A stretch of 56,619 nucleotides of DNA from Clostridiaceae bacterium JG1575. GTDB lineage: Bacteria > Bacillota > Clostridia > Clostridiales > Clostridiaceae. Shown in pieces: positions 1 through 56,619 of this stretch. The stretch spans positions 1-56,619 of the forward strand of contig LQGW01000019.1 of assembly GCA_002838815.1 (NCBI GenBank), read 5' to 3'. How positions within the stretch are numbered: the first letter of the stretch is position 1; every line of letters starts with the position of its first letter. The notes beneath the pieces were generated by a model. It made no database searches, was not told the DNA's origin, and saw only the letters and a program-made list of their open reading frames with translations. The position numbers and the translations under genes are program-made.

Positions 1-12
1 TAATGGGAATTT

Positions 13-37
13 CATTAGCACAAAACTATTTACAGAC
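13..37 (-). repeat. IS256-type terminal inverted repeat, element runs off left edge
   Basis: Read on the minus strand this is GTCTGTAAA, six bases, then TGTGCTAATG. The same 25-base pattern occurs on the plus strand at 56484-56508, where it precedes the start of an IS256-type transposase. The copy here points out of the window, so an element of the same kind probably lies to the left. The transposase itself is not visible here. Confidence 0.6.
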
Positions 38-190
38 CCATTCATTTCGACCTCACCCCTCGTTGATTCATCGTTTGGCACGAAGCGCTGAGAGCTTCTC
101 AATACATCCCCCAACCGTTCCGCACCGCCGCATCCATTAGTTCTTCTTTCGCTGTTTTTTCCACTACAATTTTTAGCACTCCTAAGGTCG

Positions 191-631
191 CTAAAAAAAA
201 CTTTTAGCCTTCATGCCCTCTCCGACGGCTTCATGGAAAATCGCAGGTTCGATTTCTACCTGCGAAAAAAGGCCTCTGCCAAGACGGTCGTAAATCCAGC
301 GTTCTGCTGATCGTCCCCCAAAGACTTCCCTTAGGACATACAAGACCCCAAAGCAGGCGACATCCTGGGCAAATGTCTCGATCCATTGGAACGGCCACCC
401 ATAGGCGAGCTTATCTAATGCATTAAAACTTTAACATTCAATCCCTTCATTTGCAATCGCTTTCTCAAAGTTCTTGAAATTCGTGGTCCCCTCATTTTCT
501 CGGTTTTGGTCCAGGAAGTTGTTTTAACGCTTCTGCTCCCTTAGTTATGAGGATTGGGTCGCTTCATCACCCAGTATATTTAGGAGATGTGTTCTTCAAA
601 AAAACTTTGCTTTGAAGAGCTCCAGCACATC
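191..631 (-). pseudogene. Decayed unidentified gene
   Basis: On the minus strand one frame is open over about 145 codons except for four internal stops (one TGA, three TAA). The intervals look protein-like: a charged part containing NFKNFEKAIANEGIE, then a hydrophobic and aromatic part containing AYGWPFQWIETFAQD and RSAERWIYDRLGRG. I do not recognise the family. The stop-riddled frame directly behind the YprB-like gene and next to an insertion-sequence end suggests a gene dead for some time. Between it and the left IS end (about 38-190) only short scraps of open frame remain. Confidence 0.4.
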
Positions 632-633
632 TT

Positions 634-1311
634 CTATCCTCGATTCCGTCGTTGATGCTGAATGTCTCGGATGATCTGCCGATCAATATCATCCCAACGA
701 GCAAATATTTTAGCCATGTTCAAAACATCCATATGATTATAGGAAAGAAAGCGGCTCATTTTTTCCTTCGGCATCCGATAGCAATAAAGCGGATCCTCCA
801 TGAGGGCGGCAAAAGTTTTTGCAAGTGTGGACCCTGAAACCTCTTCGCCTTGGCGGTCCACGCCGGCCAATTCTTCCAATAGCCCCAGCCCCATATTCAA
901 TCGAAACTCTTTATACGCAACGCGTTGCAAATCAATGATTTCAAAATCATCCAAAATTTCCAATGGTTCATCGAAGCGGAAAAACATCTCTTCCAAAACC
1001 AGCCAATCATTTTTCGCCGCAAAGGCCACAAGGTGCGTTGCACCTTCTTTTTGAACTTTTTCCAAATACAGCCTGCTTTCATGAACTAAATGGGGCAAGT
1101 CTTGTTTGTTTTGGAGAAAAAACTGAGTGGTGACGAGGTCTGCACCTTCTTGGCGAGCCGCCCCAAAGATGCCGATGCAAACCGGCTTTCGATAGATGTA
1201 ATGTTCCAAGTCTAAAAAAACGACGTTCTGGGGATACACCACCTCCTGCGGCAAAGGAAGCGCCAGGGATGGATTTAAAGGATTCGGATCCCGCCATATT
1301 TTTTTAATCAT
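634..1311 (-). CDS. YprB-type RNase H-like exonuclease domain protein
   Basis: A 225-residue protein of the RNase H-like (DEDD-type) exonuclease fold found in YprB-like proteins. The metal-binding first motif is VVFLDLEHYIY at about residues 30-40 (D34, E36). The last motif is YNHMDVLNMAKIF near residue 200, matching the Y/H-x3-D exonuclease III motif. The substrate is unknown; nucleic-acid 3'-end trimming is inferred from the fold. The longer frame reaching 1368 has no ribosome site. I chose ATG at 1311 because it overlaps the stop of the upstream HAD gene (GATGATTAA), a typical translational-coupling arrangement. The protein therefore likely shares the HAD transcript. The fold call is good, the exact function uncertain. 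Confidence 0.75.
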   Translation of the reverse strand: MIKKIWRDPNPLNPSLALPLPQEVVYPQNVVFLDLEHYIYRKPVCIGIFGAARQEGADLVTTQFFLQNKQDLPHLVHESRLYLEKVQKEGATHLVAFAAKNDWLVLEEMFFRFDEPLEILDDFEIIDLQRVAYKEFRLNMGLGLLEELAGVDRQGEEVSGSTLAKTFAALMEDPLYCYRMPKEKMSRFLSYNHMDVLNMAKIFARWDDIDRQIIRDIQHQRRNRG

Positions 1312-2038
1312 CTTCCAGCGCCAAATGATGGACATCCATTTTGTAGATGACATCCTTTCGCTCCACAATCAGCTTGGCTCGATCCATGAGCGCTTTGTCC
1401 GCGCGCACCAAATCGATCAGTTCTCTCGTGGGATTGATCAGCGTTGGATGGCCCGTCAAGGAAAACATCGTCAGATCTCCGGCAGTATCTCCGTAACTCC
1501 AGGATTGTTCAAGGTCCAAATCGTGAAGCTGCACCATCTCCATCACGGCCTTTCGCTTGCTTTTAGCGTCCCACATGGGAAGGATCTCCCCTGTGTAAAT
1601 ACCCTCCTCATTGATCAGATAGCGACTGCCCCGAAAATCATCCAGCTCATAAAAACGCGCCATGGCCCCTACAAGTTCTTCTGGACTGCCTGAAATCGTA
1701 ATGACCTTATGCCCCTGATCCTTGTGCCACTGGATCCTGGCTCGGGTATAAACATACGTCCGCATGGCTTTATCCTCAATGACCCGATCCACAATGTGCT
1801 TGACTAAACTGTGGTGATGCCCCGTAATGGCTTCGGTGTAGAGGGACGCCATTTTTAGAAGGTACGTGTCATAGGTCCCCAGACGCCGATCCCAGTTGAT
1901 AAATTCCGGGCGGACCTCATCGTACCATTTGTCGTAGGGGATCACTTCGCACTTTACCAGCATGCGAAAAAGATCCGCAATAAATCCCTCTCGATATAAC
2001 GTTCCATCAATGTCAAAAAACGCAGCAGCTGAACTCAT
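1304..2038 (-). CDS. HAD-family phosphatase (subclass IB-like)
   Basis: A 244-residue haloacid-dehalogenase-type hydrolase. Motif I is FFDIDGTLY (residues 7-15, nucleophile D9 and acid D11). Motif II is the serine/threonine region ISGSPEELV, and motif IV is YGDTAGDLTMF. The helical cap between motifs I and II and the SerB-like pattern suit subclass IB, which hydrolyses small phosphate monoesters; the substrate cannot be read from sequence. ATG at 2038 is chosen because GGAGGAG lies just upstream, whereas the ATG at 2074 has none. A possible promoter (TTCCGC, 17 bases, TAAGAT) lies after the terminator at 2144-2175. The downstream exonuclease gene overlaps its stop by eight bases. Confidence 0.85.
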   Translation of the reverse strand: MSSAAAFFDIDGTLYREGFIADLFRMLVKCEVIPYDKWYDEVRPEFINWDRRLGTYDTYLLKMASLYTEAITGHHHSLVKHIVDRVIEDKAMRTYVYTRARIQWHKDQGHKVITISGSPEELVGAMARFYELDDFRGSRYLINEEGIYTGEILPMWDAKSKRKAVMEMVQLHDLDLEQSWSYGDTAGDLTMFSLTGHPTLINPTRELIDLVRADKALMDRAKLIVERKDVIYKMDVHHLALEDD

Positions 2039-2143
2039 CGTTGAGGCTCCTCCTCTCCCTTGGTGGATTTTCATGGTATTTTTGCTTTTTGGTTGCTTTC
2101 TCTTTATCTTACCTGCTTTGTTGCCCCAGCGGAATGCCTTCTA

Positions 2144-2175
2144 AAAAAAGCGCCCAAGCTGTGGGCGCTTTTTTC
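2144..2175. terminator. Bidirectional intrinsic terminator
   Basis: AAAAAAGCGCCC, a six-base loop, then TGGGCGCTTTTTT. It ends the argS-DUF1653 transcript on the minus strand and separates it from the HAD gene. Confidence 0.9.
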
Positions 2176-2217
2176 TATGCCTCGCTCCAAGGAGCGCATT
2201 TCAAAGAATGGTTGAGG

Positions 2218-2523
2218 TTATTGCTGACCCAAAAGAGCCTGCAGACGAGTTTTTGCTTGCGCAAGAAGTGCCTCCTTTTGCTCTTCAGGGAGATCGATTT
2301 TTTGAATTTCCAAAAATCGTTCGTCTTGAAGACCCGATAGATCCTTAGACAACCGCTCCAAGAACATCGTCAAGGGTCGAACGAACAGCTGCACCCGTTC
2401 TCCATAGAGGGGAAAATATACTGCGAAGGCTTCTTCAGTCTCAGAATGAATCCCTGAGGAGAGCACATAATACCATTGATTCTTGTAGTGGCGATAAAGA
2501 GTTCCTGGTCGAAGCGTCCGCAT
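2218..2523 (-). CDS. DUF1653 domain protein
   Basis: A 101-residue small protein whose first half is a DUF1653 domain: LRPGTLYRHYKNQWYYVL, then a GERVQLFVRPLTMFLE end. The family is widespread, small and beta-rich, with no settled function. The second half is a charged helix (ERLSKDLSGLQDERFLE onward) that extends beyond the usual domain. ATG at 2523 directly follows the argS stop at 2525, so it is almost certainly the second gene of an argS operon and probably translated by coupling. The strong terminator at 2144-2175 follows. Confidence 0.8.
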   Translation of the reverse strand: MRTLRPGTLYRHYKNQWYYVLSSGIHSETEEAFAVYFPLYGERVQLFVRPLTMFLERLSKDLSGLQDERFLEIQKIDLPEEQKEALLAQAKTRLQALLGQQ

Positions 2524-2524
2524 G

Positions 2525-4210
2525 CTACATCTGCTCCACGACATCAATTCCCAATAGATTCAAGCCATTGGCCAACACTTGGCAGGTAGCCAACAAAAGG
2601 TTCAACCGAGCAGACCGCAGGGGCTCCTCCGTGTTCCCGATGTTGATGTTGTTGTAAAACTTATTGAATGCCTTGGCCACATCCAAAATATAGCGAGTAA
2701 ATACACTGGGTTCGTAGCGGGCCAAGGCTTCTTGCTTGGCTTCGTTAAAACGATCCAGCTCTTTGGTCAATTCAAACTCTTCTTTTTCCTGCAGTCCATT
2801 CATCTCTTCAGGATGCGCCAAAGGAAAGCGACGAAGAACGCTTCTGGCCCGGGCATAAGTGTATTGAATATAAGGCGCCGTTTCTCCATCAAAACTCAAG
2901 ACTTCATTAAGATCAAAGAGAATTTCCTTTTCTCGGGAGTTTTTCAAATATATGAACTTCACTCCGCCAATGCCGATTTTTCGAGCCACTTCATCCTTAT
3001 TGGGCAACTCAGGGTTCTTCTCTTCAATAATCTCTCGAGCTCTAGCGATGGCTTGATCGAGCAGATCCGTGAGGTAAAAAACATTGCCCTGGCGCGTTGA
3101 GAATTTCATTCCTTGGAATTTTACCAACCCAAACCCGACATGGATCAAGTCCTTAGCCCATTCGAATCCCATCAGCTCCAATACCTTAAAAACCTGACGG
3201 AAATGCAATGCTTGGGGGGAGCCCACGACGTAGAGGCATTTGTCGAAATCGTAGGTTTTTTTACGGTAGATCGCCGCGGTAATGTCTCGGGTGCAGTAGA
3301 TGCTCGAGCCATCGCTTTTTAGAATGATGGCCGGCGGCATATTATACTCGTCCAACAAAACCACCTGGGCTCCTTGAGATTCACTTAAAAGCCCTTTGGC
3401 TCGAATCTCTTCGATGACTTCTGGCAGACTTTCAGAATAGGAGGCTTCCCCTTTTAATGAATCAAAGCGAATGTCTAAAAGGTCGTAGACCTTTTGAAAG
3501 TCTTCTAAGGACAACTCTTTGAAGCGATTCCAAAGCCCCATTTCATAGGGAGCTCCCGACTCGAGATTTCGAAAAGCCGTCCGCCCTGCCTCATCAAGGC
3601 TGGGATCTTTTTCTGCTTCTTCGTGGAACTTGACGTAAATCCGCAAAAGCTCCTTGATGGGATCTGCCTGTAGCGCTTCTTCATCTCCCCATAAGCGATA
3701 CGCGCAGATGAGTTTCCCAAACTGAGTCCCGTAATCCCCGAGATGATTGATGCCCACCGTATCATAGCCCTCAGAACGATACATTCGGTAGAGTGCATTT
3801 CCAAGGCTCGTGGTATACATCAGCGCCACGTTGAAAGGCTTGGCAATGTTCGGAGAAGAATACTCCACAAGGATTTTCTTCCCATGCCCGGAATCTTCAT
3901 TTCCATAGTCAGGACCTTGCGATAAGACTTGGGAAATCACGGCCGCGCTGTATTCGCTTTTATTTAAAAAGAAGTTAAGGTAGGGTCCCAAGGCCTCTAC
4001 TTTTTCAAAGCCTTGAGCGTCCATGGATGCCGCCAGTGATTGGGCAATGAGCGGCGGAGCCTTTCTTAGGTTCTTCGCCAGTGCAAAGCAGGGGAACGCG
4101 TAGTCCCCCATCTCTGGGCGAGGTGGGATCTCGATCAGCCCATAGAGCGCCTGCGCATTGGTATTTGTTTGGTCCGCCAACCGTTCAGCGATTAATTGTT
4201 TGTAATCCAT
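2525..4210 (-). CDS. argS: Arginyl-tRNA synthetase
   Basis: A class I aminoacyl-tRNA synthetase, 561 residues, normal for the family, charging tRNA-Arg in the cytoplasm. Visible in order: an N-terminal Add1-like domain (residues 1-100), the HIGH-like region SSPNIAKPFNVALM, the diagnostic HLGDYGTQFGKLICAY, the KMSKS-equivalent region MKFSTRQGN, and a C-terminal DALR anticodon-binding domain beginning near YTYARARSVLRRF. The start at 4210 follows GAAGGAGAG at good spacing. It is transcribed from its own promoter at 4320-4349 with a leader of about 110 bases and co-transcribed with the DUF1653 gene. I see no T-box in the leader. Confidence 0.97.
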   Translation of the reverse strand: MDYKQLIAERLADQTNTNAQALYGLIEIPPRPEMGDYAFPCFALAKNLRKAPPLIAQSLAASMDAQGFEKVEALGPYLNFFLNKSEYSAAVISQVLSQGPDYGNEDSGHGKKILVEYSSPNIAKPFNVALMYTTSLGNALYRMYRSEGYDTVGINHLGDYGTQFGKLICAYRLWGDEEALQADPIKELLRIYVKFHEEAEKDPSLDEAGRTAFRNLESGAPYEMGLWNRFKELSLEDFQKVYDLLDIRFDSLKGEASYSESLPEVIEEIRAKGLLSESQGAQVVLLDEYNMPPAIILKSDGSSIYCTRDITAAIYRKKTYDFDKCLYVVGSPQALHFRQVFKVLELMGFEWAKDLIHVGFGLVKFQGMKFSTRQGNVFYLTDLLDQAIARAREIIEEKNPELPNKDEVARKIGIGGVKFIYLKNSREKEILFDLNEVLSFDGETAPYIQYTYARARSVLRRFPLAHPEEMNGLQEKEEFELTKELDRFNEAKQEALARYEPSVFTRYILDVAKAFNKFYNNINIGNTEEPLRSARLNLLLATCQVLANGLNLLGIDVVEQM

Positions 4211-4319
4211 GTATTCTCTCCTTCGTCCGTATGCAAGGCCTCTTTTTCCACCATCTTAGGCTCCAGCCCAAGAACCCTGCGAATTTGCGCCCTTTTCCTA
4301 ATCCATGCTTTATCTTCTT

Positions 4320-4349
4320 ATTATACCCTTTGAGAATGGATGCAAGCAA
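4320..4349 (-). promoter_or_regulatory. Sigma-A-type promoter of argS
   Basis: Minus strand TTGCTT, 18 bases, TATAAT. It sits between the argS leader and the terminator of the small-peptide gene. Confidence 0.7.
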
Positions 4350-4362
4350 CGAAGAGCAAAAT

Positions 4363-4408
4363 GCCCCCATGAAGAGGCACCGAGGGACCGATGCCCATTC
4401 TTGGGGGC
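4363..4408. terminator. Terminator behind the small-peptide gene
   Basis: GCCCCCA pairs with TGGGGGC, with extra pairing inside. A short T run follows in both directions. On the minus strand it directly follows the stop of the 26-residue peptide. Confidence 0.7.
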
Positions 4409-4417
4409 TTTTTATCA

Positions 4418-4498
4418 TTAACTGTACACCAGCCCGAAAATCGCCATCATGAGGATGACCAGCTGCAAGAGCCCCAGATGGACTCGTTTCTTATTCAT
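4418..4498 (-). CDS. Small single-span membrane peptide, 26 residues
   Basis: A tiny frame beginning MNKKRVHLGLL and ending FGLVYS. The first five residues are positively charged and the remaining 20 form one hydrophobic segment, as expected for a peptide anchored in the cytoplasmic membrane with the N-terminus inside. A near-consensus promoter (4547-4576) lies 49 bases upstream and a terminator begins ten bases after the stop, so it is a self-contained monocistronic unit. The ribosome site is a modest GGGAGA at longer than usual spacing. I do not recognise the family. Its layout resembles small membrane peptides such as Prli42, but the sequence does not clearly match. Type I toxin or stress peptide are other possibilities. 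Confidence 0.6.
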   Translation of the reverse strand: MNKKRVHLGLLQLVILMMAIFGLVYS

Positions 4499-4546
4499 CT
4501 TTGGTTTCTCCCTAAAGCCGTCCAAACGGAGGCGAAATCAGAAAAG

Positions 4547-4576
4547 ATTATACCATGCCAACGGAAAATCTGTCAA
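4547..4576 (-). promoter_or_regulatory. Consensus sigma-A promoter of the small peptide
   Basis: Minus strand TTGACA, 18 bases, TATAAT: both hexamers are perfect. It is the strongest-looking promoter in the window. Confidence 0.85.
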
Positions 4577-4713
4577 TCTTTTCTTTAGCAATGCCTGTGT
4601 CTTGCAAATTGCAATTTAAAGTGAAAGGGATTTTTAACTGATTGGACCTGGCTTTGACCGGTGGGCTCGGTCGGGGATCCTACATCTTACCCGAATGATA
4701 CTTTTTCCTGAAC

Positions 4714-5637
4714 TCATTTTCCGTCAATCCCCCCATACTCTTCTTGGATAGTTGTTCCGCCATTGCTGTAGCTCACGGATCTGAGCTTGCGTGTAGGCTT
4801 TGATAACTGCTCCCTCAGGAATATGGTCCCTATCAGCCCATTGTTCTGCTCATTGGTCCCTCGCTCCCAGGAACTATAGGGGTGACAGAAGGAACCCAAT
4901 GTTCGGGGCTTTTTACTTCCCGTCACGGACTTTTGGAGGGCTTTCCAATCCAGAAATTCCGAGCCATTATCCACGGTTATGGATTGGAACCTCTCATTGA
5001 ATTGCACCCGTCCCATCGGTCGTTCCAACCGATTAAGCACCTTTAGGACTTCATTGTTGGTCTGACGAGAAAGCTTGAAAACCAGGCTCTCCCTCGTCAT
5101 CCAGTCTTTCAGTGTCAAAAGTGCCTCAAGACCCTTTCCTTTCCCCGAGACGATGCAGTCCATCCCCCAGGGACCAGGCTCACTTCGCTCCGTGCCGTCC
5201 ACAGGGCGCTCTGTGATAATTGGAGCGCCCAGGTACTTGTTGGCCCGCTGTAGGCGCTTGTAGGACCTCTTGGTCTGTTTGCCTTCTCTGGGCAGGTCCG
5301 TGTTCCCGACTCCGGCGATGTCCCCTTTGCTGATGTAATTGTAGCGCGTGTGGGTCGAAACCGCGGTCTTGACCGGTGGGGCTTCCTTCTTTTTCAGATC
5401 CATGACGATGGCCTCCGGGGACCCGTGTTCCTCCAGAATCTTCTGGGCTGCATAGTCTACTAATTCATGGTCGTGGCCCATCTTAAGGCTAGGTCCCTTA
5501 TTGGTTGCAGCATAGTCATATGCATTCTGTTTTATCTGTGCTGAAATGACTGCAGCCATGTGCTTTTGGGTCCCCTTGTTCTTCTTAGAAAGTAGATGAT
5601 TGGATCTGATCAGCCCTTCGAGTGTTGGGGTTTTCAT
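4714..5637 (-). pseudogene. IS30-family transposase, frameshifted
   Basis: DDE transposase of the IS30 family. Recognisable parts are TERPVDGTERSEPGPWGMD (start of the core), the catalytic TVDNGSEF, and CHPYSSWERGTNEQNNGLI with the catalytic glutamate region. After NNGLI the open frame turns into nonsense. The genuine C-terminus (IPEGAVIKAYTQAQIREL, then a NNYPRR motif) continues in another minus-strand frame, so there is a single-base frameshift near 4843. The N-terminal helix-turn-helix also looks scrambled. I therefore read this as an inactive copy. It separates the argS group from the ppx group; clear terminal repeats were not identified. Confidence 0.85.
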
Positions 5638-5826
5638 CCTGCCGGTTAATGTACGGCTGATCGTTGTTTTTGGGGCAAGCTTGCTGCTTTTTTTATTTGA
5701 TTTTTTAATTTATCCCCCCTTAGAAATCCCTTATTGCGATATCCGATCGTTCGCAGGTGTTCTTGGGATCGTTCCCGCTCTAAAGGGAAGGTCCCATGCC
5801 TCAAGAGAAGAGCGCTTGGCTTGTTT

Positions 5827-5856
5827 TTGATCCCCCTTGCGTCCATGTCTTATAAT
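5827..5856 (+). promoter_or_regulatory. Promoter of the ppx gene
   Basis: TTGATC, 18 bases, TATAAT. It lies 47 bases upstream of the chosen ppx start. Confidence 0.7.
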
Positions 5857-5903
5857 GGAACTACAAAGGTCTTTTGGGAGACGTTTGGGGAGGACACCTA
5901 CGC

Positions 5904-7541
5904 ATGAGACTAGGCATCATTGATTTAGGATCCAATACCGTTCGATTGGTGGTATGGGAAATCTACGGCCGTGGCTTCTACCGCACCATTCAGGAGCAAA
6001 AAAAGAACATCCGACTGGGCGAACAAAGCCACAATCCGGAAATTGCAGAGGATAAAATCGAAGAGACGGTAACCACCTTGCGGGAATTTCGCAGGTTTTG
6101 TGAAAACCTCGATGTGGGGCGCATTATCGTCGTGGCCACGGAAGCCGTGCGACGGGCGCCAAACCAAAAGGATTTTTTGGCCAGAATTCAAACGGAAACA
6201 GGATTCGAACCCGTGGTGCTTTGCCAGCATGAGGAAGCCTATTTGGACTTTCGAGGCGTAACCGGCTCCATGGAAGTTAAAAACTCACTGATGGTGGATA
6301 TTGGCGGTTCCTCGACGGAACTGGTTTGGATCAAAGACAATCAAATGATGGAAAACATCTCCGTCCCCATTGGCACCTTGGATTTGACGGAGGATTTTGA
6401 GCTGGCTGATATTGTCAAAACGGAAGCCAAGACAGCTATGGAGAAAAAGCTATTAGAAGCCTTTTCATCCATTGACTGGATCCGCGAAAATGTATTTTCC
6501 ACCATGATCCTTGTCGGCGGATCCGCCCGCGCCATTGGGCGAATTGAGCGCTACCGGACGCGTTATCCGTTGACCTTAACGCACAACTATTCCCTCTCCT
6601 GCCAAGACATCAAGGCGCTATATTATCACTTCATGACCAAAAATGCGGCCACACGAGCGAAAACCCAAGGTCTTGAGCGCAATCGCTCAGACCTCATTTT
6701 GGGGGCTTTAGCCATTATACATACCCTTTGCCGCTGCAACGGCCTAAGCGAACTGCGCATTTCGGGCAAAGGTCTTCGAGAAGGCATCCTCCATGAGCAC
6801 CTGACTTCCCACTATGACTGCTATCCTTCCATGCTCGATGCTTCTTTATTTGCCATCATCAGCCACCACAATTTAAACCGGGATCATGCCCTCCACGTCC
6901 ACCGCCTAGCCAAAATCTGCTTTGATGCGCTGGTGGAAAAAGGGCAACTGGATGCTTCTCAGGAAGACGTGCTCAAATGTGCCGCCTATCTTCACGACAG
7001 CGGTCTATCGATCCGTTATTACGATCATGAAAAACACTCGTTTTACCTCATCCTCAATTCAGAAATCAATGGGCTAAACCATAAAGAAATTCTTCTTGCG
7101 GCCCTAGCGGCCCGATACCATCGAAAAGTCGAAACCGAACCTTCCATTGTGCCCTATACCCATTTGATCAACAAGATGGATCTTTACACCGCGGAGCGCT
7201 TGGGGCTATTCATCGCTCTGGGTGAAGCCTTCGATCTTTCCCTGAGCGGTCTGGTTTACGATTTGGATTGTGCCGTGTTGGACGAACGCTTCGTTCTTCG
7301 CCCCCATGCTTCAGAAGATGTCTCCATGGAAATCCATAAGGCCATGAAGATAAAAGATAAGTTCCAGGAACTATTCCATCTTTGCCTCACGATCCTTGAT
7401 CCCGTCACAGAGCAAGAAGCAAAAAGCCAGCCCTTTCCACCAGCCTTACCCAAGCCTGAAGAGAAAAAAAGCCCTTTGGAGGAGGTCTGCGAGGCCTTTC
7501 GCAAACGGCAACTCAGGGCGCCGTCTGAGGCCAATGAATGA
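5904..7541 (+). CDS. ppx: Ppx/GppA family exopolyphosphatase with HD-like C-terminal domain
   Basis: A 545-residue member of the Ppx/GppA phosphatases (actin-like ATPase fold), which hydrolyse inorganic polyphosphate and, in some members, pppGpp. Visible: phosphate-1 loop LGIIDLGSNTVRLVVWEI (residues 3-20), VATEAVRRAPN, the second loop MVDIGGSSTELVWI, and VGGSARAIGRIERY. The C-terminal half has an HD-type region, CAAYLHDSGLSIRYYDHEKH, as in the longer Ppx2-like proteins. ATG at 5904 is chosen because the family begins MRLGIIDLGSN and GGGGAGG precedes it. It starts a plus-strand run with the DUF2156 and peroxidase genes. Whether it prefers polyphosphate or pppGpp cannot be told from sequence. 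Confidence 0.88.
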   Translation: MRLGIIDLGSNTVRLVVWEIYGRGFYRTIQEQKKNIRLGEQSHNPEIAEDKIEETVTTLREFRRFCENLDVGRIIVVATEAVRRAPNQKDFLARIQTETGFEPVVLCQHEEAYLDFRGVTGSMEVKNSLMVDIGGSSTELVWIKDNQMMENISVPIGTLDLTEDFELADIVKTEAKTAMEKKLLEAFSSIDWIRENVFSTMILVGGSARAIGRIERYRTRYPLTLTHNYSLSCQDIKALYYHFMTKNAATRAKTQGLERNRSDLILGALAIIHTLCRCNGLSELRISGKGLREGILHEHLTSHYDCYPSMLDASLFAIISHHNLNRDHALHVHRLAKICFDALVEKGQLDASQEDVLKCAAYLHDSGLSIRYYDHEKHSFYLILNSEINGLNHKEILLAALAARYHRKVETEPSIVPYTHLINKMDLYTAERLGLFIALGEAFDLSLSGLVYDLDCAVLDERFVLRPHASEDVSMEIHKAMKIKDKFQELFHLCLTILDPVTEQEAKSQPFPPALPKPEEKKSPLEEVCEAFRKRQLRAPSEANE

Positions 7542-7617
7542 AAGATAGCGAATTTGTAAATAAGCAAAAAACCATATGGGGTTTTGCGGGAATGAGCCTA
7601 TAATGGGAGGCAGAGGA

Positions 7618-8502
7618 GTGATTAAACTGAATTTCGAACCCCTGACCTTAGGGCACCGCGCCCTCATTGAAAGCTATTGGCCCCTGGCCAATCCTGCGTG
7701 CTCCGTTCATCAATTCAATGCTCTTTTCATGTGGCGCCACGCCTACAACACTGAGGTCTGTGAAGTCGATCATATTCTCTTTTTGCGCCGCAACAGCGAC
7801 CTTGAAAAGGGATTTTTATTTCCGCTTTGTCAAAACCAGGATGATTTGCCCAAAGCCTTGGACCTAATCTTAGGTTTTTGCAAGGAAACGGGCTTCCCCC
7901 GCCGGATCATTGATTTGGATTCCTTGATGTTGGAGCGTTTAACCGCCACAGGGCGCCCTCACCTAGTTGTTTCCGATCGAGCCAATGCGGAATACCTTTA
8001 TGATGCCGATAAATTACGAACGCTCTCAGGCAAAAAGATGCATTCCAAGAAGAATCGCTACAATAAGTTTATTAAAAACTATCAATATGAAGTCAAAGAC
8101 ATCCGCAACGCCACCGGCCCTGCCTATTGCATGGCCAAGCGATGGCTCAAAGGCAAAGAAAATGCCTTAACTGAGAATGAGCTTTTGGGCATCCGAGATT
8201 GCCTTTCGTCCTTAAATAAGCTCTCTTTGACTGGCTTGGCCGTTTTTGTCAATGGAAGCTGTCAGGCGTTCACGCTCAGTGAGCGGATCAGTCCCGACAC
8301 CGTCTTGGTGCATATTGAAAAAGCCAACGATGACATCGATGGCCTCTTTACCTTCATCAACGCTCAGAATTTGGAGATCAACCATCCCGACGTCCTCATC
8401 GCCAACCGCGAACAGGATATGGGCTTGGAAGGTCTTCGAAAAGCCAAACTTTCTTGGAAACCCAAGGAGCTCTTGGATAAATACACCGTCACCCTACAGT
8501 GA
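7618..8502 (+). CDS. DUF2156 (GNAT-like, lysyltransferase C-terminal-like) protein
   Basis: A 294-residue soluble protein of the DUF2156 family, whose two GNAT-like domains resemble the catalytic part of phosphatidylglycerol lysyltransferase (MprF). No membrane segments are present, so it is a stand-alone domain. Family-like stretches are NFEPLTLGHRALIESYW at the start, LRTLSGKKMHSKKNRYNKF in the middle, and ANREQDMGLEGLRKAK near the end. GTG at 7618 is preferred over the ATG at 7603 because GGGAGG sits seven bases upstream and the family usually begins just before the LNFEPLTL segment. A TATAAT at 7599-7604 may be a -10 box but overlaps this region. The substrate is unknown. Confidence 0.75.
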   Translation: MIKLNFEPLTLGHRALIESYWPLANPACSVHQFNALFMWRHAYNTEVCEVDHILFLRRNSDLEKGFLFPLCQNQDDLPKALDLILGFCKETGFPRRIIDLDSLMLERLTATGRPHLVVSDRANAEYLYDADKLRTLSGKKMHSKKNRYNKFIKNYQYEVKDIRNATGPAYCMAKRWLKGKENALTENELLGIRDCLSSLNKLSLTGLAVFVNGSCQAFTLSERISPDTVLVHIEKANDDIDGLFTFINAQNLEINHPDVLIANREQDMGLEGLRKAKLSWKPKELLDKYTVTLQ

Positions 8503-8544
8503 CCTCGCCCTGTCAACCCAATATAAATCAATGAGGTGAAACAA

Positions 8545-9042
8545 ATGAACATTACCTTTGGCGGAAAACCCATCCATTTGAAAGGAACCCCCCTCACCAA
8601 AGGGGCGCAACTGCCTGCCTTTACCTTAACGGGAATGGATTTAGCTCCCTTCTCCTCCGACCAAATTCAGATGCCGGCTGTGATCTTGGCCTTTCCCTCC
8701 GTGGACACATCGGTATGCTCTTTGGAGCTTTTAACCTTCAACGATCGCTTGGAAGGTACTGGATTCAACGTCTACGGCGTCTCCTGCGATTTGCCCTTCG
8801 CCATGGACCGTTGGGTCAAAGCGAACGCCGGCGAATACATCACCATGCTCTCCGATTATAAGGATCGCTCCTTTGGAGAAGCCACTGGGACGTTGATTGA
8901 CGATCTGAAGATTCTTGCACGAGCCGCCTTCATATTTGACGCCAAAGGCCAGTGTCAATATGCAGAATTTGTCCCTGAAGTTGGAAATGAGCCCGATTAC
9001 GACGCCATTTTGGACAAGGCCACGGAAATTTTCCAAGGCTAA
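8545..9042 (+). CDS. tpx: Thiol peroxidase (Tpx, atypical cysteine arrangement)
   Basis: A 165-residue peroxiredoxin of the Tpx subfamily, reducing peroxides in the cytoplasm with thioredoxin as usual electron donor. The peroxidatic cysteine is C58 in FPSVDTSVCSLE. In typical Tpx the resolving cysteine follows in a RxC motif about 34 residues later; here that position reads DRWVKAN with no cysteine. A cysteine appears instead at C81 in VSCDLPFA, earlier than usual. Either C81 resolves the disulphide or the enzyme works by a 1-Cys mechanism. ATG at 8545 follows GAGGTG. A very strong hairpin terminator (9053-9116) ends the transcript. Confidence 0.9.
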   Translation: MNITFGGKPIHLKGTPLTKGAQLPAFTLTGMDLAPFSSDQIQMPAVILAFPSVDTSVCSLELLTFNDRLEGTGFNVYGVSCDLPFAMDRWVKANAGEYITMLSDYKDRSFGEATGTLIDDLKILARAAFIFDAKGQCQYAEFVPEVGNEPDYDAILDKATEIFQG

Positions 9043-9052
9043 TTCATGAATT

Positions 9053-9116
9053 AAACACACCCCTAGACGGGGCCTTGTGAACCGCAAGGTCCCGTCTAGG
9101 GGTGTGTTTTGTTTTT
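9053..9116. terminator. Strong bidirectional terminator
   Basis: A 17-base arm ACACACCCCTAGACGGG pairs nearly perfectly with CCCGTCTAGGGGTGTGTT, with inner pairing CCTTG/CAAGG. T-rich sequence follows on the plus strand. It separates the convergent tpx and trmB genes. Confidence 0.92.
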
Positions 9117-9117
9117 T

Positions 9118-9879
9118 CTAAGGTGCAGCAACGACGCTCGATTCTTCGTCCCGCTGCTCCCTGTGCTTTTTTTGCTCTTTTCGGGCCATTTCACGCAGAG
9201 CCGTGGTGCGATACGCCAAAAGATCGTCCATCCGCTCTTGGGACAAGGGGACTTTCTTCGCGTCAATGCGGTAGATGGGCATGCCAAACCGGCGAAATTT
9301 TTCTTCATATTCCGTCTGGATGTTTCCAGGATGATCTGCCGCTAACTCTTGGGTTCGAAAGGTGACCTCAAACCCTGCCTCGGGAAAATACGTCAGGGAA
9401 TCCGTGTACAATCCCTCATCATCGGTCTTGAATTCCACGCTGGCCGCGTCGATGGTGATCAGCCGGTACAGCGCCAAAAATCGAGGGTGGGTCAGACGCC
9501 TTTTGTTGTGCCCAGCTTTCGGCCAAGGGTTGGCAAAATTAATGAATAGCCGCTGAATTTCTCCGGGGGCAAACACCCGATCCAAGTCTTCTGCTTTCAT
9601 GGAAATCATCCGCACATTGGGCAAGGCTTCCTCTTCCACCTTGCGAAGCCCATACACCAACACCTCGTTTTTCAAATCCATGGCAATGAAATTGCGCTCC
9701 GGGTACGCCCGGGCAAGCTTCAACGTAAATTCCCCACGCCCGCACCCCACCTCCAAATCAATGGGATGGTCATTGCCGAATTCCTCCCGCCAATGCCCTT
9801 TTTTATCAAATGGGTCGGCAAAAAATCGTTGGGATTGATTCATTTCGGGCAGGGCCCAAGGTTTGTGTCGTAGCCGCAT
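9118..9879 (-). CDS. trmB: tRNA (guanine-N7)-methyltransferase
   Basis: A 253-residue SAM-dependent enzyme that makes m7G46 in tRNA variable loops. The SAM-binding glycine motif is IDLEVGCGRGEFTLKLA (residues 41-57), followed by NFIAMDLKNEVL. The family motif NFANPWPKAGHNKRRLTHP is complete. A charged tail of about 25 residues rich in K, Q and E extends past the usual end and is probably disordered. ATG at 9879 follows AAAGGAGATCCC. It is monocistronic by appearance, between hcp upstream and the terminator it shares with tpx. Confidence 0.95.
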   Translation of the reverse strand: MRLRHKPWALPEMNQSQRFFADPFDKKGHWREEFGNDHPIDLEVGCGRGEFTLKLARAYPERNFIAMDLKNEVLVYGLRKVEEEALPNVRMISMKAEDLDRVFAPGEIQRLFINFANPWPKAGHNKRRLTHPRFLALYRLITIDAASVEFKTDDEGLYTDSLTYFPEAGFEVTFRTQELAADHPGNIQTEYEEKFRRFGMPIYRIDAKKVPLSQERMDDLLAYRTTALREMARKEQKKHREQRDEESSVVAAP

Positions 9880-10074
9880 GATGGGATCTCCTTTGACGTG
9901 TCGTCCTTACTAGTAGAAAGGGTACGTACTACCTTACCACATCAAAAGCCTTCTGGGCAACTATTGTCTATAAAGCCCCCAAAGAGAGCAACGGCCTTTT
10001 CTCCATCGCATCTTTTGAAAGAGCAACGGCCGCCTGTCTGCTCCCCCAAGGGGCATGTCCTCGATTCCTAAGCG

Positions 10075-11754
10075 TTATCCAAGGATTTCCTGAAGATCCG
10101 CCTGAGCGTTGGTGATGGGGGCAATGTTGAAGTTTTCCACTAAAACATTCAACACGTTGGGTGAGAGGAAGGCCGGCAAGGAGGGTCCGAGCTTAATGTT
10201 CTTGATGTTCAAGGAAAGCAGCGTGAGTAAAATCACAACGGCTTTTTGTTCATACCAGGAAAGAATCATGGAAAGCGGCAAATCATTGATGCCGCAATCA
10301 AAAGCCTCAGCCAAGGCCCCCGCCACCTTAATGGCCGAGAACGCATCATTGCACTGTCCACAGTCCAAAAGCCGCGGCAACCCAGCGACAGTCCCAAAAT
10401 CCAGTTTGTTGAAGCGGTACTTGCCGCAGGCAAGGGTTAAGATGATGGCGTCCTTTGGCACTGAAAGGGCGAAATCGGTGAAGTAGTTGCGCCCACTTTT
10501 TGCGCCGTCGCATCCCCCAATCAAGAAGAAGTGACGGATTTTCCCCTCCTTGACCGCTTCGACAATTTCTCCGGCGTGAGACAACGTGGCTTTATGGCCA
10601 AAGCCCGTTAAAATTTCTTTTTTGGGCTCATCTTCCAGGAAGCCCGGCAAGGAGAGTGCTTTTTCAATAACTGGAGTAAAATCCTTATTCCCTTGGGCAT
10701 CCGCCTGAATATGCAGGCAATGCGGCATCTGAACTACGCCCGAAGTAAACAGGCGATCCTCATAAGAAGAGCGGGGTTTTTGAATGCAGTTGGTGGTCAT
10801 TAAGATGGCTCCCGGCAACCCATCAAATTCTTTTTGCTGATCCTGCCAAGCCCCTCCGTAGTTTCCGACTAGGTGCGGGTATTTTTTCAGTTCAGGATAG
10901 CCATGGCATGGCAGCATCTCCCCGTGAGTATAGACGTTGATGCCCTTATCCTTGGTCTGTTCCAAAAGCATTTTCAGATCCCGCAGATCGTGTCCGGAAA
11001 TCACGATAAAACGCCCCTTGACCTTATGGATATTGACTTTGGTGGGCTCCGGGTTTCCATAGCTTCCAGTGTTCGCAGCATCCAAAAGTTCCATCACCCG
11101 AAGATTTTTCTCTCCGATGCCAAGATTAATGCCAACCCAATCGTTGACCGTCAGCGTCTCATTCAAGGTCTGCGCCAAAAACTTCAAAAATGCCTTCTCG
11201 CAGTCTGCATCCCGGTACCCCAAAACAGCGGCATGGTGTCCGTAGGCTGCATATCCCTTTAAGCCATAAATGGCCAATTCGCGCAAAGAAACAAGATCTT
11301 CGCCCAAGGCATCCCTCCCGGCAAGCACATGGTAGGAGCGAGCACACGCCACTTGCTGGGATAACTCCTGGGGCGCTACAAAGCTTGCACTCTGGGGGCC
11401 CTCTTCGCCCAGTTCTTCCCGCAACGAATCCTTAAGATTTTGGGCCTTATTGATCCATTCCACCAACGTATCGTCTTCAAAATTCACGTTGGTCAAGGTG
11501 GTGAACATAATATCATAAACAAAACGCCCCACTGTTTCGTCCATCTCTTTGCCTTTTTCAATCAAACGCGTGGCGTAATACCCGATGCCCTTCGCCTGCT
11601 GAACCAATAAATCCTGGAGCGCCGCAACCTTAGGGTCTTTCCCGCAAACCCCCATTTTGGTGCATCCTTTTCCTCCAGCCGTTTGTTCGCATTGGAAACA
11701 AAACATTTCCTGGCTCAACCCTTTCACATTTTCTTTCGTAGTCCATTCAATCAT
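10075..11754 (-). CDS. hcp: Hydroxylamine reductase / hybrid-cluster protein
   Basis: A 559-residue Hcp with an N-terminal iron-sulphur cysteine motif, MFCFQCEQTAGGKGC followed by C five residues later, and the C-terminal hybrid-cluster ligands around LACGKYRFNK and DCGQCNDAFSAIKVA. Hcp reduces hydroxylamine or, more likely in vivo, detoxifies nitric oxide in anaerobes. ATG at 11754 is chosen because AAAGGAGG lies seven bases upstream; the longer frame lacks a ribosome site. The promoter at 11798-11826 carries an 18-base palindrome upstream, suggesting induction by a CRP/FNR-family regulator of the HcpR kind. No regulator gene or hcr reductase lies next to it. The 200 bases downstream hold a short direct repeat (AAAGAG..CAACGGCC at 9981 and 10018) and no gene. 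Confidence 0.96.
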   Translation of the reverse strand: MIEWTTKENVKGLSQEMFCFQCEQTAGGKGCTKMGVCGKDPKVAALQDLLVQQAKGIGYYATRLIEKGKEMDETVGRFVYDIMFTTLTNVNFEDDTLVEWINKAQNLKDSLREELGEEGPQSASFVAPQELSQQVACARSYHVLAGRDALGEDLVSLRELAIYGLKGYAAYGHHAAVLGYRDADCEKAFLKFLAQTLNETLTVNDWVGINLGIGEKNLRVMELLDAANTGSYGNPEPTKVNIHKVKGRFIVISGHDLRDLKMLLEQTKDKGINVYTHGEMLPCHGYPELKKYPHLVGNYGGAWQDQQKEFDGLPGAILMTTNCIQKPRSSYEDRLFTSGVVQMPHCLHIQADAQGNKDFTPVIEKALSLPGFLEDEPKKEILTGFGHKATLSHAGEIVEAVKEGKIRHFFLIGGCDGAKSGRNYFTDFALSVPKDAIILTLACGKYRFNKLDFGTVAGLPRLLDCGQCNDAFSAIKVAGALAEAFDCGINDLPLSMILSWYEQKAVVILLTLLSLNIKNIKLGPSLPAFLSPNVLNVLVENFNIAPITNAQADLQEILG

Positions 11755-11797
11755 GATGATCCTCCTTTTATGGTGATGTGCTTTGGAATCTACTGTC

Positions 11798-11826
11798 ATT
11801 ATAGGAGTCAAGGGAATCTAAAGAGT
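11798..11826 (-). promoter_or_regulatory. Promoter of hcp
   Basis: Minus strand ACTCTT, 17 bases, TATAAT. The weak -35 and good -10 fit an activator-dependent promoter. Confidence 0.6.
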
Positions 11827-11842
11827 GTAACAAGGGATACAC
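11825..11842. promoter_or_regulatory. CRP/FNR-family-like operator upstream of hcp
   Basis: An 18-base imperfect palindrome, GTGTAACAAGGGATACAC. Its centre is about 42 bases upstream of the start point predicted from the -10 box, the classic position for a class II CRP/FNR-type activator. The half-site resembles motifs I recall for clostridial HcpR, but that match is from memory. Confidence 0.45.
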
Positions 11843-12211
11843 CTTCAACCCAATCTGTGGTTTTTTTCATCTACAGGATCTCCCCCGAGAGAAAAAATCA
11901 CGAATACTTTCTCTGACATATTCATGCAGGAAGTGGACTGATTATGTCATGATCGGCGAATGCATTGGGCCATGTGGAGGAACTAAGAGTCGAAAAACAA
12001 TGTCGCTTCCTAAGTTCCTGTCTCCCCCCTTATGGGCTTTGCTCCTTCACCTTCTTCTTTCTACAGCGGGTGCAACGACTGCAAAACGCATCCTGCTTTT
12101 TTGTATTTTTATGTTCTTTGCAATTCCTGCAAACCCTTGCAGAGCGCGCCTTGAAGCATAGTCATTTCCAGCGCGTTGGTCTATAATGAATTCACCAAAC
12201 GGAGGTGTTAC
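11843..12211. other. Intergenic region between divergent hcp and arginase genes
   Basis: About 370 bases with no supported gene. A TATAAT at 12182-12187 is a likely -10 box of the arginase gene, with a poor -35. A minus-strand frame near 12025-12155 is cysteine-rich (RVCRNCKEH, then FCSRCTRCRKKK) but has no usable start codon. Confidence 0.5.
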
Positions 12212-13126
12212 ATGAAAATTGATCTCATCAATATTCCCCTGTTCTACGGCTGTGACCGCCCAGGGGTCGAAGAAGGACCCAAAGTCCTTTCCGATAATGG
12301 ACTGAAAAACCTTTTGACCGAATACGGCAACGAGGTCGTGCGGGAAGAAACCATTGACGTTCCCCCCTGCAGCGAAGAAGATAAATACAAAGCCCATCCG
12401 CAAATTAAATACCTCGAGAGCGTGAAAACCACCAATGAAGCCTTGGCTCAACGCGTTGAGGCCGCTTTAAAAGAAGGCCTTTTGCCCTTCAACATCGGTG
12501 GCGATCATGCCCTGGGCATGGGATCCCTTGCTGGGATCAGCTGCGCACTGGGCAACGAAGTGGGCGTCCTTTGGATTGACGCTCACGCCGACATCAATAC
12601 GCCGCAGACGTCTCCTTCAGGCAACAGCCATGGCATGCCACTGGCCGTCTCAATGGGCGAAGGCCTCGAGGAGCTTTGCAACCTCCATTTCAAGGGTCAA
12701 AAAGTGCATCCAAACAACTGCTTCATTATCGGCGCACGTTCCGTGGATGACGGCGAAGTCGCCCTCATCGATCGTCTGGGCATCAACGTATGGTATATGG
12801 AAGAGCTGCGGGAGCGCGGCATGGCCGCCATCATCCGTGAGCTGTTCACCATTTTGGACCAGCGTGGTTTAAAGGATCTGCACCTCTCCTACGACATTGA
12901 TTCTTTGGATATGAGCCTGGTCCCTGGAACTGGAACTCCAGTGCCCAACGGCATGAATCTGGACGAATCCCAGGAGCTTATTTCAGCCATCCTTCAAAGC
13001 GGTAAGGTCCGATCCATCGACTTCGTGGAATTCAATCCCAAAAGAGATCATGAAGATCAGGTCACCTTGCACTCCTGTCTTACGATGCTCCGAGCCTTTG
13101 CTCAAGCCTTAGGCACCCTTTCATAA
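12212..13126 (+). CDS. rocF: Arginase
   Basis: A 304-residue ureohydrolase converting arginine to ornithine and urea with a binuclear manganese site. The metal motifs are complete: GGDHALGMG, WIDAHADINTPQTSPSGN, and SYDIDSLDMSLVPGTGTP. The NTPQTSPSGNSHGMPLA stretch is typical of arginase rather than agmatinase or formiminoglutamase. ATG at 12212 follows GGAGGTG. It is monocistronic, with a terminator at 13149-13195. Together with the distant argD it suggests active arginine-ornithine exchange, although no other catabolic genes are in view. Confidence 0.92.
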   Translation: MKIDLINIPLFYGCDRPGVEEGPKVLSDNGLKNLLTEYGNEVVREETIDVPPCSEEDKYKAHPQIKYLESVKTTNEALAQRVEAALKEGLLPFNIGGDHALGMGSLAGISCALGNEVGVLWIDAHADINTPQTSPSGNSHGMPLAVSMGEGLEELCNLHFKGQKVHPNNCFIIGARSVDDGEVALIDRLGINVWYMEELRERGMAAIIRELFTILDQRGLKDLHLSYDIDSLDMSLVPGTGTPVPNGMNLDESQELISAILQSGKVRSIDFVEFNPKRDHEDQVTLHSCLTMLRAFAQALGTLS

Positions 13127-13148
13127 AACAAGATCAAGAAAAGAAGAT

Positions 13149-13195
13149 GAAAAGGACCTCCCGCACCCCCAGCGGAAAGTCCCTTTGTCTTTTTT
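13149..13195. terminator. Terminator between arginase and the Rsm22-like gene
   Basis: AAAGGAC and CCCGC pair with GCGG and GTCCCTTT, followed by TCTTTTTT on the plus strand. It lies between convergent genes. Confidence 0.65.
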
Positions 13196-13213
13196 GAAGC
13201 CCCGCTCGATAAA

Positions 13214-14209
13214 TCAAGCTTCTTCGTCCCACCACACATCGCCCCAACCACCATCCTTCGCTCTTTGGTAGCGCTCGCCCTCTTTTTTCCGAACGCAAAG
13301 AGGGTGGATGCCCGTTTCATCGCAAAGCAGTAGTTCGCGGGCTCCTTTACGAACCAAGGGATGGCGAAGGATGCGCCGACCCCTTGCGCCTTCGGGAGCA
13401 GCTTTTGAAAAGAGCATATATTGAAACTTTTCATCCTCATAGGCAAGAGTGGCTCCTTTGAGCCGACGAAGCCTTGCTGAGCGCTGGATCCGCAACGAAA
13501 AATGACACCAACTCTCGCTTTCTTCCATGGGACAAGGACCGTTGAAGGTACAGGGCGCAAGCACATGATATCCCTGGGCCAGGGCCTGCGTTCGCATCCG
13601 CATCAACCCCTGGGTATGGTGCGGCGTTCCCGGTACCACCAAAAGAAAAAAGGCTGGCTCTTGAGCCAAAACCCGCTGCAAAAGCACCTCCTGCTCCTGA
13701 TCCTTGAGCTCATTGACCATGTAACTGGCCAAAACAAGGTCGGCTTTGGACCAAGGCCCCTGGGCGAAGGAGGTCTCCTGCCAATGAATGCGGACGCCCT
13801 CGCGCAAAGGTAGGGCACGAAGGAGTTTTTCCCCAGCCATTTTCATCGCCGGCTGTTCTTCCAAAAGATGCACCTCAAGGTCCATGGGGAATGTATGAAG
13901 AAGGGCCGGAACGCTGCTGGCGGGACCCGCCCCAAGATCCAGGACGCGCAGTGGTTCGGGAAGCGCCTGTTGCGGAATCCGTCGCAAAATCGCCTGCAGC
14001 ACCAAAGCCGTTGCCGGCAAGCGCCAAGCAAGGTAGCCCAAAGCCTCCATCTGCGAGGCCACCGCAAGATCCGCCCACGCAATGGTTGGGGTGCGATACC
14101 GCTTTGATAAAGCGCTCGCCGCGTCCCCGAGAGCGCGCTCCCCCTCTTTGGAGAGCACCTCTTCCACCACCTGATGGAGCTGCATATTCAACCCATTGTC
14201 TGCCTTCAT
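13214..14209 (-). CDS. Rsm22/METTL17-family ribosomal methyltransferase-like protein
   Basis: A 331-residue protein of the Rsm22 family (relatives act in assembly of the small ribosomal subunit, notably in mitochondria). The SAM-binding region is LRVLDLGAGPASSVPALL, near residues 87-104. The family block with cysteines is APCTFNGPCPMEESESWCHF, followed by RIQRSARLRRLKGATLAYED and EKFQY. The C-x5-C-x8-C pattern plus a later cysteine (ELLLCDETG) matches the iron-sulphur ligands described for METTL17. It is therefore inferred to bind an iron-sulphur cluster. The start at 14209 has a GAGG site at long spacing. It is divergent from rubredoxin. Confidence 0.8.
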   Translation of the reverse strand: MKADNGLNMQLHQVVEEVLSKEGERALGDAASALSKRYRTPTIAWADLAVASQMEALGYLAWRLPATALVLQAILRRIPQQALPEPLRVLDLGAGPASSVPALLHTFPMDLEVHLLEEQPAMKMAGEKLLRALPLREGVRIHWQETSFAQGPWSKADLVLASYMVNELKDQEQEVLLQRVLAQEPAFFLLVVPGTPHHTQGLMRMRTQALAQGYHVLAPCTFNGPCPMEESESWCHFSLRIQRSARLRRLKGATLAYEDEKFQYMLFSKAAPEGARGRRILRHPLVRKGARELLLCDETGIHPLCVRKKEGERYQRAKDGGWGDVWWDEEA

Positions 14210-14260
14210 TTTTTGCCCTGCCTCATATATGAATAGAATCTTAAATATTGGGATTTCCCC

Positions 14261-14290
14261 TTGTCGCCTCCCCGCTCCTTAGCCTATAAT
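14261..14290 (+). promoter_or_regulatory. Promoter of rubredoxin
   Basis: TTGTCG, 18 bases, TATAAT, about 70 bases upstream of the rubredoxin start. Confidence 0.65.
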
Positions 14291-14359
14291 TCAATCTAGA
14301 ATCAGACTAAGTGGATTGGTCGAATCAATACAATCATAACAGATTGAGGAGGAAATAAG

Positions 14360-14521
14360 ATGAAAAGCTATGTTTGCACCCTGTGCGGGTACATCTATGA
14401 TCCCGCAGTAGGCGACGAGGAGAATGGGGTGGCCCCTGGAACGGCTTTTGAAGACATCCCGGAAGATTGGGTTTGCCCTCTTTGCGGTGCCGGAAAAGAT
14501 CAGTTTGAAGTAGAAGAATAA
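14360..14521 (+). CDS. Rubredoxin
   Basis: A 53-residue one-iron electron carrier. Both metal-binding knuckles are intact: [12 protein letters not shown] (C6, C9) and [12 protein letters not shown] (C39, C42). The aromatic core and the [12 protein letters not shown] stretch are typical. The ribosome site GAGGAGG lies upstream, a promoter is at 14261-14290, and a terminator overlaps the stop, so it is a single-gene unit. Likely partners in an anaerobe are oxidative-stress reductases; none is adjacent. Confidence 0.97.
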
Positions 14522-14562
14522 AAAAATGCCCTGCTGGCGCAAAAAGCCGCAGGGCATTTTTT
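14521..14562 (+). terminator. Rubredoxin terminator
   Basis: ATGCCCTGC pairs with GCAGGGCAT, preceded by A and followed by TTTTTT. It also works in reverse for the comFC group. Confidence 0.9.
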
Positions 14563-14593
14563 CATTTTCATCCCTTCAATGGGGCACCCTCCC

Positions 14594-15241
14594 TTAGGCC
14601 AGGGGCGAGGCTCGAGCCACCACCAAAAACCGCAGGGAAACCTCCGGCAACTTCTCCAAAACCCATTGAGCCCCCCGAAGGCTTGCTCCCGTGGTTGCCA
14701 CATCATCAAACAAAAGAATGGAGCGACCCTTCAACTGATGAATAGTATCTTCCCGCAACGCAAAGGCTTGTTGAAGGTTTTGCAGCCGTTGGTTGCGATT
14801 TTTCTTTTTTTGCTGCCCGTCTCGAAGATTGATCAGCCCTTGAACCACAGGAACCTCCAGGGCGCGTCCCCACGAACGGGCAAGATCCCCACAAGGATCA
14901 AAGCCTCTTTTTTTAAGGTTGGCGCGACAGCTGGGAATTGGCACAATGCAATCCGGGGTAAAGCCTCCAGGAGGAGTCCACTGGATCAGGTACTGCAAAA
15001 GAGCATCCTTTGCGGCAAAGCAGTGATGGTTTTTATATTCATGCAGCAACGCTTGAGCCGTGCCGCAATAATAAAAAAGTGCATCTCCGGGCAAATCGCC
15101 CACCGCAAACGAGCCGTAGGGGCGGAGCGTTTTTAGACAAAGAGCGCAAACGCCATCGGAAGAGGCCTTGCAAATCGGGCATTCCCGCTGCTCAAACAAA
15201 AGGGAGACGATCCCTTTTCGAAGCGTTGCTTTCGCCATCAT
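14594..15241 (-). CDS. comFC: ComFC-type phosphoribosyltransferase-fold protein
   Basis: A 215-residue ComF family protein linked to DNA uptake in transformation. An N-terminal zinc knuckle (CPICKASSDGVCALC) precedes a type I PRTase domain with the PRPP loop SILLFDDVATTGASLRGA. The region IVPIPSCRANLKKRGFDP is the family's conserved RGF/RGYNQ segment. Its start overlaps the stop of the upstream ComFA-like gene (ATGATG around 15241), so the two are coupled. The pair lies in one transcript behind recD2. The partner helicase is degenerate (see 15238-16206), which makes the role of this copy less certain. Confidence 0.85.
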   Translation of the reverse strand: MMAKATLRKGIVSLLFEQRECPICKASSDGVCALCLKTLRPYGSFAVGDLPGDALFYYCGTAQALLHEYKNHHCFAAKDALLQYLIQWTPPGGFTPDCIVPIPSCRANLKKRGFDPCGDLARSWGRALEVPVVQGLINLRDGQQKKKNRNQRLQNLQQAFALREDTIHQLKGRSILLFDDVATTGASLRGAQWVLEKLPEVSLRFLVVARASPLA

Positions 15242-16206
15242 CGGAGCTCTTCACGTTCCCAAAGGGTCTGGTTGAATTGCCTTGCGATGTCTTTGGCCCG
15301 CAGCATATCCTGCGTCGCTTCCTTGCCAAACAACAGCACCTCGCCATTGATGTCGCTTTGCATCCCTGCCCGAACGCAAAGAAAAACAAAGCCTCGGTAA
15401 TCCACCGGGGCCCCTGGGGCATCTGCCACGATGAATTCAATGTTTTGAGGAAGTTCGGTAAAGTCTTGAATCGTTGGGCAAAGCATTAAGGCGCGGCCCA
15501 AACCTGCGCCCGCTAAAGAAAGCCCCTCTTTTTTTTGGGGGGGCGCCACGAGATCCTTCGCCAAGGAGGGATCGATGCGCAGCAAATAGTCCCTAAGGCT
15601 TTCCAAAGTGTCCTCGGGTGCAAAAAGCACCACCAATCGCTGATCGTTTAAGAAAAAGCTTAAAAAATCAAACAAAGAATTGCAGACCCCTTCTTTGGGA
15701 TCCACTTGGGATAAGAGAATGCGTGGCTCGGAGATGTAGTGGTGTTTCTTTTCCACCAGTCCCTCTAAGCTCATGGCCGAGGAAAACACCTTATCCACCG
15801 ACAAGGACAGCCGCCGCCGGCCAAGGCGCAAGGCATGAAGAAGAACCTCTTCTTTAAGGGAAAGCGGATACTCAGGAAAGCCCGTCAGATCATCAAAAAT
15901 CACCAGGTCGTACGCATCACTTGCCAAGAGGGCCTCTGGGGCCTCCAAAAGAACTACGGAGGCCCTGGGGTCCTCTTGGTGCGCCAAAAAAAGATCCAGA
16001 TTCTTCCAAGGCGCCGATTCCGGGGAAGGCTCCTTCGAAGAGCCTTTCACCCAAAGGATGCGCTCTCCTTTCGTCAAGGCTTGAAACAATCCCGCCAAAG
16101 GCTCCAAGCTAGAGTATGGCAGTGCGATCAAATTCAAGTCCTTTTGCCTGCCCGAACGATACCACTGCGCCAATTTCTGGTGTAACGCTCCATTGCGATC
16201 CCTCAC
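15238..16206 (-). CDS. Degenerate ComFA-like protein lacking helicase catalytic motifs
   Basis: A 322-residue protein I place as a decayed or repurposed ComFA by position and by two residual matches. YDLVIFDDLTGFPEYPLS (residues 99-116) sits where ComFA has its Walker B/DEVDAFP box. VRAGMQSDINGEVLLFG and the following AKDIARQFNQ (residues 278-315) sit where ComFA has GRVGR..D.PTGEV and its C-terminal helix. No Walker A loop, DEAD/DEVD acid pair or arginine finger is present, and the four-cysteine zinc site is absent. It overlaps both recD2 and comFC by four bases, so it is an intact member of the operon rather than debris. The match is by eye, so moderate confidence. Confidence 0.55.
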   Translation of the reverse strand: MRDRNGALHQKLAQWYRSGRQKDLNLIALPYSSLEPLAGLFQALTKGERILWVKGSSKEPSPESAPWKNLDLFLAHQEDPRASVVLLEAPEALLASDAYDLVIFDDLTGFPEYPLSLKEEVLLHALRLGRRRLSLSVDKVFSSAMSLEGLVEKKHHYISEPRILLSQVDPKEGVCNSLFDFLSFFLNDQRLVVLFAPEDTLESLRDYLLRIDPSLAKDLVAPPQKKEGLSLAGAGLGRALMLCPTIQDFTELPQNIEFIVADAPGAPVDYRGFVFLCVRAGMQSDINGEVLLFGKEATQDMLRAKDIARQFNQTLWEREELR

Positions 16207-18479
16207 GGCAACTCCTCCCTTTCCGGGTCCAAAAATGCCTCTTTTTGCAAACCATCCCTTGGGGGCTCTTGATGTGGAAAACCCTCCTGAGCCCTTCGCA
16301 GCCGCCAGCCTAGGGAGGTATGGCGCTGAAACGAGCGATCATTTGCGACCATGAAGCGCAGCGCCCTAGAACTCCCGATCAAGACCACTAGGGCTCGGGC
16401 TCTAGTAACCGCGGTGTACAGCAAATTGCGATTCATCAAAAGAGGCGGTCCCATAAAGACCGGCAACAGCACCACTGGAAATTCTGAGCCCTGGCTTTTG
16501 TGAATGGTAATGGCGTAGGCCAGCTCCAAATCGTCCAAATCCCCCACGCCGTAATCCACATAGCGATCCTCATACTGCACCGTGACAATCTGATCTTCCT
16601 TGGCTAGGGACGCTACATACCCCACATCTCCATTGAACACTCCGGTTTCTTCCGCCTCGATTCCCGGGATTGCTTCTAGGGTGTTGCGGGATTTTAACTG
16701 GTAGTTGTTGCGGTTTTGCATGACCTTATCGCCGATGCGAAATTCGGTGAAGCCCGCTGAAGCTCCCTTGGGATTGAGCACCCCTTTTAAGTGCTCATTG
16801 AGGGCGTGAATGCCCAAATCTCCTTTGCGCATGGGGGAGAGCACCTGAATGTCGCGCAAGGGGTCCCACTCTTGATGAAATTTTGGCAACCGCTCTTGCA
16901 CCAGGCCAATGAGGCAATCCACCGTGGCGGGGGCATCGGGAGTCTCAAGGAAGAAAAAATCCCCCGCCCGCGCATTCATCAAAGGCGCCTCACCATGATT
17001 GATCCGGTGAGCATTGACGGTGATCATGGATTCCTTGCCTTGGCGATAAATCCGCTCAAGACGCACCACCGGACAGGCGCCCCCTTCCATAATGTCGGAG
17101 AGCACCCGGCCTGGGCCCACGCTGGGCAGCTGATCGGCATCCCCCACCAATACCAAGCGAGTACTCTGCTTTAGAGAGGACACGAGGTGCTTCATCAAGA
17201 GGACATCGATCATGGAGGCCTCATCGATGATGACGCAGTCCGCCTCCAAAAGGTCGCCCTCTTGGTCGTCAATGCCCTCCTCGCTCATGCCCAAAGAGAG
17301 CATTCGATGGATGGTTTTGGCTTCGCCTCCTGTGGCTTCACTCATTCGCTTGGCGGCGCGCCCCGTGGGAGCCGCCATCAAAACCTTTTGGTTTGAGCGC
17401 TCCAATAGGGTTAAAATGGCTTTGATAATGGTGGTTTTCCCCGTGCCTGGGCCCCCCGTGATGACGACCATCCCCTCTTCCACAACACTCAGTATCGCTT
17501 TTTTTTGCTGCGGATGCAGCGTCAGGTGATGCTCCTTCTCATAGCGCTCGAAAAACTGCTCCGGGTTAACCTTCAGCCGGGGGAAGACTTGCCTGCCTCC
17601 CAAAAGAAGATGCTCCGCAATCTGCACCTCGCTGTGCCAGTAGCTGCCGATGAAGGCGCATTGCTCGCCATCGATCTCCTCCACCTTTAGGCTGTCCTGA
17701 AGAATCATGTGCCTAAGTGCGGTCAAAATGGACGCCTCCTCAACCTCCAAAAGCTTCCCTGCCTCTTTTAATAGAGCCGTCAAGGGCATACAGGTATTCC
17801 CCGCGCCGCCAAAGGCTGCCACGGTATAATGGAGCCCACTCTCGATGCGAAAGGGGGAATCCTTCTCAATGCCCAGGTTCATGGCGATGCGATCCGCCGT
17901 GCGAAAGCCAAAGCTCGGAATGTCCTCACAAAGAACGTACGGGTTTTCCCGCACGCGCCCGATGGCGGCTTGTCCGTACCGATTGTATATTTTCATGCAT
18001 TGTCGCGGCGTCACGCCATAGCTTTGCAAAAAGACCATAATGGTTCGAACTTCACGGCTACGCTCATAACTTTGGGCGATGCGCTCCAGCTTTTTTTCGC
18101 CAATCCCCTCCACTTCCTTGAGCCTTGTTATATCCTCATCCATGACCTCAAAGAGCTCCAGCCCAAAGTAAGCCACCAGGCGTTTGGCCAACGCTGGGCC
18201 AATGCCCGCCAGCACGCCGGAGGAGAGGTATCGTTCGAGCCCTTCCTTCGTTTCCGGTCGGATTTCCTCTGCCTTTTCAACTTTCAGCTGAGGGCCGAAG
18301 CTTTTGTGCTCCACCATCTCGCCTTCAAGCGCCACCAACATGCCTTCATAAACCCAAGGCAAGGTGCCCGTAAAGGTCAAAACAGTGCCGGCTCCCTTGA
18401 CGCGAGCCACCACATATCCGGTTTCTTCATTCCGGTAAATGATGTCCTTGACCGTTCCTTTAATATCCAGCTCCTCCAC
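16203..18479 (-). CDS. recD2: RecD2-type SF1B DNA helicase
   Basis: A 758-residue 5'-to-3' DNA helicase of the RecD2 family, which acts without RecBC in replication and repair. Order: N-terminal OB-like domain beginning EELDIKGTVKDIIYRNEETG, helix-hairpin-helix region (SSGVLAGIGPALAKRL, KEVEGIGEKKLERI), Walker A VVITGGPGTGKTTIIKAI, Walker B CVIIDEASMIDV, VGDADQLPSVGPGRV, and the C-terminal SH3-like and motif VI region YAITIHKSQGSEFPVV and TAVTRARALV. The start is unclear: GTG at 18479 gives the normal N-terminus, but the best ribosome site (AAGGAGGTGGAGG) overlaps it. A TATAAT close upstream suggests a very short leader. It heads the operon with the ComFA-like gene and comFC. Confidence 0.93.
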   Translation of the reverse strand: MEELDIKGTVKDIIYRNEETGYVVARVKGAGTVLTFTGTLPWVYEGMLVALEGEMVEHKSFGPQLKVEKAEEIRPETKEGLERYLSSGVLAGIGPALAKRLVAYFGLELFEVMDEDITRLKEVEGIGEKKLERIAQSYERSREVRTIMVFLQSYGVTPRQCMKIYNRYGQAAIGRVRENPYVLCEDIPSFGFRTADRIAMNLGIEKDSPFRIESGLHYTVAAFGGAGNTCMPLTALLKEAGKLLEVEEASILTALRHMILQDSLKVEEIDGEQCAFIGSYWHSEVQIAEHLLLGGRQVFPRLKVNPEQFFERYEKEHHLTLHPQQKKAILSVVEEGMVVITGGPGTGKTTIIKAILTLLERSNQKVLMAAPTGRAAKRMSEATGGEAKTIHRMLSLGMSEEGIDDQEGDLLEADCVIIDEASMIDVLLMKHLVSSLKQSTRLVLVGDADQLPSVGPGRVLSDIMEGGACPVVRLERIYRQGKESMITVNAHRINHGEAPLMNARAGDFFFLETPDAPATVDCLIGLVQERLPKFHQEWDPLRDIQVLSPMRKGDLGIHALNEHLKGVLNPKGASAGFTEFRIGDKVMQNRNNYQLKSRNTLEAIPGIEAEETGVFNGDVGYVASLAKEDQIVTVQYEDRYVDYGVGDLDDLELAYAITIHKSQGSEFPVVLLPVFMGPPLLMNRNLLYTAVTRARALVVLIGSSRALRFMVANDRSFQRHTSLGWRLRRAQEGFPHQEPPRDGLQKEAFLDPEREELP

Positions 18480-18705
18480 CTCCTTGGCTTGTCTTTCTCC
18501 ATTATACCGAAGATCGGTGCGAAATTCCGAATCTTTCTGCTCCCACGCTCCCTAGTATTTTGGCGCGTTCCCCCTTTTTCATGCATCGGGCCCCTCTTCT
18601 TCTGGATCCGGCATCCTGCTACAATAAAAGATAAGGAACAGCGTCCCCTGGGACAAGACCCCATAAGGACCCGGAATCCATTCCCTGGATTCGAAAGGAG
18701 ATCCC

Positions 18706-19905
18706 ATGATATTCAATAATGTTCAATTAATCACCCCCGATAGCTCCTTCCTAGGAGCCCTACGCCTCGATGGCGCAACCATCCAAGAAATCCGAAGCCC
18801 GGAGGATCTGCCCTTTACGGCCGCCCCCGGCGAAGCCGTTTGGGACGCAAACGGCCAATACATCCTCTCCCCTGGGTTCATCGACGTGCACATCCACGGT
18901 GCCGGCGGCGCCGACACGATGGACGCAAGCTTGGAGAGCCTTTGCACGATCTCGGAGACCATCAGCCGCTTCGGGACCACCTCATTTTTAGCCACCACCA
19001 TGACCCAGTCTCCCGAACGGGTTCGCGCCGCCGTACAGGCTGTGAAAAAATGGGGGCCGGAAGTTCGGGGCGCTCAGATTCTCGGTCTTCACCTGGAAGG
19101 CCCCTTCATCAGCCCCGAGGCCATTGGCGCCCAAAACCCCAACTTTGTTGCCGCCCCTTCGGTGTCGCTCTTTCAGTCCCTCGTAGAAGAAGCGGAGGAT
19201 TTGGTCGTTACCGTGACCTTGGCCCCCGAACGCCAAGGGGCTGAAGAATTGATCCGTTACCTTCGGGGCAAGGACATCAATGCCGCCATGGGACACACCA
19301 AAGCAACCTATGAACAAGCCAAAGAAGGCATGTCCTGGGGCTGCAACCATGCCACCCACCTATTCAACGCCATGACCGGCCTGCACCATCGGGCCCCCGG
19401 GGTGGTGGGGGCCGTGCTGGACTCGGACATTACCGCAGAAACCATCGCCGACGGCATTCACGTTCTTTGGCCGGTGCTTCGAAGCGTTTATCACCTCATG
19501 GCCCCAGAACGCATGATTCTCGTCACCGATGCCATGATGGCCTGCGGCATGCATGAGGGAACGTATTCCTTGGGCGGTCAAAAAGTGTTCGTCAAAGACG
19601 GCGCCGCTCGCTTGGAAAAAGGCGCTTTGGCCGGTTCGATCCTAACCATGGGCGATGCGGTCAAAAATGTGGCGCAACATACCGACCTTGCACTGCATGA
19701 AGTTCTGCGCATGGCTACCTTCAATCCCGCACGACTATGTGGCGTCGCCGATCGCAAAGGGCGCTTGGCCCCAGGCTATGATGCAGATCTCGTCCTTTTG
19801 AACAAGGATCTAGACGTTTGCGCCGTCTTCGTCCAAGGCCGATTGGTTCATCAATCCCCCACTGGTCCCTTTCCCGCCGCCCACGCAGCTCCCGATAAAA
19901 AATAA
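18706..19905 (+). CDS. nagA: N-acetylglucosamine-6-phosphate deacetylase
   Basis: A 399-residue amidohydrolase removing acetate from GlcNAc-6-phosphate in amino-sugar and wall recycling. The metal and active-site motifs are all visible: GFIDVHIHGAGGADTMD, HLEGPFISPEAIGAQ, MGHTKATYEQA, NHATHLFNAM, LVTDAMMACG, and the closing ATFNPARLCGVADRKG. ATG at 18706 follows AAAGGAGATCCC. A weak promoter (TTCTTC, 17 bases, TACAAT) lies in the short divergent space facing recD2. No nagB or PTS gene is adjacent; the gene is monocistronic with a compound hairpin terminator behind it. Confidence 0.95.
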   Translation: MIFNNVQLITPDSSFLGALRLDGATIQEIRSPEDLPFTAAPGEAVWDANGQYILSPGFIDVHIHGAGGADTMDASLESLCTISETISRFGTTSFLATTMTQSPERVRAAVQAVKKWGPEVRGAQILGLHLEGPFISPEAIGAQNPNFVAAPSVSLFQSLVEEAEDLVVTVTLAPERQGAEELIRYLRGKDINAAMGHTKATYEQAKEGMSWGCNHATHLFNAMTGLHHRAPGVVGAVLDSDITAETIADGIHVLWPVLRSVYHLMAPERMILVTDAMMACGMHEGTYSLGGQKVFVKDGAARLEKGALAGSILTMGDAVKNVAQHTDLALHEVLRMATFNPARLCGVADRKGRLAPGYDADLVLLNKDLDVCAVFVQGRLVHQSPTGPFPAAHAAPDKK

Positions 19906-19907
19906 AG

Positions 19908-20000
19908 AAAAGATCCGCCTTATCCAATGAAGCGAACCCCCAAAAGTAAGACCAAAATCCAACTTTTGGGGATCCTCTCATAAGAGGGCGGATCTTTTTT
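19908..20000. terminator. Compound bidirectional terminator
   Basis: An outer stem AAAAGATCCGCC/GGCGGATCTTTT encloses an inner stem CCCCAAAAGT/ACTTTTGGGG. Ts follow on both strands. It separates the convergent nagA and metallophosphoesterase genes. Confidence 0.85.
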
Positions 20001-20044
20001 CTATCCTGAGCCAGTCCTTGGGCGTCGATGCGAGGGGAGCTCTT

Positions 20045-20956
20045 TTAGAGCTCTTTAATCAACGCCCGAACCTTCATGGGCATATCCCAGGGCGCCTCGC
20101 CGGAGCGCAAAATCAAAAGCACCACCTCCGGCCGGTTGCCGAGCCGAGGAAGCGGCTTTGATAGCCCCAATCCACTGGAGACGTATAGATGACTTCCTTT
20201 GTAGGAGAAAAGCCCCTTATCGAGCTCCGGGAAAAAATGCCACGTGGGCGAGAGAACTCCACCAAGCCCGGGCAGACGAAGGACGCCCCCATGGACGTGC
20301 CCTGAGAGCATCAGATCATAGCCATAGGATGCGATGGAGCGAAAATAATAGGGCCGGTGACATAAAGCAACATTGAACTGCTCCGGATCGGGCAAAGGCA
20401 GTTCCCGGAAGGGTTCAAAGGACTCTTCCTCCAGATGAATGTCTTCATAGATCCCACGACGGTCGGCAAGCCCTGCAAAGCGAATGGGACGCCCCGGCAT
20501 CTGCCAAGAATCATGGGCTAGTCGGACGACGCCCAAATGGTCCAATCGTTCGAACAGACGCGTTTCCTCCCGCCCCTGAAGGGTTTTGCTTTCTTTTTGG
20601 GATTCATGATTGCCCGTCACGTAGAGCTTGGGCAGATCGCGGTCCAAGCGGGTGATAAGCTCCAAGAAAGAAGTTCCTTCATCCCGGATGTGGTGAACCA
20701 TGTCCCCAGTCATGCAAAGAACATCCGGCTGGGCCGCCGTGATCATGGCCGCCAAACGGCTGTTGTGACGCCCATAGCGGGCCCCGTGCAAATCAGTAAT
20801 TTGGGCAATGCGCAAACGATCCAATGAAGGATCCAGATCCTTTAGATAAAGCTCTCGGATAACTAGGTGTAGGGCTTGATTTTGCACCACCTCATAGACG
20901 CTGAGCGCTGCGATTCCTGTGGCTGCAATGACTAGGTGCGGCAAATACTTTTTCAA
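20045..20956 (-). CDS. YkuE-like membrane-anchored metallophosphoesterase
   Basis: A 303-residue calcineurin-type phosphoesterase with an N-terminal membrane anchor (YLPHLVIAATGIAALSVYEV) and the catalytic domain outside the membrane by analogy with YkuE-type proteins. Motifs: RIAQITDLHGARYG, CMTGDMV, YVTGNHE, and LSGHVHGG, so all metal ligands are present. TTG at 20956 is chosen as start: GGGAGGAG lies six bases upstream, while the ATG at 20995 has no ribosome site and adds an unlikely N-terminus. The substrate is unknown; lipid or wall-linked phosphoesters are possible. Confidence 0.82.
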   Translation of the reverse strand: MKKYLPHLVIAATGIAALSVYEVVQNQALHLVIRELYLKDLDPSLDRLRIAQITDLHGARYGRHNSRLAAMITAAQPDVLCMTGDMVHHIRDEGTSFLELITRLDRDLPKLYVTGNHESQKESKTLQGREETRLFERLDHLGVVRLAHDSWQMPGRPIRFAGLADRRGIYEDIHLEEESFEPFRELPLPDPEQFNVALCHRPYYFRSIASYGYDLMLSGHVHGGVLRLPGLGGVLSPTWHFFPELDKGLFSYKGSHLYVSSGLGLSKPLPRLGNRPEVVLLILRSGEAPWDMPMKVRALIKEL

Positions 20957-21125
20957 GACGTCTCCTCCCTCAAAGCAATGAAGAAATCCATCCATGGAAT
21001 TCCATGGCTTCGATCTTTTTTAGTATACGTCAAATCGAACGGGAAAAAAACACCCCGCGCGACAAGGCGCCCCTTCTGCTTGGACCCAACACCCGCTTGG
21101 TCCCTTTTGGCCTCCTTCGCTTCAA

Positions 21126-21174
21126 AAGCCCCCCGAAGAACGGCTGATACCATACGCCGTTCTTCGGGGGGCTT
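21126..21174 (-). terminator. metK terminator
   Basis: AAGCCCCCCGAAGAACGGC pairs perfectly with GCCGTTCTTCGGGGGGCTT over 19 bases, followed on the minus strand by TTTTG. Confidence 0.92.
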
Positions 21175-21190
21175 CAAAGAGCGATCGCTC

Positions 21191-22390
21191 TTATGCTTTT
21201 TGCGCCAATTCCTTCATGGCGCTTTGAATCGCGTCGACGCGGTTGAGCTCTTCCCAAGGCAAATTCAGATCGCTTCGTCCAAAATGGCCATAGGCAGCTA
21301 CCTGACGATAGAGGGGACGACGTAGATTCAAGGTCTTAATGATGGCGCCGGGCCGCAGATCAAAGACTCGATGAATCACTTTAATGATCGCGTCAGAATC
21401 CATCGTTCCCGTGCCGAAGGTATCCACTTCAATGGACACAGGTTCGGCCACGCCGATGGCGTAGGCCAATTCGATTTCGATCTTATCGGCCACCCCAGCA
21501 GCAACTAGGTTTTTAGCCACCCAGCGCGCTGCATATGCCGCAGAACGATCCACCTTCGTGGGATCCTTACCCGAGAAGCAACCCCCGCCATGGCGTCCGT
21601 AGCCGCCATAGGTGTCCACAATGATCTTACGGCCCGTGAGGCCCGAATCTGCGCCCGGACCGCCCAACACAAAGCGACCGGTGGGATTGATGAAATAACG
21701 GGTGTTTTCATCCAAAAGATATGCGGGAATCACCGGCAGAATCACCTGTTCGCGGATGTCCTGGGTGATTTGCTCCAAGCTCACATCCGGTGCATGCTGT
21801 GTGGAGATGACGATGGTGTCCACCCGTACGGGCGTTTCATCTTCATATTCCACCGTAACCTGGGTTTTTCCGTCCGGCCGAAGATACGGCAGGGTTTTGT
21901 CCTTTCGCACCATTGCTAAGCGGCGGGCCAGCTGATGCGCCAAATCAATGGGCATGGGCAGATAGTTTTCCGTTTCGTTGGTAGCAAACCCGAACATCAT
22001 GCCCTGATCTCCGGCACCAAAGGTTTCCTCAAAGGTTTTTTGCGCCTCGCCACGAGCTTCCAGAGCGTTGTCCACGCCCATGGCGATATCCGGACTTTGT
22101 TCGTTGATGGTGGTCACTACCGCGCAGGTTTCGGCATCGAAACCATATTTTGCCCGTACGTAGCCGATCTCTTTAATGGTTTTTCGCACCAGCTTTTGAA
22201 TGTCGATGTAGCAGGACGTGGTGATTTCGCCCATGACCATGACCAGTCCCGTGGTGGCACAGGTCTCGCAGGCCACTCGGGCATCAGGGTCATCGGTTAG
22301 GATGGCGTCCAGTACTGCGTCGGATATTTGGTCGCAGACTTTATCCGGATGTCCCTCCGTGACGGATTCAGATGTGAATAATCGTTTCAT
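21191..22390 (-). CDS. metK: S-adenosylmethionine synthetase
   Basis: A 399-residue MAT enzyme making SAM from methionine and ATP. Conserved segments are [36 protein letters not shown], the P-loop-like [20 protein letters not shown], and [20 protein letters not shown]. The length and start are standard. Expression is controlled by the SAM-I riboswitch and terminator at 22471-22612. The upstream tRNA cluster ends only about 20 bases before the riboswitch, and I see no promoter in between, so metK may be transcribed from the tRNA promoter at 22936-22965. Confidence 0.98.
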
Positions 22391-22470
22391 GACATACCTC
22401 CCGGTTCATGATTATCATAAGGGGTGAGATGAGCCTCTGTCCTCGCCCAAAAAGGTGGTTTTGACCATGA

Positions 22471-22500
22471 AAAATCCCCCTTGCCGGCAAGACAAGAGGG
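22471..22500 (-). terminator. Regulatory terminator of the SAM-I riboswitch
   Basis: On the minus strand CCCTCTTG pairs with CAAGGGGG across a nine-base loop and is followed by ATTTTTC. It is the expression platform: formed when SAM is bound, it stops transcription before metK. Confidence 0.85.
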
Positions 22501-22513
22501 AGTAAAACACCAT

Positions 22514-22612
22514 CTCTCATCTTGCGATCATCATCGCCGGAATTGGCACCGTACGCTTTCGCCGGTTGCCGGGTTTCACAGGGCCTAGTCCCTCCACCTC
22601 TCTGGATAAGAG
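22514..22612 (-). ncRNA. SAM-I (S-box) riboswitch
   Basis: All S-box landmarks are present on the minus strand in order: CTCTTATCCAGAGAGG (P1 and the start of P2), TGGAGGGACTAGGCCC, GTGAAACCCGGCAACC, GGTGCCAATTCC, and the closing GATGAGAG that pairs back with CTCTTATC. It senses SAM and, through the terminator at 22471-22500, switches off metK. The 5' end lies about 20 bases downstream of a tRNA-Tyr. Confidence 0.97.
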
Positions 22613-22634
22613 CAGATATTCAGTTGTAGTTTGG

Positions 22635-22716
22635 TGGAGGAGAGTGGATTTGAACCACTGAAGTCTAAGACAACAGATTTACAGTCTGCCCCCTTTGGCC
22701 ACTCGGGAACTCCTCC
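22635..22716 (-). tRNA. tRNA-Tyr (anticodon GTA), copy 2
   Basis: Acceptor GGAGGAG pairs with CTCCTCC. The anticodon arm contains CAGACTGTAAATCTG, there is a long class II variable arm, and the T arm is GTTCAAATC. CCA is encoded (22632-22634). It is identical to the copy at 22834-22915. Its 5' end touches the encoded CCA of the preceding tRNA-Thr with no spacer. Confidence 0.97.
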
Positions 22717-22719
22717 TGG

Positions 22720-22791
22720 AGCTGGTGGTCAGAATCGAACTGACAACCTGCTGATTACAAATCAGCTGCTCTGCCTTTGAGCCACACCAGC
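22720..22791 (-). tRNA. tRNA-Thr (anticodon TGT)
   Basis: Acceptor GCTGGTG/CACCAGC, anticodon arm GCTGATTTGTAATCAGC with TGT, T loop GTTCGATTC. CCA is encoded at 22717-22719. Confidence 0.95.
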
Positions 22792-22833
22792 GTAAACAGG
22801 TCTGCCTATTGGCAGGGTATCGGAAAAATATGG

Positions 22834-22915
22834 TGGAGGAGAGTGGATTTGAACCACTGAAGTCTAAGACAACAGATTTACAGTCTGCCCCCTTTGGCCA
22901 CTCGGGAACTCCTCC
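22834..22915 (-). tRNA. tRNA-Tyr (anticodon GTA), copy 1
   Basis: First gene of the tRNA transcript, with sequence identical to the second tRNA-Tyr. CCA is encoded at 22831-22833. The promoter at 22936-22965 lies just upstream. Confidence 0.97.
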
Positions 22916-22935
22916 TTGATGAACCGACAAACACT

Positions 22936-22965
22936 ATTATATACGGCATTGACGCTATTTTTCAA
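22936..22965 (-). promoter_or_regulatory. Promoter of the tRNA Tyr-Thr-Tyr transcript
   Basis: Minus strand TTGAAA, 18 bases, TATAAT. The start point falls about 15 bases before the first tRNA. It probably also feeds the metK riboswitch. Confidence 0.8.
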
Positions 22966-23054
22966 GCCCTTTTTCCGACTTTCTTATAAATTCTTGCTGA
23001 TTCCTCGACCCAAGTCCTCCTTGAAGGCTCGTCCCGCCCCCGCTCGCGCCCATT

Positions 23055-23100
23055 AAAAAACCCCCTGCCCCTTGAAGGATCGCACAATCCTCGAGGGCAG
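23055..23100 (-). terminator. Terminator of the atp operon
   Basis: CTGCCCTCGAGGAT pairs with ATCCTTCAAGGGGCAG, followed on the minus strand by GGGGTTTTTT, directly behind atpC. Confidence 0.88.
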
Positions 23101-23110
23101 AAGGTTCTAG

Positions 23111-25795
<2,685 letters not shown>

Positions 25796-25797
25796 AC

Positions 25798-27318
25798 TTA
25801 CACCTTCCGTCCGCCGTAGTAGTCCCGGGTAAACTCTTGGATCGCAAGATCCAGTTTGTTCGTGAGTTCTCCCGTTAAATCCCCTTGCGTCAAAATGTCT
25901 TTGCCGATGTCTCGGTGGTAGGTGTCCATGAACTCCAAAAATTCACTTTCAAAACGCCCCACATCGCGAACATCGATGTGATTGAGCTTGTTGTTCATGA
26001 CCGCATAAAGGATCATAATCTGCTTTTCATAGCGCATGGGCTGATATTGCGGTTGTTTTAATACCTCCACAATCCGCTGCCCCTTGTCCAAAAGGTTTTT
26101 GGAGGAGGCATCCAAATCGGTCCCGAACTGAGAGAAGGACTCCAATTCCCGATATTGGGCCAAATCCAAACGCAGCTTTCCAGAAACCTTCTTCATGGCC
26201 TTGCTTTGCGCATTGCCGCCAACTCGGGATACCGAAATACCAGGGTTGATGGCGGGGCGAATGCCATTGTAGAACAGATCCGACTGCAAAAAGATCTGTC
26301 CGTCGGTGATGGAAATAACGTTGGTGGGAATGTAGGCGGTAATATCTCCGGCAAGGGTCTCAATAATGGGCAGCGCCGTCATGGACCCCCCGCCCAGATC
26401 GTCCGAAAGCCGAGCAGCGCGCTCAAGGAGTCGGGAGTGAATGTAAAAGACATCCCCTGGATAAGCCTCCCGTCCGGGCGGACGGCGAAGCAAGAGAGAC
26501 ATGGCCCGGTAGGCCACGGCATGCTTGGACAAATCATCGTAGACGACCAAAACATCCCGGCCTTTATTCATGAAGTATTCAGCAATAGCGCAACCTGTAT
26601 AGGGGGATAAGTACTGCAGCGGAGCGCTCTGCGAGGCCGTAGCCGACACAATGGTCGTATAATCCATGGCTCCAGCTTTGGTCAAGACATTATAAATGCT
26701 GGCGACGGTGCTCTGCTTTTGCCCAATGGCCACATAAACACAAAGGACATTTTTCCCTTTTTGATTCAAGATGGTGTCCAGGGCAATCTGGGTTTTTCCC
26801 GTCTGACGGTCCCCGATGATCAGTTCGCGCTGCCCTCGGCCAATGGGCACCATGGAGTCAATGGCCTTGATGCCCGTCTCCAAAGGCACCGATACCGACT
26901 TACGCTCGATGATTCCTGGGGCCGGAACCTCTACCGGACGAGAGGCTTTGGTTTCAATGGGACCCTTGCCGTCAATGGCTTCGCCCAAGGCGTTGACCAC
27001 TCGACCGATCATGGCTTCCCCCACGGGGACCTCCACCACTCGGCCGGTTTTTCGCACAATGTCCCCTTCCTTTACGGCATCCGCCGCACCCAAAATTACG
27101 GCCCCCACGTTGTCGTATTCAAGATTCAGCGCCATGGCCCGGATGCCGCCGGAGAACTCCAAAAGCTCTCCTTCCATGCAGTTGTCCAGCCCATAGATGC
27201 GTGCGATGCCGTCGCCGATTTGCACGACACTGCCCGAATCCACTGTTTCGATTTTCTTGTCAAAACGCTCAATCTCCGTACGAATGACGGAGGTGATTTC
27301 TTCTGGTTTGATCTTCAT
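25798..27318 (-). CDS. atpA: ATP synthase F1 subunit alpha
   Basis: The 506-residue non-catalytic nucleotide-binding subunit. P-loop region [49 protein letters not shown] and the signature [14 protein letters not shown] are all present. It overlaps the end of atpH by four bases. Confidence 0.99.
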
Positions 27319-27869
27319 ACTTGGTTTTCCTCGATGCGGGCAAACATGGACTGCCGAATGTCCTCCAACGAAGAGCGAAGACTTCCGTCCATCAAGTCGT
27401 CTCCGACGCGGACCACCATGCCACCGATGATGGCGGGATCCACCGTCTCGTCGATTTGCACTTTTTTGTGGTACTTCTTGGTCAGCACCCGCTCCAGTTC
27501 CTCCCGCTGTTCTTGTTTTAGGGGCTGGACGGTTCGAATTCGTGCAATCACCGTTCCCCGGTGTTCCAGATCGATTTTCTTTAGTTCTTCCAATTTCTCT
27601 TTCAAAAAGAGAATACGGTCCTTTTCAATGAGGATCAAAAGAAAGGTGAGAAGGTCCTCATCAATCTTCCCCTTGAATAGGTTGATGAAAAACTTCTTTT
27701 TTTCTTTGGTGGAAATCTCCGGATGCCGAATCACCCGCTGAAAATCCGCCGACTCATCGATGACCTTTACAATACCGGTCAGATCGTCAATGTACTTGTC
27801 CACCCGACCCTTGGCCTCAGCCACATCATAAAGGGCCTGGGCATAGCGCCGATCGAGAAATTCATACAT
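27315..27869 (-). CDS. atpH: ATP synthase F1 subunit delta
   Basis: A 184-residue OSCP/delta subunit joining the peripheral stalk to the F1 head. N-terminal helical domain [18 protein letters not shown] and the C-terminal signature [20 protein letters not shown] are characteristic. Start and stop touch both neighbouring genes, giving tight coupling. Confidence 0.95.
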
Positions 27870-28351
27870 TATTCTTCCCCCAGCTTTTTGATGACGTCAT
27901 CCACCAGCCGATCGTGGGTCGCTTCCGAAGCGTCCGAGCCGATGGCTTTTTGGGACAAGGCCGTGGCCAGCTCCACTACATTGCGCCGCATTTCTTTGCG
28001 GGCCTGTTCGCGCTCGCGTTCAGCGTCGGTGTTGCCCCGCCGGACAATAAGACGCGCTTCTTCCCGAGCATCACCCACGATGTCCTCGTAAAGATCTTCC
28101 GCCTTATGCTTGTAATCATTGATAAGGGCAATGCCGCGCTCTTTCGCGGTGTGATTGGTTTCTTCTGCTTGGGCCAGCAGCCGCTCGGCTTCTTCCCGAT
28201 CGGCGATGGCTTTATCGATGTTGTCCCGAACGATGTTGTTTCGTTCCTCCATGGCCGCTTTGATCTTTTTGAAAAAGAAAAAACGGACGATGAAGTAAAA
28301 AATCATAAAATTAAGGACACTCGCCAGTATTTCGCTTACTTCAATGCTCAT
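27869..28351 (-). CDS. atpF: ATP synthase Fo subunit b
   Basis: The 160-residue peripheral stalk. One N-terminal membrane helix (SVLNFMIFYFIVRFFFF) is followed by a long charged coiled coil (KAAMEERNNIVRDNIDKAI onward) and a C-terminal part packing on delta. There is a single b gene, with no b' copy. Ribosome site GGAGGAAAGG lies upstream. Confidence 0.95.
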   Translation of the reverse strand: MSIEVSEILASVLNFMIFYFIVRFFFFKKIKAAMEERNNIVRDNIDKAIADREEAERLLAQAEETNHTAKERGIALINDYKHKAEDLYEDIVGDAREEARLIVRRGNTDAEREREQARKEMRRNVVELATALSQKAIGSDASEATHDRLVDDVIKKLGEE

Positions 28352-28414
28352 CCTTTCCTCCTGAAGGTCTTCTTGTTCCGGTTCATGATTCGGTGCAAAA
28401 GGGCCATGCGCCGG

Positions 28415-28645
28415 TTAGCTCAATCCGACAAAAATAAGGAGGATGGCAACCAAAAGACCGTAGATGGCGGTTGCTTCCGCAAATGCCGACCCGATGACTA
28501 GCACCGTGATGATCTTTCCGGAAGCCTCGGGCTGACGGGAGACCGATTCCACGGCCTTTCCAGTGGCAAGTCCTGTGGAGATTCCTGCTCCGACACCGGT
28601 AAAAACTGCAAGAGCTGCCGCAAGGGCTCTCATTCCTAATTCCAT
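28415..28645 (-). CDS. atpE: ATP synthase Fo subunit c
   Basis: A 76-residue hairpin of two membrane helices forming the rotor ring. Loop motif [12 protein letters not shown] and the ion-binding carboxylate in [14 protein letters not shown] are clear. The glutamine in the first helix and the serine after the glutamate that mark sodium-type rings appear to be replaced (threonine and alanine by my alignment), so proton coupling is more likely. The inner helix is short before [16 protein letters not shown] 174-base gap separates it from atpB. Confidence 0.95.
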
Positions 28646-28820
28646 AATAACAATGTCTCCTTTTCTTTAGCTATGGGCTCTATGCCTTGGCATAAAGCAT
28701 AATGGCCGGGGATTTTCTCCCCGATTTCTTTTTGAGTTTCTCACCTGTTCTTGCTCCAAGGGAGCACTTCATGTCCAAACTCGATGGTAAGAACCGGTGA
28801 AAAAGTGAAGGCGTTACGAA

Positions 28821-29537
28821 CTACTCTTCTTCCCCCCGGGATTCTTGATCGATCAATTTGATTTGAATCATGGTCAGGAAGGTGAAAATGACTGCCTGAA
28901 TGCCCCCATCGAAAATATCAAAGTAGGCGTGAAACGGCAGCGGAAGGACCAAGGCAGATAGTTTGACAAAATGGAGCAACGCGCCATAGATGAGACTCAT
29001 GATGACGGTGGCGGCCAAAATATTGCCGAAAAGCCGAAGGGCCAGGCTGATGGGGAAAATAATGCGTTCCAGTAAGGTAATGGGCAACAAAAACGGCATG
29101 GGTTTGACGTAGGATCGAAGGTATCCGCCTAAGCCCGCCGAACGGATGGCGTACCCATGAATGATGGCAAAAGACACGATGCCAAGGCCCAGCGTGGTGG
29201 AAAAACTTGACGTGGCGGGTTTTAAACCGAACAGGCCGGCAAGATTCTGACCGATCAAATACAATATCAAGGCGCCGATAAAGGGAATAAACGCCCGATA
29301 GGAGGCCCCCATATTTTCGTCCACGATGTTTTTCACAAAACCATAAATGGTCTCTGCAAGAATCTGTCGTCTGGTTTCCGGAATAACCTTGGGACGCATC
29401 CCAAGCCAAATGAATCCCAAAGACAGGACAATCATCACCCCGGTGGACACCACCATGGGTTTGGTCAATGCAAGATGCAAGGGCCCCAAATTCCAGGTAG
29501 CAATGGGTCCTTCCGTGATGAAGTCAACCATGTGCAT
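28821..29537 (-). CDS. atpB: ATP synthase Fo subunit a
   Basis: A 238-residue membrane protein forming the ion half-channels. Five or six membrane helices are visible. The essential arginine is in the motif ISLALRLFGNILAATVIM, and a C-terminal helix (GGIQAVIFTFLTMIQIKL) follows. AAGGAG lies upstream at slightly long spacing. It follows atpI with only six bases between. Confidence 0.97.
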   Translation of the reverse strand: MHMVDFITEGPIATWNLGPLHLALTKPMVVSTGVMIVLSLGFIWLGMRPKVIPETRRQILAETIYGFVKNIVDENMGASYRAFIPFIGALILYLIGQNLAGLFGLKPATSSFSTTLGLGIVSFAIIHGYAIRSAGLGGYLRSYVKPMPFLLPITLLERIIFPISLALRLFGNILAATVIMSLIYGALLHFVKLSALVLPLPFHAYFDIFDGGIQAVIFTFLTMIQIKLIDQESRGEEE

Positions 29538-29543
29538 GAATGA

Positions 29544-29912
29544 TCACTCTCCTTTTTGCTGAAGGGTACGGGTATAGAGGATGAGTCCGGCAAAGAGAAT
29601 GGGAAAGCCCATCAGATAAAAGATCACAAACTCCCGACGCATCAAAAATAAAACGGCACCAAGGCCAGCGGACAAGAGCACCTTGCCGAAGCTGACCAAG
29701 AGGGGGAAAAACGAGCTTTTCCCTGTTTTTAAATGCCTTGCTGCCGTATGCATCGAAACGATGAAGCCTCCTACAGCCACAAAGGTGCCCAACAAAAGGG
29801 ACAAACCTTGCGGTATGTCCCTTCCAATGCTTACAAGACCTGCCAGGGGCAAGGCAATGATGGATGTCGTTTTAATTAAGTGGGTGATCAGCGCCCGGTG
29901 ATCTTGATCCAT
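29544..29912 (-). CDS. atpI: ATP synthase subunit I
   Basis: A 122-residue protein with four membrane helices (for example TSIIALPLAGLVSIG and SLLLGTFVAVGGFIV), in the usual first position of the atp operon. AtpI helps c-ring assembly or magnesium entry and is not part of the final enzyme. It is identified by position and topology more than by motif. ATG at 29912 has GAGGAG ten bases upstream; an earlier ATG in another frame is too close to that site. Confidence 0.8.
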   Translation of the reverse strand: MDQDHRALITHLIKTTSIIALPLAGLVSIGRDIPQGLSLLLGTFVAVGGFIVSMHTAARHLKTGKSSFFPLLVSFGKVLLSAGLGAVLFLMRREFVIFYLMGFPILFAGLILYTRTLQQKGE

Positions 29913-29944
29913 TTTCCATTTGCTCCTCTTTTAGAACAACGTTT

Positions 29945-29973
29945 ATTATATGCCTGTAATTTCATGAAATCAA
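29945..29973 (-). promoter_or_regulatory. Promoter of the atp operon
   Basis: Minus strand TTGATT, 17 bases, TATAAT, about 35 bases before atpI. Confidence 0.8.
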
Positions 29974-30082
29974 GAAACCCCAGGGGAACAATCCATGAAT
30001 CTCTTAAATCTAAAGGCGTTATCCCCCATTTAAAATGGAAATTTCAAAAAAAATCAGGGTTTGAAACACTTTGCACCCTCGG

Positions 30083-30139
30083 AAAAAAGACGATTGAATG
30101 CTAAATTTTGTCAAATTCAGTCGCGATTGTCTTTTTTTT
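30083..30139. terminator. Terminator between upp and the atp operon
   Basis: AAAAAAGACGAT pairs with ATTGTCTTTTTT (one mismatch), with AAATTT pairing inside. Ts follow in both directions. Confidence 0.75.
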
Positions 30140-30149
30140 GATGCCCAGG

Positions 30150-30779
30150 TTATTTTGTGCCGAACAACCGATCTCCCGCATCCCCAAGTCCGGGAAGAAT
30201 ATAGCCCTTCTCATTGAGTCGATCGTCGATGTGGGCGACATAAATATCCACGTCCGGATGCGCCTTTTGCAGCGCTTGGATCCCTTCCGGGGCCGCAATG
30301 AGGCCCACAAAGCGGATGGAGGAGGCCCCTCTTTTCTTAAGCATGGAAATGGCGTCCACGCAGGATCCCCCGGTGGCCAGCATGGGATCCACGACAATGA
30401 TGTCGCGCTCGCTGATATCCGTGGGCAGCTTGCAGAAATACTCCACCGGCTGAAGGGTTTCTTCATCACGATAAAGACCAATGTGTCCAACCTTTGCGGC
30501 AGGAACGAGCTTTCTCATCCCCTCCACCATGCCAAGGCCGGCACGCAAAATGGGCACGATGGCGAGTTTTTTGCCCGAGAGCATCCGGCACTTTGCCGTG
30601 CACATAGGAGTCTGCACTTCCACCTCTTCCGTGCTGATGTTGCGAGTCACTTCATAGGCAAGAAGCATGGCAATTTCCTCCACCACCTCTCGGAATTCCT
30701 TGGACCCGGTGTTTTTATCTCGAATGATGGCCAGCTTATGCTGGATCAAGGGGTGGTTCACTTCTACAATTTGGCTCAT
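30150..30779 (-). CDS. upp: Uracil phosphoribosyltransferase
   Basis: A 209-residue salvage enzyme making UMP from uracil and PRPP. The PRPP loop is [18 protein letters not shown]; the uracil-binding C-terminal segment is [16 protein letters not shown]. Start and length are standard, with TGGAGGTAG upstream. A -10 box TATAAT near 30885 and a leader of about 100 bases with small hairpins (AAAAGG/CCCTTTT) precede it. I could not match the leader to a known riboswitch or PyrR site. Its position before the atp operon is the common Firmicutes order. Confidence 0.98.
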
Positions 30780-30932
30780 ATGCTACCTCCAGATTTGTTC
30801 GTCGGGCCCTCGGGCAGTCCGGGGATGAAAAGGGGCTCCTTTTGCCATTAGACCGTTGCCGTAGCCCTGCTTTAAAAATTATAGTACAAAAATCCCATGC
30901 ATGGGGACCCAAGGGGTGACTTTTCCTGAGCC

Positions 30933-32039
30933 TTAGGGCAGGATAATTTCTCGGCTCGCCGCTTTTCTGATGCGGTTCATTAAGGAGCGCCCCAAGCCCT
31001 TCTCCAAGACCCCTTGTAAAAGAATCCGCCTGATCCCTTGATCGTCTGCGGCGCGAAAAAGTTCAAACAAATCCTTGGACGCCGCTTGGACGTTTGCATA
31101 GTGCACGAGACTTTTTGCCCGTTGGCGGCCCTGGGCCGAATCTTTGGGGGCCCTGAGCGCTATGGATCCCTTCAGGGCGGTTCCCTGCGGGCAAGCCGCT
31201 CCCTCCTGTTCATCGATAAACACCAAAAGGCATTGCGTATCGGCCGCCTCTTGCATGGCGCGGCGCACCGTCTCTCGTGGTCCGCTCCATAGCTCAACTT
31301 CTGCCGTCGGAGCATAGTGGCGATATTTCATGCCGGGCGCCCGAGGGGGCTCCCCTTTTTTTAGAGGCGCCGGCTGCGCCAAGGGGCCAATGAGAAGCTC
31401 CAACATTTCCTGCGTGATGGCTCCAGGACGAAGAATCTCCGGAGGATCCACCGTGAGGTCCAAAATCGTGGACTCCAAGCCCACCGCGCAGGACCCCTCG
31501 CCCAAAATAAGATCCACCCGCCCCAAAAGATCCTCCACACAGCGCTCATAGGTGGTGGGCGAGGGTCGTCCGGAGCGATTGGCTGAGGGGGCCGCCAAGG
31601 GACGCCCCGTTGCCTCAATGAGCTCAAGAGCTAAGGATTTCGCAGGCATGCGAATGCCCACGGTGGGCAATCCCCCCGTGGTTTCATCGGGTACCCTCGG
31701 ATCCTTATGAAAAACCAGCGTCAGGGGCCCGGGCCAAAAAGCCTCCATCAAAGGCCGGGCGGCTTCGGGCACCTCGCGCACCAGCCCCGTCAACTCCCGG
31801 CTCGCCACATGGAGGATCAATGGGTTGTCCGAAGGACGTCCCTTGGCCTCAAAAATTCCTAAAACGGCCGCGGCCGAAAGGCCGTCCGCCCCGAGGCCAT
31901 AGACTGTTTCCGTTGGGAACGCCACCGTGCCCCCCGAGCGCAAAATGTCTCCGGCTTGCTTCAAGGCTCGCGCCCGCGATTCCTTGGAAGCGCCCGTTAA
32001 ATCAATGCATCGTGTCTGTTTGACCTTGGATCCTTCCAT
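30933..32039 (-). CDS. tsaC: L-threonylcarbamoyladenylate synthase (Sua5/YwlC)
   Basis: A 368-residue Sua5-type enzyme that makes threonylcarbamoyl-AMP for the t6A37 modification of ANN-decoding tRNAs. The YrdC domain shows GGTVAFPTETVYGLGADGLS, GRPSDNPLILHV, FWPGPLTLV and LAAPSANRSGRPSPTTYE. The C-terminal Sua5 domain (from about residue 225) follows the linker with PRAPGMKYRHYAPTAEV. GGGGGGAGGG lies upstream of ATG at 32039. It follows prfA in the conserved translation block. Confidence 0.96.
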   Translation of the reverse strand: MEGSKVKQTRCIDLTGASKESRARALKQAGDILRSGGTVAFPTETVYGLGADGLSAAAVLGIFEAKGRPSDNPLILHVASRELTGLVREVPEAARPLMEAFWPGPLTLVFHKDPRVPDETTGGLPTVGIRMPAKSLALELIEATGRPLAAPSANRSGRPSPTTYERCVEDLLGRVDLILGEGSCAVGLESTILDLTVDPPEILRPGAITQEMLELLIGPLAQPAPLKKGEPPRAPGMKYRHYAPTAEVELWSGPRETVRRAMQEAADTQCLLVFIDEQEGAACPQGTALKGSIALRAPKDSAQGRQRAKSLVHYANVQAASKDLFELFRAADDQGIRRILLQGVLEKGLGRSLMNRIRKAASREIILP

Positions 32040-32147
32040 CCTTATGACCCTCCCCCCGTTTGGGCCTCGCCCTAACGCTCGCTTCGCTCATAAATACCCG
32101 GTCCAAATGCAGGCAGCCATCCTTTAAGATGGCTGTCCAAGCTAAGC

Positions 32148-33230
32148 TCAACGGACCTCTTGGCCCATGAGCTTTAATTTTTCACTCTGATCGTAGGCGA
32201 TGAGGGCGTCAATCATCTCATCAATGTCCCCATCCATAAACGCATCCAGCTTGTAGAGCGTCAACCCGATCCGATGGTCGGTCACACGCCCTTGCGGGAA
32301 ATTGTAGGTGCGAATCCGCTCGGAGCGGTCCCCCGTCCCCACCTGAGAGCGACGCTCTTCGGCGATGCCTTGGCTGCGTTCGGCTTCCGCCAGTTCGTAC
32401 AGCCGAGCCTTGAGCACCTTCATGGCCTTTTCTTTGTTCTTCAGCTGGGATTTTTCATCCTGCATGGCCACCACCAGTCCAGAAGGAAGGTGCGTGATGC
32501 GCACCGCAGAGTCCGTCGTGTTGACGGACTGTCCGCCGTTTCCCGAGGACCGATAAACGTCGATGCGCAAATCGTTGGGATTGATCTCCACTTCCACATC
32601 ATCCACTTCCGGCATAATGGCAACGGTGGCGGTGGACGTGTGAATGCGCCCGGAACTCTCCGTTTCCGGAACGCGCTGGACTCTATGAACGCCCGATTCG
32701 TACTTAAGTCTGGAATAGACTCCGTCGCCCCGGATCATAAAGACCACTTCTTTAAATCCGCCGATGTCCGTCTCATTGAGGTTCATCAGCTCCACCTTCC
32801 AGTTTTTGGTTTCTGCGTATTTGGTGTAAAGGCGGTAGAGGGAATGGGCAAAAAGCGCCGCTTCATCGCCGCCGGCGCCACCCCGAATCTCCACAAAGAC
32901 GTTTTTCTTGTCGTTGGGATCCTTCGGGAGCATCAAAATTTGCAGTTCCTCTTCCAAGGCGCTGAGTTGTTCTTCCAAGACCCGGTTGTCCTCTTGGAAC
33001 ATTTCCTTCATTTCGGGATCCAGATCACCCTCATGGAGCATCTGTTGATTCTCCGAGAGCTGGGCTTGGGTTTGTTTCATCAGACGAACCTTGGTGACAA
33101 TGTCTTCGAGCTCAGAATGCTCTTTGACCAACTTTTGCCACTGCGCCTGATTGCTCATGATCGCTGGATCCGCGATTTGATGGGATAATTCGTCGTATTT
33201 GTTTTCAATGAAGCTTAAGCGCTCCAGCAT
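32148..33230 (-). CDS. prfA: Peptide chain release factor 1
   Basis: A 360-residue class I release factor for UAA and UAG. The catalytic GGQ is in [18 protein letters not shown]. The codon-recognition tripeptide region reads [17 protein letters not shown], a common PxT variant. The N-terminal helical domain ([18 protein letters not shown]) is complete. The GGQ glutamine is the target of PrmC, whose gene is directly upstream. Confidence 0.98.
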
Positions 33231-33302
33231 AATTGATCACTCCAATTTTTCTTCGGGGCGTCTCCCCCGGGGATAGCACAAAGTACATGGTGAAGACGAA
33301 GA

Positions 33303-35054
33303 CTACAACGTCCTTCGCCAAAGGGCCCGAACGATGCGAGGCCGCCCGGAGAGGTCTGCGAGGACCTCCACGTTCTGCCAGTCATAGCTTCTTAAAAGGG
33401 CGGGAACGCTCACGCCCTGATCGGCGCCGATTTCAAGGAACAGCAAGCCGCCGTTTCTTAAGTGCTGCCGTGCTTTGTCGGCGATGCGCTCGTAGAAGAA
33501 CAGGCCCGTTTCTCCTGCGTCTAAGGCGCTGCGGGGCTCATAGTCCCGGACGTCTTTTGACAGGTTTTTCCAATCCCTCGTGGGGATGTAGGGTGGATTG
33601 GAGACGATGAGGTCAAAATTCCAAGGCGTGGCCAGCCCATCGAATAAATCCGCATGAATCCACTGAGTCTGCAGGCTAACGCCCAGGCGCAGCGCATTTT
33701 GGCGAGCAAGAGCCAAGGCCGATTCGCTCAAATCCGTCAAGGTAACCTTGGCCTCAGGCAAGGCTTTGGCGAGGGACAGCCCGATGGCGCCGGAGCCGGT
33801 GCAAAGATCCAAAATGTGGGGGCCCTCCTCGCCAAAGGGTTGACTTTGCAAAGCGCCTAACACCTCTTCCACCAAAAGTTCTGTTTCCGGGCGGGGGATC
33901 AATGTGGATTCATTTACCAAAAAATCATGCCCCATAAATTCCTTATGCCCCGTAATCTGACTGATGGGTCGGCGCTCTTGACGCATCTTCAAAACCTTTT
34001 GGTAGTGGTTGAGTTGCTCGAGGGACACCACGCGCTCAGGGTACGCCAAAAGCGTCTCGCGGGGGAGTCCGGTCACAAAGCAGAGGAGCAAGTCGCGGTC
34101 CAGCGCCGCCCCTTCGGTTCCCTTGAGGGCTTGGTCGCCCAGGCGTTTGAGATCTTTCACCGTGTAAGGCAATCCCTCGGACTGCTTCAACGCTCGAATG
34201 GCCACCTCGATCATGGAATCTTCGGGCTCTGCCGTCGTCAGACGCTGAAGGAATTTCCCCGGAGCGCTGAGCGCCCAAGAAAGCTTCGAGGAGCTGGCGC
34301 CCAGCCAGCGGATGAGTTCATAGGTGAGTCCCGCCACCAAGGGGATGAGTAGGATTTTGAAGAAAATCCGCTCCAGACCATTGGTGGTGCCCACAAACGA
34401 AAACACGACTGCGGAGACGACGAGCACCAAAAACATAAAATTGGTGCCGCAGCGGGCATGATAGCGGGAACAGCGACGCACATTGTCCACCGTCAGCTCC
34501 AGATCCCGCTCGTAGGCATCAATGGTTTTGTGTTCCGCGCCATGATATTGAAAGACCCGTTTGATTTCAGGAATCCTTGAGATCCCCCAAAGGTACAATA
34601 AAAACAAAAGAACCTTCAGCCCCGCCTCCAAAAGATTGAAGGATAGGCGGCTGCCTGTGTTCCTCAAAAGCACTTGCGCCAAAAGGGTGGGCCCCACGGT
34701 GAAAAGCCCCAAAGCCAAAACCATGGACACCCCAAAGGTCAGTACCTGCGAGAGCTTCTCGCCCCGCCCATTGCTCAAACGGTCTAAGAACTTCCGACCG
34801 AGACTGGGCGCCTCGTCGGGCTCTTCAAAAAAGGAAGCCGCATAGTTCATCACGCGAACTCCAGTTTTCAACGAATCCCATAAATTGACCACCCCGCGAA
34901 GAATCGGGAGTTGACGCCAAGAGCTGCCTTGGGATTCAATGGGCTCCTCCAGGGTTTCTATGCTTCCATCCGGCGTCCGTACCGACGTGGCGATGCAGGT
35001 GGCCCCTCGCATCATGACGCCTTCCAGGACCGCCTGACCGCCGACGTTTTTCAT
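33303..35054 (-). CDS. prmC: DUF1385 membrane protein fused to PrmC (release factor glutamine methyltransferase)
   Basis: One continuous 583-residue frame. Residues 1 to about 285 are a DUF1385 domain: GGQAVLEGVMMRG at the start, QYHGAEHKTIDAYE, RCSRYHARCGTNFMF, and several membrane helices. Residues about 290-583 are a full PrmC: RRPISQITGHKEFMG, LIPRPETELLVEEVL, the SAM loop ILDLCTGSGAIGLSLA, and the catalytic IVSNPPYIPTRDW. PrmC methylates the GGQ glutamine of release factors. In most Firmicutes these are two neighbouring genes. I see no stop, ribosome site or frame change at the junction, so the fusion looks real and would tether PrmC to the membrane. Confidence 0.93.
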   Translation of the reverse strand: MKNVGGQAVLEGVMMRGATCIATSVRTPDGSIETLEEPIESQGSSWRQLPILRGVVNLWDSLKTGVRVMNYAASFFEEPDEAPSLGRKFLDRLSNGRGEKLSQVLTFGVSMVLALGLFTVGPTLLAQVLLRNTGSRLSFNLLEAGLKVLLFLLYLWGISRIPEIKRVFQYHGAEHKTIDAYERDLELTVDNVRRCSRYHARCGTNFMFLVLVVSAVVFSFVGTTNGLERIFFKILLIPLVAGLTYELIRWLGASSSKLSWALSAPGKFLQRLTTAEPEDSMIEVAIRALKQSEGLPYTVKDLKRLGDQALKGTEGAALDRDLLLCFVTGLPRETLLAYPERVVSLEQLNHYQKVLKMRQERRPISQITGHKEFMGHDFLVNESTLIPRPETELLVEEVLGALQSQPFGEEGPHILDLCTGSGAIGLSLAKALPEAKVTLTDLSESALALARQNALRLGVSLQTQWIHADLFDGLATPWNFDLIVSNPPYIPTRDWKNLSKDVRDYEPRSALDAGETGLFFYERIADKARQHLRNGGLLFLEIGADQGVSVPALLRSYDWQNVEVLADLSGRPRIVRALWRRTL

Positions 35055-35118
35055 CGCTCTTCTCCTTTAACTTTGAGGGATGGGGGAATCAATGATCGTC
35101 CAACCAGAGGCACGCCCC

Positions 35119-35718
35119 TCACTTCGTTGGAGCTTTCGCTTCTTCCTTCAGACGAAAATAGCACTGGGGACAAAGGGATTGATATTGAATGTCTGCCTGA
35201 TTGTCAATGGCCACCTGATCCCCTTCAAACACAAAACGTCCCTTCACCATTCGGCCATTGAACGTGGCTTTTCGCCCGCAGGTACAGATGGTTTTCATCT
35301 CTTCGATGGTGTGGGCTAAGAGCAAAAGCCGCTCGGAGCCGGGAAATCCTTTGGTGGAAAAGTCAGTACGCAACCCATAGGCAATCACGGGAACATTGAG
35401 GGTCACCGTGACCTCCAGCAGCTGATCCACTTGCTCCTTAGTCAAAAACTGAGCCTCATCTACGAGAATGCAGTGGATGGGCCCTTGCAAGAGCATCTGG
35501 CTCACCTGGTCCACCAAATCATCCTTGGGGCCCACGAGACAATCCACCTCGCGCGTTACGCCTATTCGGGACACAAGGTGTCCTCCGCCCTTTTCATCAA
35601 TTTGAGGTTTGAGGATTTTCACCGTCATCCCCCGCTCTTCATAGTTAAAAGCCACCTGAATCAAAGCCGTGGACTTGCCTGAATTCATTGCACCGTATCG
35701 AAAATATAATTTTGCCAT
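35119..35718 (-). CDS. tdk: Thymidine kinase
   Basis: A 199-residue type II thymidine kinase for pyrimidine salvage. P-loop FRYGAMNSGKSTALIQ, Walker B-like ILVDEAQFLTKEQ, lasso region IAYGLRTDFSTKGFPGS, and a zinc site with CTCGRKATFNGRM and a later LCPQC pair. The length is standard. It is first in the minus-strand block leading to prmC, prfA, tsaC and upp. Confidence 0.97.
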   Translation of the reverse strand: MAKLYFRYGAMNSGKSTALIQVAFNYEERGMTVKILKPQIDEKGGGHLVSRIGVTREVDCLVGPKDDLVDQVSQMLLQGPIHCILVDEAQFLTKEQVDQLLEVTVTLNVPVIAYGLRTDFSTKGFPGSERLLLLAHTIEEMKTICTCGRKATFNGRMVKGRFVFEGDQVAIDNQADIQYQSLCPQCYFRLKEEAKAPTK

Positions 35719-35820
35719 AACTGTCCTCTTGCGCAGAATGGAAAAAGGGGATGCTCCTCGAGAGCCCCTCTTCTCAGATTCCTATTATACTGTATTTTCA
35801 AAAGAAATAACAGTCACCGG

Positions 35821-35849
35821 TTGACGCTTGCCAATCGTCCTGCTATCAT
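35821..35849 (+). promoter_or_regulatory. Promoter of rpmE
   Basis: TTGACG, 17 bases, TATCAT. Confidence 0.7.
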
Positions 35850-35901
35850 AGAATAGTTAATTGATACAGATCCTGACAAATTATGATTAGAGGTGAACAA
35901 C

Positions 35902-36156
35902 ATGAGAGAAGGCATACATCCAAAATACAACCACGAAGCCGTTGTTAAGTGTGCATGTGGAAACACATTCGTGACCGGATCGGTCAAGGATGAACTTAAA
36001 GTTGAAATATGTTCTCAATGCCATCCTTTCTTCACTGGAAAGCAGAAGATTGTCGATGTCGGCGGACGCGTGGACAAATTCAAGAAGAAATTCGAGAAAA
36101 AAGCCGCAATGCAGGCAGCCAAGACCGCTGCTCCCGTGGAAGAGCAAGAAAGCTAG
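35902..36156 (+). CDS. rpmE: Ribosomal protein bL31
   Basis: An 84-residue large-subunit protein of the zinc-containing type, with knuckles VKCACGNTF and [10 protein letters not shown] and the signature [18 protein letters not shown]. The tail is slightly extended and alanine/lysine-rich. ATG at 35902 is chosen because GAGGTG lies six bases upstream. The gene stands alone with its own promoter and terminator. It is on the opposite strand to rho and tdk, with which it is usually collinear in Firmicutes. Confidence 0.97.
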
Positions 36157-36176
36157 TCACCGAAGTCGAGCATACC

Positions 36177-36208
36177 CAAAAGGGATCCCTTTCGAGGGAT
36201 CCCTTTTC
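36177..36208 (+). terminator. rpmE terminator
   Basis: AAAAGGGATCCCT, TTCG tetraloop, AGGGATCCCTTTT. Confidence 0.93.
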
Positions 36209-36249
36209 GTTGTCGCTTCAAGCTTCTTTTTAGCCGAAACGCTGTGTCT

Positions 36250-36722
36250 CTAGGCTTTTTTAAGAAGAGTTCTTCGATGGGCGCCAAGCTTTTTCAAGGC
36301 CCGGTCGTAAGGGCTCGCCGTCACGCCGACAAAATAAGACCCCAAAGAGGAATCGCTGGTCCAAAAAAACCAGTGCTTTGCAAAAAGATCTCCATCGAAA
36401 AAGGACGCCGCCAGTGCCATCACTTGCGCATGAGAGACTCAGATCTTGCGTTGTGCCTCCCTCCACAAAGTGTTATGGAGCTTTTGCCAAAAAAGACCGT
36501 TTCTCTCCCCGTAGGTACGCCAATTGTAGGGGGCGGCAGAAAAAGCCGCCCCTCCCCTTTTGGGTTGGCGACCACGCACTGCAGCAACAACCTATGCCCT
36601 TCGTAACGATGAAGGAGAACGTCTCGAAGATGATAATCGTGCGTCCATTGGGCTTCCTTTTTCTTCGCATCTGCAAAAAAACTCAAGATGTCGCTGATTT
36701 CAAACCCCCGAGTCCTCTTCAT
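36250..36722 (-). pseudogene. Broken gene of unknown family, about 157 codons
   Basis: It begins at ATG 36722 with GAAGGAG upstream and reads MKRTRGFEISDILSFFADAK, then YHLRDVLLHRYEGHRLLL. After about 55 codons the protein-like frame continues one register over (GGAAFSAAPYNWRTYGERNG, LFWQKLHNTLWREAQRKI). It then meets a TGA, after which SFFDGDLFAKHWFFWTSD and ASPYDRALKKLGAHRRTL follow to a TAG at 36250. One frameshift plus one nonsense codon indicate a recently inactivated gene, or a sequencing error. I do not recognise the family. It lies between rpmE and the lipase gene. Confidence 0.45.
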
Positions 36723-36809
36723 CGCTGCGCGGCTCCTTCTCGTTTTTTCTCCCTGCGCTTTACCCTAGACTCAACTTGCTGTCGCCTCAGTTCATGCTGA
36801 TTTTCCCGC

Positions 36810-37691
36810 CTAACGATGCCCCCGTTGAAGAAAATTCATCCACCGAGCCATCTCCGAGCGCCCCTGGCTAAGCCCCGCTTCATAGGCCGCTTCGAGCTTT
36901 TCAAGGTTGCGCTCCCGATTTTTCACAGGAGGCGTTTGCGGAAAGACCAACAGCGCTTGTCCCTTTTGTTCCAGCTGCAATAGTTCCTCTTTGATGGCGT
37001 TGTATTTGAGATGCCGCCCCTTCAGCGCTTGGGCGGCCAAGGGATCCTCCCTTAAGAGGCGCTCCAGCACTTTGGGCGTTTTCGGAGGCTTTTTCCAATA
37101 CGCCTTGGGACGGGATAAGAGCACAAAAAACCGCTCATAACCATCCTCTTTGGCGATATCCAAGGGAATGCCCCCGCCCAGTCCGCCATCGAGATACTTT
37201 TCGCCCCGAACCTCTCCCGGCGGCATTAAAATGGGCATGGAGGAAGACGCCCGCACAATTTTCATCAAATCCTCCAGGCTTTTTACGTCGGATCGACGAA
37301 AATAGCGCAGGGTGCCAGAGACTGTATGAAAGGCACCGATGCGAAAATCCGCCGGATTCTTTTGAAAGGTTTCAAAATCAAAGGGCAGCGCTTGATCGGC
37401 CCTAGCGGTCTGCTCATAAATGTAGTGCGCGCGGAAAAACCCCTCGCCTCGCCAAAATGAGCCCCAGCCGCCAAAATTCGGATCTTGGGCAAAAGCCACA
37501 AAGGATCGATGCATCCGCTGGGGATCTCGGGAGAGATAATTGACGGCGCAGCTGGATCCGGCAGAAATCCCGGCGACGTAATCAAAATAGAGCCCCTCTT
37601 CCAAAAGGGCGTTGCAAAACCCCGAAGTCATGCTGGCTCGCATGGCCCCTCCCTCAATTAAAAGAGCAATGCCTTTAATATTGCTTTCCAT
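36810..37691 (-). CDS. Patatin-like phospholipase
   Basis: A 293-residue patatin/RssA-type lipase with a serine-aspartate dyad. Nucleophile elbow YVAGISAGSSCAVNYLS (GxSxG) and aspartate motif KYLDGGLGGGIPLD are present. The oxyanion loop is ALLIEGGAMRASMTSG instead of the common DGGGxRG. The C-terminal part is the DUF6363-like region found in bacterial relatives. No signal peptide, so cytoplasmic. ATG at 37691 is chosen because GGGGATGGAG precedes it and the family begins just before GIALLIEGG; the longer frame from 37808 has an unlikely arginine-rich leader. The substrate is unknown. Confidence 0.88.
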   Translation of the reverse strand: MESNIKGIALLIEGGAMRASMTSGFCNALLEEGLYFDYVAGISAGSSCAVNYLSRDPQRMHRSFVAFAQDPNFGGWGSFWRGEGFFRAHYIYEQTARADQALPFDFETFQKNPADFRIGAFHTVSGTLRYFRRSDVKSLEDLMKIVRASSSMPILMPPGEVRGEKYLDGGLGGGIPLDIAKEDGYERFFVLLSRPKAYWKKPPKTPKVLERLLREDPLAAQALKGRHLKYNAIKEELLQLEQKGQALLVFPQTPPVKNRERNLEKLEAAYEAGLSQGRSEMARWMNFLQRGHR

Positions 37692-37835
37692 GGTCTGACT
37701 CCATCCCCTTATCTTAAGCGGCGCAAAAGGGGTCCTTCGGCGCCTCGTTTCTCTAAAAATAAGGATACCACGAAACCTCGCAAGAAAAGGGGGCCCCCGA
37801 TCCCTCAAAAGCTCTTGGATGCTTCAATCCACATC

Positions 37836-37852
37836 CTTACAACGCTTGTAAG
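37836..37852. promoter_or_regulatory. Candidate operator for the Bce-type response regulator
   Basis: A perfect 7-base inverted repeat, CTTACAA, CGC, TTGTAAG. It contains TTACA-N5-TGTAA, one base longer than the TNACA-N4-TGTAA I recall for BceR-like regulators. It abuts the -35 box (37853-37858) of the transporter promoter, a typical activator position. Confidence 0.55.
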
Positions 37853-37881
37853 TGGTCATTCCAGGGCAAAAAGGCAATAAT
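37853..37881 (+). promoter_or_regulatory. Promoter of the Bce-type module
   Basis: TGGTCA, 17 bases, AATAAT: weak hexamers, as expected for an activated promoter. Confidence 0.55.
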
Positions 37882-37942
37882 TACAGCAAACGGTGGCTTC
37901 TCTTCCCCTAAATTCCCCTCGAGGCCAAAAAGGAGTTTTTCC

Positions 37943-38725
37943 ATGACAAACGACGTACGAATTTTAAAAGTCGAAGGGCTCAGCAAAACTTACGGTCAGG
38001 CCCACGCCAAAACGGTGGCTTTGGACGCCATGAGTTTTGATGTTTTAGGCGGAGAATTTTTAGGCATCATGGGCCCCAGCGGCTCGGGCAAGACGACGCT
38101 CTTAAACTGCATCGCCACCATGATTCGGCCCAGCGACGGCCGTATTGTCGTCAACGGCGTGGACCTTGCCACTTTGAAGGGAGCCACCCTAGCCGCCCAC
38201 CGCGGCCAGGTCGTAGGCTATCTTTTTCAGGAATTTGAACTTTTAGAGCACATGACGGCTCGAGAAAACATTCTTTTGCCTTACACCTTGCACGGCGGTA
38301 AGGCCGAGCCAGGCCAGGCGCGCTGCCTGGATCTTGCTCAACGCTTAGCCATCGAGGATCTTCTGGATAAATTCCCGGCTCAGCTCTCCGGTGGGGAAAA
38401 GCAGCGCGTTGCGGCGGCGCGCGCCCTCATCACCCAGCCTTCGGTACTCTTGGCGGACGAGCCCACGGGCGCGCTGGATTCGAAAAGCGCGCGCACCCTC
38501 ATGGAACTGCTCTCAGCCCTTCATGAAACGGAGAAACGAACCATTGTTATGGTGACCCACGACCCCGTCATCGCAAGCTATTGCTCAAGAATTCTTTTCA
38601 TTCAGGACGGACGCTTGTTTCATGAGCTGCGCCGACAAGGCCCAACAGAAGCCTTGGATGTCTTTTATGAGCGCATCCTCACCGTGTTGACGTCCTTGGG
38701 CGGAGGATTGCAGCATGCTTTTTAG
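37943..38725 (+). CDS. BceA-type ABC transporter ATPase
   Basis: A 260-residue ATPase of the peptide-antibiotic (Bce/Psd/Vra) transporter type. Walker A GIMGPSGSGKTTLLNCIA, Q-loop YLFQEFELLEHMTA, signature AQLSGGEKQRVAAARAL, Walker B VLLADEPTGALDSKS and H-loop VMVTHDPVIASYC are intact. AAAAGGAG lies upstream. The stop overlaps the start of the permease gene by 11 bases. With the permease it would protect lipid II cycle targets and feed the sensor kinase downstream. The specific antibiotic is unknown. Confidence 0.92.
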   Translation: MTNDVRILKVEGLSKTYGQAHAKTVALDAMSFDVLGGEFLGIMGPSGSGKTTLLNCIATMIRPSDGRIVVNGVDLATLKGATLAAHRGQVVGYLFQEFELLEHMTARENILLPYTLHGGKAEPGQARCLDLAQRLAIEDLLDKFPAQLSGGEKQRVAAARALITQPSVLLADEPTGALDSKSARTLMELLSALHETEKRTIVMVTHDPVIASYCSRILFIQDGRLFHELRRQGPTEALDVFYERILTVLTSLGGGLQHAF

Positions 38726-40742
38726 AAAAATATTGCGCGATGCGCGTCAAGGGCTCAGCGATCAATATCCCTATTATGCCTCCCTCATCATCGCCCTGGT
38801 CTCTTTCTACACCCTTCTTTCCTTAAAGGATCAAGACGTTTTTCGCTTTTTGCGCCACCAGGAAGCGGAAGCCATCCGAAAGCTGAATCAGTTGATTGGG
38901 GGTGTCTTTGGCCTCTCCCTCTTCTTTTTATTCTTTTTGGTTTATTTCGCCTGCCACTATCAATGGGATCGCCGCCGCAAAGAGATGGGCCTTTTTCTCA
39001 TGATGGGCATGAAAAAATCGCAGCTTTTTGGCCTTTTGATGATGGAGAACCTTCTCTCTGGCCTAGTGTCCTTGATGATTGGCCTTCCCCTGGCCCTGTT
39101 TCTTACCGATCTGATCAGCCTTTTGATCGGACGAGTCTTAGGACTTGGCCTGGCATACCATCGCTTCTCCTTTTCTTTGCAGGCCCTTGGCTGGACTGCG
39201 GTGGGGTTTTTGTTGGTACAACTTCTCTCAACCTTTTTCTACCTTCTTAAAATTGCTCGGTTGGATCCCCAGGAACTGATGGGTTCCCTTGCGCCCAAAA
39301 AGCAGTCCTTCTCCCCTTCGCCCAACAGCTCCCGACGCCTCATTCTGGGCATTTTTCTGTTGCTTTTAGGGTATGCCGTAGGACTCTGGCTGTTGCCGTC
39401 GAACCCTATTTATCTTTTTTTAGTGCTTTTCCTGGGCATTTTAGGCACCTTCCAGTTTTATCAAGGATTGAGTGCCCTCCTAAGCCAAAGACAGGCCTTA
39501 AAGCTAGACGCCCATCCCCTTTCAAGCTTTACGCGGCGTCAGATTCAAGAAACGGTGTTCTTTGAACACAAAAGCTTGGCGGTTTCTTCTCTTTTACTGC
39601 TCATGAGCACCCTTTCTTTGGTGTATGGATTCGGTGGAGCGCAGATTCGATCATCGGATGATGCGCACCGGGTAGACTTCTCTCTTAAAGGCAAGGCCCA
39701 AGACCTTCAGACGACTCTGACTGAAAAATCCCTCGCCCAAAAGCTCCAAATACCCTACCTCATGCAAATCGCTCCCTTATCTTCCGACACCATCCCCATG
39801 GATGTCTTTGCTTTAACGGCGGGGGTTGCAGCGCTCCCCGAGTCCTCGAGTCGACAAAGCCTCCTCACGGAGCTCTCCTCGCCAAGGCTTTATCTGCACG
39901 TGGTCCGAGCCTCCAGCCTGCGAACCCTTCGCGAACAAAGAGGCCTTTCGGGTCCGAACCTTGGGCCCGAGCAGATCGCCCTTTATTCCGCCTTCCCCCA
40001 ACATAAAGCCCTCCTGCAAAAAGTCCTGGAAAAACCCAGCACGCCGCAACAGATTTTCCTCGACGGCAACGCCTATTCGCTCTACCCCGAAGCGTACATG
40101 GATCCGCTTTTTGCGGATTGGGCCATGACCCTGGGCATCGCCTTCATTGTGCCCGATGCTTTATTTGATCGCCTGAGCCCAAATCCCCATCCCGTTTGGG
40201 TGAATGCAAACCTCAATGAATCCTTCCAATCGGAGAAGGGACTGATCAACGCCCTCTTAGAGGTTCAGACGATTTTTGACGCCAAGGGCCTCACTTATGA
40301 GAGCTATTTTGGCGGGATCGGAAGGCGCATGTTTTATGTCGTATCCGGCGGCTATTTGGGCGTTTATCTGGGCCTCTTATTTTTCATCATTGCCAATACC
40401 GTGTTAGGATTGAAGTACCTCATCGAGCACCGAAACCACAAAGGACGTTATGAGCTTTTGTACCATCTGGGAGCGACTCAAGAGCAGATCGCCCACTCAG
40501 TGAAACTGGAAATTTATAGTTTTTTCGGGCTTTGCCTTGGAGTGGCCGCCTTGAACACGGGGTTTGGCCTCGCAGCCTTATTGCGAAGCTTTCTGAGATT
40601 GCCCGAAGAAGTGGCGCTCACGCCGTTTCTCCTAACATCCGGCGTTGCATTCTTAGGGTTTGCCGTCTTAGAATTGATGTACATTCATCTGGTGGTGCGC
40701 ACCAGTCAACGGGAGATTTTTAGGCATAGTTCTCCCGATTAA
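38715..40742 (+). CDS. BceB-type ABC transporter permease
   Basis: A 675-residue FtsX-fold permease. The N-terminal helices include YYASLIIALVSFYTLLSL and LIGGVFGLSLFFLFFLVYF, then the coupling segment RRKEMGLFLMMGMKKSQL. About ten membrane helices are expected. A large extracellular domain of roughly 200 residues lies near residues 310-530, the sensing domain of this class. The C-terminal FtsX unit repeats the coupling pattern (GRYELLYHLGATQEQIAHSV). It is translationally coupled to the ATPase gene and followed 12 bases later by the response-regulator gene. Confidence 0.92.
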   Translation: MLFRKILRDARQGLSDQYPYYASLIIALVSFYTLLSLKDQDVFRFLRHQEAEAIRKLNQLIGGVFGLSLFFLFFLVYFACHYQWDRRRKEMGLFLMMGMKKSQLFGLLMMENLLSGLVSLMIGLPLALFLTDLISLLIGRVLGLGLAYHRFSFSLQALGWTAVGFLLVQLLSTFFYLLKIARLDPQELMGSLAPKKQSFSPSPNSSRRLILGIFLLLLGYAVGLWLLPSNPIYLFLVLFLGILGTFQFYQGLSALLSQRQALKLDAHPLSSFTRRQIQETVFFEHKSLAVSSLLLLMSTLSLVYGFGGAQIRSSDDAHRVDFSLKGKAQDLQTTLTEKSLAQKLQIPYLMQIAPLSSDTIPMDVFALTAGVAALPESSSRQSLLTELSSPRLYLHVVRASSLRTLREQRGLSGPNLGPEQIALYSAFPQHKALLQKVLEKPSTPQQIFLDGNAYSLYPEAYMDPLFADWAMTLGIAFIVPDALFDRLSPNPHPVWVNANLNESFQSEKGLINALLEVQTIFDAKGLTYESYFGGIGRRMFYVVSGGYLGVYLGLLFFIIANTVLGLKYLIEHRNHKGRYELLYHLGATQEQIAHSVKLEIYSFFGLCLGVAALNTGFGLAALLRSFLRLPEEVALTPFLLTSGVAFLGFAVLELMYIHLVVRTSQREIFRHSSPD

Positions 40743-40754
40743 GGAGGTGATTGC

Positions 40755-41429
40755 TTGAAGCGAATCCTGATTGTCGAAGACGATGCCTATTTACGGGAAG
40801 AACTGATGCTGACATTGTGCCACGCCGGCTACGAGGCAACTGCTTTGGCCTCTTTTGACCAAGCGGCATCGGCGATTCTTTCGTCCCCCGCGGATCTGCT
40901 ATTACTGGATCTGGCGCTCCCGCAGATCTCTGGGTTTGATCTTTGCCGTAGCATAAAGGCCCGAAGCCGCCTGCCGATTCTTGTGCTCACGGCAAGGGAT
41001 GGGTTGAGCGATGAATTGTTGGCTCTCTCCTTGGGAGCCGACGATTATCTAACCAAGCCCTGCCCCTCGAAGCGCCTGCTGGCCCGCATTCGAAAACTCC
41101 TGCAAACCTATGAGAAAATGGGCGACCTTCGACAAGTGGGCGAGCTCATCTTGGAGCGCACCACGGGAAAGCTTTTGTGGCAAGAGCAGCAGATGGTGCT
41201 GCCCGACACCGAATGCCATTTGCTTTGGATGCTTTTAGAGGCTTCCCCAAGGCTCGTTCCCAGGAATGAACTCTACCAAGGCCTTTGGGGGGATCAGATC
41301 GCCTACGACGAAAACATCCTCCAGGTGAACCTCACCCGCCTTCGAAAAAAGCTCAAGGATCTCGGTCTTTCCCAAGCTTTAGTGAACGTGCGAGGGGAGG
41401 GCTATCGTTTGGAAGTTCCACAATCATGA
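40755..41429 (+). CDS. BceR-type OmpR-family response regulator
   Basis: A 224-residue two-domain regulator. The receiver has RILIVEDDAYL at the start, the phosphoacceptor D52 in LLLLDLALPQISG, and K101 in DYLTKPCPS. The C-terminal winged helix ends VNLTRLRKKLKDLG and VRGEGYRLEVPQ. TTG at 40755 is the start, with AAGGAGGTGA upstream. Its stop overlaps the kinase start (ATGA). It likely binds the palindrome at 37836-37852 and autoactivates the module. Confidence 0.93.
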   Translation: MKRILIVEDDAYLREELMLTLCHAGYEATALASFDQAASAILSSPADLLLLDLALPQISGFDLCRSIKARSRLPILVLTARDGLSDELLALSLGADDYLTKPCPSKRLLARIRKLLQTYEKMGDLRQVGELILERTTGKLLWQEQQMVLPDTECHLLWMLLEASPRLVPRNELYQGLWGDQIAYDENILQVNLTRLRKKLKDLGLSQALVNVRGEGYRLEVPQS

Positions 41430-42481
41430 AGGGATCCTTCTTTCGCCCAAGCAGTCCTTGGCCGTGGCTTTTGGGCTTTGGCTTTGCATTTGTTTTTCTG
41501 CTTTTGGCCCTCACGGCGCCCACGACCTTTCAGGCGCTTTGGCCCCTACTCTTACTTTCGGGAGGTACGCTTCTCTTGTTGGGCCTCTTTTGGGATTTTC
41601 AGCGAAAAAAACGCTGGGAAGAGGCCTTCACCCATTATTTATCCGACCCTTGTCCCGAGCTCCTAGAGGTCCTAAAAGCCTCTCTTTCCCCCAAAGAGAG
41701 CTCTCTTTTGATGAGCTGGGCCCAACATATGCAAGAACAAAAATACCGGGAACACCAAAGCGCTCAAGAGCTTTTGCAGTATCGGGAATTCATCGAAAGC
41801 TGGGTTCATGAGGTCAAAACGCCGTTATCCCTTTTTTCCCTTTTGTTGAGCAATTACGCGAGCCAGTGGCCCAATCATGTCGAGCAGCGCATGGACTACG
41901 TGCGCCAACAACTCCAAGATCAGGTGGATCGGATTTTATTTTACGCCCGACTCACTGGGGACCATCCAGACTATCGCTTTGAAGAAGTGGATCTTCGAGC
42001 TCTTCTCGAAGAAATCCTCACGGACTGGGCGCCGCTTCTTGCCGAAAAAAAGGTCTCCCTTACCTTGGATGTGCCGCATCTTATGGTCCTCACCGACCGC
42101 CGCATCTTGCCTTTTTTGATTCGCCAAATAGTAAGCAACGCCTTGAAATTTGCCCCTAAGGGTACCGGGCGCATTCTTTTGGAAGCCCAAAAGCCCGACC
42201 AGGAGGCGCCGGTGGTTTTGCGCATCCACAACAACGGTCCGCAGGTGCGCTCTGAAGATGCACCGTTTATTTTTGACAAAGGATTTACTGGGATCCATGC
42301 CCAGCGTCAAAAATCCTCGGGGCTTGGGCTCTATTTTGTCCGAAAATACTCCGAGCTTTTAGGCCTTCAAGTCTCTTTGGATCCACTCGGCGAATCATCA
42401 ACGGGGTTCGCGCTGCGCCTTAGCATCCCCACGAGGGATCCCAAGGCTCTAAAAGCCCCGCTCCCAGGGGCGCGTTCCTAA
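41426..42481 (+). CDS. BceS-type intramembrane-sensing histidine kinase
   Basis: A 351-residue kinase with two N-terminal membrane helices (residues about 12-30 and 36-55) and almost no extracellular loop, the hallmark of kinases that sense through the BceAB transporter. The H-box is ESWVHEVKTPLSLFSLLL with H128. The ATP-binding region shows RQIVSNALKFAPKGTG (N-box), FIFDKGFTG and SSGLGLYFVRKYSELLG (G-box). The start is fixed by the ATGA overlap with the response-regulator stop. The tail after the G2 box is short. A terminator follows. Confidence 0.93.
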   Translation: MKGSFFRPSSPWPWLLGFGFAFVFLLLALTAPTTFQALWPLLLLSGGTLLLLGLFWDFQRKKRWEEAFTHYLSDPCPELLEVLKASLSPKESSLLMSWAQHMQEQKYREHQSAQELLQYREFIESWVHEVKTPLSLFSLLLSNYASQWPNHVEQRMDYVRQQLQDQVDRILFYARLTGDHPDYRFEEVDLRALLEEILTDWAPLLAEKKVSLTLDVPHLMVLTDRRILPFLIRQIVSNALKFAPKGTGRILLEAQKPDQEAPVVLRIHNNGPQVRSEDAPFIFDKGFTGIHAQRQKSSGLGLYFVRKYSELLGLQVSLDPLGESSTGFALRLSIPTRDPKALKAPLPGARS

Positions 42482-42526
42482 GAGCGCCTCCCACCCTGCT
42501 TTAAGCCTTGCAAGTTCGGTCCCGCC

Positions 42527-42548
42527 GGGGCTTTTAGAGCCCCTTTTT
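42527..42548 (+). terminator. Terminator of the Bce-type module
   Basis: GGGGCT, TTTAG, AGCCCC, then TTTTT. Confidence 0.8.
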
Positions 42549-42553
42549 ACCGC

Positions 42554-42592
42554 AAAAACCCAGCCTCTCCCCTAGGGAGTAGCTGGGTTTTG
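42554..42592. terminator. rho terminator
   Basis: AAAACCCAGC pairs with GCTGGGTTTT, inner CTCCC/GGGAG. On the minus strand T-rich sequence follows. Confidence 0.85.
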
Positions 42593-42650
42593 TTGTCTTA
42601 TGATGTCCATGGGATCTTGGGGGAGCCCCCCATTATGGACTCTCGCCTAC

Positions 42651-44279
42651 TTAGGGCTGGAAGGTTCCGCGGGCTTCTAGCTCCCGGCTGGGCTCCTCCA
42701 CCTTTTTCAACGTTTCAATAAACTCCCGATTGGTCGAAGAATTCACCATCATGGAGATCAGCTGTTCGGTGTATCGATAGGTGTCTCCCCGGGAATTTAA
42801 CAGCGCTCGGATCTTGCGAACGGCCTCCAAGGACTCTTTGCTGAGCATGAGCTCTTCCTTGCGGGTTCCCGATTTCACCAAGTCAATTGCCGGGAAAATC
42901 CGGCGTTCTTGCAAGCGACGATCCAAATGGACCTCCATATTGCCGGTCCCCTTGAACTCTTCAAAAATCATATCGTCCATGCGGCTGCCGGTATCGACCA
43001 GACAGGTGGCCAAAATCGTCAACGAACCGCCGTAGCGAATGTTTCTCGCTGCGCCGAAAAAGCGCTTGGGCATATATAAGGCCGCGGGGTCCAGACCGCC
43101 TGAGAGCGTCCGGCCCGAGGGCGTGACGGTGAGGTTGTAGGCCCTTGAGAGACGGGTCAGGGAATCCAAGAGGATGACCACATTCTTGCCGTGTTCCACG
43201 AGGCGCTTGGCTCGCTCCAAAACCATTTGGGCGACCTTGGTGTGATGGGTGGGGTCTTCATCGAAGGTCGAGAAAATGACTTCGCCGCCCGAGCCGATGG
43301 ATTCTTTGATGTCTGTAACTTCTTCAGGCCGCTCATCGATGAGCAGCACAATTAGGGTTACTTCGGGATTGTTGATGTGCACATGCTGGGCAATCTTTTT
43401 TAATATGGTGGTTTTTCCAGCTTTTGGGGGTGCAACGATCAGGCCACGCTGCCCTTTTCCCACCGGACTGATCAGATCGATGATGCGGGTGGCCATGTCC
43501 TTTCTTTCCGGAATTTCCAAAATCAACTGCTCGTTGGGGTAGATGGGCGTCAGGCTCTCAAATTCCCGGCGGTTGATGGCGACGCCCGGCAAATCCCCGT
43601 TTACGGTATCGACAAAGAAAATGGCTCGGAATTTATCTCCTTCCCGAGAAGGCCTTGTTTTCCCCGCCACGTGATCGCCGGTTTTCAATCGGAACCGGCG
43701 AATCTGCGCCGGCGACACATAAATATCCTCCGGGGTGGTGAGGTAGTTTTCACCCCGTAAAAATCCGAAAGTATTGTTGTCGTTGATCTCTAAAATCCCG
43801 TCCACATCCATGGTGTCGGGGGGGAAGACGCGCTCCTCGGGCGAAAGATTCTCTCGATTCTCCCGCTCTTCTTCCCGTTCTTTGTTCCGCTCGCTCTCTC
43901 GCTCATCATCGCGTAGGGTGATGCGCCGAACTTCTTTTGGCTCATCGCCCTCTTCTCGGGGCGTGATTCGCTCTTTGAGCTCCACACCGTTGCGGTCAAT
44001 ATAGCTTTTGACCTCAATCCCAAATTCCTTACGCTCCTTGGATGCTCTCTCCTGCGAATCAAAAGAAGGTGCTGTGCGCAACGATCCAGCGGCGCGAGGT
44101 TCCCCCGCCGCTTCTCCCTGTGATGGCTCCTTGGGCGAAGGTTCGCCTTGGGGGGCCTCCTGCGCCAACAAGAGCTCCAAAAGCTCCTGCTTTCTATAGC
44201 GCGCAATGTTCTTGATGTTTTTCTTTTTAGCAATACTGCGCAAGCCCATCAAAGACAGGCTTTTCAAATCTGATTCCAT
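42651..44279 (-). CDS. rho: Transcription termination factor Rho
   Basis: A 542-residue hexameric RNA helicase. The N-terminal SAP-like domain (SLMGLRSIAKKKNIKNIARY) is followed by an extra charged stretch from about residue 40 to 155, rich in E, R, P and S. Then come the RNA-binding cold-shock domain (DGILEINDNNTFGFLRGENY) and the ATPase core with P-loop GLIVAPPKAGKTTILKKIA, Walker B LIVLLIDERPEEVTD and Q-loop region ARNIRYGGSLTILAT. E. coli and B. subtilis Rho are near 420-430 residues, so the insert accounts for the extra length. Such inserts occur in other Gram-positives. AAGGTG lies upstream of ATG at 44279. Confidence 0.97.
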   Translation of the reverse strand: MESDLKSLSLMGLRSIAKKKNIKNIARYRKQELLELLLAQEAPQGEPSPKEPSQGEAAGEPRAAGSLRTAPSFDSQERASKERKEFGIEVKSYIDRNGVELKERITPREEGDEPKEVRRITLRDDERESERNKEREEERENRENLSPEERVFPPDTMDVDGILEINDNNTFGFLRGENYLTTPEDIYVSPAQIRRFRLKTGDHVAGKTRPSREGDKFRAIFFVDTVNGDLPGVAINRREFESLTPIYPNEQLILEIPERKDMATRIIDLISPVGKGQRGLIVAPPKAGKTTILKKIAQHVHINNPEVTLIVLLIDERPEEVTDIKESIGSGGEVIFSTFDEDPTHHTKVAQMVLERAKRLVEHGKNVVILLDSLTRLSRAYNLTVTPSGRTLSGGLDPAALYMPKRFFGAARNIRYGGSLTILATCLVDTGSRMDDMIFEEFKGTGNMEVHLDRRLQERRIFPAIDLVKSGTRKEELMLSKESLEAVRKIRALLNSRGDTYRYTEQLISMMVNSSTNREFIETLKKVEEPSRELEARGTFQP

Positions 44280-44397
44280 AGTTCACCTTTTCGTTAGTTT
44301 TTGGTTCGATCCAAGGCCAACGCCTCGAGGGATACGAGGGCCGTTGCGTCGGAAGAAGAGAAGACAAAGGAGGCTTGAAAGAGAGAAGACGCACCTT

Positions 44398-44751
44398 TCA
44401 GGGCTCAAATAAAGAGGCGCCCTTGCCCAAGGGAGGCGCGGTTTTGGCATAGAAATACGCTGCCTGGGCTTTAAGGGTAGAATCCATCGGCGCGGCCCCT
44501 TTCCCAAAAAGCACAACTTCGCTTCCAAAAAAAGGCGCGGGTCCTGAGGCGTCTGATGAATATCCTAGAACGTGGGACCGATCGTTTTTTATTTTGACCA
44601 AATGACGAAATTCTCTCACGGAATGAATAGAGCTTTCCCTACGGGAAGGATCGGCTCTCGCTCTAGAGACCAAGTAATTTTGCTCCATTTAATCCAGGCA
44701 ACCCAGGCGTTCAATCGCCCCCATTGCCTGCGACTCTAAAGAAGCACTCAC
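44398..44751 (-). CDS. Hypothetical reading frame upstream of rho, interrupted by one stop
   Basis: The main part is a 96-residue frame from ATG at 44688 (VSRARADPSRRESSIHSVRE to PPLGKGASLFEP). In the same frame a GTG at 44751 opens a 20-codon segment (SASLESQAMGAIERLGCLD) that ends in TAA immediately before that ATG. An extended -10 box (TGGTAAAAT, 44758-44763) places the transcript start almost exactly at the GTG. The ATG at 44688 has no good ribosome site. Either this is a gene with a nonsense mutation, a leader peptide with reinitiation, or chance. I recognise no family. The remaining bases to rho (44280-44397) hold no gene. Confidence 0.3.
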
Positions 44752-44811
44752 AATAACATTTTACCATAAAATTACGGGTAATTTTTCAAGATGGTTCCTG
44801 AATGAAGCGGC

Positions 44812-45813
44812 TTATGAGGCACCGGGAGCGTCTTCACCGTCCTTAAGATCCCCCAAGAGCTTTTTCTGACGGCCCCATTGATTTAAGGCATCGCGCCGAT
44901 CCCGATAGGAAATTTCAAACACCACATACTTAGGGTCCAGGGCCTCCAAGACCTCTTGAATCCCCGGCACCAAAAATGGCTCATGGCGATCGATGGCGCC
45001 AATGTGCGGCAGGGCTTTTTCCATTTTTTCCCAAAAACCCATTTTGGGGGTCAAGGGCATGGACGAGCGAGCCGCTCGCACATAGGCTCCCGACAAGGAG
45101 TAATTAAGATGCACCGTTTCAATGAGGTTGCGATACGGGGTCAATGAAGCGACCCTCCGCTGAAGATACGCCAAGGCCTCTTGGGGCGTGGCAAGATCTG
45201 GCGCAGTATTCAGTAAATGCCCCGTATCCAACACAAACCCCACGCGATCCGAACCCAGGATCCCGATCAAATAATCCAAAATGGAAGGGTTTAAGAAGGT
45301 CAGTCCCGGAACCCACTGGTTTTCCAAGAGGATCCTGGCTTTGGGTTGATAGTACCCAAGCGCCGCCTGGATCAGCGTGCAAAAGGCGGAAGCCACCTCC
45401 TCGTCCTGAAGCTCATAAACCCCGGTAAAGGACTCCCTTAAGGAGGTATGAGACACGTGATGAACCACATAGCACGCCCCCATTTCGTCGGCATCGGCCC
45501 AATCCCGCGCAATGTTTTGGGCAAAACGCTGCGGATCGTCGGTGCCGTAATAGGAGATCACCGCTTCCCGATGATGAAATTCCGCCATCAACTGCTTTTT
45601 TCGTCCCTGCCAAAAATCGTACCATATGGGGTAAAAATATAGGTGGCGACCCTTGATGAGTTCCCGGGGAATATAGGGCTGCAGGGGCTCGGTTTTTAGA
45701 AGCTCCACCCCGGAAAACCCCCCTTCCTTTAAAAAAGAAGCAAGACTTTTTTCGGGGATCTCCAAGCGTTTGAGGGTCTGTTCATCATTGACCAAGGGAA
45801 ATAAAAATTGCAT
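44812..45813 (-). CDS. Sugar phosphate isomerase/epimerase-like TIM-barrel protein
   Basis: A 333-residue protein of the xylose isomerase-like / AP endonuclease 2 TIM-barrel family. Metal-ligand-like positions are visible in ARILLENQWVPG, VGFVLDTGHLLN, LIETVHLNYSLSGAY and the closing YVVFEISYRDR. The FSGVELLKTEP opening is typical. Members act on sugars, inositols or DNA; substrate unknown. The start at 45813 has a moderate AAGGCAG site. A possible promoter (TTGAGA, then an AT-rich -10) lies near 45830-45865. Confidence 0.7.
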   Translation of the reverse strand: MQFLFPLVNDEQTLKRLEIPEKSLASFLKEGGFSGVELLKTEPLQPYIPRELIKGRHLYFYPIWYDFWQGRKKQLMAEFHHREAVISYYGTDDPQRFAQNIARDWADADEMGACYVVHHVSHTSLRESFTGVYELQDEEVASAFCTLIQAALGYYQPKARILLENQWVPGLTFLNPSILDYLIGILGSDRVGFVLDTGHLLNTAPDLATPQEALAYLQRRVASLTPYRNLIETVHLNYSLSGAYVRAARSSMPLTPKMGFWEKMEKALPHIGAIDRHEPFLVPGIQEVLEALDPKYVVFEISYRDRRDALNQWGRQKKLLGDLKDGEDAPGAS

Positions 45814-45883
45814 GATTTTCTGCCTTTTAAATAAATAACAACATCCATGGTCATTTTCTCAAAGGAGCATGGCCGAGGGATGA

Positions 45884-46195
45884 ATTTTTACGAAACGTTC
45901 CGTAACAGCGGGGGAGAGCGAAAAAAAGAAGCTTTTAAAAACTCGGTCTAGAGCGGATGCAGCCGAAGGTGCCGGGACCCCACCTTGGGATGCGGATCCA
46001 ACTTTTTGCAAGAACCCCTTTACTCCTCGCATTTTTATAAGACCCCCTAGAGAGGTTGCCGTAATGCCTGTCCCTAAAGAGAAACCCACACCGCCAGTGA
46101 TGAGGAGGTTTTTCGCGGGGTGCTTTTCACTGGTACATCCGCTTGGCCCATGGCCCAAAAAGGCTGACAAGTTCCCTGAGCCTTTGATGGATTAG
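45884..46195 (+). other. Unassigned region with opposing open frames and plus-strand terminators
   Basis: No recognised gene. A plus-strand frame is open from a TGA at 45881 to a TAG at 46193-46195, running directly into a perfect terminator. Its first in-frame ATG gives only about 42 residues (MPVPKEKPTPPVMRRFFAG and onward), although the whole frame has 103 codons. A seven-A run near 45922 could hide a frameshift joining it to an ATG at 45880 behind AAAGGAG. On the minus strand a 103-residue TTG-started frame (45859-46170; KNLLITGGVGFSLGTGITAT) overlaps it. The terminators favour plus-strand transcription, but neither protein is recognisable. Confidence 0.35.
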
Positions 46196-46196
46196 G

Positions 46197-46226
46197 ACCC
46201 ATCACCCTATGATGGGGTTTTTCTTT
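46197..46226 (+). terminator. Plus-strand terminator 1
   Basis: CCCATCA, CCCTA, TGATGGG, then GTTTTTCTTTTTT. It starts two bases after the open frame's stop. Confidence 0.8.
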
Positions 46227-46245
46227 TTTAACAGGTTCTCCATCA

Positions 46246-46288
46246 CACCGCAGCCCCTTCTAAGAAAAAGGGCCCTGCGGTGCTTTTT
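46246..46288 (+). terminator. Plus-strand terminator 2, tandem
   Basis: CACCGCAG pairs with CTGCGGTG, inner CCCTT/AAGGG, then CTTTTTCTATTTTTT. It lies 20 bases behind the first. Confidence 0.8.
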
Positions 46289-46334
46289 CTATTTTTTGCT
46301 CCTCGAAGAGCCGATTTCCCTAGGCTCATTGGCA

Positions 46335-46775
46335 CTAAGAGACCGGTGCACCTTCCCCAGCCTCATCCCAAACGTCAATTTCCATGCGGGTTTCGCTTTG
46401 CGGATCGCCCTCAATCACCATGGCATAGCGCAGCTTCAGATTCCAAAGCAGGCCCTCACGCGTAAAGTCGATGGCCTTGGTCTGCGTCACCATTTGAAGG
46501 GTACCGTAGGGCGTGTGGTAAAGACAAGGAAGGTCTGCATGGGGCACAAATTCCAGCTGAGTGGCAAAGCTTCCAGAGCGTTCGATGATGACTTTTTGCG
46601 GCGCCATGGTGATGGTGATGGTGGTGGTGGTGTTCTCCATTCCCGTCAATTCGCTTTCTTCATAGCGAATCACCAGCTCCTCCCCCAAAGGACTCATCTC
46701 TCCCTTGGTGGTTAACTCGATGAATTGGTCCTCTCCCGGAAGCAGCGTCCGGACACGAATCATGGCTTTTTCCAC
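46335..46775 (-). CDS. DUF1934 (YwiB-like) protein
   Basis: A 146-residue small beta-barrel protein of the DUF1934/YwiB family, related in fold to calycins, function unknown. Typical segments: ELVIRYEESELTGMENT near residues 32-48, then TTITITMAPQKVIIERSG, and LEFVPHADLPCLYHTPYG. In many Firmicutes a ywiB-like gene sits before argS; here argS is far away. GTG at 46775 follows GGGAGGG at good spacing. A TATAAT lies upstream near 46800 with a weak -35. It is divergent from argD. Confidence 0.8.
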   Translation of the reverse strand: MEKAMIRVRTLLPGEDQFIELTTKGEMSPLGEELVIRYEESELTGMENTTTTITITMAPQKVIIERSGSFATQLEFVPHADLPCLYHTPYGTLQMVTQTKAIDFTREGLLWNLKLRYAMVIEGDPQSETRMEIDVWDEAGEGAPVS

Positions 46776-46967
46776 GGATATCCCTCCCTTTTTCGTCTAT
46801 TATACGGGAACTATTGGGCGAAAACTTCTCCCTTAGTCAAAAAGGGGGTTTGGACCCGAGCTTACGCTCTTCCCCCATTCATAAAAAATACAACTGTCCG
46901 TGCTATGGTTTCAAAAACAGCGTCTAGTCCAACGACCGCACCCATCCTGCGAAAGAGGGAGGATTCC

Positions 46968-48188
46968 ATGAAGCATACCCCGAACTCATCTCACCTTATT
47001 CAATCCTTTGAAGATTCCTTGACCCGGGAAATTCAACGCCTGCCCGTGGTCATGGATCACGCCTACGGCGCCACGTTAGTCGATGTGGACGGCAACGAAT
47101 ACCTGGATTTTCTCTCGGGCATCGGAGTCATGTCCCTTGGCTATAGCAATGCAAGGGTCCAAAAAGCCATGCAAGAGCAAATCACCCGCTTGATTCACAC
47201 CTCCAACTACTTTTATACAGAACCCTTATTGCGCTTGTCTGCGCTTTTGTGCGAAAAAAGCTTTGCCCGAGCCGTTTTTTTCTCCAATTCCGGCGCAGAA
47301 GCCAATGAGGCCGCCATCAAAATGGCTCGCCGAGCCGGTCGTTCACGTCACCCTCAAAAGACCCAAGTGATCTCCCTACAGGGGTCCTTCCACGGACGAA
47401 CGTCATTGGCCCTCTCTCTCACCGACAATCCCCGAGTTAAAAGAGGCTTCAGCCCCTTGCCCGAGGGCACCCTTCAAGTTCCCTTGAACGATTCAACCGC
47501 CCTACGCGCCGCCATGAACCCAAACGTCTGCGCCCTCTTTCTAGAACCCGTGCAAGGAGAAGGCGGCATCCACCCTCTAGATCCAGAATACCTGCGCTTA
47601 GCGCGCTCGCTTTGCGATACTTACGATGCCGCGCTGATTTTTGATGAAGTCCAATGCGGCATGGGCCGCATCGGTACGCTCTTTGCCTACCAGCACTTCG
47701 GCGTTACCCCAGACCTAATGACCCTCGCCAAAGCCTTGGGCAACGGCATGCCCATTGCCGCCACCTGCGTGGGCCCACGCTATGCCGATACCTTCCAAAG
47801 CGGGGACCACGGGACGACCTTCGGCGGCGGTCCTTTAGCGACTTGTACCGCCCTCGCCGTTGTGGAAGAGCTCTTGGCGAACAATCTGCCCGAAAAAGCC
47901 AAAGAAACCGGGGCGTACTTAAAAAGCAAGCTCTTGGAGCTCCAGGCTTTGGGGGCCGACATTCGGGAAGTGCGCGGCCTTGGCCTGATGCTCGGGGCAC
48001 AAATCGGCTGCAATTGTAAGCCCGTCGTCGAAAAAATGCTCCAGCGAGGCTTTCTCATCAACTGCGCCAGCGAAAACGTTCTGCGCTTTCTCCCCCCCCT
48101 CATCATAACAAAAGAAGAGATCGATCGAATGATCGAAGCGTTTTACGAAATCCTTCAGACGACACCGGGCGGGCTTTGTGCTCTTTAA
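46968..48188 (+). CDS. argD: Acetylornithine aminotransferase-type class III aminotransferase
   Basis: A 406-residue PLP enzyme of the class III (ornithine/acetylornithine) group. Motifs: DGNEYLDFLSGIGVMSLG, VFFSNSGAEANEAAIKMARR, ALFLEPVQGEGGIHPLD, LIFDEVQCGMGRIGTLFAY and the lysine segment LMTLAKALGNGMPIAATC, then GTTFGGGPLATC. It best fits acetylornithine/succinylornithine aminotransferase. ATG at 46968 follows GAGGGAGG; the upstream extension of the frame is a shadow over the DUF1934 gene. No other arginine-synthesis genes are nearby, so an ornithine-catabolic role with the arginase is an alternative. Confidence 0.88.
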   Translation: MKHTPNSSHLIQSFEDSLTREIQRLPVVMDHAYGATLVDVDGNEYLDFLSGIGVMSLGYSNARVQKAMQEQITRLIHTSNYFYTEPLLRLSALLCEKSFARAVFFSNSGAEANEAAIKMARRAGRSRHPQKTQVISLQGSFHGRTSLALSLTDNPRVKRGFSPLPEGTLQVPLNDSTALRAAMNPNVCALFLEPVQGEGGIHPLDPEYLRLARSLCDTYDAALIFDEVQCGMGRIGTLFAYQHFGVTPDLMTLAKALGNGMPIAATCVGPRYADTFQSGDHGTTFGGGPLATCTALAVVEELLANNLPEKAKETGAYLKSKLLELQALGADIREVRGLGLMLGAQIGCNCKPVVEKMLQRGFLINCASENVLRFLPPLIITKEEIDRMIEAFYEILQTTPGGLCAL

Positions 48189-48361
48189 ACGCTTTAAAAG
48201 AATGGGCTTATGGCCCCAGATGCTGATCCACTTTTTCCCATCCCTGTTTCTTTTTTAAGCTCTTTTCCCTTTTTGCGCTTGTTTGGGGGCCCAGGCCCCC
48301 CAAGGGCAACCCATGGGCAGGCCGTGAAATGATATAATGATTCTGTAACGGAGGAAGGCCC

Positions 48362-49561
48362 ATGAACATATTGATACTCTCCGTCTCCGCGGGAGGCGGT
48401 CACAATAATGCGGCGCAAGCCATTGCAGAATATGCCAAGAAAAAAGATCCTTCATCTCGGGTTCTCATTTTGGATGCTTATAAAGAAGTCAGTCCTTTTT
48501 TGGATAAAATAATCATTGGCAGCTATCTGCAGTCCTTGAAGGTATGGCCCAAAGCCTTTCAATACCTCTATCAGGCCTCAGATACCCAAGGAGGATCCAT
48601 CAAGTCCATGATGAACCTGTTGGACCAGCGGATTGCAAGCCGTCTGTTGCCCACCATTCGGGCGTTTGATGCCGACATCCTCGTCGCCACGCATCCCTTC
48701 ACCGCCCACGTGCTCAGCCTGCTTTTGGAAGAAGAGGCCATTGACAGTCCCTGCCTGACCATCATGACCGACTATGGCGCGCACGCCCTTTGGGTCCACC
48801 CCCATATCGACAACTATGTGGTGGCCCATGAGGCCATGATCCCTGAACTTATGGAACGCGGACGCTCCAGGGACAGCATTCTTCCCCTAGGGATCCCCGT
48901 AAAATCTTCTTTCTTGGTTCAGCACCCCCGAGAACTGACGCTGAAGAAGCTGCACCTAAACCCAAAGCTTCCCACGGTCTCCTTGATGGGCGGATCCTTG
49001 GCTTTGGGCAATCTTCGTCTGATGCTTCGGGATTTGCTGGAAGAACCCATGCCGTTCAACGTCCTCGTTTTCTCCGCCAATGATCTAAAATTTCGAAAAG
49101 ATGCCCAAGAAATCGCAGAGCATGCCCAAAAGCCAGTGGCGGTCCTGCCCTACGAGAATTCCATCAACGCCTTTTTACAGGCGACGGACCTGCTCATCAC
49201 AAAACCCGGAGGGCTGACCATCACAGAAGCTTTGATCTGTGGGGTCCCAATGGCCCTTTTTTCAGCCATTCCAGGTCAAGAAGAGCAGAATTTAAATTTT
49301 CTATTGCGCCACAACCTAGGCTTGGATCTTGGCGAGGGCGAAAACTGCGGTCGAACCATCGCCGATCTGTTGGCGCAACCTGAAAAACGAGCAGCCATGA
49401 AAGCCCGCGCCTTATCCTTTGCAAGACCTCAAGCAACGCAAGCTATTTATCAGCAGATGCAGCGGTTGGTGGATGAAGGTTCGGAACGAGGAGTCCAAAA
49501 AAAGGGCGGTCCCGAACGAGCCCATTCCCTGGTCGCCCCCTCACCCTTCCCCCTTTTCTAA
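48362..49561 (+). CDS. MGDG synthase/UgtP-type glycosyltransferase
   Basis: A 399-residue GT28-like transferase with an N-terminal MGDG synthase domain (MNILILSVSAGGGHNNAAQA, FDADILVATHPFTAH) and a C-terminal nucleotide-sugar site (LPYENSINAFLQATDLLITK, PGGLTITEALICGVPMA). UgtP-type enzymes add glucose or galactose to diacylglycerol, making membrane glycolipids or lipoteichoic acid anchors; a membrane-surface location is expected. Ribosome site GGAGGAAGG. An extended -10 (TGATATAAT) lies 30 bases upstream. A GC-rich hairpin (TTGGGGGCC/GGCCCCCCAA near 48287) without a T run lies between argD and this gene. The C-terminal 25 residues are an unusual basic and proline tail. Confidence 0.88.
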   Translation: MNILILSVSAGGGHNNAAQAIAEYAKKKDPSSRVLILDAYKEVSPFLDKIIIGSYLQSLKVWPKAFQYLYQASDTQGGSIKSMMNLLDQRIASRLLPTIRAFDADILVATHPFTAHVLSLLLEEEAIDSPCLTIMTDYGAHALWVHPHIDNYVVAHEAMIPELMERGRSRDSILPLGIPVKSSFLVQHPRELTLKKLHLNPKLPTVSLMGGSLALGNLRLMLRDLLEEPMPFNVLVFSANDLKFRKDAQEIAEHAQKPVAVLPYENSINAFLQATDLLITKPGGLTITEALICGVPMALFSAIPGQEEQNLNFLLRHNLGLDLGEGENCGRTIADLLAQPEKRAAMKARALSFARPQATQAIYQQMQRLVDEGSERGVQKKGGPERAHSLVAPSPFPLF

Positions 49562-49612
49562 TGCCCCTGATGCACATCAGCGGTAAGCGCTAAATAAATA
49601 CCACATAGCAAA

Positions 49613-49666
49613 ACAAGCTGAACCTCAATACCATTAGGGTATTCTAAAATAGGAGGTTCAGCTTGT
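49613..49666. repeat. Long inverted repeat upstream of the IS256 remnant
   Basis: A 14-base arm ACAAGCTGAACCTC pairs with GAGGTTCAGCTTGT, with a second hairpin AATACC/GGTATT inside. No T run follows. AGGAGG inside the right arm is followed by a short frame from TTG (SNDHGYKMEKKIYRKR, then stop), probably the relic of another mobile element. Otherwise 49562-49872 holds no gene. Confidence 0.6.
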
Positions 49667-49872
49667 CTAATGATCATGGTTATAAGATGGAGAAAAAGAT
49701 TTATCGTAAGCGGTAAATGGAAGCACATACCAATGCCTTAAAGACCGTGAGACAATTGCGGCATTAAGACTTGGAGGGATTAAGTCCTTAAAATGGTGTA
49801 AATTGAATAAGCCAAAAAACAGACCTCTGGTATCATTAAGTTGCATAAATAACTACCTGGAGGATTTATTTG

Positions 49873-51007
49873 ATGGCTCAACTTAATACTACACTGGACA
49901 CCAATCTTTTGAAAGACCTTTTCTCTCTTGAAGGCAGGGATCAAGCTTACGCAAAGCTCATGGAATCCATCTTGAACCAGGTCCTGGAACACCAAGCCAT
50001 GGAGCCAACCGGTGCCGGCCTCTACGAGCGTAGCGAAAAGCGGCAGGCCTACCGCAACGGCTACCGGGGTCGCACCCTAAAAACACGGGTCGGCCCCCTG
50101 AAGTGACCGTCCCACGCCTGCGGGACGGTCACTTCAGCACCGAGCTCTTCGCGCGATATCAGCGCAATGAGCAGGCTCTGGTGCTCGCCGTGATGGAGAT
50201 GGTGGTCAATGGCGTATCCACCCGCAAGGTCTCGGCCATCACTGAAGAATTGTGTGGCACTGCCTTCTCCAAGTCCACTGGATCCTCGCTCTGCGAATAG
50301 CTCGATCCCGCGGTCACGGCGTTCCGTGAGCGTCCGCTGGAGAAAATCTACCCCTACTTGTTCGTCGATGCCATCTACACCAAAGTACGGGAGGCAGGCG
50401 CCGTGCGCTCCAAAGGGCTGCTTGTGGCCCTCGGGGTGAACGGGGACGGCTATCGCGAGATCCTTGGCTTCATGGCGGCGGACACGGAGTCCGAAGGATC
50501 CTGGGGCGATTTCTTCTCATCCCATAAGGGCCTCGTTCGCGCCATCGGGAAACACTTCCAGGGAGCAGCCTGCTCGATGTGTGCCCGAAAAAGCATCAGC
50601 CCACGATCAAGGCGCACTTGAAGTCCCTCTATGAGTCCGCAGCCCACGAGGCAGCCCGTGCTGTTAAGGAACGCATCCTCACTGAATACGGGCAGAACGC
50701 CCCAAAAGTCTGTGCTCTGCTAGAGGAGGCTTTTGACGATGCGACACAGGTTCTGCGCCTGCCCATGGCCATCCGTAGGAGTCTTGCGCACCTCCAACGC
50801 GATCGAGCGGGTCAACGAGGAAATCCGGCGAAGAGAGCGGGTGATCCGGATCTTCCCGAACGAGGCCTCACTACACCGCCTGATCAGGGCGCTCCTAATA
50901 GACATCCACGAAGAGTGGCAGGCCGGGCGCCGGTACCTGTCCCTTCCGCCGGAGGCCTGTGCCCAACCTGTTCCTATTGCTGGCTCTACCAACTCAAGTG
51001 CTGTTTA
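49873..51007 (+). pseudogene. IS256-family transposase, multiply disrupted
   Basis: A mutator-type (IS256 family) transposase in pieces. The N-terminus MAQLNTTLDTNLLKDLFSLE with a good GGAGG site runs to a frameshift near 50104. Then come TVPRLRDGHFSTELFARYQR and LFVDAIYTKVREAGAVRSK, broken by a TAG at 50298-50300. WGDFFSSHKGLVRAIGKHF lacks the usual segment containing the second catalytic aspartate, so there is an internal deletion. After another shift the true C-terminus LRTSNAIERVNEEIRRR and RVIRIFPNEASLHRL ends near 51007. It cannot make active transposase. Possible terminal repeats are TGGTGTAAATTGAA near 49793 and a related sequence near 51030. The 140 bases after it hold nothing recognisable. 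Confidence 0.88.
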
Positions 51008-51144
51008 ATTTACCAGTGTCGATTTTATACACAAATATGCACTCTACTCCATTATATATATCAATTGTTATACCTAAATAGGGATTAGTTCTATCTGCTG
51101 GCTCTAATCTGCCTCATAAAATAAATGTCATAAGGCCGCTTATA

Positions 51145-52389
51145 TTATCGGGGAGCACTGGAGTCTGCCTTCGCTTCCTCTCCCGCCCCTTGTAGGGCTG
51201 AAACAATATTTGTCTTCATAGCATTTGCAGAAAAGGAAAGTCCGGAGGCCACCGTCAGCGATGCGCACATCGTTAAAAGGGTCAAGATGCTCTCTGGAGT
51301 TAGGCGAACGATAAGGACCTCTTTTGTGTTAATATATAAATATAAACGATACAAACTCATGGCGTTTACGATAATCAGTAAGGAGAGAAGAATTCCTGCT
51401 CCCATCACCAGCAATGCCTCCAGTAAAAATTCTTGGGTGATGCGTAGTGGGGTTCCTCCAAGCGCTCTTTTCAAAGCAATTTCATATCGCCGATCCTTTA
51501 ACGCATTGGCAAAGCTGCCATTTAAATTTAAGGCCAAAAGCAAAAAGGTCAAAAAGCTTACCCATCCCTTTAGCTGAATGTTCTGTCGCATGGTCGCACG
51601 CGCCTCTGCCTTCTCAAACGCCGGACTATGTCCCCCAAACTTCGCCTCTCTCGCCAGTTTCAAGATGCTTTCAGCATAAGGGGAGTATATTGTGTACCTA
51701 TAGTTACTATTATTCATTAAATAGTTGGTATCAAACACCTCTAGTGGCAAAAAGACATGGATATACCCTCCCAGCTGGTCTCCATTAATGGTGTTTTTCG
51801 CTGTAAATTCTGAATCTTCTATCGTGGATTGTATCTTTCTTGGGCGAAGTTTCCAAACGCCATAGCGATCTGGCAGATAAAGATCAATGGTTTCATCTTT
51901 GATCTGGCCAATGTGTTTTAAAACATCATAGGTTTCTTTATGAAAAATTACAGAATCTAAGGATTTAAATTCTGTAGAACCATCTGTGATTTTCTCTGCC
52001 GTGTAATCCTGCCGTGAGAATTCCCCAAAAGATTTGGGGAACGCATGGTAAATAACAAATATTTCTCCCAAGTATTTTTTTTCTTGAAGCACATCGAGAT
52101 CATAATGAGTAATAATTCGAGTGTCGGGGAGCTGTTCCACCATCTGAATGAACTCTCTCACCTGCTTGGGGGTTGATTTTCCATTCTCTGGAGGATACAG
52201 ATTCACTATGTAAGAAGGCTGGCTCAACACCTTCTTGTTTTTGTGATATGGAATGGAATCCAAATAAAAAAATAAACCAAAAAGAAAAGAAAAAGTCAGC
52301 AGTATGCTCAAAAAAAGACGCTGGTAGCTTTTCCTATTACGTCTAATCATTTTTACTGCATGAGATAGTCGTCCCTCGGAATCATTCAC
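51145..52389 (-). CDS. MacB-like ABC transporter permease (FtsX fold)
   Basis: A 414-residue permease with MacB topology: one membrane helix near residues 25-44 (LFLSILLTFSFLFGLFFYL), an extracytoplasmic domain of about 230 residues, then three helices (GWVSFLTFLLLALNLN; LLVMGAGILLSLLIIVN; LTLLTMCASLTVASGL). The coupling segment is RRYEIALKRALGGTPLRI. MacB-type exporters drive export of peptides, toxins or envelope components across or from the membrane. It overlaps the ATPase gene by eight bases and is last in a four-gene operon. Composition is AT-rich compared with the core, and an IS256 wreck lies directly downstream. Confidence 0.85.
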   Translation of the reverse strand: MNDSEGRLSHAVKMIRRNRKSYQRLFLSILLTFSFLFGLFFYLDSIPYHKNKKVLSQPSYIVNLYPPENGKSTPKQVREFIQMVEQLPDTRIITHYDLDVLQEKKYLGEIFVIYHAFPKSFGEFSRQDYTAEKITDGSTEFKSLDSVIFHKETYDVLKHIGQIKDETIDLYLPDRYGVWKLRPRKIQSTIEDSEFTAKNTINGDQLGGYIHVFLPLEVFDTNYLMNNSNYRYTIYSPYAESILKLAREAKFGGHSPAFEKAEARATMRQNIQLKGWVSFLTFLLLALNLNGSFANALKDRRYEIALKRALGGTPLRITQEFLLEALLVMGAGILLSLLIIVNAMSLYRLYLYINTKEVLIVRLTPESILTLLTMCASLTVASGLSFSANAMKTNIVSALQGAGEEAKADSSAPR

Positions 52390-53017
52390 GAAATTGGCCC
52401 CCTTCCAATATTAATTGTCGCTGAGCCCTCTGCGCTACTATGGGGTCATGAGTTATTATGATGACTGCCTTCCCTTGCTGATGTTCTTCATCGATTATTA
52501 ATAGTACCCGATCACGATTCTCAGAATCTAAATTTCCCGTGGGTTCATCTGCTAATAACAAACTGGGCTGAAGAAGCAACGCCCTGCAAATCGCCACACG
52601 CTGTCGCTCTCCGCCAGAAAGTTGGTCCGGAAATTGATGCAGCAGATGCTTAATTTGAAGTCGATCCATCAATCGATCCGCTGATTGAGGCTTTTTTGCA
52701 GAGTATTGGCAAGGTAAATAAATATTCTCTCTCACATTCAACGTAGGCAACAGATGAAAAGACTGAAAAATGAATCCAATTTCATTTTGCCGTACGTAAC
52801 ATCTTTTCCGCTCGGTTCCAATGGTCTGACCTCTAAATCGATACGTTCCATTATCAAAGGGTTCAATTAATCCAATAATGTTCATTAAGGTAGACTTTCC
52901 TGCTCCCGAGGTCCCAATAATGGAAACATACTCCCCCTCGCCGACGGTAAGATTCAACCCCCTTAATATGGAGCGATCGTATGATTTGTTAATGCCCTTA
53001 AGGTCAAGGAGTGTCAT
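52382..53017 (-). CDS. MacB/LolD-type ABC transporter ATPase
   Basis: A 211-residue ATPase. Walker A SIIGTSGAGKSTLMNIIG (residues 32-49), Q-loop IGFIFQSFHLLPTLNVREN, signature QLSGGERQRVAICRAL, Walker B LLLADEPTGNLDSEN and H-loop IIITHDPIVA are complete. ATG at 53017 is chosen with GAGGT upstream; the frame's earlier ATG lies deeper in the adaptor gene. It overlaps the adaptor gene by 14 bases and the permease gene by eight, so the three proteins are almost certainly made together. Confidence 0.93.
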   Translation of the reverse strand: MTLLDLKGINKSYDRSILRGLNLTVGEGEYVSIIGTSGAGKSTLMNIIGLIEPFDNGTYRFRGQTIGTERKRCYVRQNEIGFIFQSFHLLPTLNVRENIYLPCQYSAKKPQSADRLMDRLQIKHLLHQFPDQLSGGERQRVAICRALLLQPSLLLADEPTGNLDSENRDRVLLIIDEEHQQGKAVIIITHDPIVAQRAQRQLILEGGQFRE

Positions 53018-53858
53018 TTTTAACCTCATTCTTTTGATAGGGAATCATCAAGGAAGCATACCCCGAGTCACAACGAGTCCCCTTTTCTAGGCCAATTACG
53101 GAAATAAATTCTCCATTGCTGACTCCTGGCTTGACCGCAATCTCTCCTAAAAGTTCATCCCCTTCATTCACCAATCGTACATAAACTTCCCCATTGGGTT
53201 CTTTTCGGTAGAGACAGGACTCGTGAAGCATGAGCACATTTTCCAAGGATCCTCCGCTCTTAAGGAACCCCTCAAATGTTTCACCCACTAAATGTTTGCC
53301 TTTGGGGTGCAGTGTTAACGTTCGGCTTCCATTCTTAATCATTTCTGATGCACTAATCACCTGATATTCTTCCCCTTGATCATCGGTGAGTTTCTGTCCA
53401 ACTTCCATTATTTTTTCTACGGGCCAAGGCACTTCTAAAACGGGTTGGTCCAAGCGAATGTATGAGAAGAGCGCACGGTCTCCTCGGTCTTCTGCCCGTT
53501 GTAGAATGCCTGAGAACCCTGCCTTCACTTCTTTTCCGCCAATGAGGGCCAATAATTGATTCATTTGAATTTCATTGCCTTCTTTTGGAAGAACCGCCAA
53601 TTCTTGTTTGGGGGACTTTTCAACCCAGGAGTACCCTAGATTCTTAGCAATATATGCTCCTTTTACCTTTTCCCCCTCATACATGGTTCCTTCTTCCACC
53701 GAAAAAACAGCCCCATAGGCTTTTTGCTTCCACTGAATCATAGGGGGTTCTTTATAACCGCTAAGTTCAGACCTTGTCGTGTAATATAGAACTCCGAGAG
53801 GGATGATAAATAAGAGGGCGAGTATGAGGGCTAAACTCCCTCTTTTTAATATTTTCAT
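53004..53858 (-). CDS. Membrane-anchored adaptor (MacA-like) protein
   Basis: A 284-residue protein with one N-terminal membrane helix (LALILALLFIIPLGVLYYT) and the rest outside. The final third resembles the C-terminal beta domain of MacA/HlyD adaptors: LYRKEPNGEVYVRLVNEGDE, then VKPGVSNGEFISVIGLEKG. A lipoyl-like stretch (VKAGFSGILQRAEDRGDRAL) lies in the middle, but the usual long coiled-coil hairpin is absent. Gene order and overlaps make it the adaptor of the exporter. Gram-positive cells have no outer membrane, so it may present substrate to the permease or bridge the wall. Family match is by eye. Confidence 0.65.
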   Translation of the reverse strand: MKILKRGSLALILALLFIIPLGVLYYTTRSELSGYKEPPMIQWKQKAYGAVFSVEEGTMYEGEKVKGAYIAKNLGYSWVEKSPKQELAVLPKEGNEIQMNQLLALIGGKEVKAGFSGILQRAEDRGDRALFSYIRLDQPVLEVPWPVEKIMEVGQKLTDDQGEEYQVISASEMIKNGSRTLTLHPKGKHLVGETFEGFLKSGGSLENVLMLHESCLYRKEPNGEVYVRLVNEGDELLGEIAVKPGVSNGEFISVIGLEKGTRCDSGYASLMIPYQKNEVKNDTP

Positions 53859-55048
53859 TACTTACTCCCTATTGCTTGAATTTTTTTCAGAAAATGAGTG
53901 GCTCTTCTAGGATCTAAGTTATATTTCTGCAAAAGCAGAACATCCTTTGCCGAAAACTTATTATGCCCTTCATCATCCCAAGAATGAGTAAATTCCTTTC
54001 CCTTATTCTGATAATGAACATAACTTGTCAGATTCACTTGGGTAAAATTCTCCTGAATCATTTTGGGATGTTTCACTTCATAAGTGATTTTTAAAGTAGA
54101 TCCTTTGGGGATCTTCCATCGAGACCCTTCAGCCCAAGATCTTGACCACAAAGCAGTTCCATTGGCCGCAACGAGTTCTCCTTGCAGGTTCGCTAAGGTG
54201 ATCTCATTGGGAAAGAATGTAAACTCCGTGATCTCCACCTCTTCCTGTGCGTGAAACTCTTGATCCAGTTTCGGACTAAAAACTAAATTGTCAGTACCCT
54301 CAGAGATCATCTGACGATCAAATGCTAAATAGTTATTCAGTTTTAATGCCTTATTCGACTCGATGCCTAAGTGTTTATTGGGCGCAGAACGAATATTATT
54401 TAATTGAGCTTTGTAGTTTTTTCCATCGAAAGATAACGACACTTCCTTAACCTCTTGTTCGACTTTTTCATTATGAAAGAGTGGGACATTGGCTTGGTAT
54501 AATTCCCATGGCTCGCTCCATACAGCATTTAACTGATCTACCTGGTCATCAAATTGTTTTATTTCTTTTCTTAAATTATCCAGATCTTTCTTCCAGCTTG
54601 CTTTATTGGCAGTTTTATCTTTTTCAACCTGAGCGAGTCGACTTTCCCATAGTTTCCAGTCAATTTTTTGGCTGCTCAAATAAACGGGCAAGCTGACTAT
54701 AGACTCCTGATCTACTAAAGCAAAACGAACTTCTTTTGGCGTTCCGTTTCCAAAAGTGACTATTCCTTTTTTATCTGGACTTATTTTTTTCTTAGAAGGA
54801 AGAAAAATAGCCAAAGTATCATTTCGTCTTTCTTCCAAAGAGTACTGGATCAGTGGATTCCCTATATAAATTGCCGCCTCAGCTTCTATTGGAATGACCA
54901 GTTTTTCATGAGGAAATGATGATTTTTGACTTGTTGTAACTGTTGATGTAACCGTCTCATTATCTGTATTCGTTCTAATTTTTTTACCAGTATTAGAGCA
55001 CGATGTCAGGAGAATGGAAGCCAAGAAAATCGCAATACATTTTTTCAT
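53858..55048 (-). CDS. Lipoprotein of the exporter cassette, unknown family
   Basis: A 396-residue lipoprotein: signal MKKCIAIFLASILLTSC with lipobox LLTSC and lipidated C17, then a serine/threonine linker. Residues about 125-200 are helical and coiled-coil-like (WESRLAQVEKDKTANKASWK, LDNLRKEIKQFDDQVDQLN), flanked by beta-rich parts. That order, a beta domain with an inserted coiled coil, resembles an adaptor hairpin moved into a separate protein. The stop touches the adaptor start. The ribosome site is AAAGGGG; a TATAAT lies near 55087-55092. I do not recognise a family. It heads the operon. Confidence 0.75.
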   Translation of the reverse strand: MKKCIAIFLASILLTSCSNTGKKIRTNTDNETVTSTVTTSQKSSFPHEKLVIPIEAEAAIYIGNPLIQYSLEERRNDTLAIFLPSKKKISPDKKGIVTFGNGTPKEVRFALVDQESIVSLPVYLSSQKIDWKLWESRLAQVEKDKTANKASWKKDLDNLRKEIKQFDDQVDQLNAVWSEPWELYQANVPLFHNEKVEQEVKEVSLSFDGKNYKAQLNNIRSAPNKHLGIESNKALKLNNYLAFDRQMISEGTDNLVFSPKLDQEFHAQEEVEITEFTFFPNEITLANLQGELVAANGTALWSRSWAEGSRWKIPKGSTLKITYEVKHPKMIQENFTQVNLTSYVHYQNKGKEFTHSWDDEGHNKFSAKDVLLLQKYNLDPRRATHFLKKIQAIGSK

Positions 55049-55612
55049 AAAGTACCCCTTTGCAGTAAAAATTCAGTTTTTTAATAGAATTATAGCTGGT
55101 TTTTAAGTTAATTTATTGCATTAAATATAATTTCTTTTTATCATGCCATAAATTAATTGATATATTTGCACTTAGACTAGAAAAATCTAGAAATTGATCC
55201 ATGTTACTTATAAAAAGTAGATTTCTTCACTTTACAACTCTAAATAATCCCACAAAATTTTAATCATTGTATTGAGATCTTTATGCAGTATTCATGTGAA
55301 AATAAAATGGTCTTAATTATCATTTATTAAAAAAATATTGCTCATCCTCATGATAAAACATTGATTTTATTTATTTTTAACGTAATTTTTTAAATCATCC
55401 ATTGTAATCGACTGATTACAGCACAATTAACAATTTACTTTGCTATCTTAATTGTTATAACCCTATCAGCTTCTTAATCAATTGTCAATGATTTGGTTTG
55501 CGAAGAAATTATCAATTTGCTGTCGATTAAGGTATTAATATAGCATTAGTATAAGACTTGTACCAGCCAAAGTGGATTAAGTCGGGACGTCAACACTTTA
55601 TCGGACAAAATG
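55049..55612. other. AT-rich intergenic region upstream of the exporter cassette
   Basis: About 560 bases, very AT-rich, with no gene seen. It holds the cassette's presumed -10 (near 55090) and several ATTAA- and AATTG-rich short repeats. Near 55558 begins a sequence (TGTACCAGCC, later TTATCGGACA) that looks like the outer end of the IS3-type element to the right. Confidence 0.5.
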
Positions 55613-56044
55613 CTAAGCTGCATTTCGTAAAGATTGAGCCTGTAGGCTTGCAGCGAAGTCACATGGACTTCGGTAACCTAATAACTTCTGTTTTCTCCTG
55701 GTGTTATAAAATCCATAAATATGCTCAAAGAGGCGTTGGCGAGCTTCTTCTCGCGTTTGAAAGTTTGCACCGTGGACCATTTCTTTCTTGAGAAGGGCAA
55801 AGAAGCTCTCGCTCCAGGCATTGTCCCCCGGTTTACCAACTCGTGAGTAACTCGCAATCCATCCAAGGCGAGCGACTGTTTCAGTGATAAGTTTTGACGT
55901 ATATTGTGAGCCACGATCCGAGTGAAAGATGATTCCAGTGCCTAAATCGTAACGCCCGGCCGCCCGCTCGATGGCCTCCAGAACCAGCTCCGATTTCATG
56001 TGTACGTTTGTAAATGATGTGAGACTAAAAAACTGAGAATGCAA
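55613..56044 (-). pseudogene. IS3-family transposase OrfB, C-terminal fragment
   Basis: The C-terminal part of an IS3-group DDE transposase: GIIFHSDRGSQYTSKLI (second catalytic aspartate), RVGKPGDNAWSESFFALL (catalytic glutamate region) and YNTRRKQKLLGYRSP. The N-terminal half with helix-turn-helix and first aspartate is missing. Homology starts near 55997 (MKSELVLEAIERAAGRYDL); the residues before it are unrelated. The element was truncated by the neighbouring insertion. Confidence 0.85.
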
Positions 56045-56063
56045 ATTCAGATATGGTATCCTG

Positions 56064-56093
56064 TTCTCCTGAGGGGCTAGCCCCTCAGGAGAA
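56064..56093 (+). terminator. 30-base perfect palindrome, terminator-like
   Basis: The 15-base arm TTCTCCTGAGGGGCT is followed immediately by its exact complement, then TTTTTCG on the plus strand. It lies at the junction of the IS3 and IS481-like remnants and could insulate either element from outside transcription. Confidence 0.65.
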
Positions 56094-56094
56094 T

Positions 56095-56482
56095 TTTTCG
56101 GGTCTCGATGGGGGACTTCCAGCCAAGTGTTTGCATAGGTATTCGGTTGGAGCGGTATAATTAGCGCTTCATCTGCCGAATCAAATCGTCGTAGGAATAA
56201 AAGCTTAGGTGCTTGTAGAATCTGACATTGTCGTTACGATGGCTTCGCTCCACTTTTCCGTTGTGTCGAGGAGTCCTTGGTCGAATGAGCTGGTGACGGA
56301 TGCCTTGTTCCTGGCAAAACCGACCGAATGCGTGAATTCTCTTGGTATCTTGAAAGTGTGTAAACTCAAAGCCGTTGTCCGTTTGAATCGTCTGGGGCTG
56401 ATAACCAAAGTGGCGAATCGCCATCTTCACAAACTCTACTGTGGAATACGAGGACTGCTCTTTGAACGGGAAGAGGAAACGG
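56095..56482 (-). pseudogene. IS481-like transposase fragment with nonsense codon
   Basis: An integrase-core fragment: EQSSYSTVEFVKMAIRHFGY, the second aspartate in TIQTDNGFEFTHF, and the PRTPRHNGKVERSHR motif with catalytic glutamate. After IRQMKR a TAA interrupts the frame. The true C-terminus RSNRIPMQTLGWKSPIE continues in frame behind it. The N-terminal part is cut off by the IS256-type end at 56484. The IS481 assignment rests on the HNGKVERSHR and RSNRIPM..L.W.SPIE pattern. Confidence 0.7.
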
Positions 56483-56483
56483 A

Positions 56484-56508
56484 GTCTGTAAAATGAATTG
56501 TGCTAATG
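56484..56508 (+). repeat. IS256-type terminal inverted repeat, right edge
   Basis: GTCTGTAAA, six bases, TGTGCTAATG. It matches 13-37 (minus) at 21 of 25 positions and leads into the transposase start at 56547. Confidence 0.65.
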
Positions 56509-56546
56509 GTTAAACCGTATAAAATGAAATATGGAGGCCAAGGACA

Positions 56547-56619
56547 ATGGAAAAGAAATTATGGACGAAAGAACAACTGAGAGCATTCATTAAAGAAAAC
56601 AATCTTGTATCGGCAGCAG
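56547..56619 (+). CDS. IS256-family transposase, N-terminal part cut by window edge
   Basis: The first 24 codons read MEKKLWTKEQLRAFIKENN then LVSAA, the usual opening of a clostridial IS256-type transposase. The ribosome site is GGAGG. It begins 38 bases inside the terminal repeat at 56484-56508. Whether the copy is intact cannot be seen. It differs from the IS256 wreck at 49873-51007 (MAQLNTTLDTN), so two IS256 lineages are present. Confidence 0.7.
   Translation, partial: MEKKLWTKEQLRAFIKENNLVSAA

Follow-up and report, generated by a model that had tools for sequence, protein, structure and literature searches.

ComFA, of the Bacillus subtilis and Streptococcus pneumoniae type, is the late competence DNA translocase ATPase, and it works with ComFC. 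What, then, is a protein that is encoded just upstream of comFC, resembles ComFA along its helicase core, and yet lacks the ATPase motifs of ComFA? The question is raised by contig LQGW01000019.1 of Clostridiaceae bacterium JG1575, analysed here as a single stretch of 56,619 nucleotides (the window), in which a gene of 322 codons at 15238-16206, which we call X, lies between recD2 and comFC:

16203..18479, minus strand: recD2, coding for an SF1B helicase, with a 4-nt overlap with X (NCBIfam TIGR01448, E 4.4e-247)
16212..16219, minus strand: Shine-Dalgarno-like GGGAGGAG, a few bases 5' of the X start and within the end of recD2 (sequence inspection)
15238..16206, minus strand: X, very probably a ComFA-derived pseudo-ATPase (pseudo-helicase), 322 aa, GTG start, TGA stop (frame, family homologues, ComFA profile match, SF2 fold)
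14594..15241, minus strand: comFC, with a 4-nt overlap with X (NCBIfam TIGR00201, E 2.4e-16, under the curated cut-off)

Translation of the minus strand of the window gives an X frame that is free of internal stops, so that the intact 322-residue frame described in an earlier note on this DNA, with its overlap of four bases on each side, is confirmed. The product of comFC begins with a zinc-ribbon-like region with cysteine pairs, which is followed by a phosphoribosyltransferase domain with the PRPP-loop-like motif DDVATTGAS.

Window X matches none of the Pfam and NCBIfam models; sequence searches of the PDB with X give nothing better than E 0.26, and a single-protein scan of the contigs of the genome gives no relative. 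When 25 members of the family are considered, Pfam returns weak matches to Helicase_C in 7 of them (best E 0.00081) and to DEAD in 2 (best E 0.0001), which accords with a helicase origin. Over the same 25 sequences, NCBIfam returns RecG in 2 members (best 0.0047). PHROGs, searched with window X and a Clostridium member, gives a single phrog match (E 0.0079), to the Clostridium member, and PADLOC gives none. X marks out a protein family that is covered by no Pfam or NCBIfam model at its cut-off.

This family is spread far beyond the window's own lineage, over most of the Clostridiaceae. A search with window X over the family finds homologues in 137 of the 146 genomes and in 42 of the 46 genera; in the nine other genomes, X was found neither by this search nor by profile. 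The sequences are very divergent: the best match in each genome (the window itself being excluded) is 18-34% identical to window X, and even its nearest relatives reach just 32-34%. When a profile of X is run over 291 genomes of the class, it detects X in 11 of the 13 genomes listed there from the window's family. Its only other hits are five weak ones, which were not counted as X: three are RadA-like and one UvrB-like (by eye), and the last is a fragment (L139). Of the 57 X loci that were retrieved, most bear the label Clostridium or that of another genus of the Clostridiaceae, Proteiniclasticum, and some are from MAGs with broader labels; the nearest relative among them (L116) comes from a MAG assigned to Clostridium sp. 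A further MAG, L109, contains X under the label Oscillospiraceae, and is either a mislabelled bin or a case from outside the family. In a Clostridium MAG (L124, 5917-6827), X is broken mid-gene next to an intact comFC, as a result of either decay or an assembly error. Of the alignments of X, A1 contains 25 of a set of 30 X loci, near-duplicates being left out, A5 contains 37 of the 57 loci, and A4 contains 48 of the 57, without L108, L122 and L124 (cut or broken), the near-duplicates L075, L102, L103, L105 and L119, and L123, whose X frame is itself intact but was cut short by the start codon chosen for it.

The sequence profiles, the fold and the gene order support the descent of X from comFA, whose slot upstream of comFC it occupies. 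When a profile of 25 X is compared with one of 24 ComFA, the two families align with E 1.1e-26 over 319 columns, colinearly all the way from where the helicase core begins to the final helix; repeats of the comparison gave 1.7e-36 (global, 30 + 29 sequences), 3.6e-27 (local) and 8.3e-28 (70 X). The sole profile control for X, a set of 19 sequences identified as PriA-like by their motifs and length (L167 being left out), gives a probability of 2.1% and E 0.023 with X, versus E 1.1e-34 with ComFA. Window X alone matches ComFA with a probability of 96.1% and E 3.2e-9 over 270 columns, versus 0.5% for PriA. The ComFA sets exclude L042, which has an internal stop, and alignment A2 excludes five further short pieces. 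The earlier note had aligned two segments of X by eye with conserved boxes of ComFA; the profile-profile alignment agrees, and puts YDLVIFDDLTGFP against FDVLIIDEVDAFP and VRAGMQSDINGEV against ISGRAGRHPDFFKGDV.

Canonical ComFA, for which the earlier note had advised a search elsewhere in the genome, was found neither in this genome nor in the rest of the 146 family genomes, among the candidates scored against the ComFA profile, at most 12 in each genome. The 25 best matches listed in this search are all X, up to E 1.1e-32, and they rank above proteins of the size of Mfd, RecG and PriA. In many genomes of the family, including that of the window, generic helicases outscore X against the same profile, and window X falls short of E 1e-10, which makes it an outlying member of its family. 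Canonical ComFA was also not seen at E 1e-18 in the 291 genomes of the class, with a maximum of six candidates scored in each; the matches at E <=1e-18, in 22 of the 291 genomes, were two X, one Mfd-like protein and otherwise PriA-like proteins (by eye). As a yardstick, a single ComFA bait gives E <=1.4e-29 in 125 of 299 genomes of the phylum, and in none of the 10 class genomes included there.

X has a two-RecA-domain SF2 core according to the predicted structures, a fold which by itself shows no function. The AlphaFold2 model of window X has a pLDDT of 84.7 and a pTM of 0.85 (alignment of 49 sequences), and that of the X from C. magnum has a pLDDT of 90.3 and a pTM of 0.90 (38 sequences). 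Both models match solved structures of SF2 translocases over nearly their full length. The match to PriA (8fak) has E 1.5e-8 for the window model and 1.3e-8 for the C. magnum model; UvrB (1c4o) superimposes on the window model with Z 20.4 and rmsd 4.3 over 300 residues, and Mfd (6x2f) on the C. magnum model with Z 22.2 and rmsd 3.5 over 306 residues, a result on a par with that for UvrB (Z 21.9). The SF2 fold that had been proposed for X is thus predicted to be kept, with Z scores of 20-22. While PriA, UvrB and Mfd are the best matches of X among solved structures, X has no significant profile match to PriA, and its likeness to UvrB and Mfd is one of fold alone.

What has been lost, and what has been kept, becomes apparent when 70 distinct X of at least 290 aa, taken from the 30 and the 57 loci, are compared with 29 ComFA. 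Walker A (GxGKT), motif II (DExDAxP) and motif VI (GRxGR) are each present in 29 of 29 ComFA and in none of the 70 X; a DD pair replaces the second of these motifs, and a G[KR]xG[KR] sequence is found at the third in 19 X. The following positions of window X, all on the minus strand, correspond to these motifs or are conserved in the family:

16105..16125, minus strand: residues 28-34 (ALPYSSL), the loop at the place of ComFA Walker A, with P30 in 67/70 and no GKT (model and alignment)
15889..15894, minus strand: D105-D106 at the Walker B position, DE in ComFA and DD here, with D105 in 70/70 and D106 in 69/70 (alignment)
15724..15729, minus strand: E160-P161, 70/70, at the junction into the second RecA domain, the PLPVP region of ComFA (alignment)
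15364..15399, minus strand: residues 270-281, the helix at ComFA motif VI (QxxGRxGR), whose finger arginines are not kept (model and alignment)
15259..15273, minus strand: N312-W316 in the C-terminal helix, the Asn being invariant in ComFA too and the Trp specific to X (alignment)

Y270 (69/70) and E289, N312 and W316 (70/70 each) are likewise retained or newly fixed. Window X departs from positions that are at least 90% conserved in the family at W52, S166, Q167, C175, F179, F181, F184 and C243, in line with its divergence. The loss of the ATPase motifs, and that of Walker A in particular, had been read from this one sequence and holds for all 70. The earlier claim that the catalytic acids are missing is correct in part: the Glu of Walker B is replaced by an Asp (D106), but the first Asp, D105, is kept in all 70.

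X and ComFA are alike in the colinear profile of their helicase core, their two-RecA SF2 fold, their slot before comFC and the invariant Asn of their last helix. They differ in that X has no C4 zinc domain, no Walker A, no DExDAxP (DD in X), no TATP and no GRxGR. X begins at the helicase core, so that the N-terminal domain with its four zinc-binding cysteines is gone, and any CxxC is found in only 2 of the 70 X. X is also shorter, about 320-345 aa, whereas the open frames of 29 of 30 ComFA loci are about 440-795 aa long, the remaining one being 381. We are highly confident that X is a family-wide ComFA-derived pseudo-ATPase, and its sequence indicates that it almost certainly does not hydrolyse ATP.

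The order recD2-X-comFC, which the earlier note proposed to look for in related genomes, is conserved: recD2 is upstream of X in 57 of 57 loci, and comFC is downstream in 55 of 57, the two other loci ending inside X or just after it. Canonical comFA loci from elsewhere in the phylum (n = 30) have comFC within about 1 kb downstream in 28 cases and recD2 upstream in 3 (tblastn, with 1.5 kb of flank visible); the three genes recD2-comFA-comFC are found together in 2 of the 30, both from one family. This arrangement is therefore known with a Walker-containing ComFA, and X sits in the slot of the latter. In eight of the nine family genomes that have no X, recD2 precedes comFC and X is gone, the largest gap being about 470 nt (L183), which shows that ComFC does not strictly need X; the ninth (G045) yielded no comFC. 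At one of these loci (L184, from G033), comFC appears to be split into two frames at about 1127-1812 and looks frameshifted. Over the class, a comF match is present in 111 of 118 genomes, and among the best 30 comF loci, none of which is from the window's family, 22 have recD2 ahead of comFC and no X according to tblastn, the figure used here (motif tags gave 2/30 and 16/30). Regarding the junction between X and comFC, in 47 of the 57 loci the first possible start of comFC is situated within X, at a distance of 28 nt from its end in 39 loci and of 25 nt in 8, unlike the 4-nt overlap seen in the window.

Selection on X was estimated as Nei-Gojobori dN/dS from 18 close pairs, which exclude window X and give point estimates. 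The values for X range from 0.016 to 0.27 in 17 pairs, the 18th being saturated; those for comFC range from 0.077 to 0.305 in 18 pairs, and those for recD2 from 0.018 to 0.115 in 17 (one was not obtained). X has a higher value than recD2 in most pairs. The constraint on X is similar in strength to that on comFC and weaker than that on recD2, which argues against it being a relic.

As for the cellular context, ComEC (PF03772) is found in 145 of the 146 family genomes and ComEA (TIGR00426) above cut-off in 133, the window's genome being included in both counts. The open frame of ComEC is about 446-451 aa long in G002, G013, G054, G074, G091 and G104, against about 550-620 in most genomes of the family, and a terminal domain is possibly missing in these six and in others. 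T2SSE-type ATPases (PF00437) are found in all 146 genomes, among 12 candidates scored per genome, with a best E of 2.0e-57 in that of the window. The window's genus and G005 (G000, G011, G052, G005) have weaker PF00437 matches, with best E from 2e-57 to 9e-68, when most genomes reach <=1e-100; G016, G080, G103, G110 and G129 are likewise low, among the same 12 candidates per genome. In the window's genus and G005, the ATPase for pilus assembly may have diverged or be absent.

For B. subtilis, PMC8262900 describes ComFC as the binding partner of ComFA, and reports that deletion of ComFA destabilises ComGA, which the Walker A mutant K152E does not. On the other hand, changes in the NTPase site of B. 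subtilis ComFA phenocopy the deletion with respect to transformation, according to PMC4381287, so that an inactive ComFA cannot perform all of the known functions of the protein. Taken together, these findings make a non-hydrolysing scaffold plausible, and they equally imply that such a protein cannot act as the motor. K152E resembles X as an ATPase-dead ComFA that keeps a structural role, in ComGA stability; it differs in being a laboratory point mutant, called inactivating in PMC8262900, whereas X is a natural family under selection. The weaker T2SSE-type ATPase matches make a ComGA-stabilising role of X doubtful in the window's genus. No description of an ATPase-less ComFA in Clostridia was found among the titles and abstracts listed by full-text searches of open-licence PMC papers.

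We think it rather probable that X is, as a whole, an ATPase-dead descendant of comFA that has been kept as a structural partner of ComFC. The gene order suggests the partnership between the two proteins. The ATPase would have been lost once, in an ancestor of the Clostridiaceae, and X and ComFC would probably be made from one message through their overlapping frames. X would then bind ComFC and keep it in position on the inner side of the ComEC/ComEA assembly for DNA uptake, and so perform the ATPase-independent half of the job of ComFA. If DNA is pulled at all, the force would have another source, or the apparatus may serve a handling of DNA other than efficient transformation. Taken by itself, this scaffold mechanism seems to us slightly more probable than its contrary.

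Four other readings have to be considered. X may have been re-employed outside DNA uptake, for instance to regulate the ComFC phosphoribosyltransferase or form one of its subunits, or as a cytoplasmic factor that handles single strands. Such a change of function would fit with the residues that are specific to X and invariant in 70/70 (E160, P161, W316), the loss of the catalytic motifs searched for, the binding of nucleotides and single-stranded DNA by ComFC that is reported in PMC9005727, and the fact that natural transformation by means of these genes in Clostridium was not found among the titles and abstracts listed by searches of open-licence PMC papers. However, ComEC is present in 145 and ComEA above cut-off in 133 of the 146 family genomes and X holds the place of comFA before comFC, and we consider this reading unlikely, although it has to be taken seriously. 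The earlier note had suggested that RecD2 perhaps supplies the motor, in which case X would be an adaptor. The presence of recD2 upstream of X in all 57 loci and its 4-nt overlap in the window speak for this, but recD2 also stands before comFC where there is no X, at 22 of 30 class loci and in 8 of the 9 family genomes without X, and before canonical comFA at 3 of 30 loci: its adjacency neither follows nor requires the loss of the ATPase. The proposal finds no specific support and we regard it as very unlikely.

The absence of X from 9 of 146 genomes, the broken copy in one MAG and the divergence of the family (18-34% identity of the best matches to window X) could be those of a decaying relic of comFA without present function. 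We give very little credence to this possibility, considering the occurrence of X in 42 of 46 genera, a range of dN/dS that overlaps that of comFC, the invariant residues and the high-confidence folded models. Last, since PriA, UvrB, Mfd and RadD all match X, the fold alone does not single out ComFA, and X could have its origin in a different protein of the RecA fold or of SF2, one that came to occupy this locus; with a profile that matches ComFA and not PriA, and the same slot before comFC, this origin deserves almost no credence.

In a more far-reaching reading, nearly the whole family would have kept the core DNA-uptake genes for ComEA, ComEC and ComFC but no ComFA driven by ATP, since the former ATPase would now be a conserved subunit that does not hydrolyse; we put this forward tentatively, as something slightly short of evenly balanced. 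Should it be true, either the Clostridiaceae take in DNA with no use of the motor known from transformable Gram-positives, or ComFA and ComFC together have a core function for which the ATPase is dispensable and which is the older one or the one more widely required. A natural ATPase-less ComFA under selection would separate the motor from the structural role, which in PMC8262900 rests on the laboratory mutant K152E. It also bears on whether DNA uptake is possible in Clostridium, which has ComEC, ComEA and ComFC.

We also note some features of the surroundings. In the window, comFC is followed by a gene for an Rsm22-family methyltransferase (13214-14209, minus strand; PF09243, E 7.9e-48), in the place of which several Clostridium loci have another gene, hpf-like by eye. 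On the other side, a metK-like gene (named by eye) lies at 21191-22390 on the minus strand, with a SAM riboswitch 5' of it at 22514-22612 (minus strand; RF00162, 80 bits), and behind this riboswitch there are three tRNA genes at 22635-22915.
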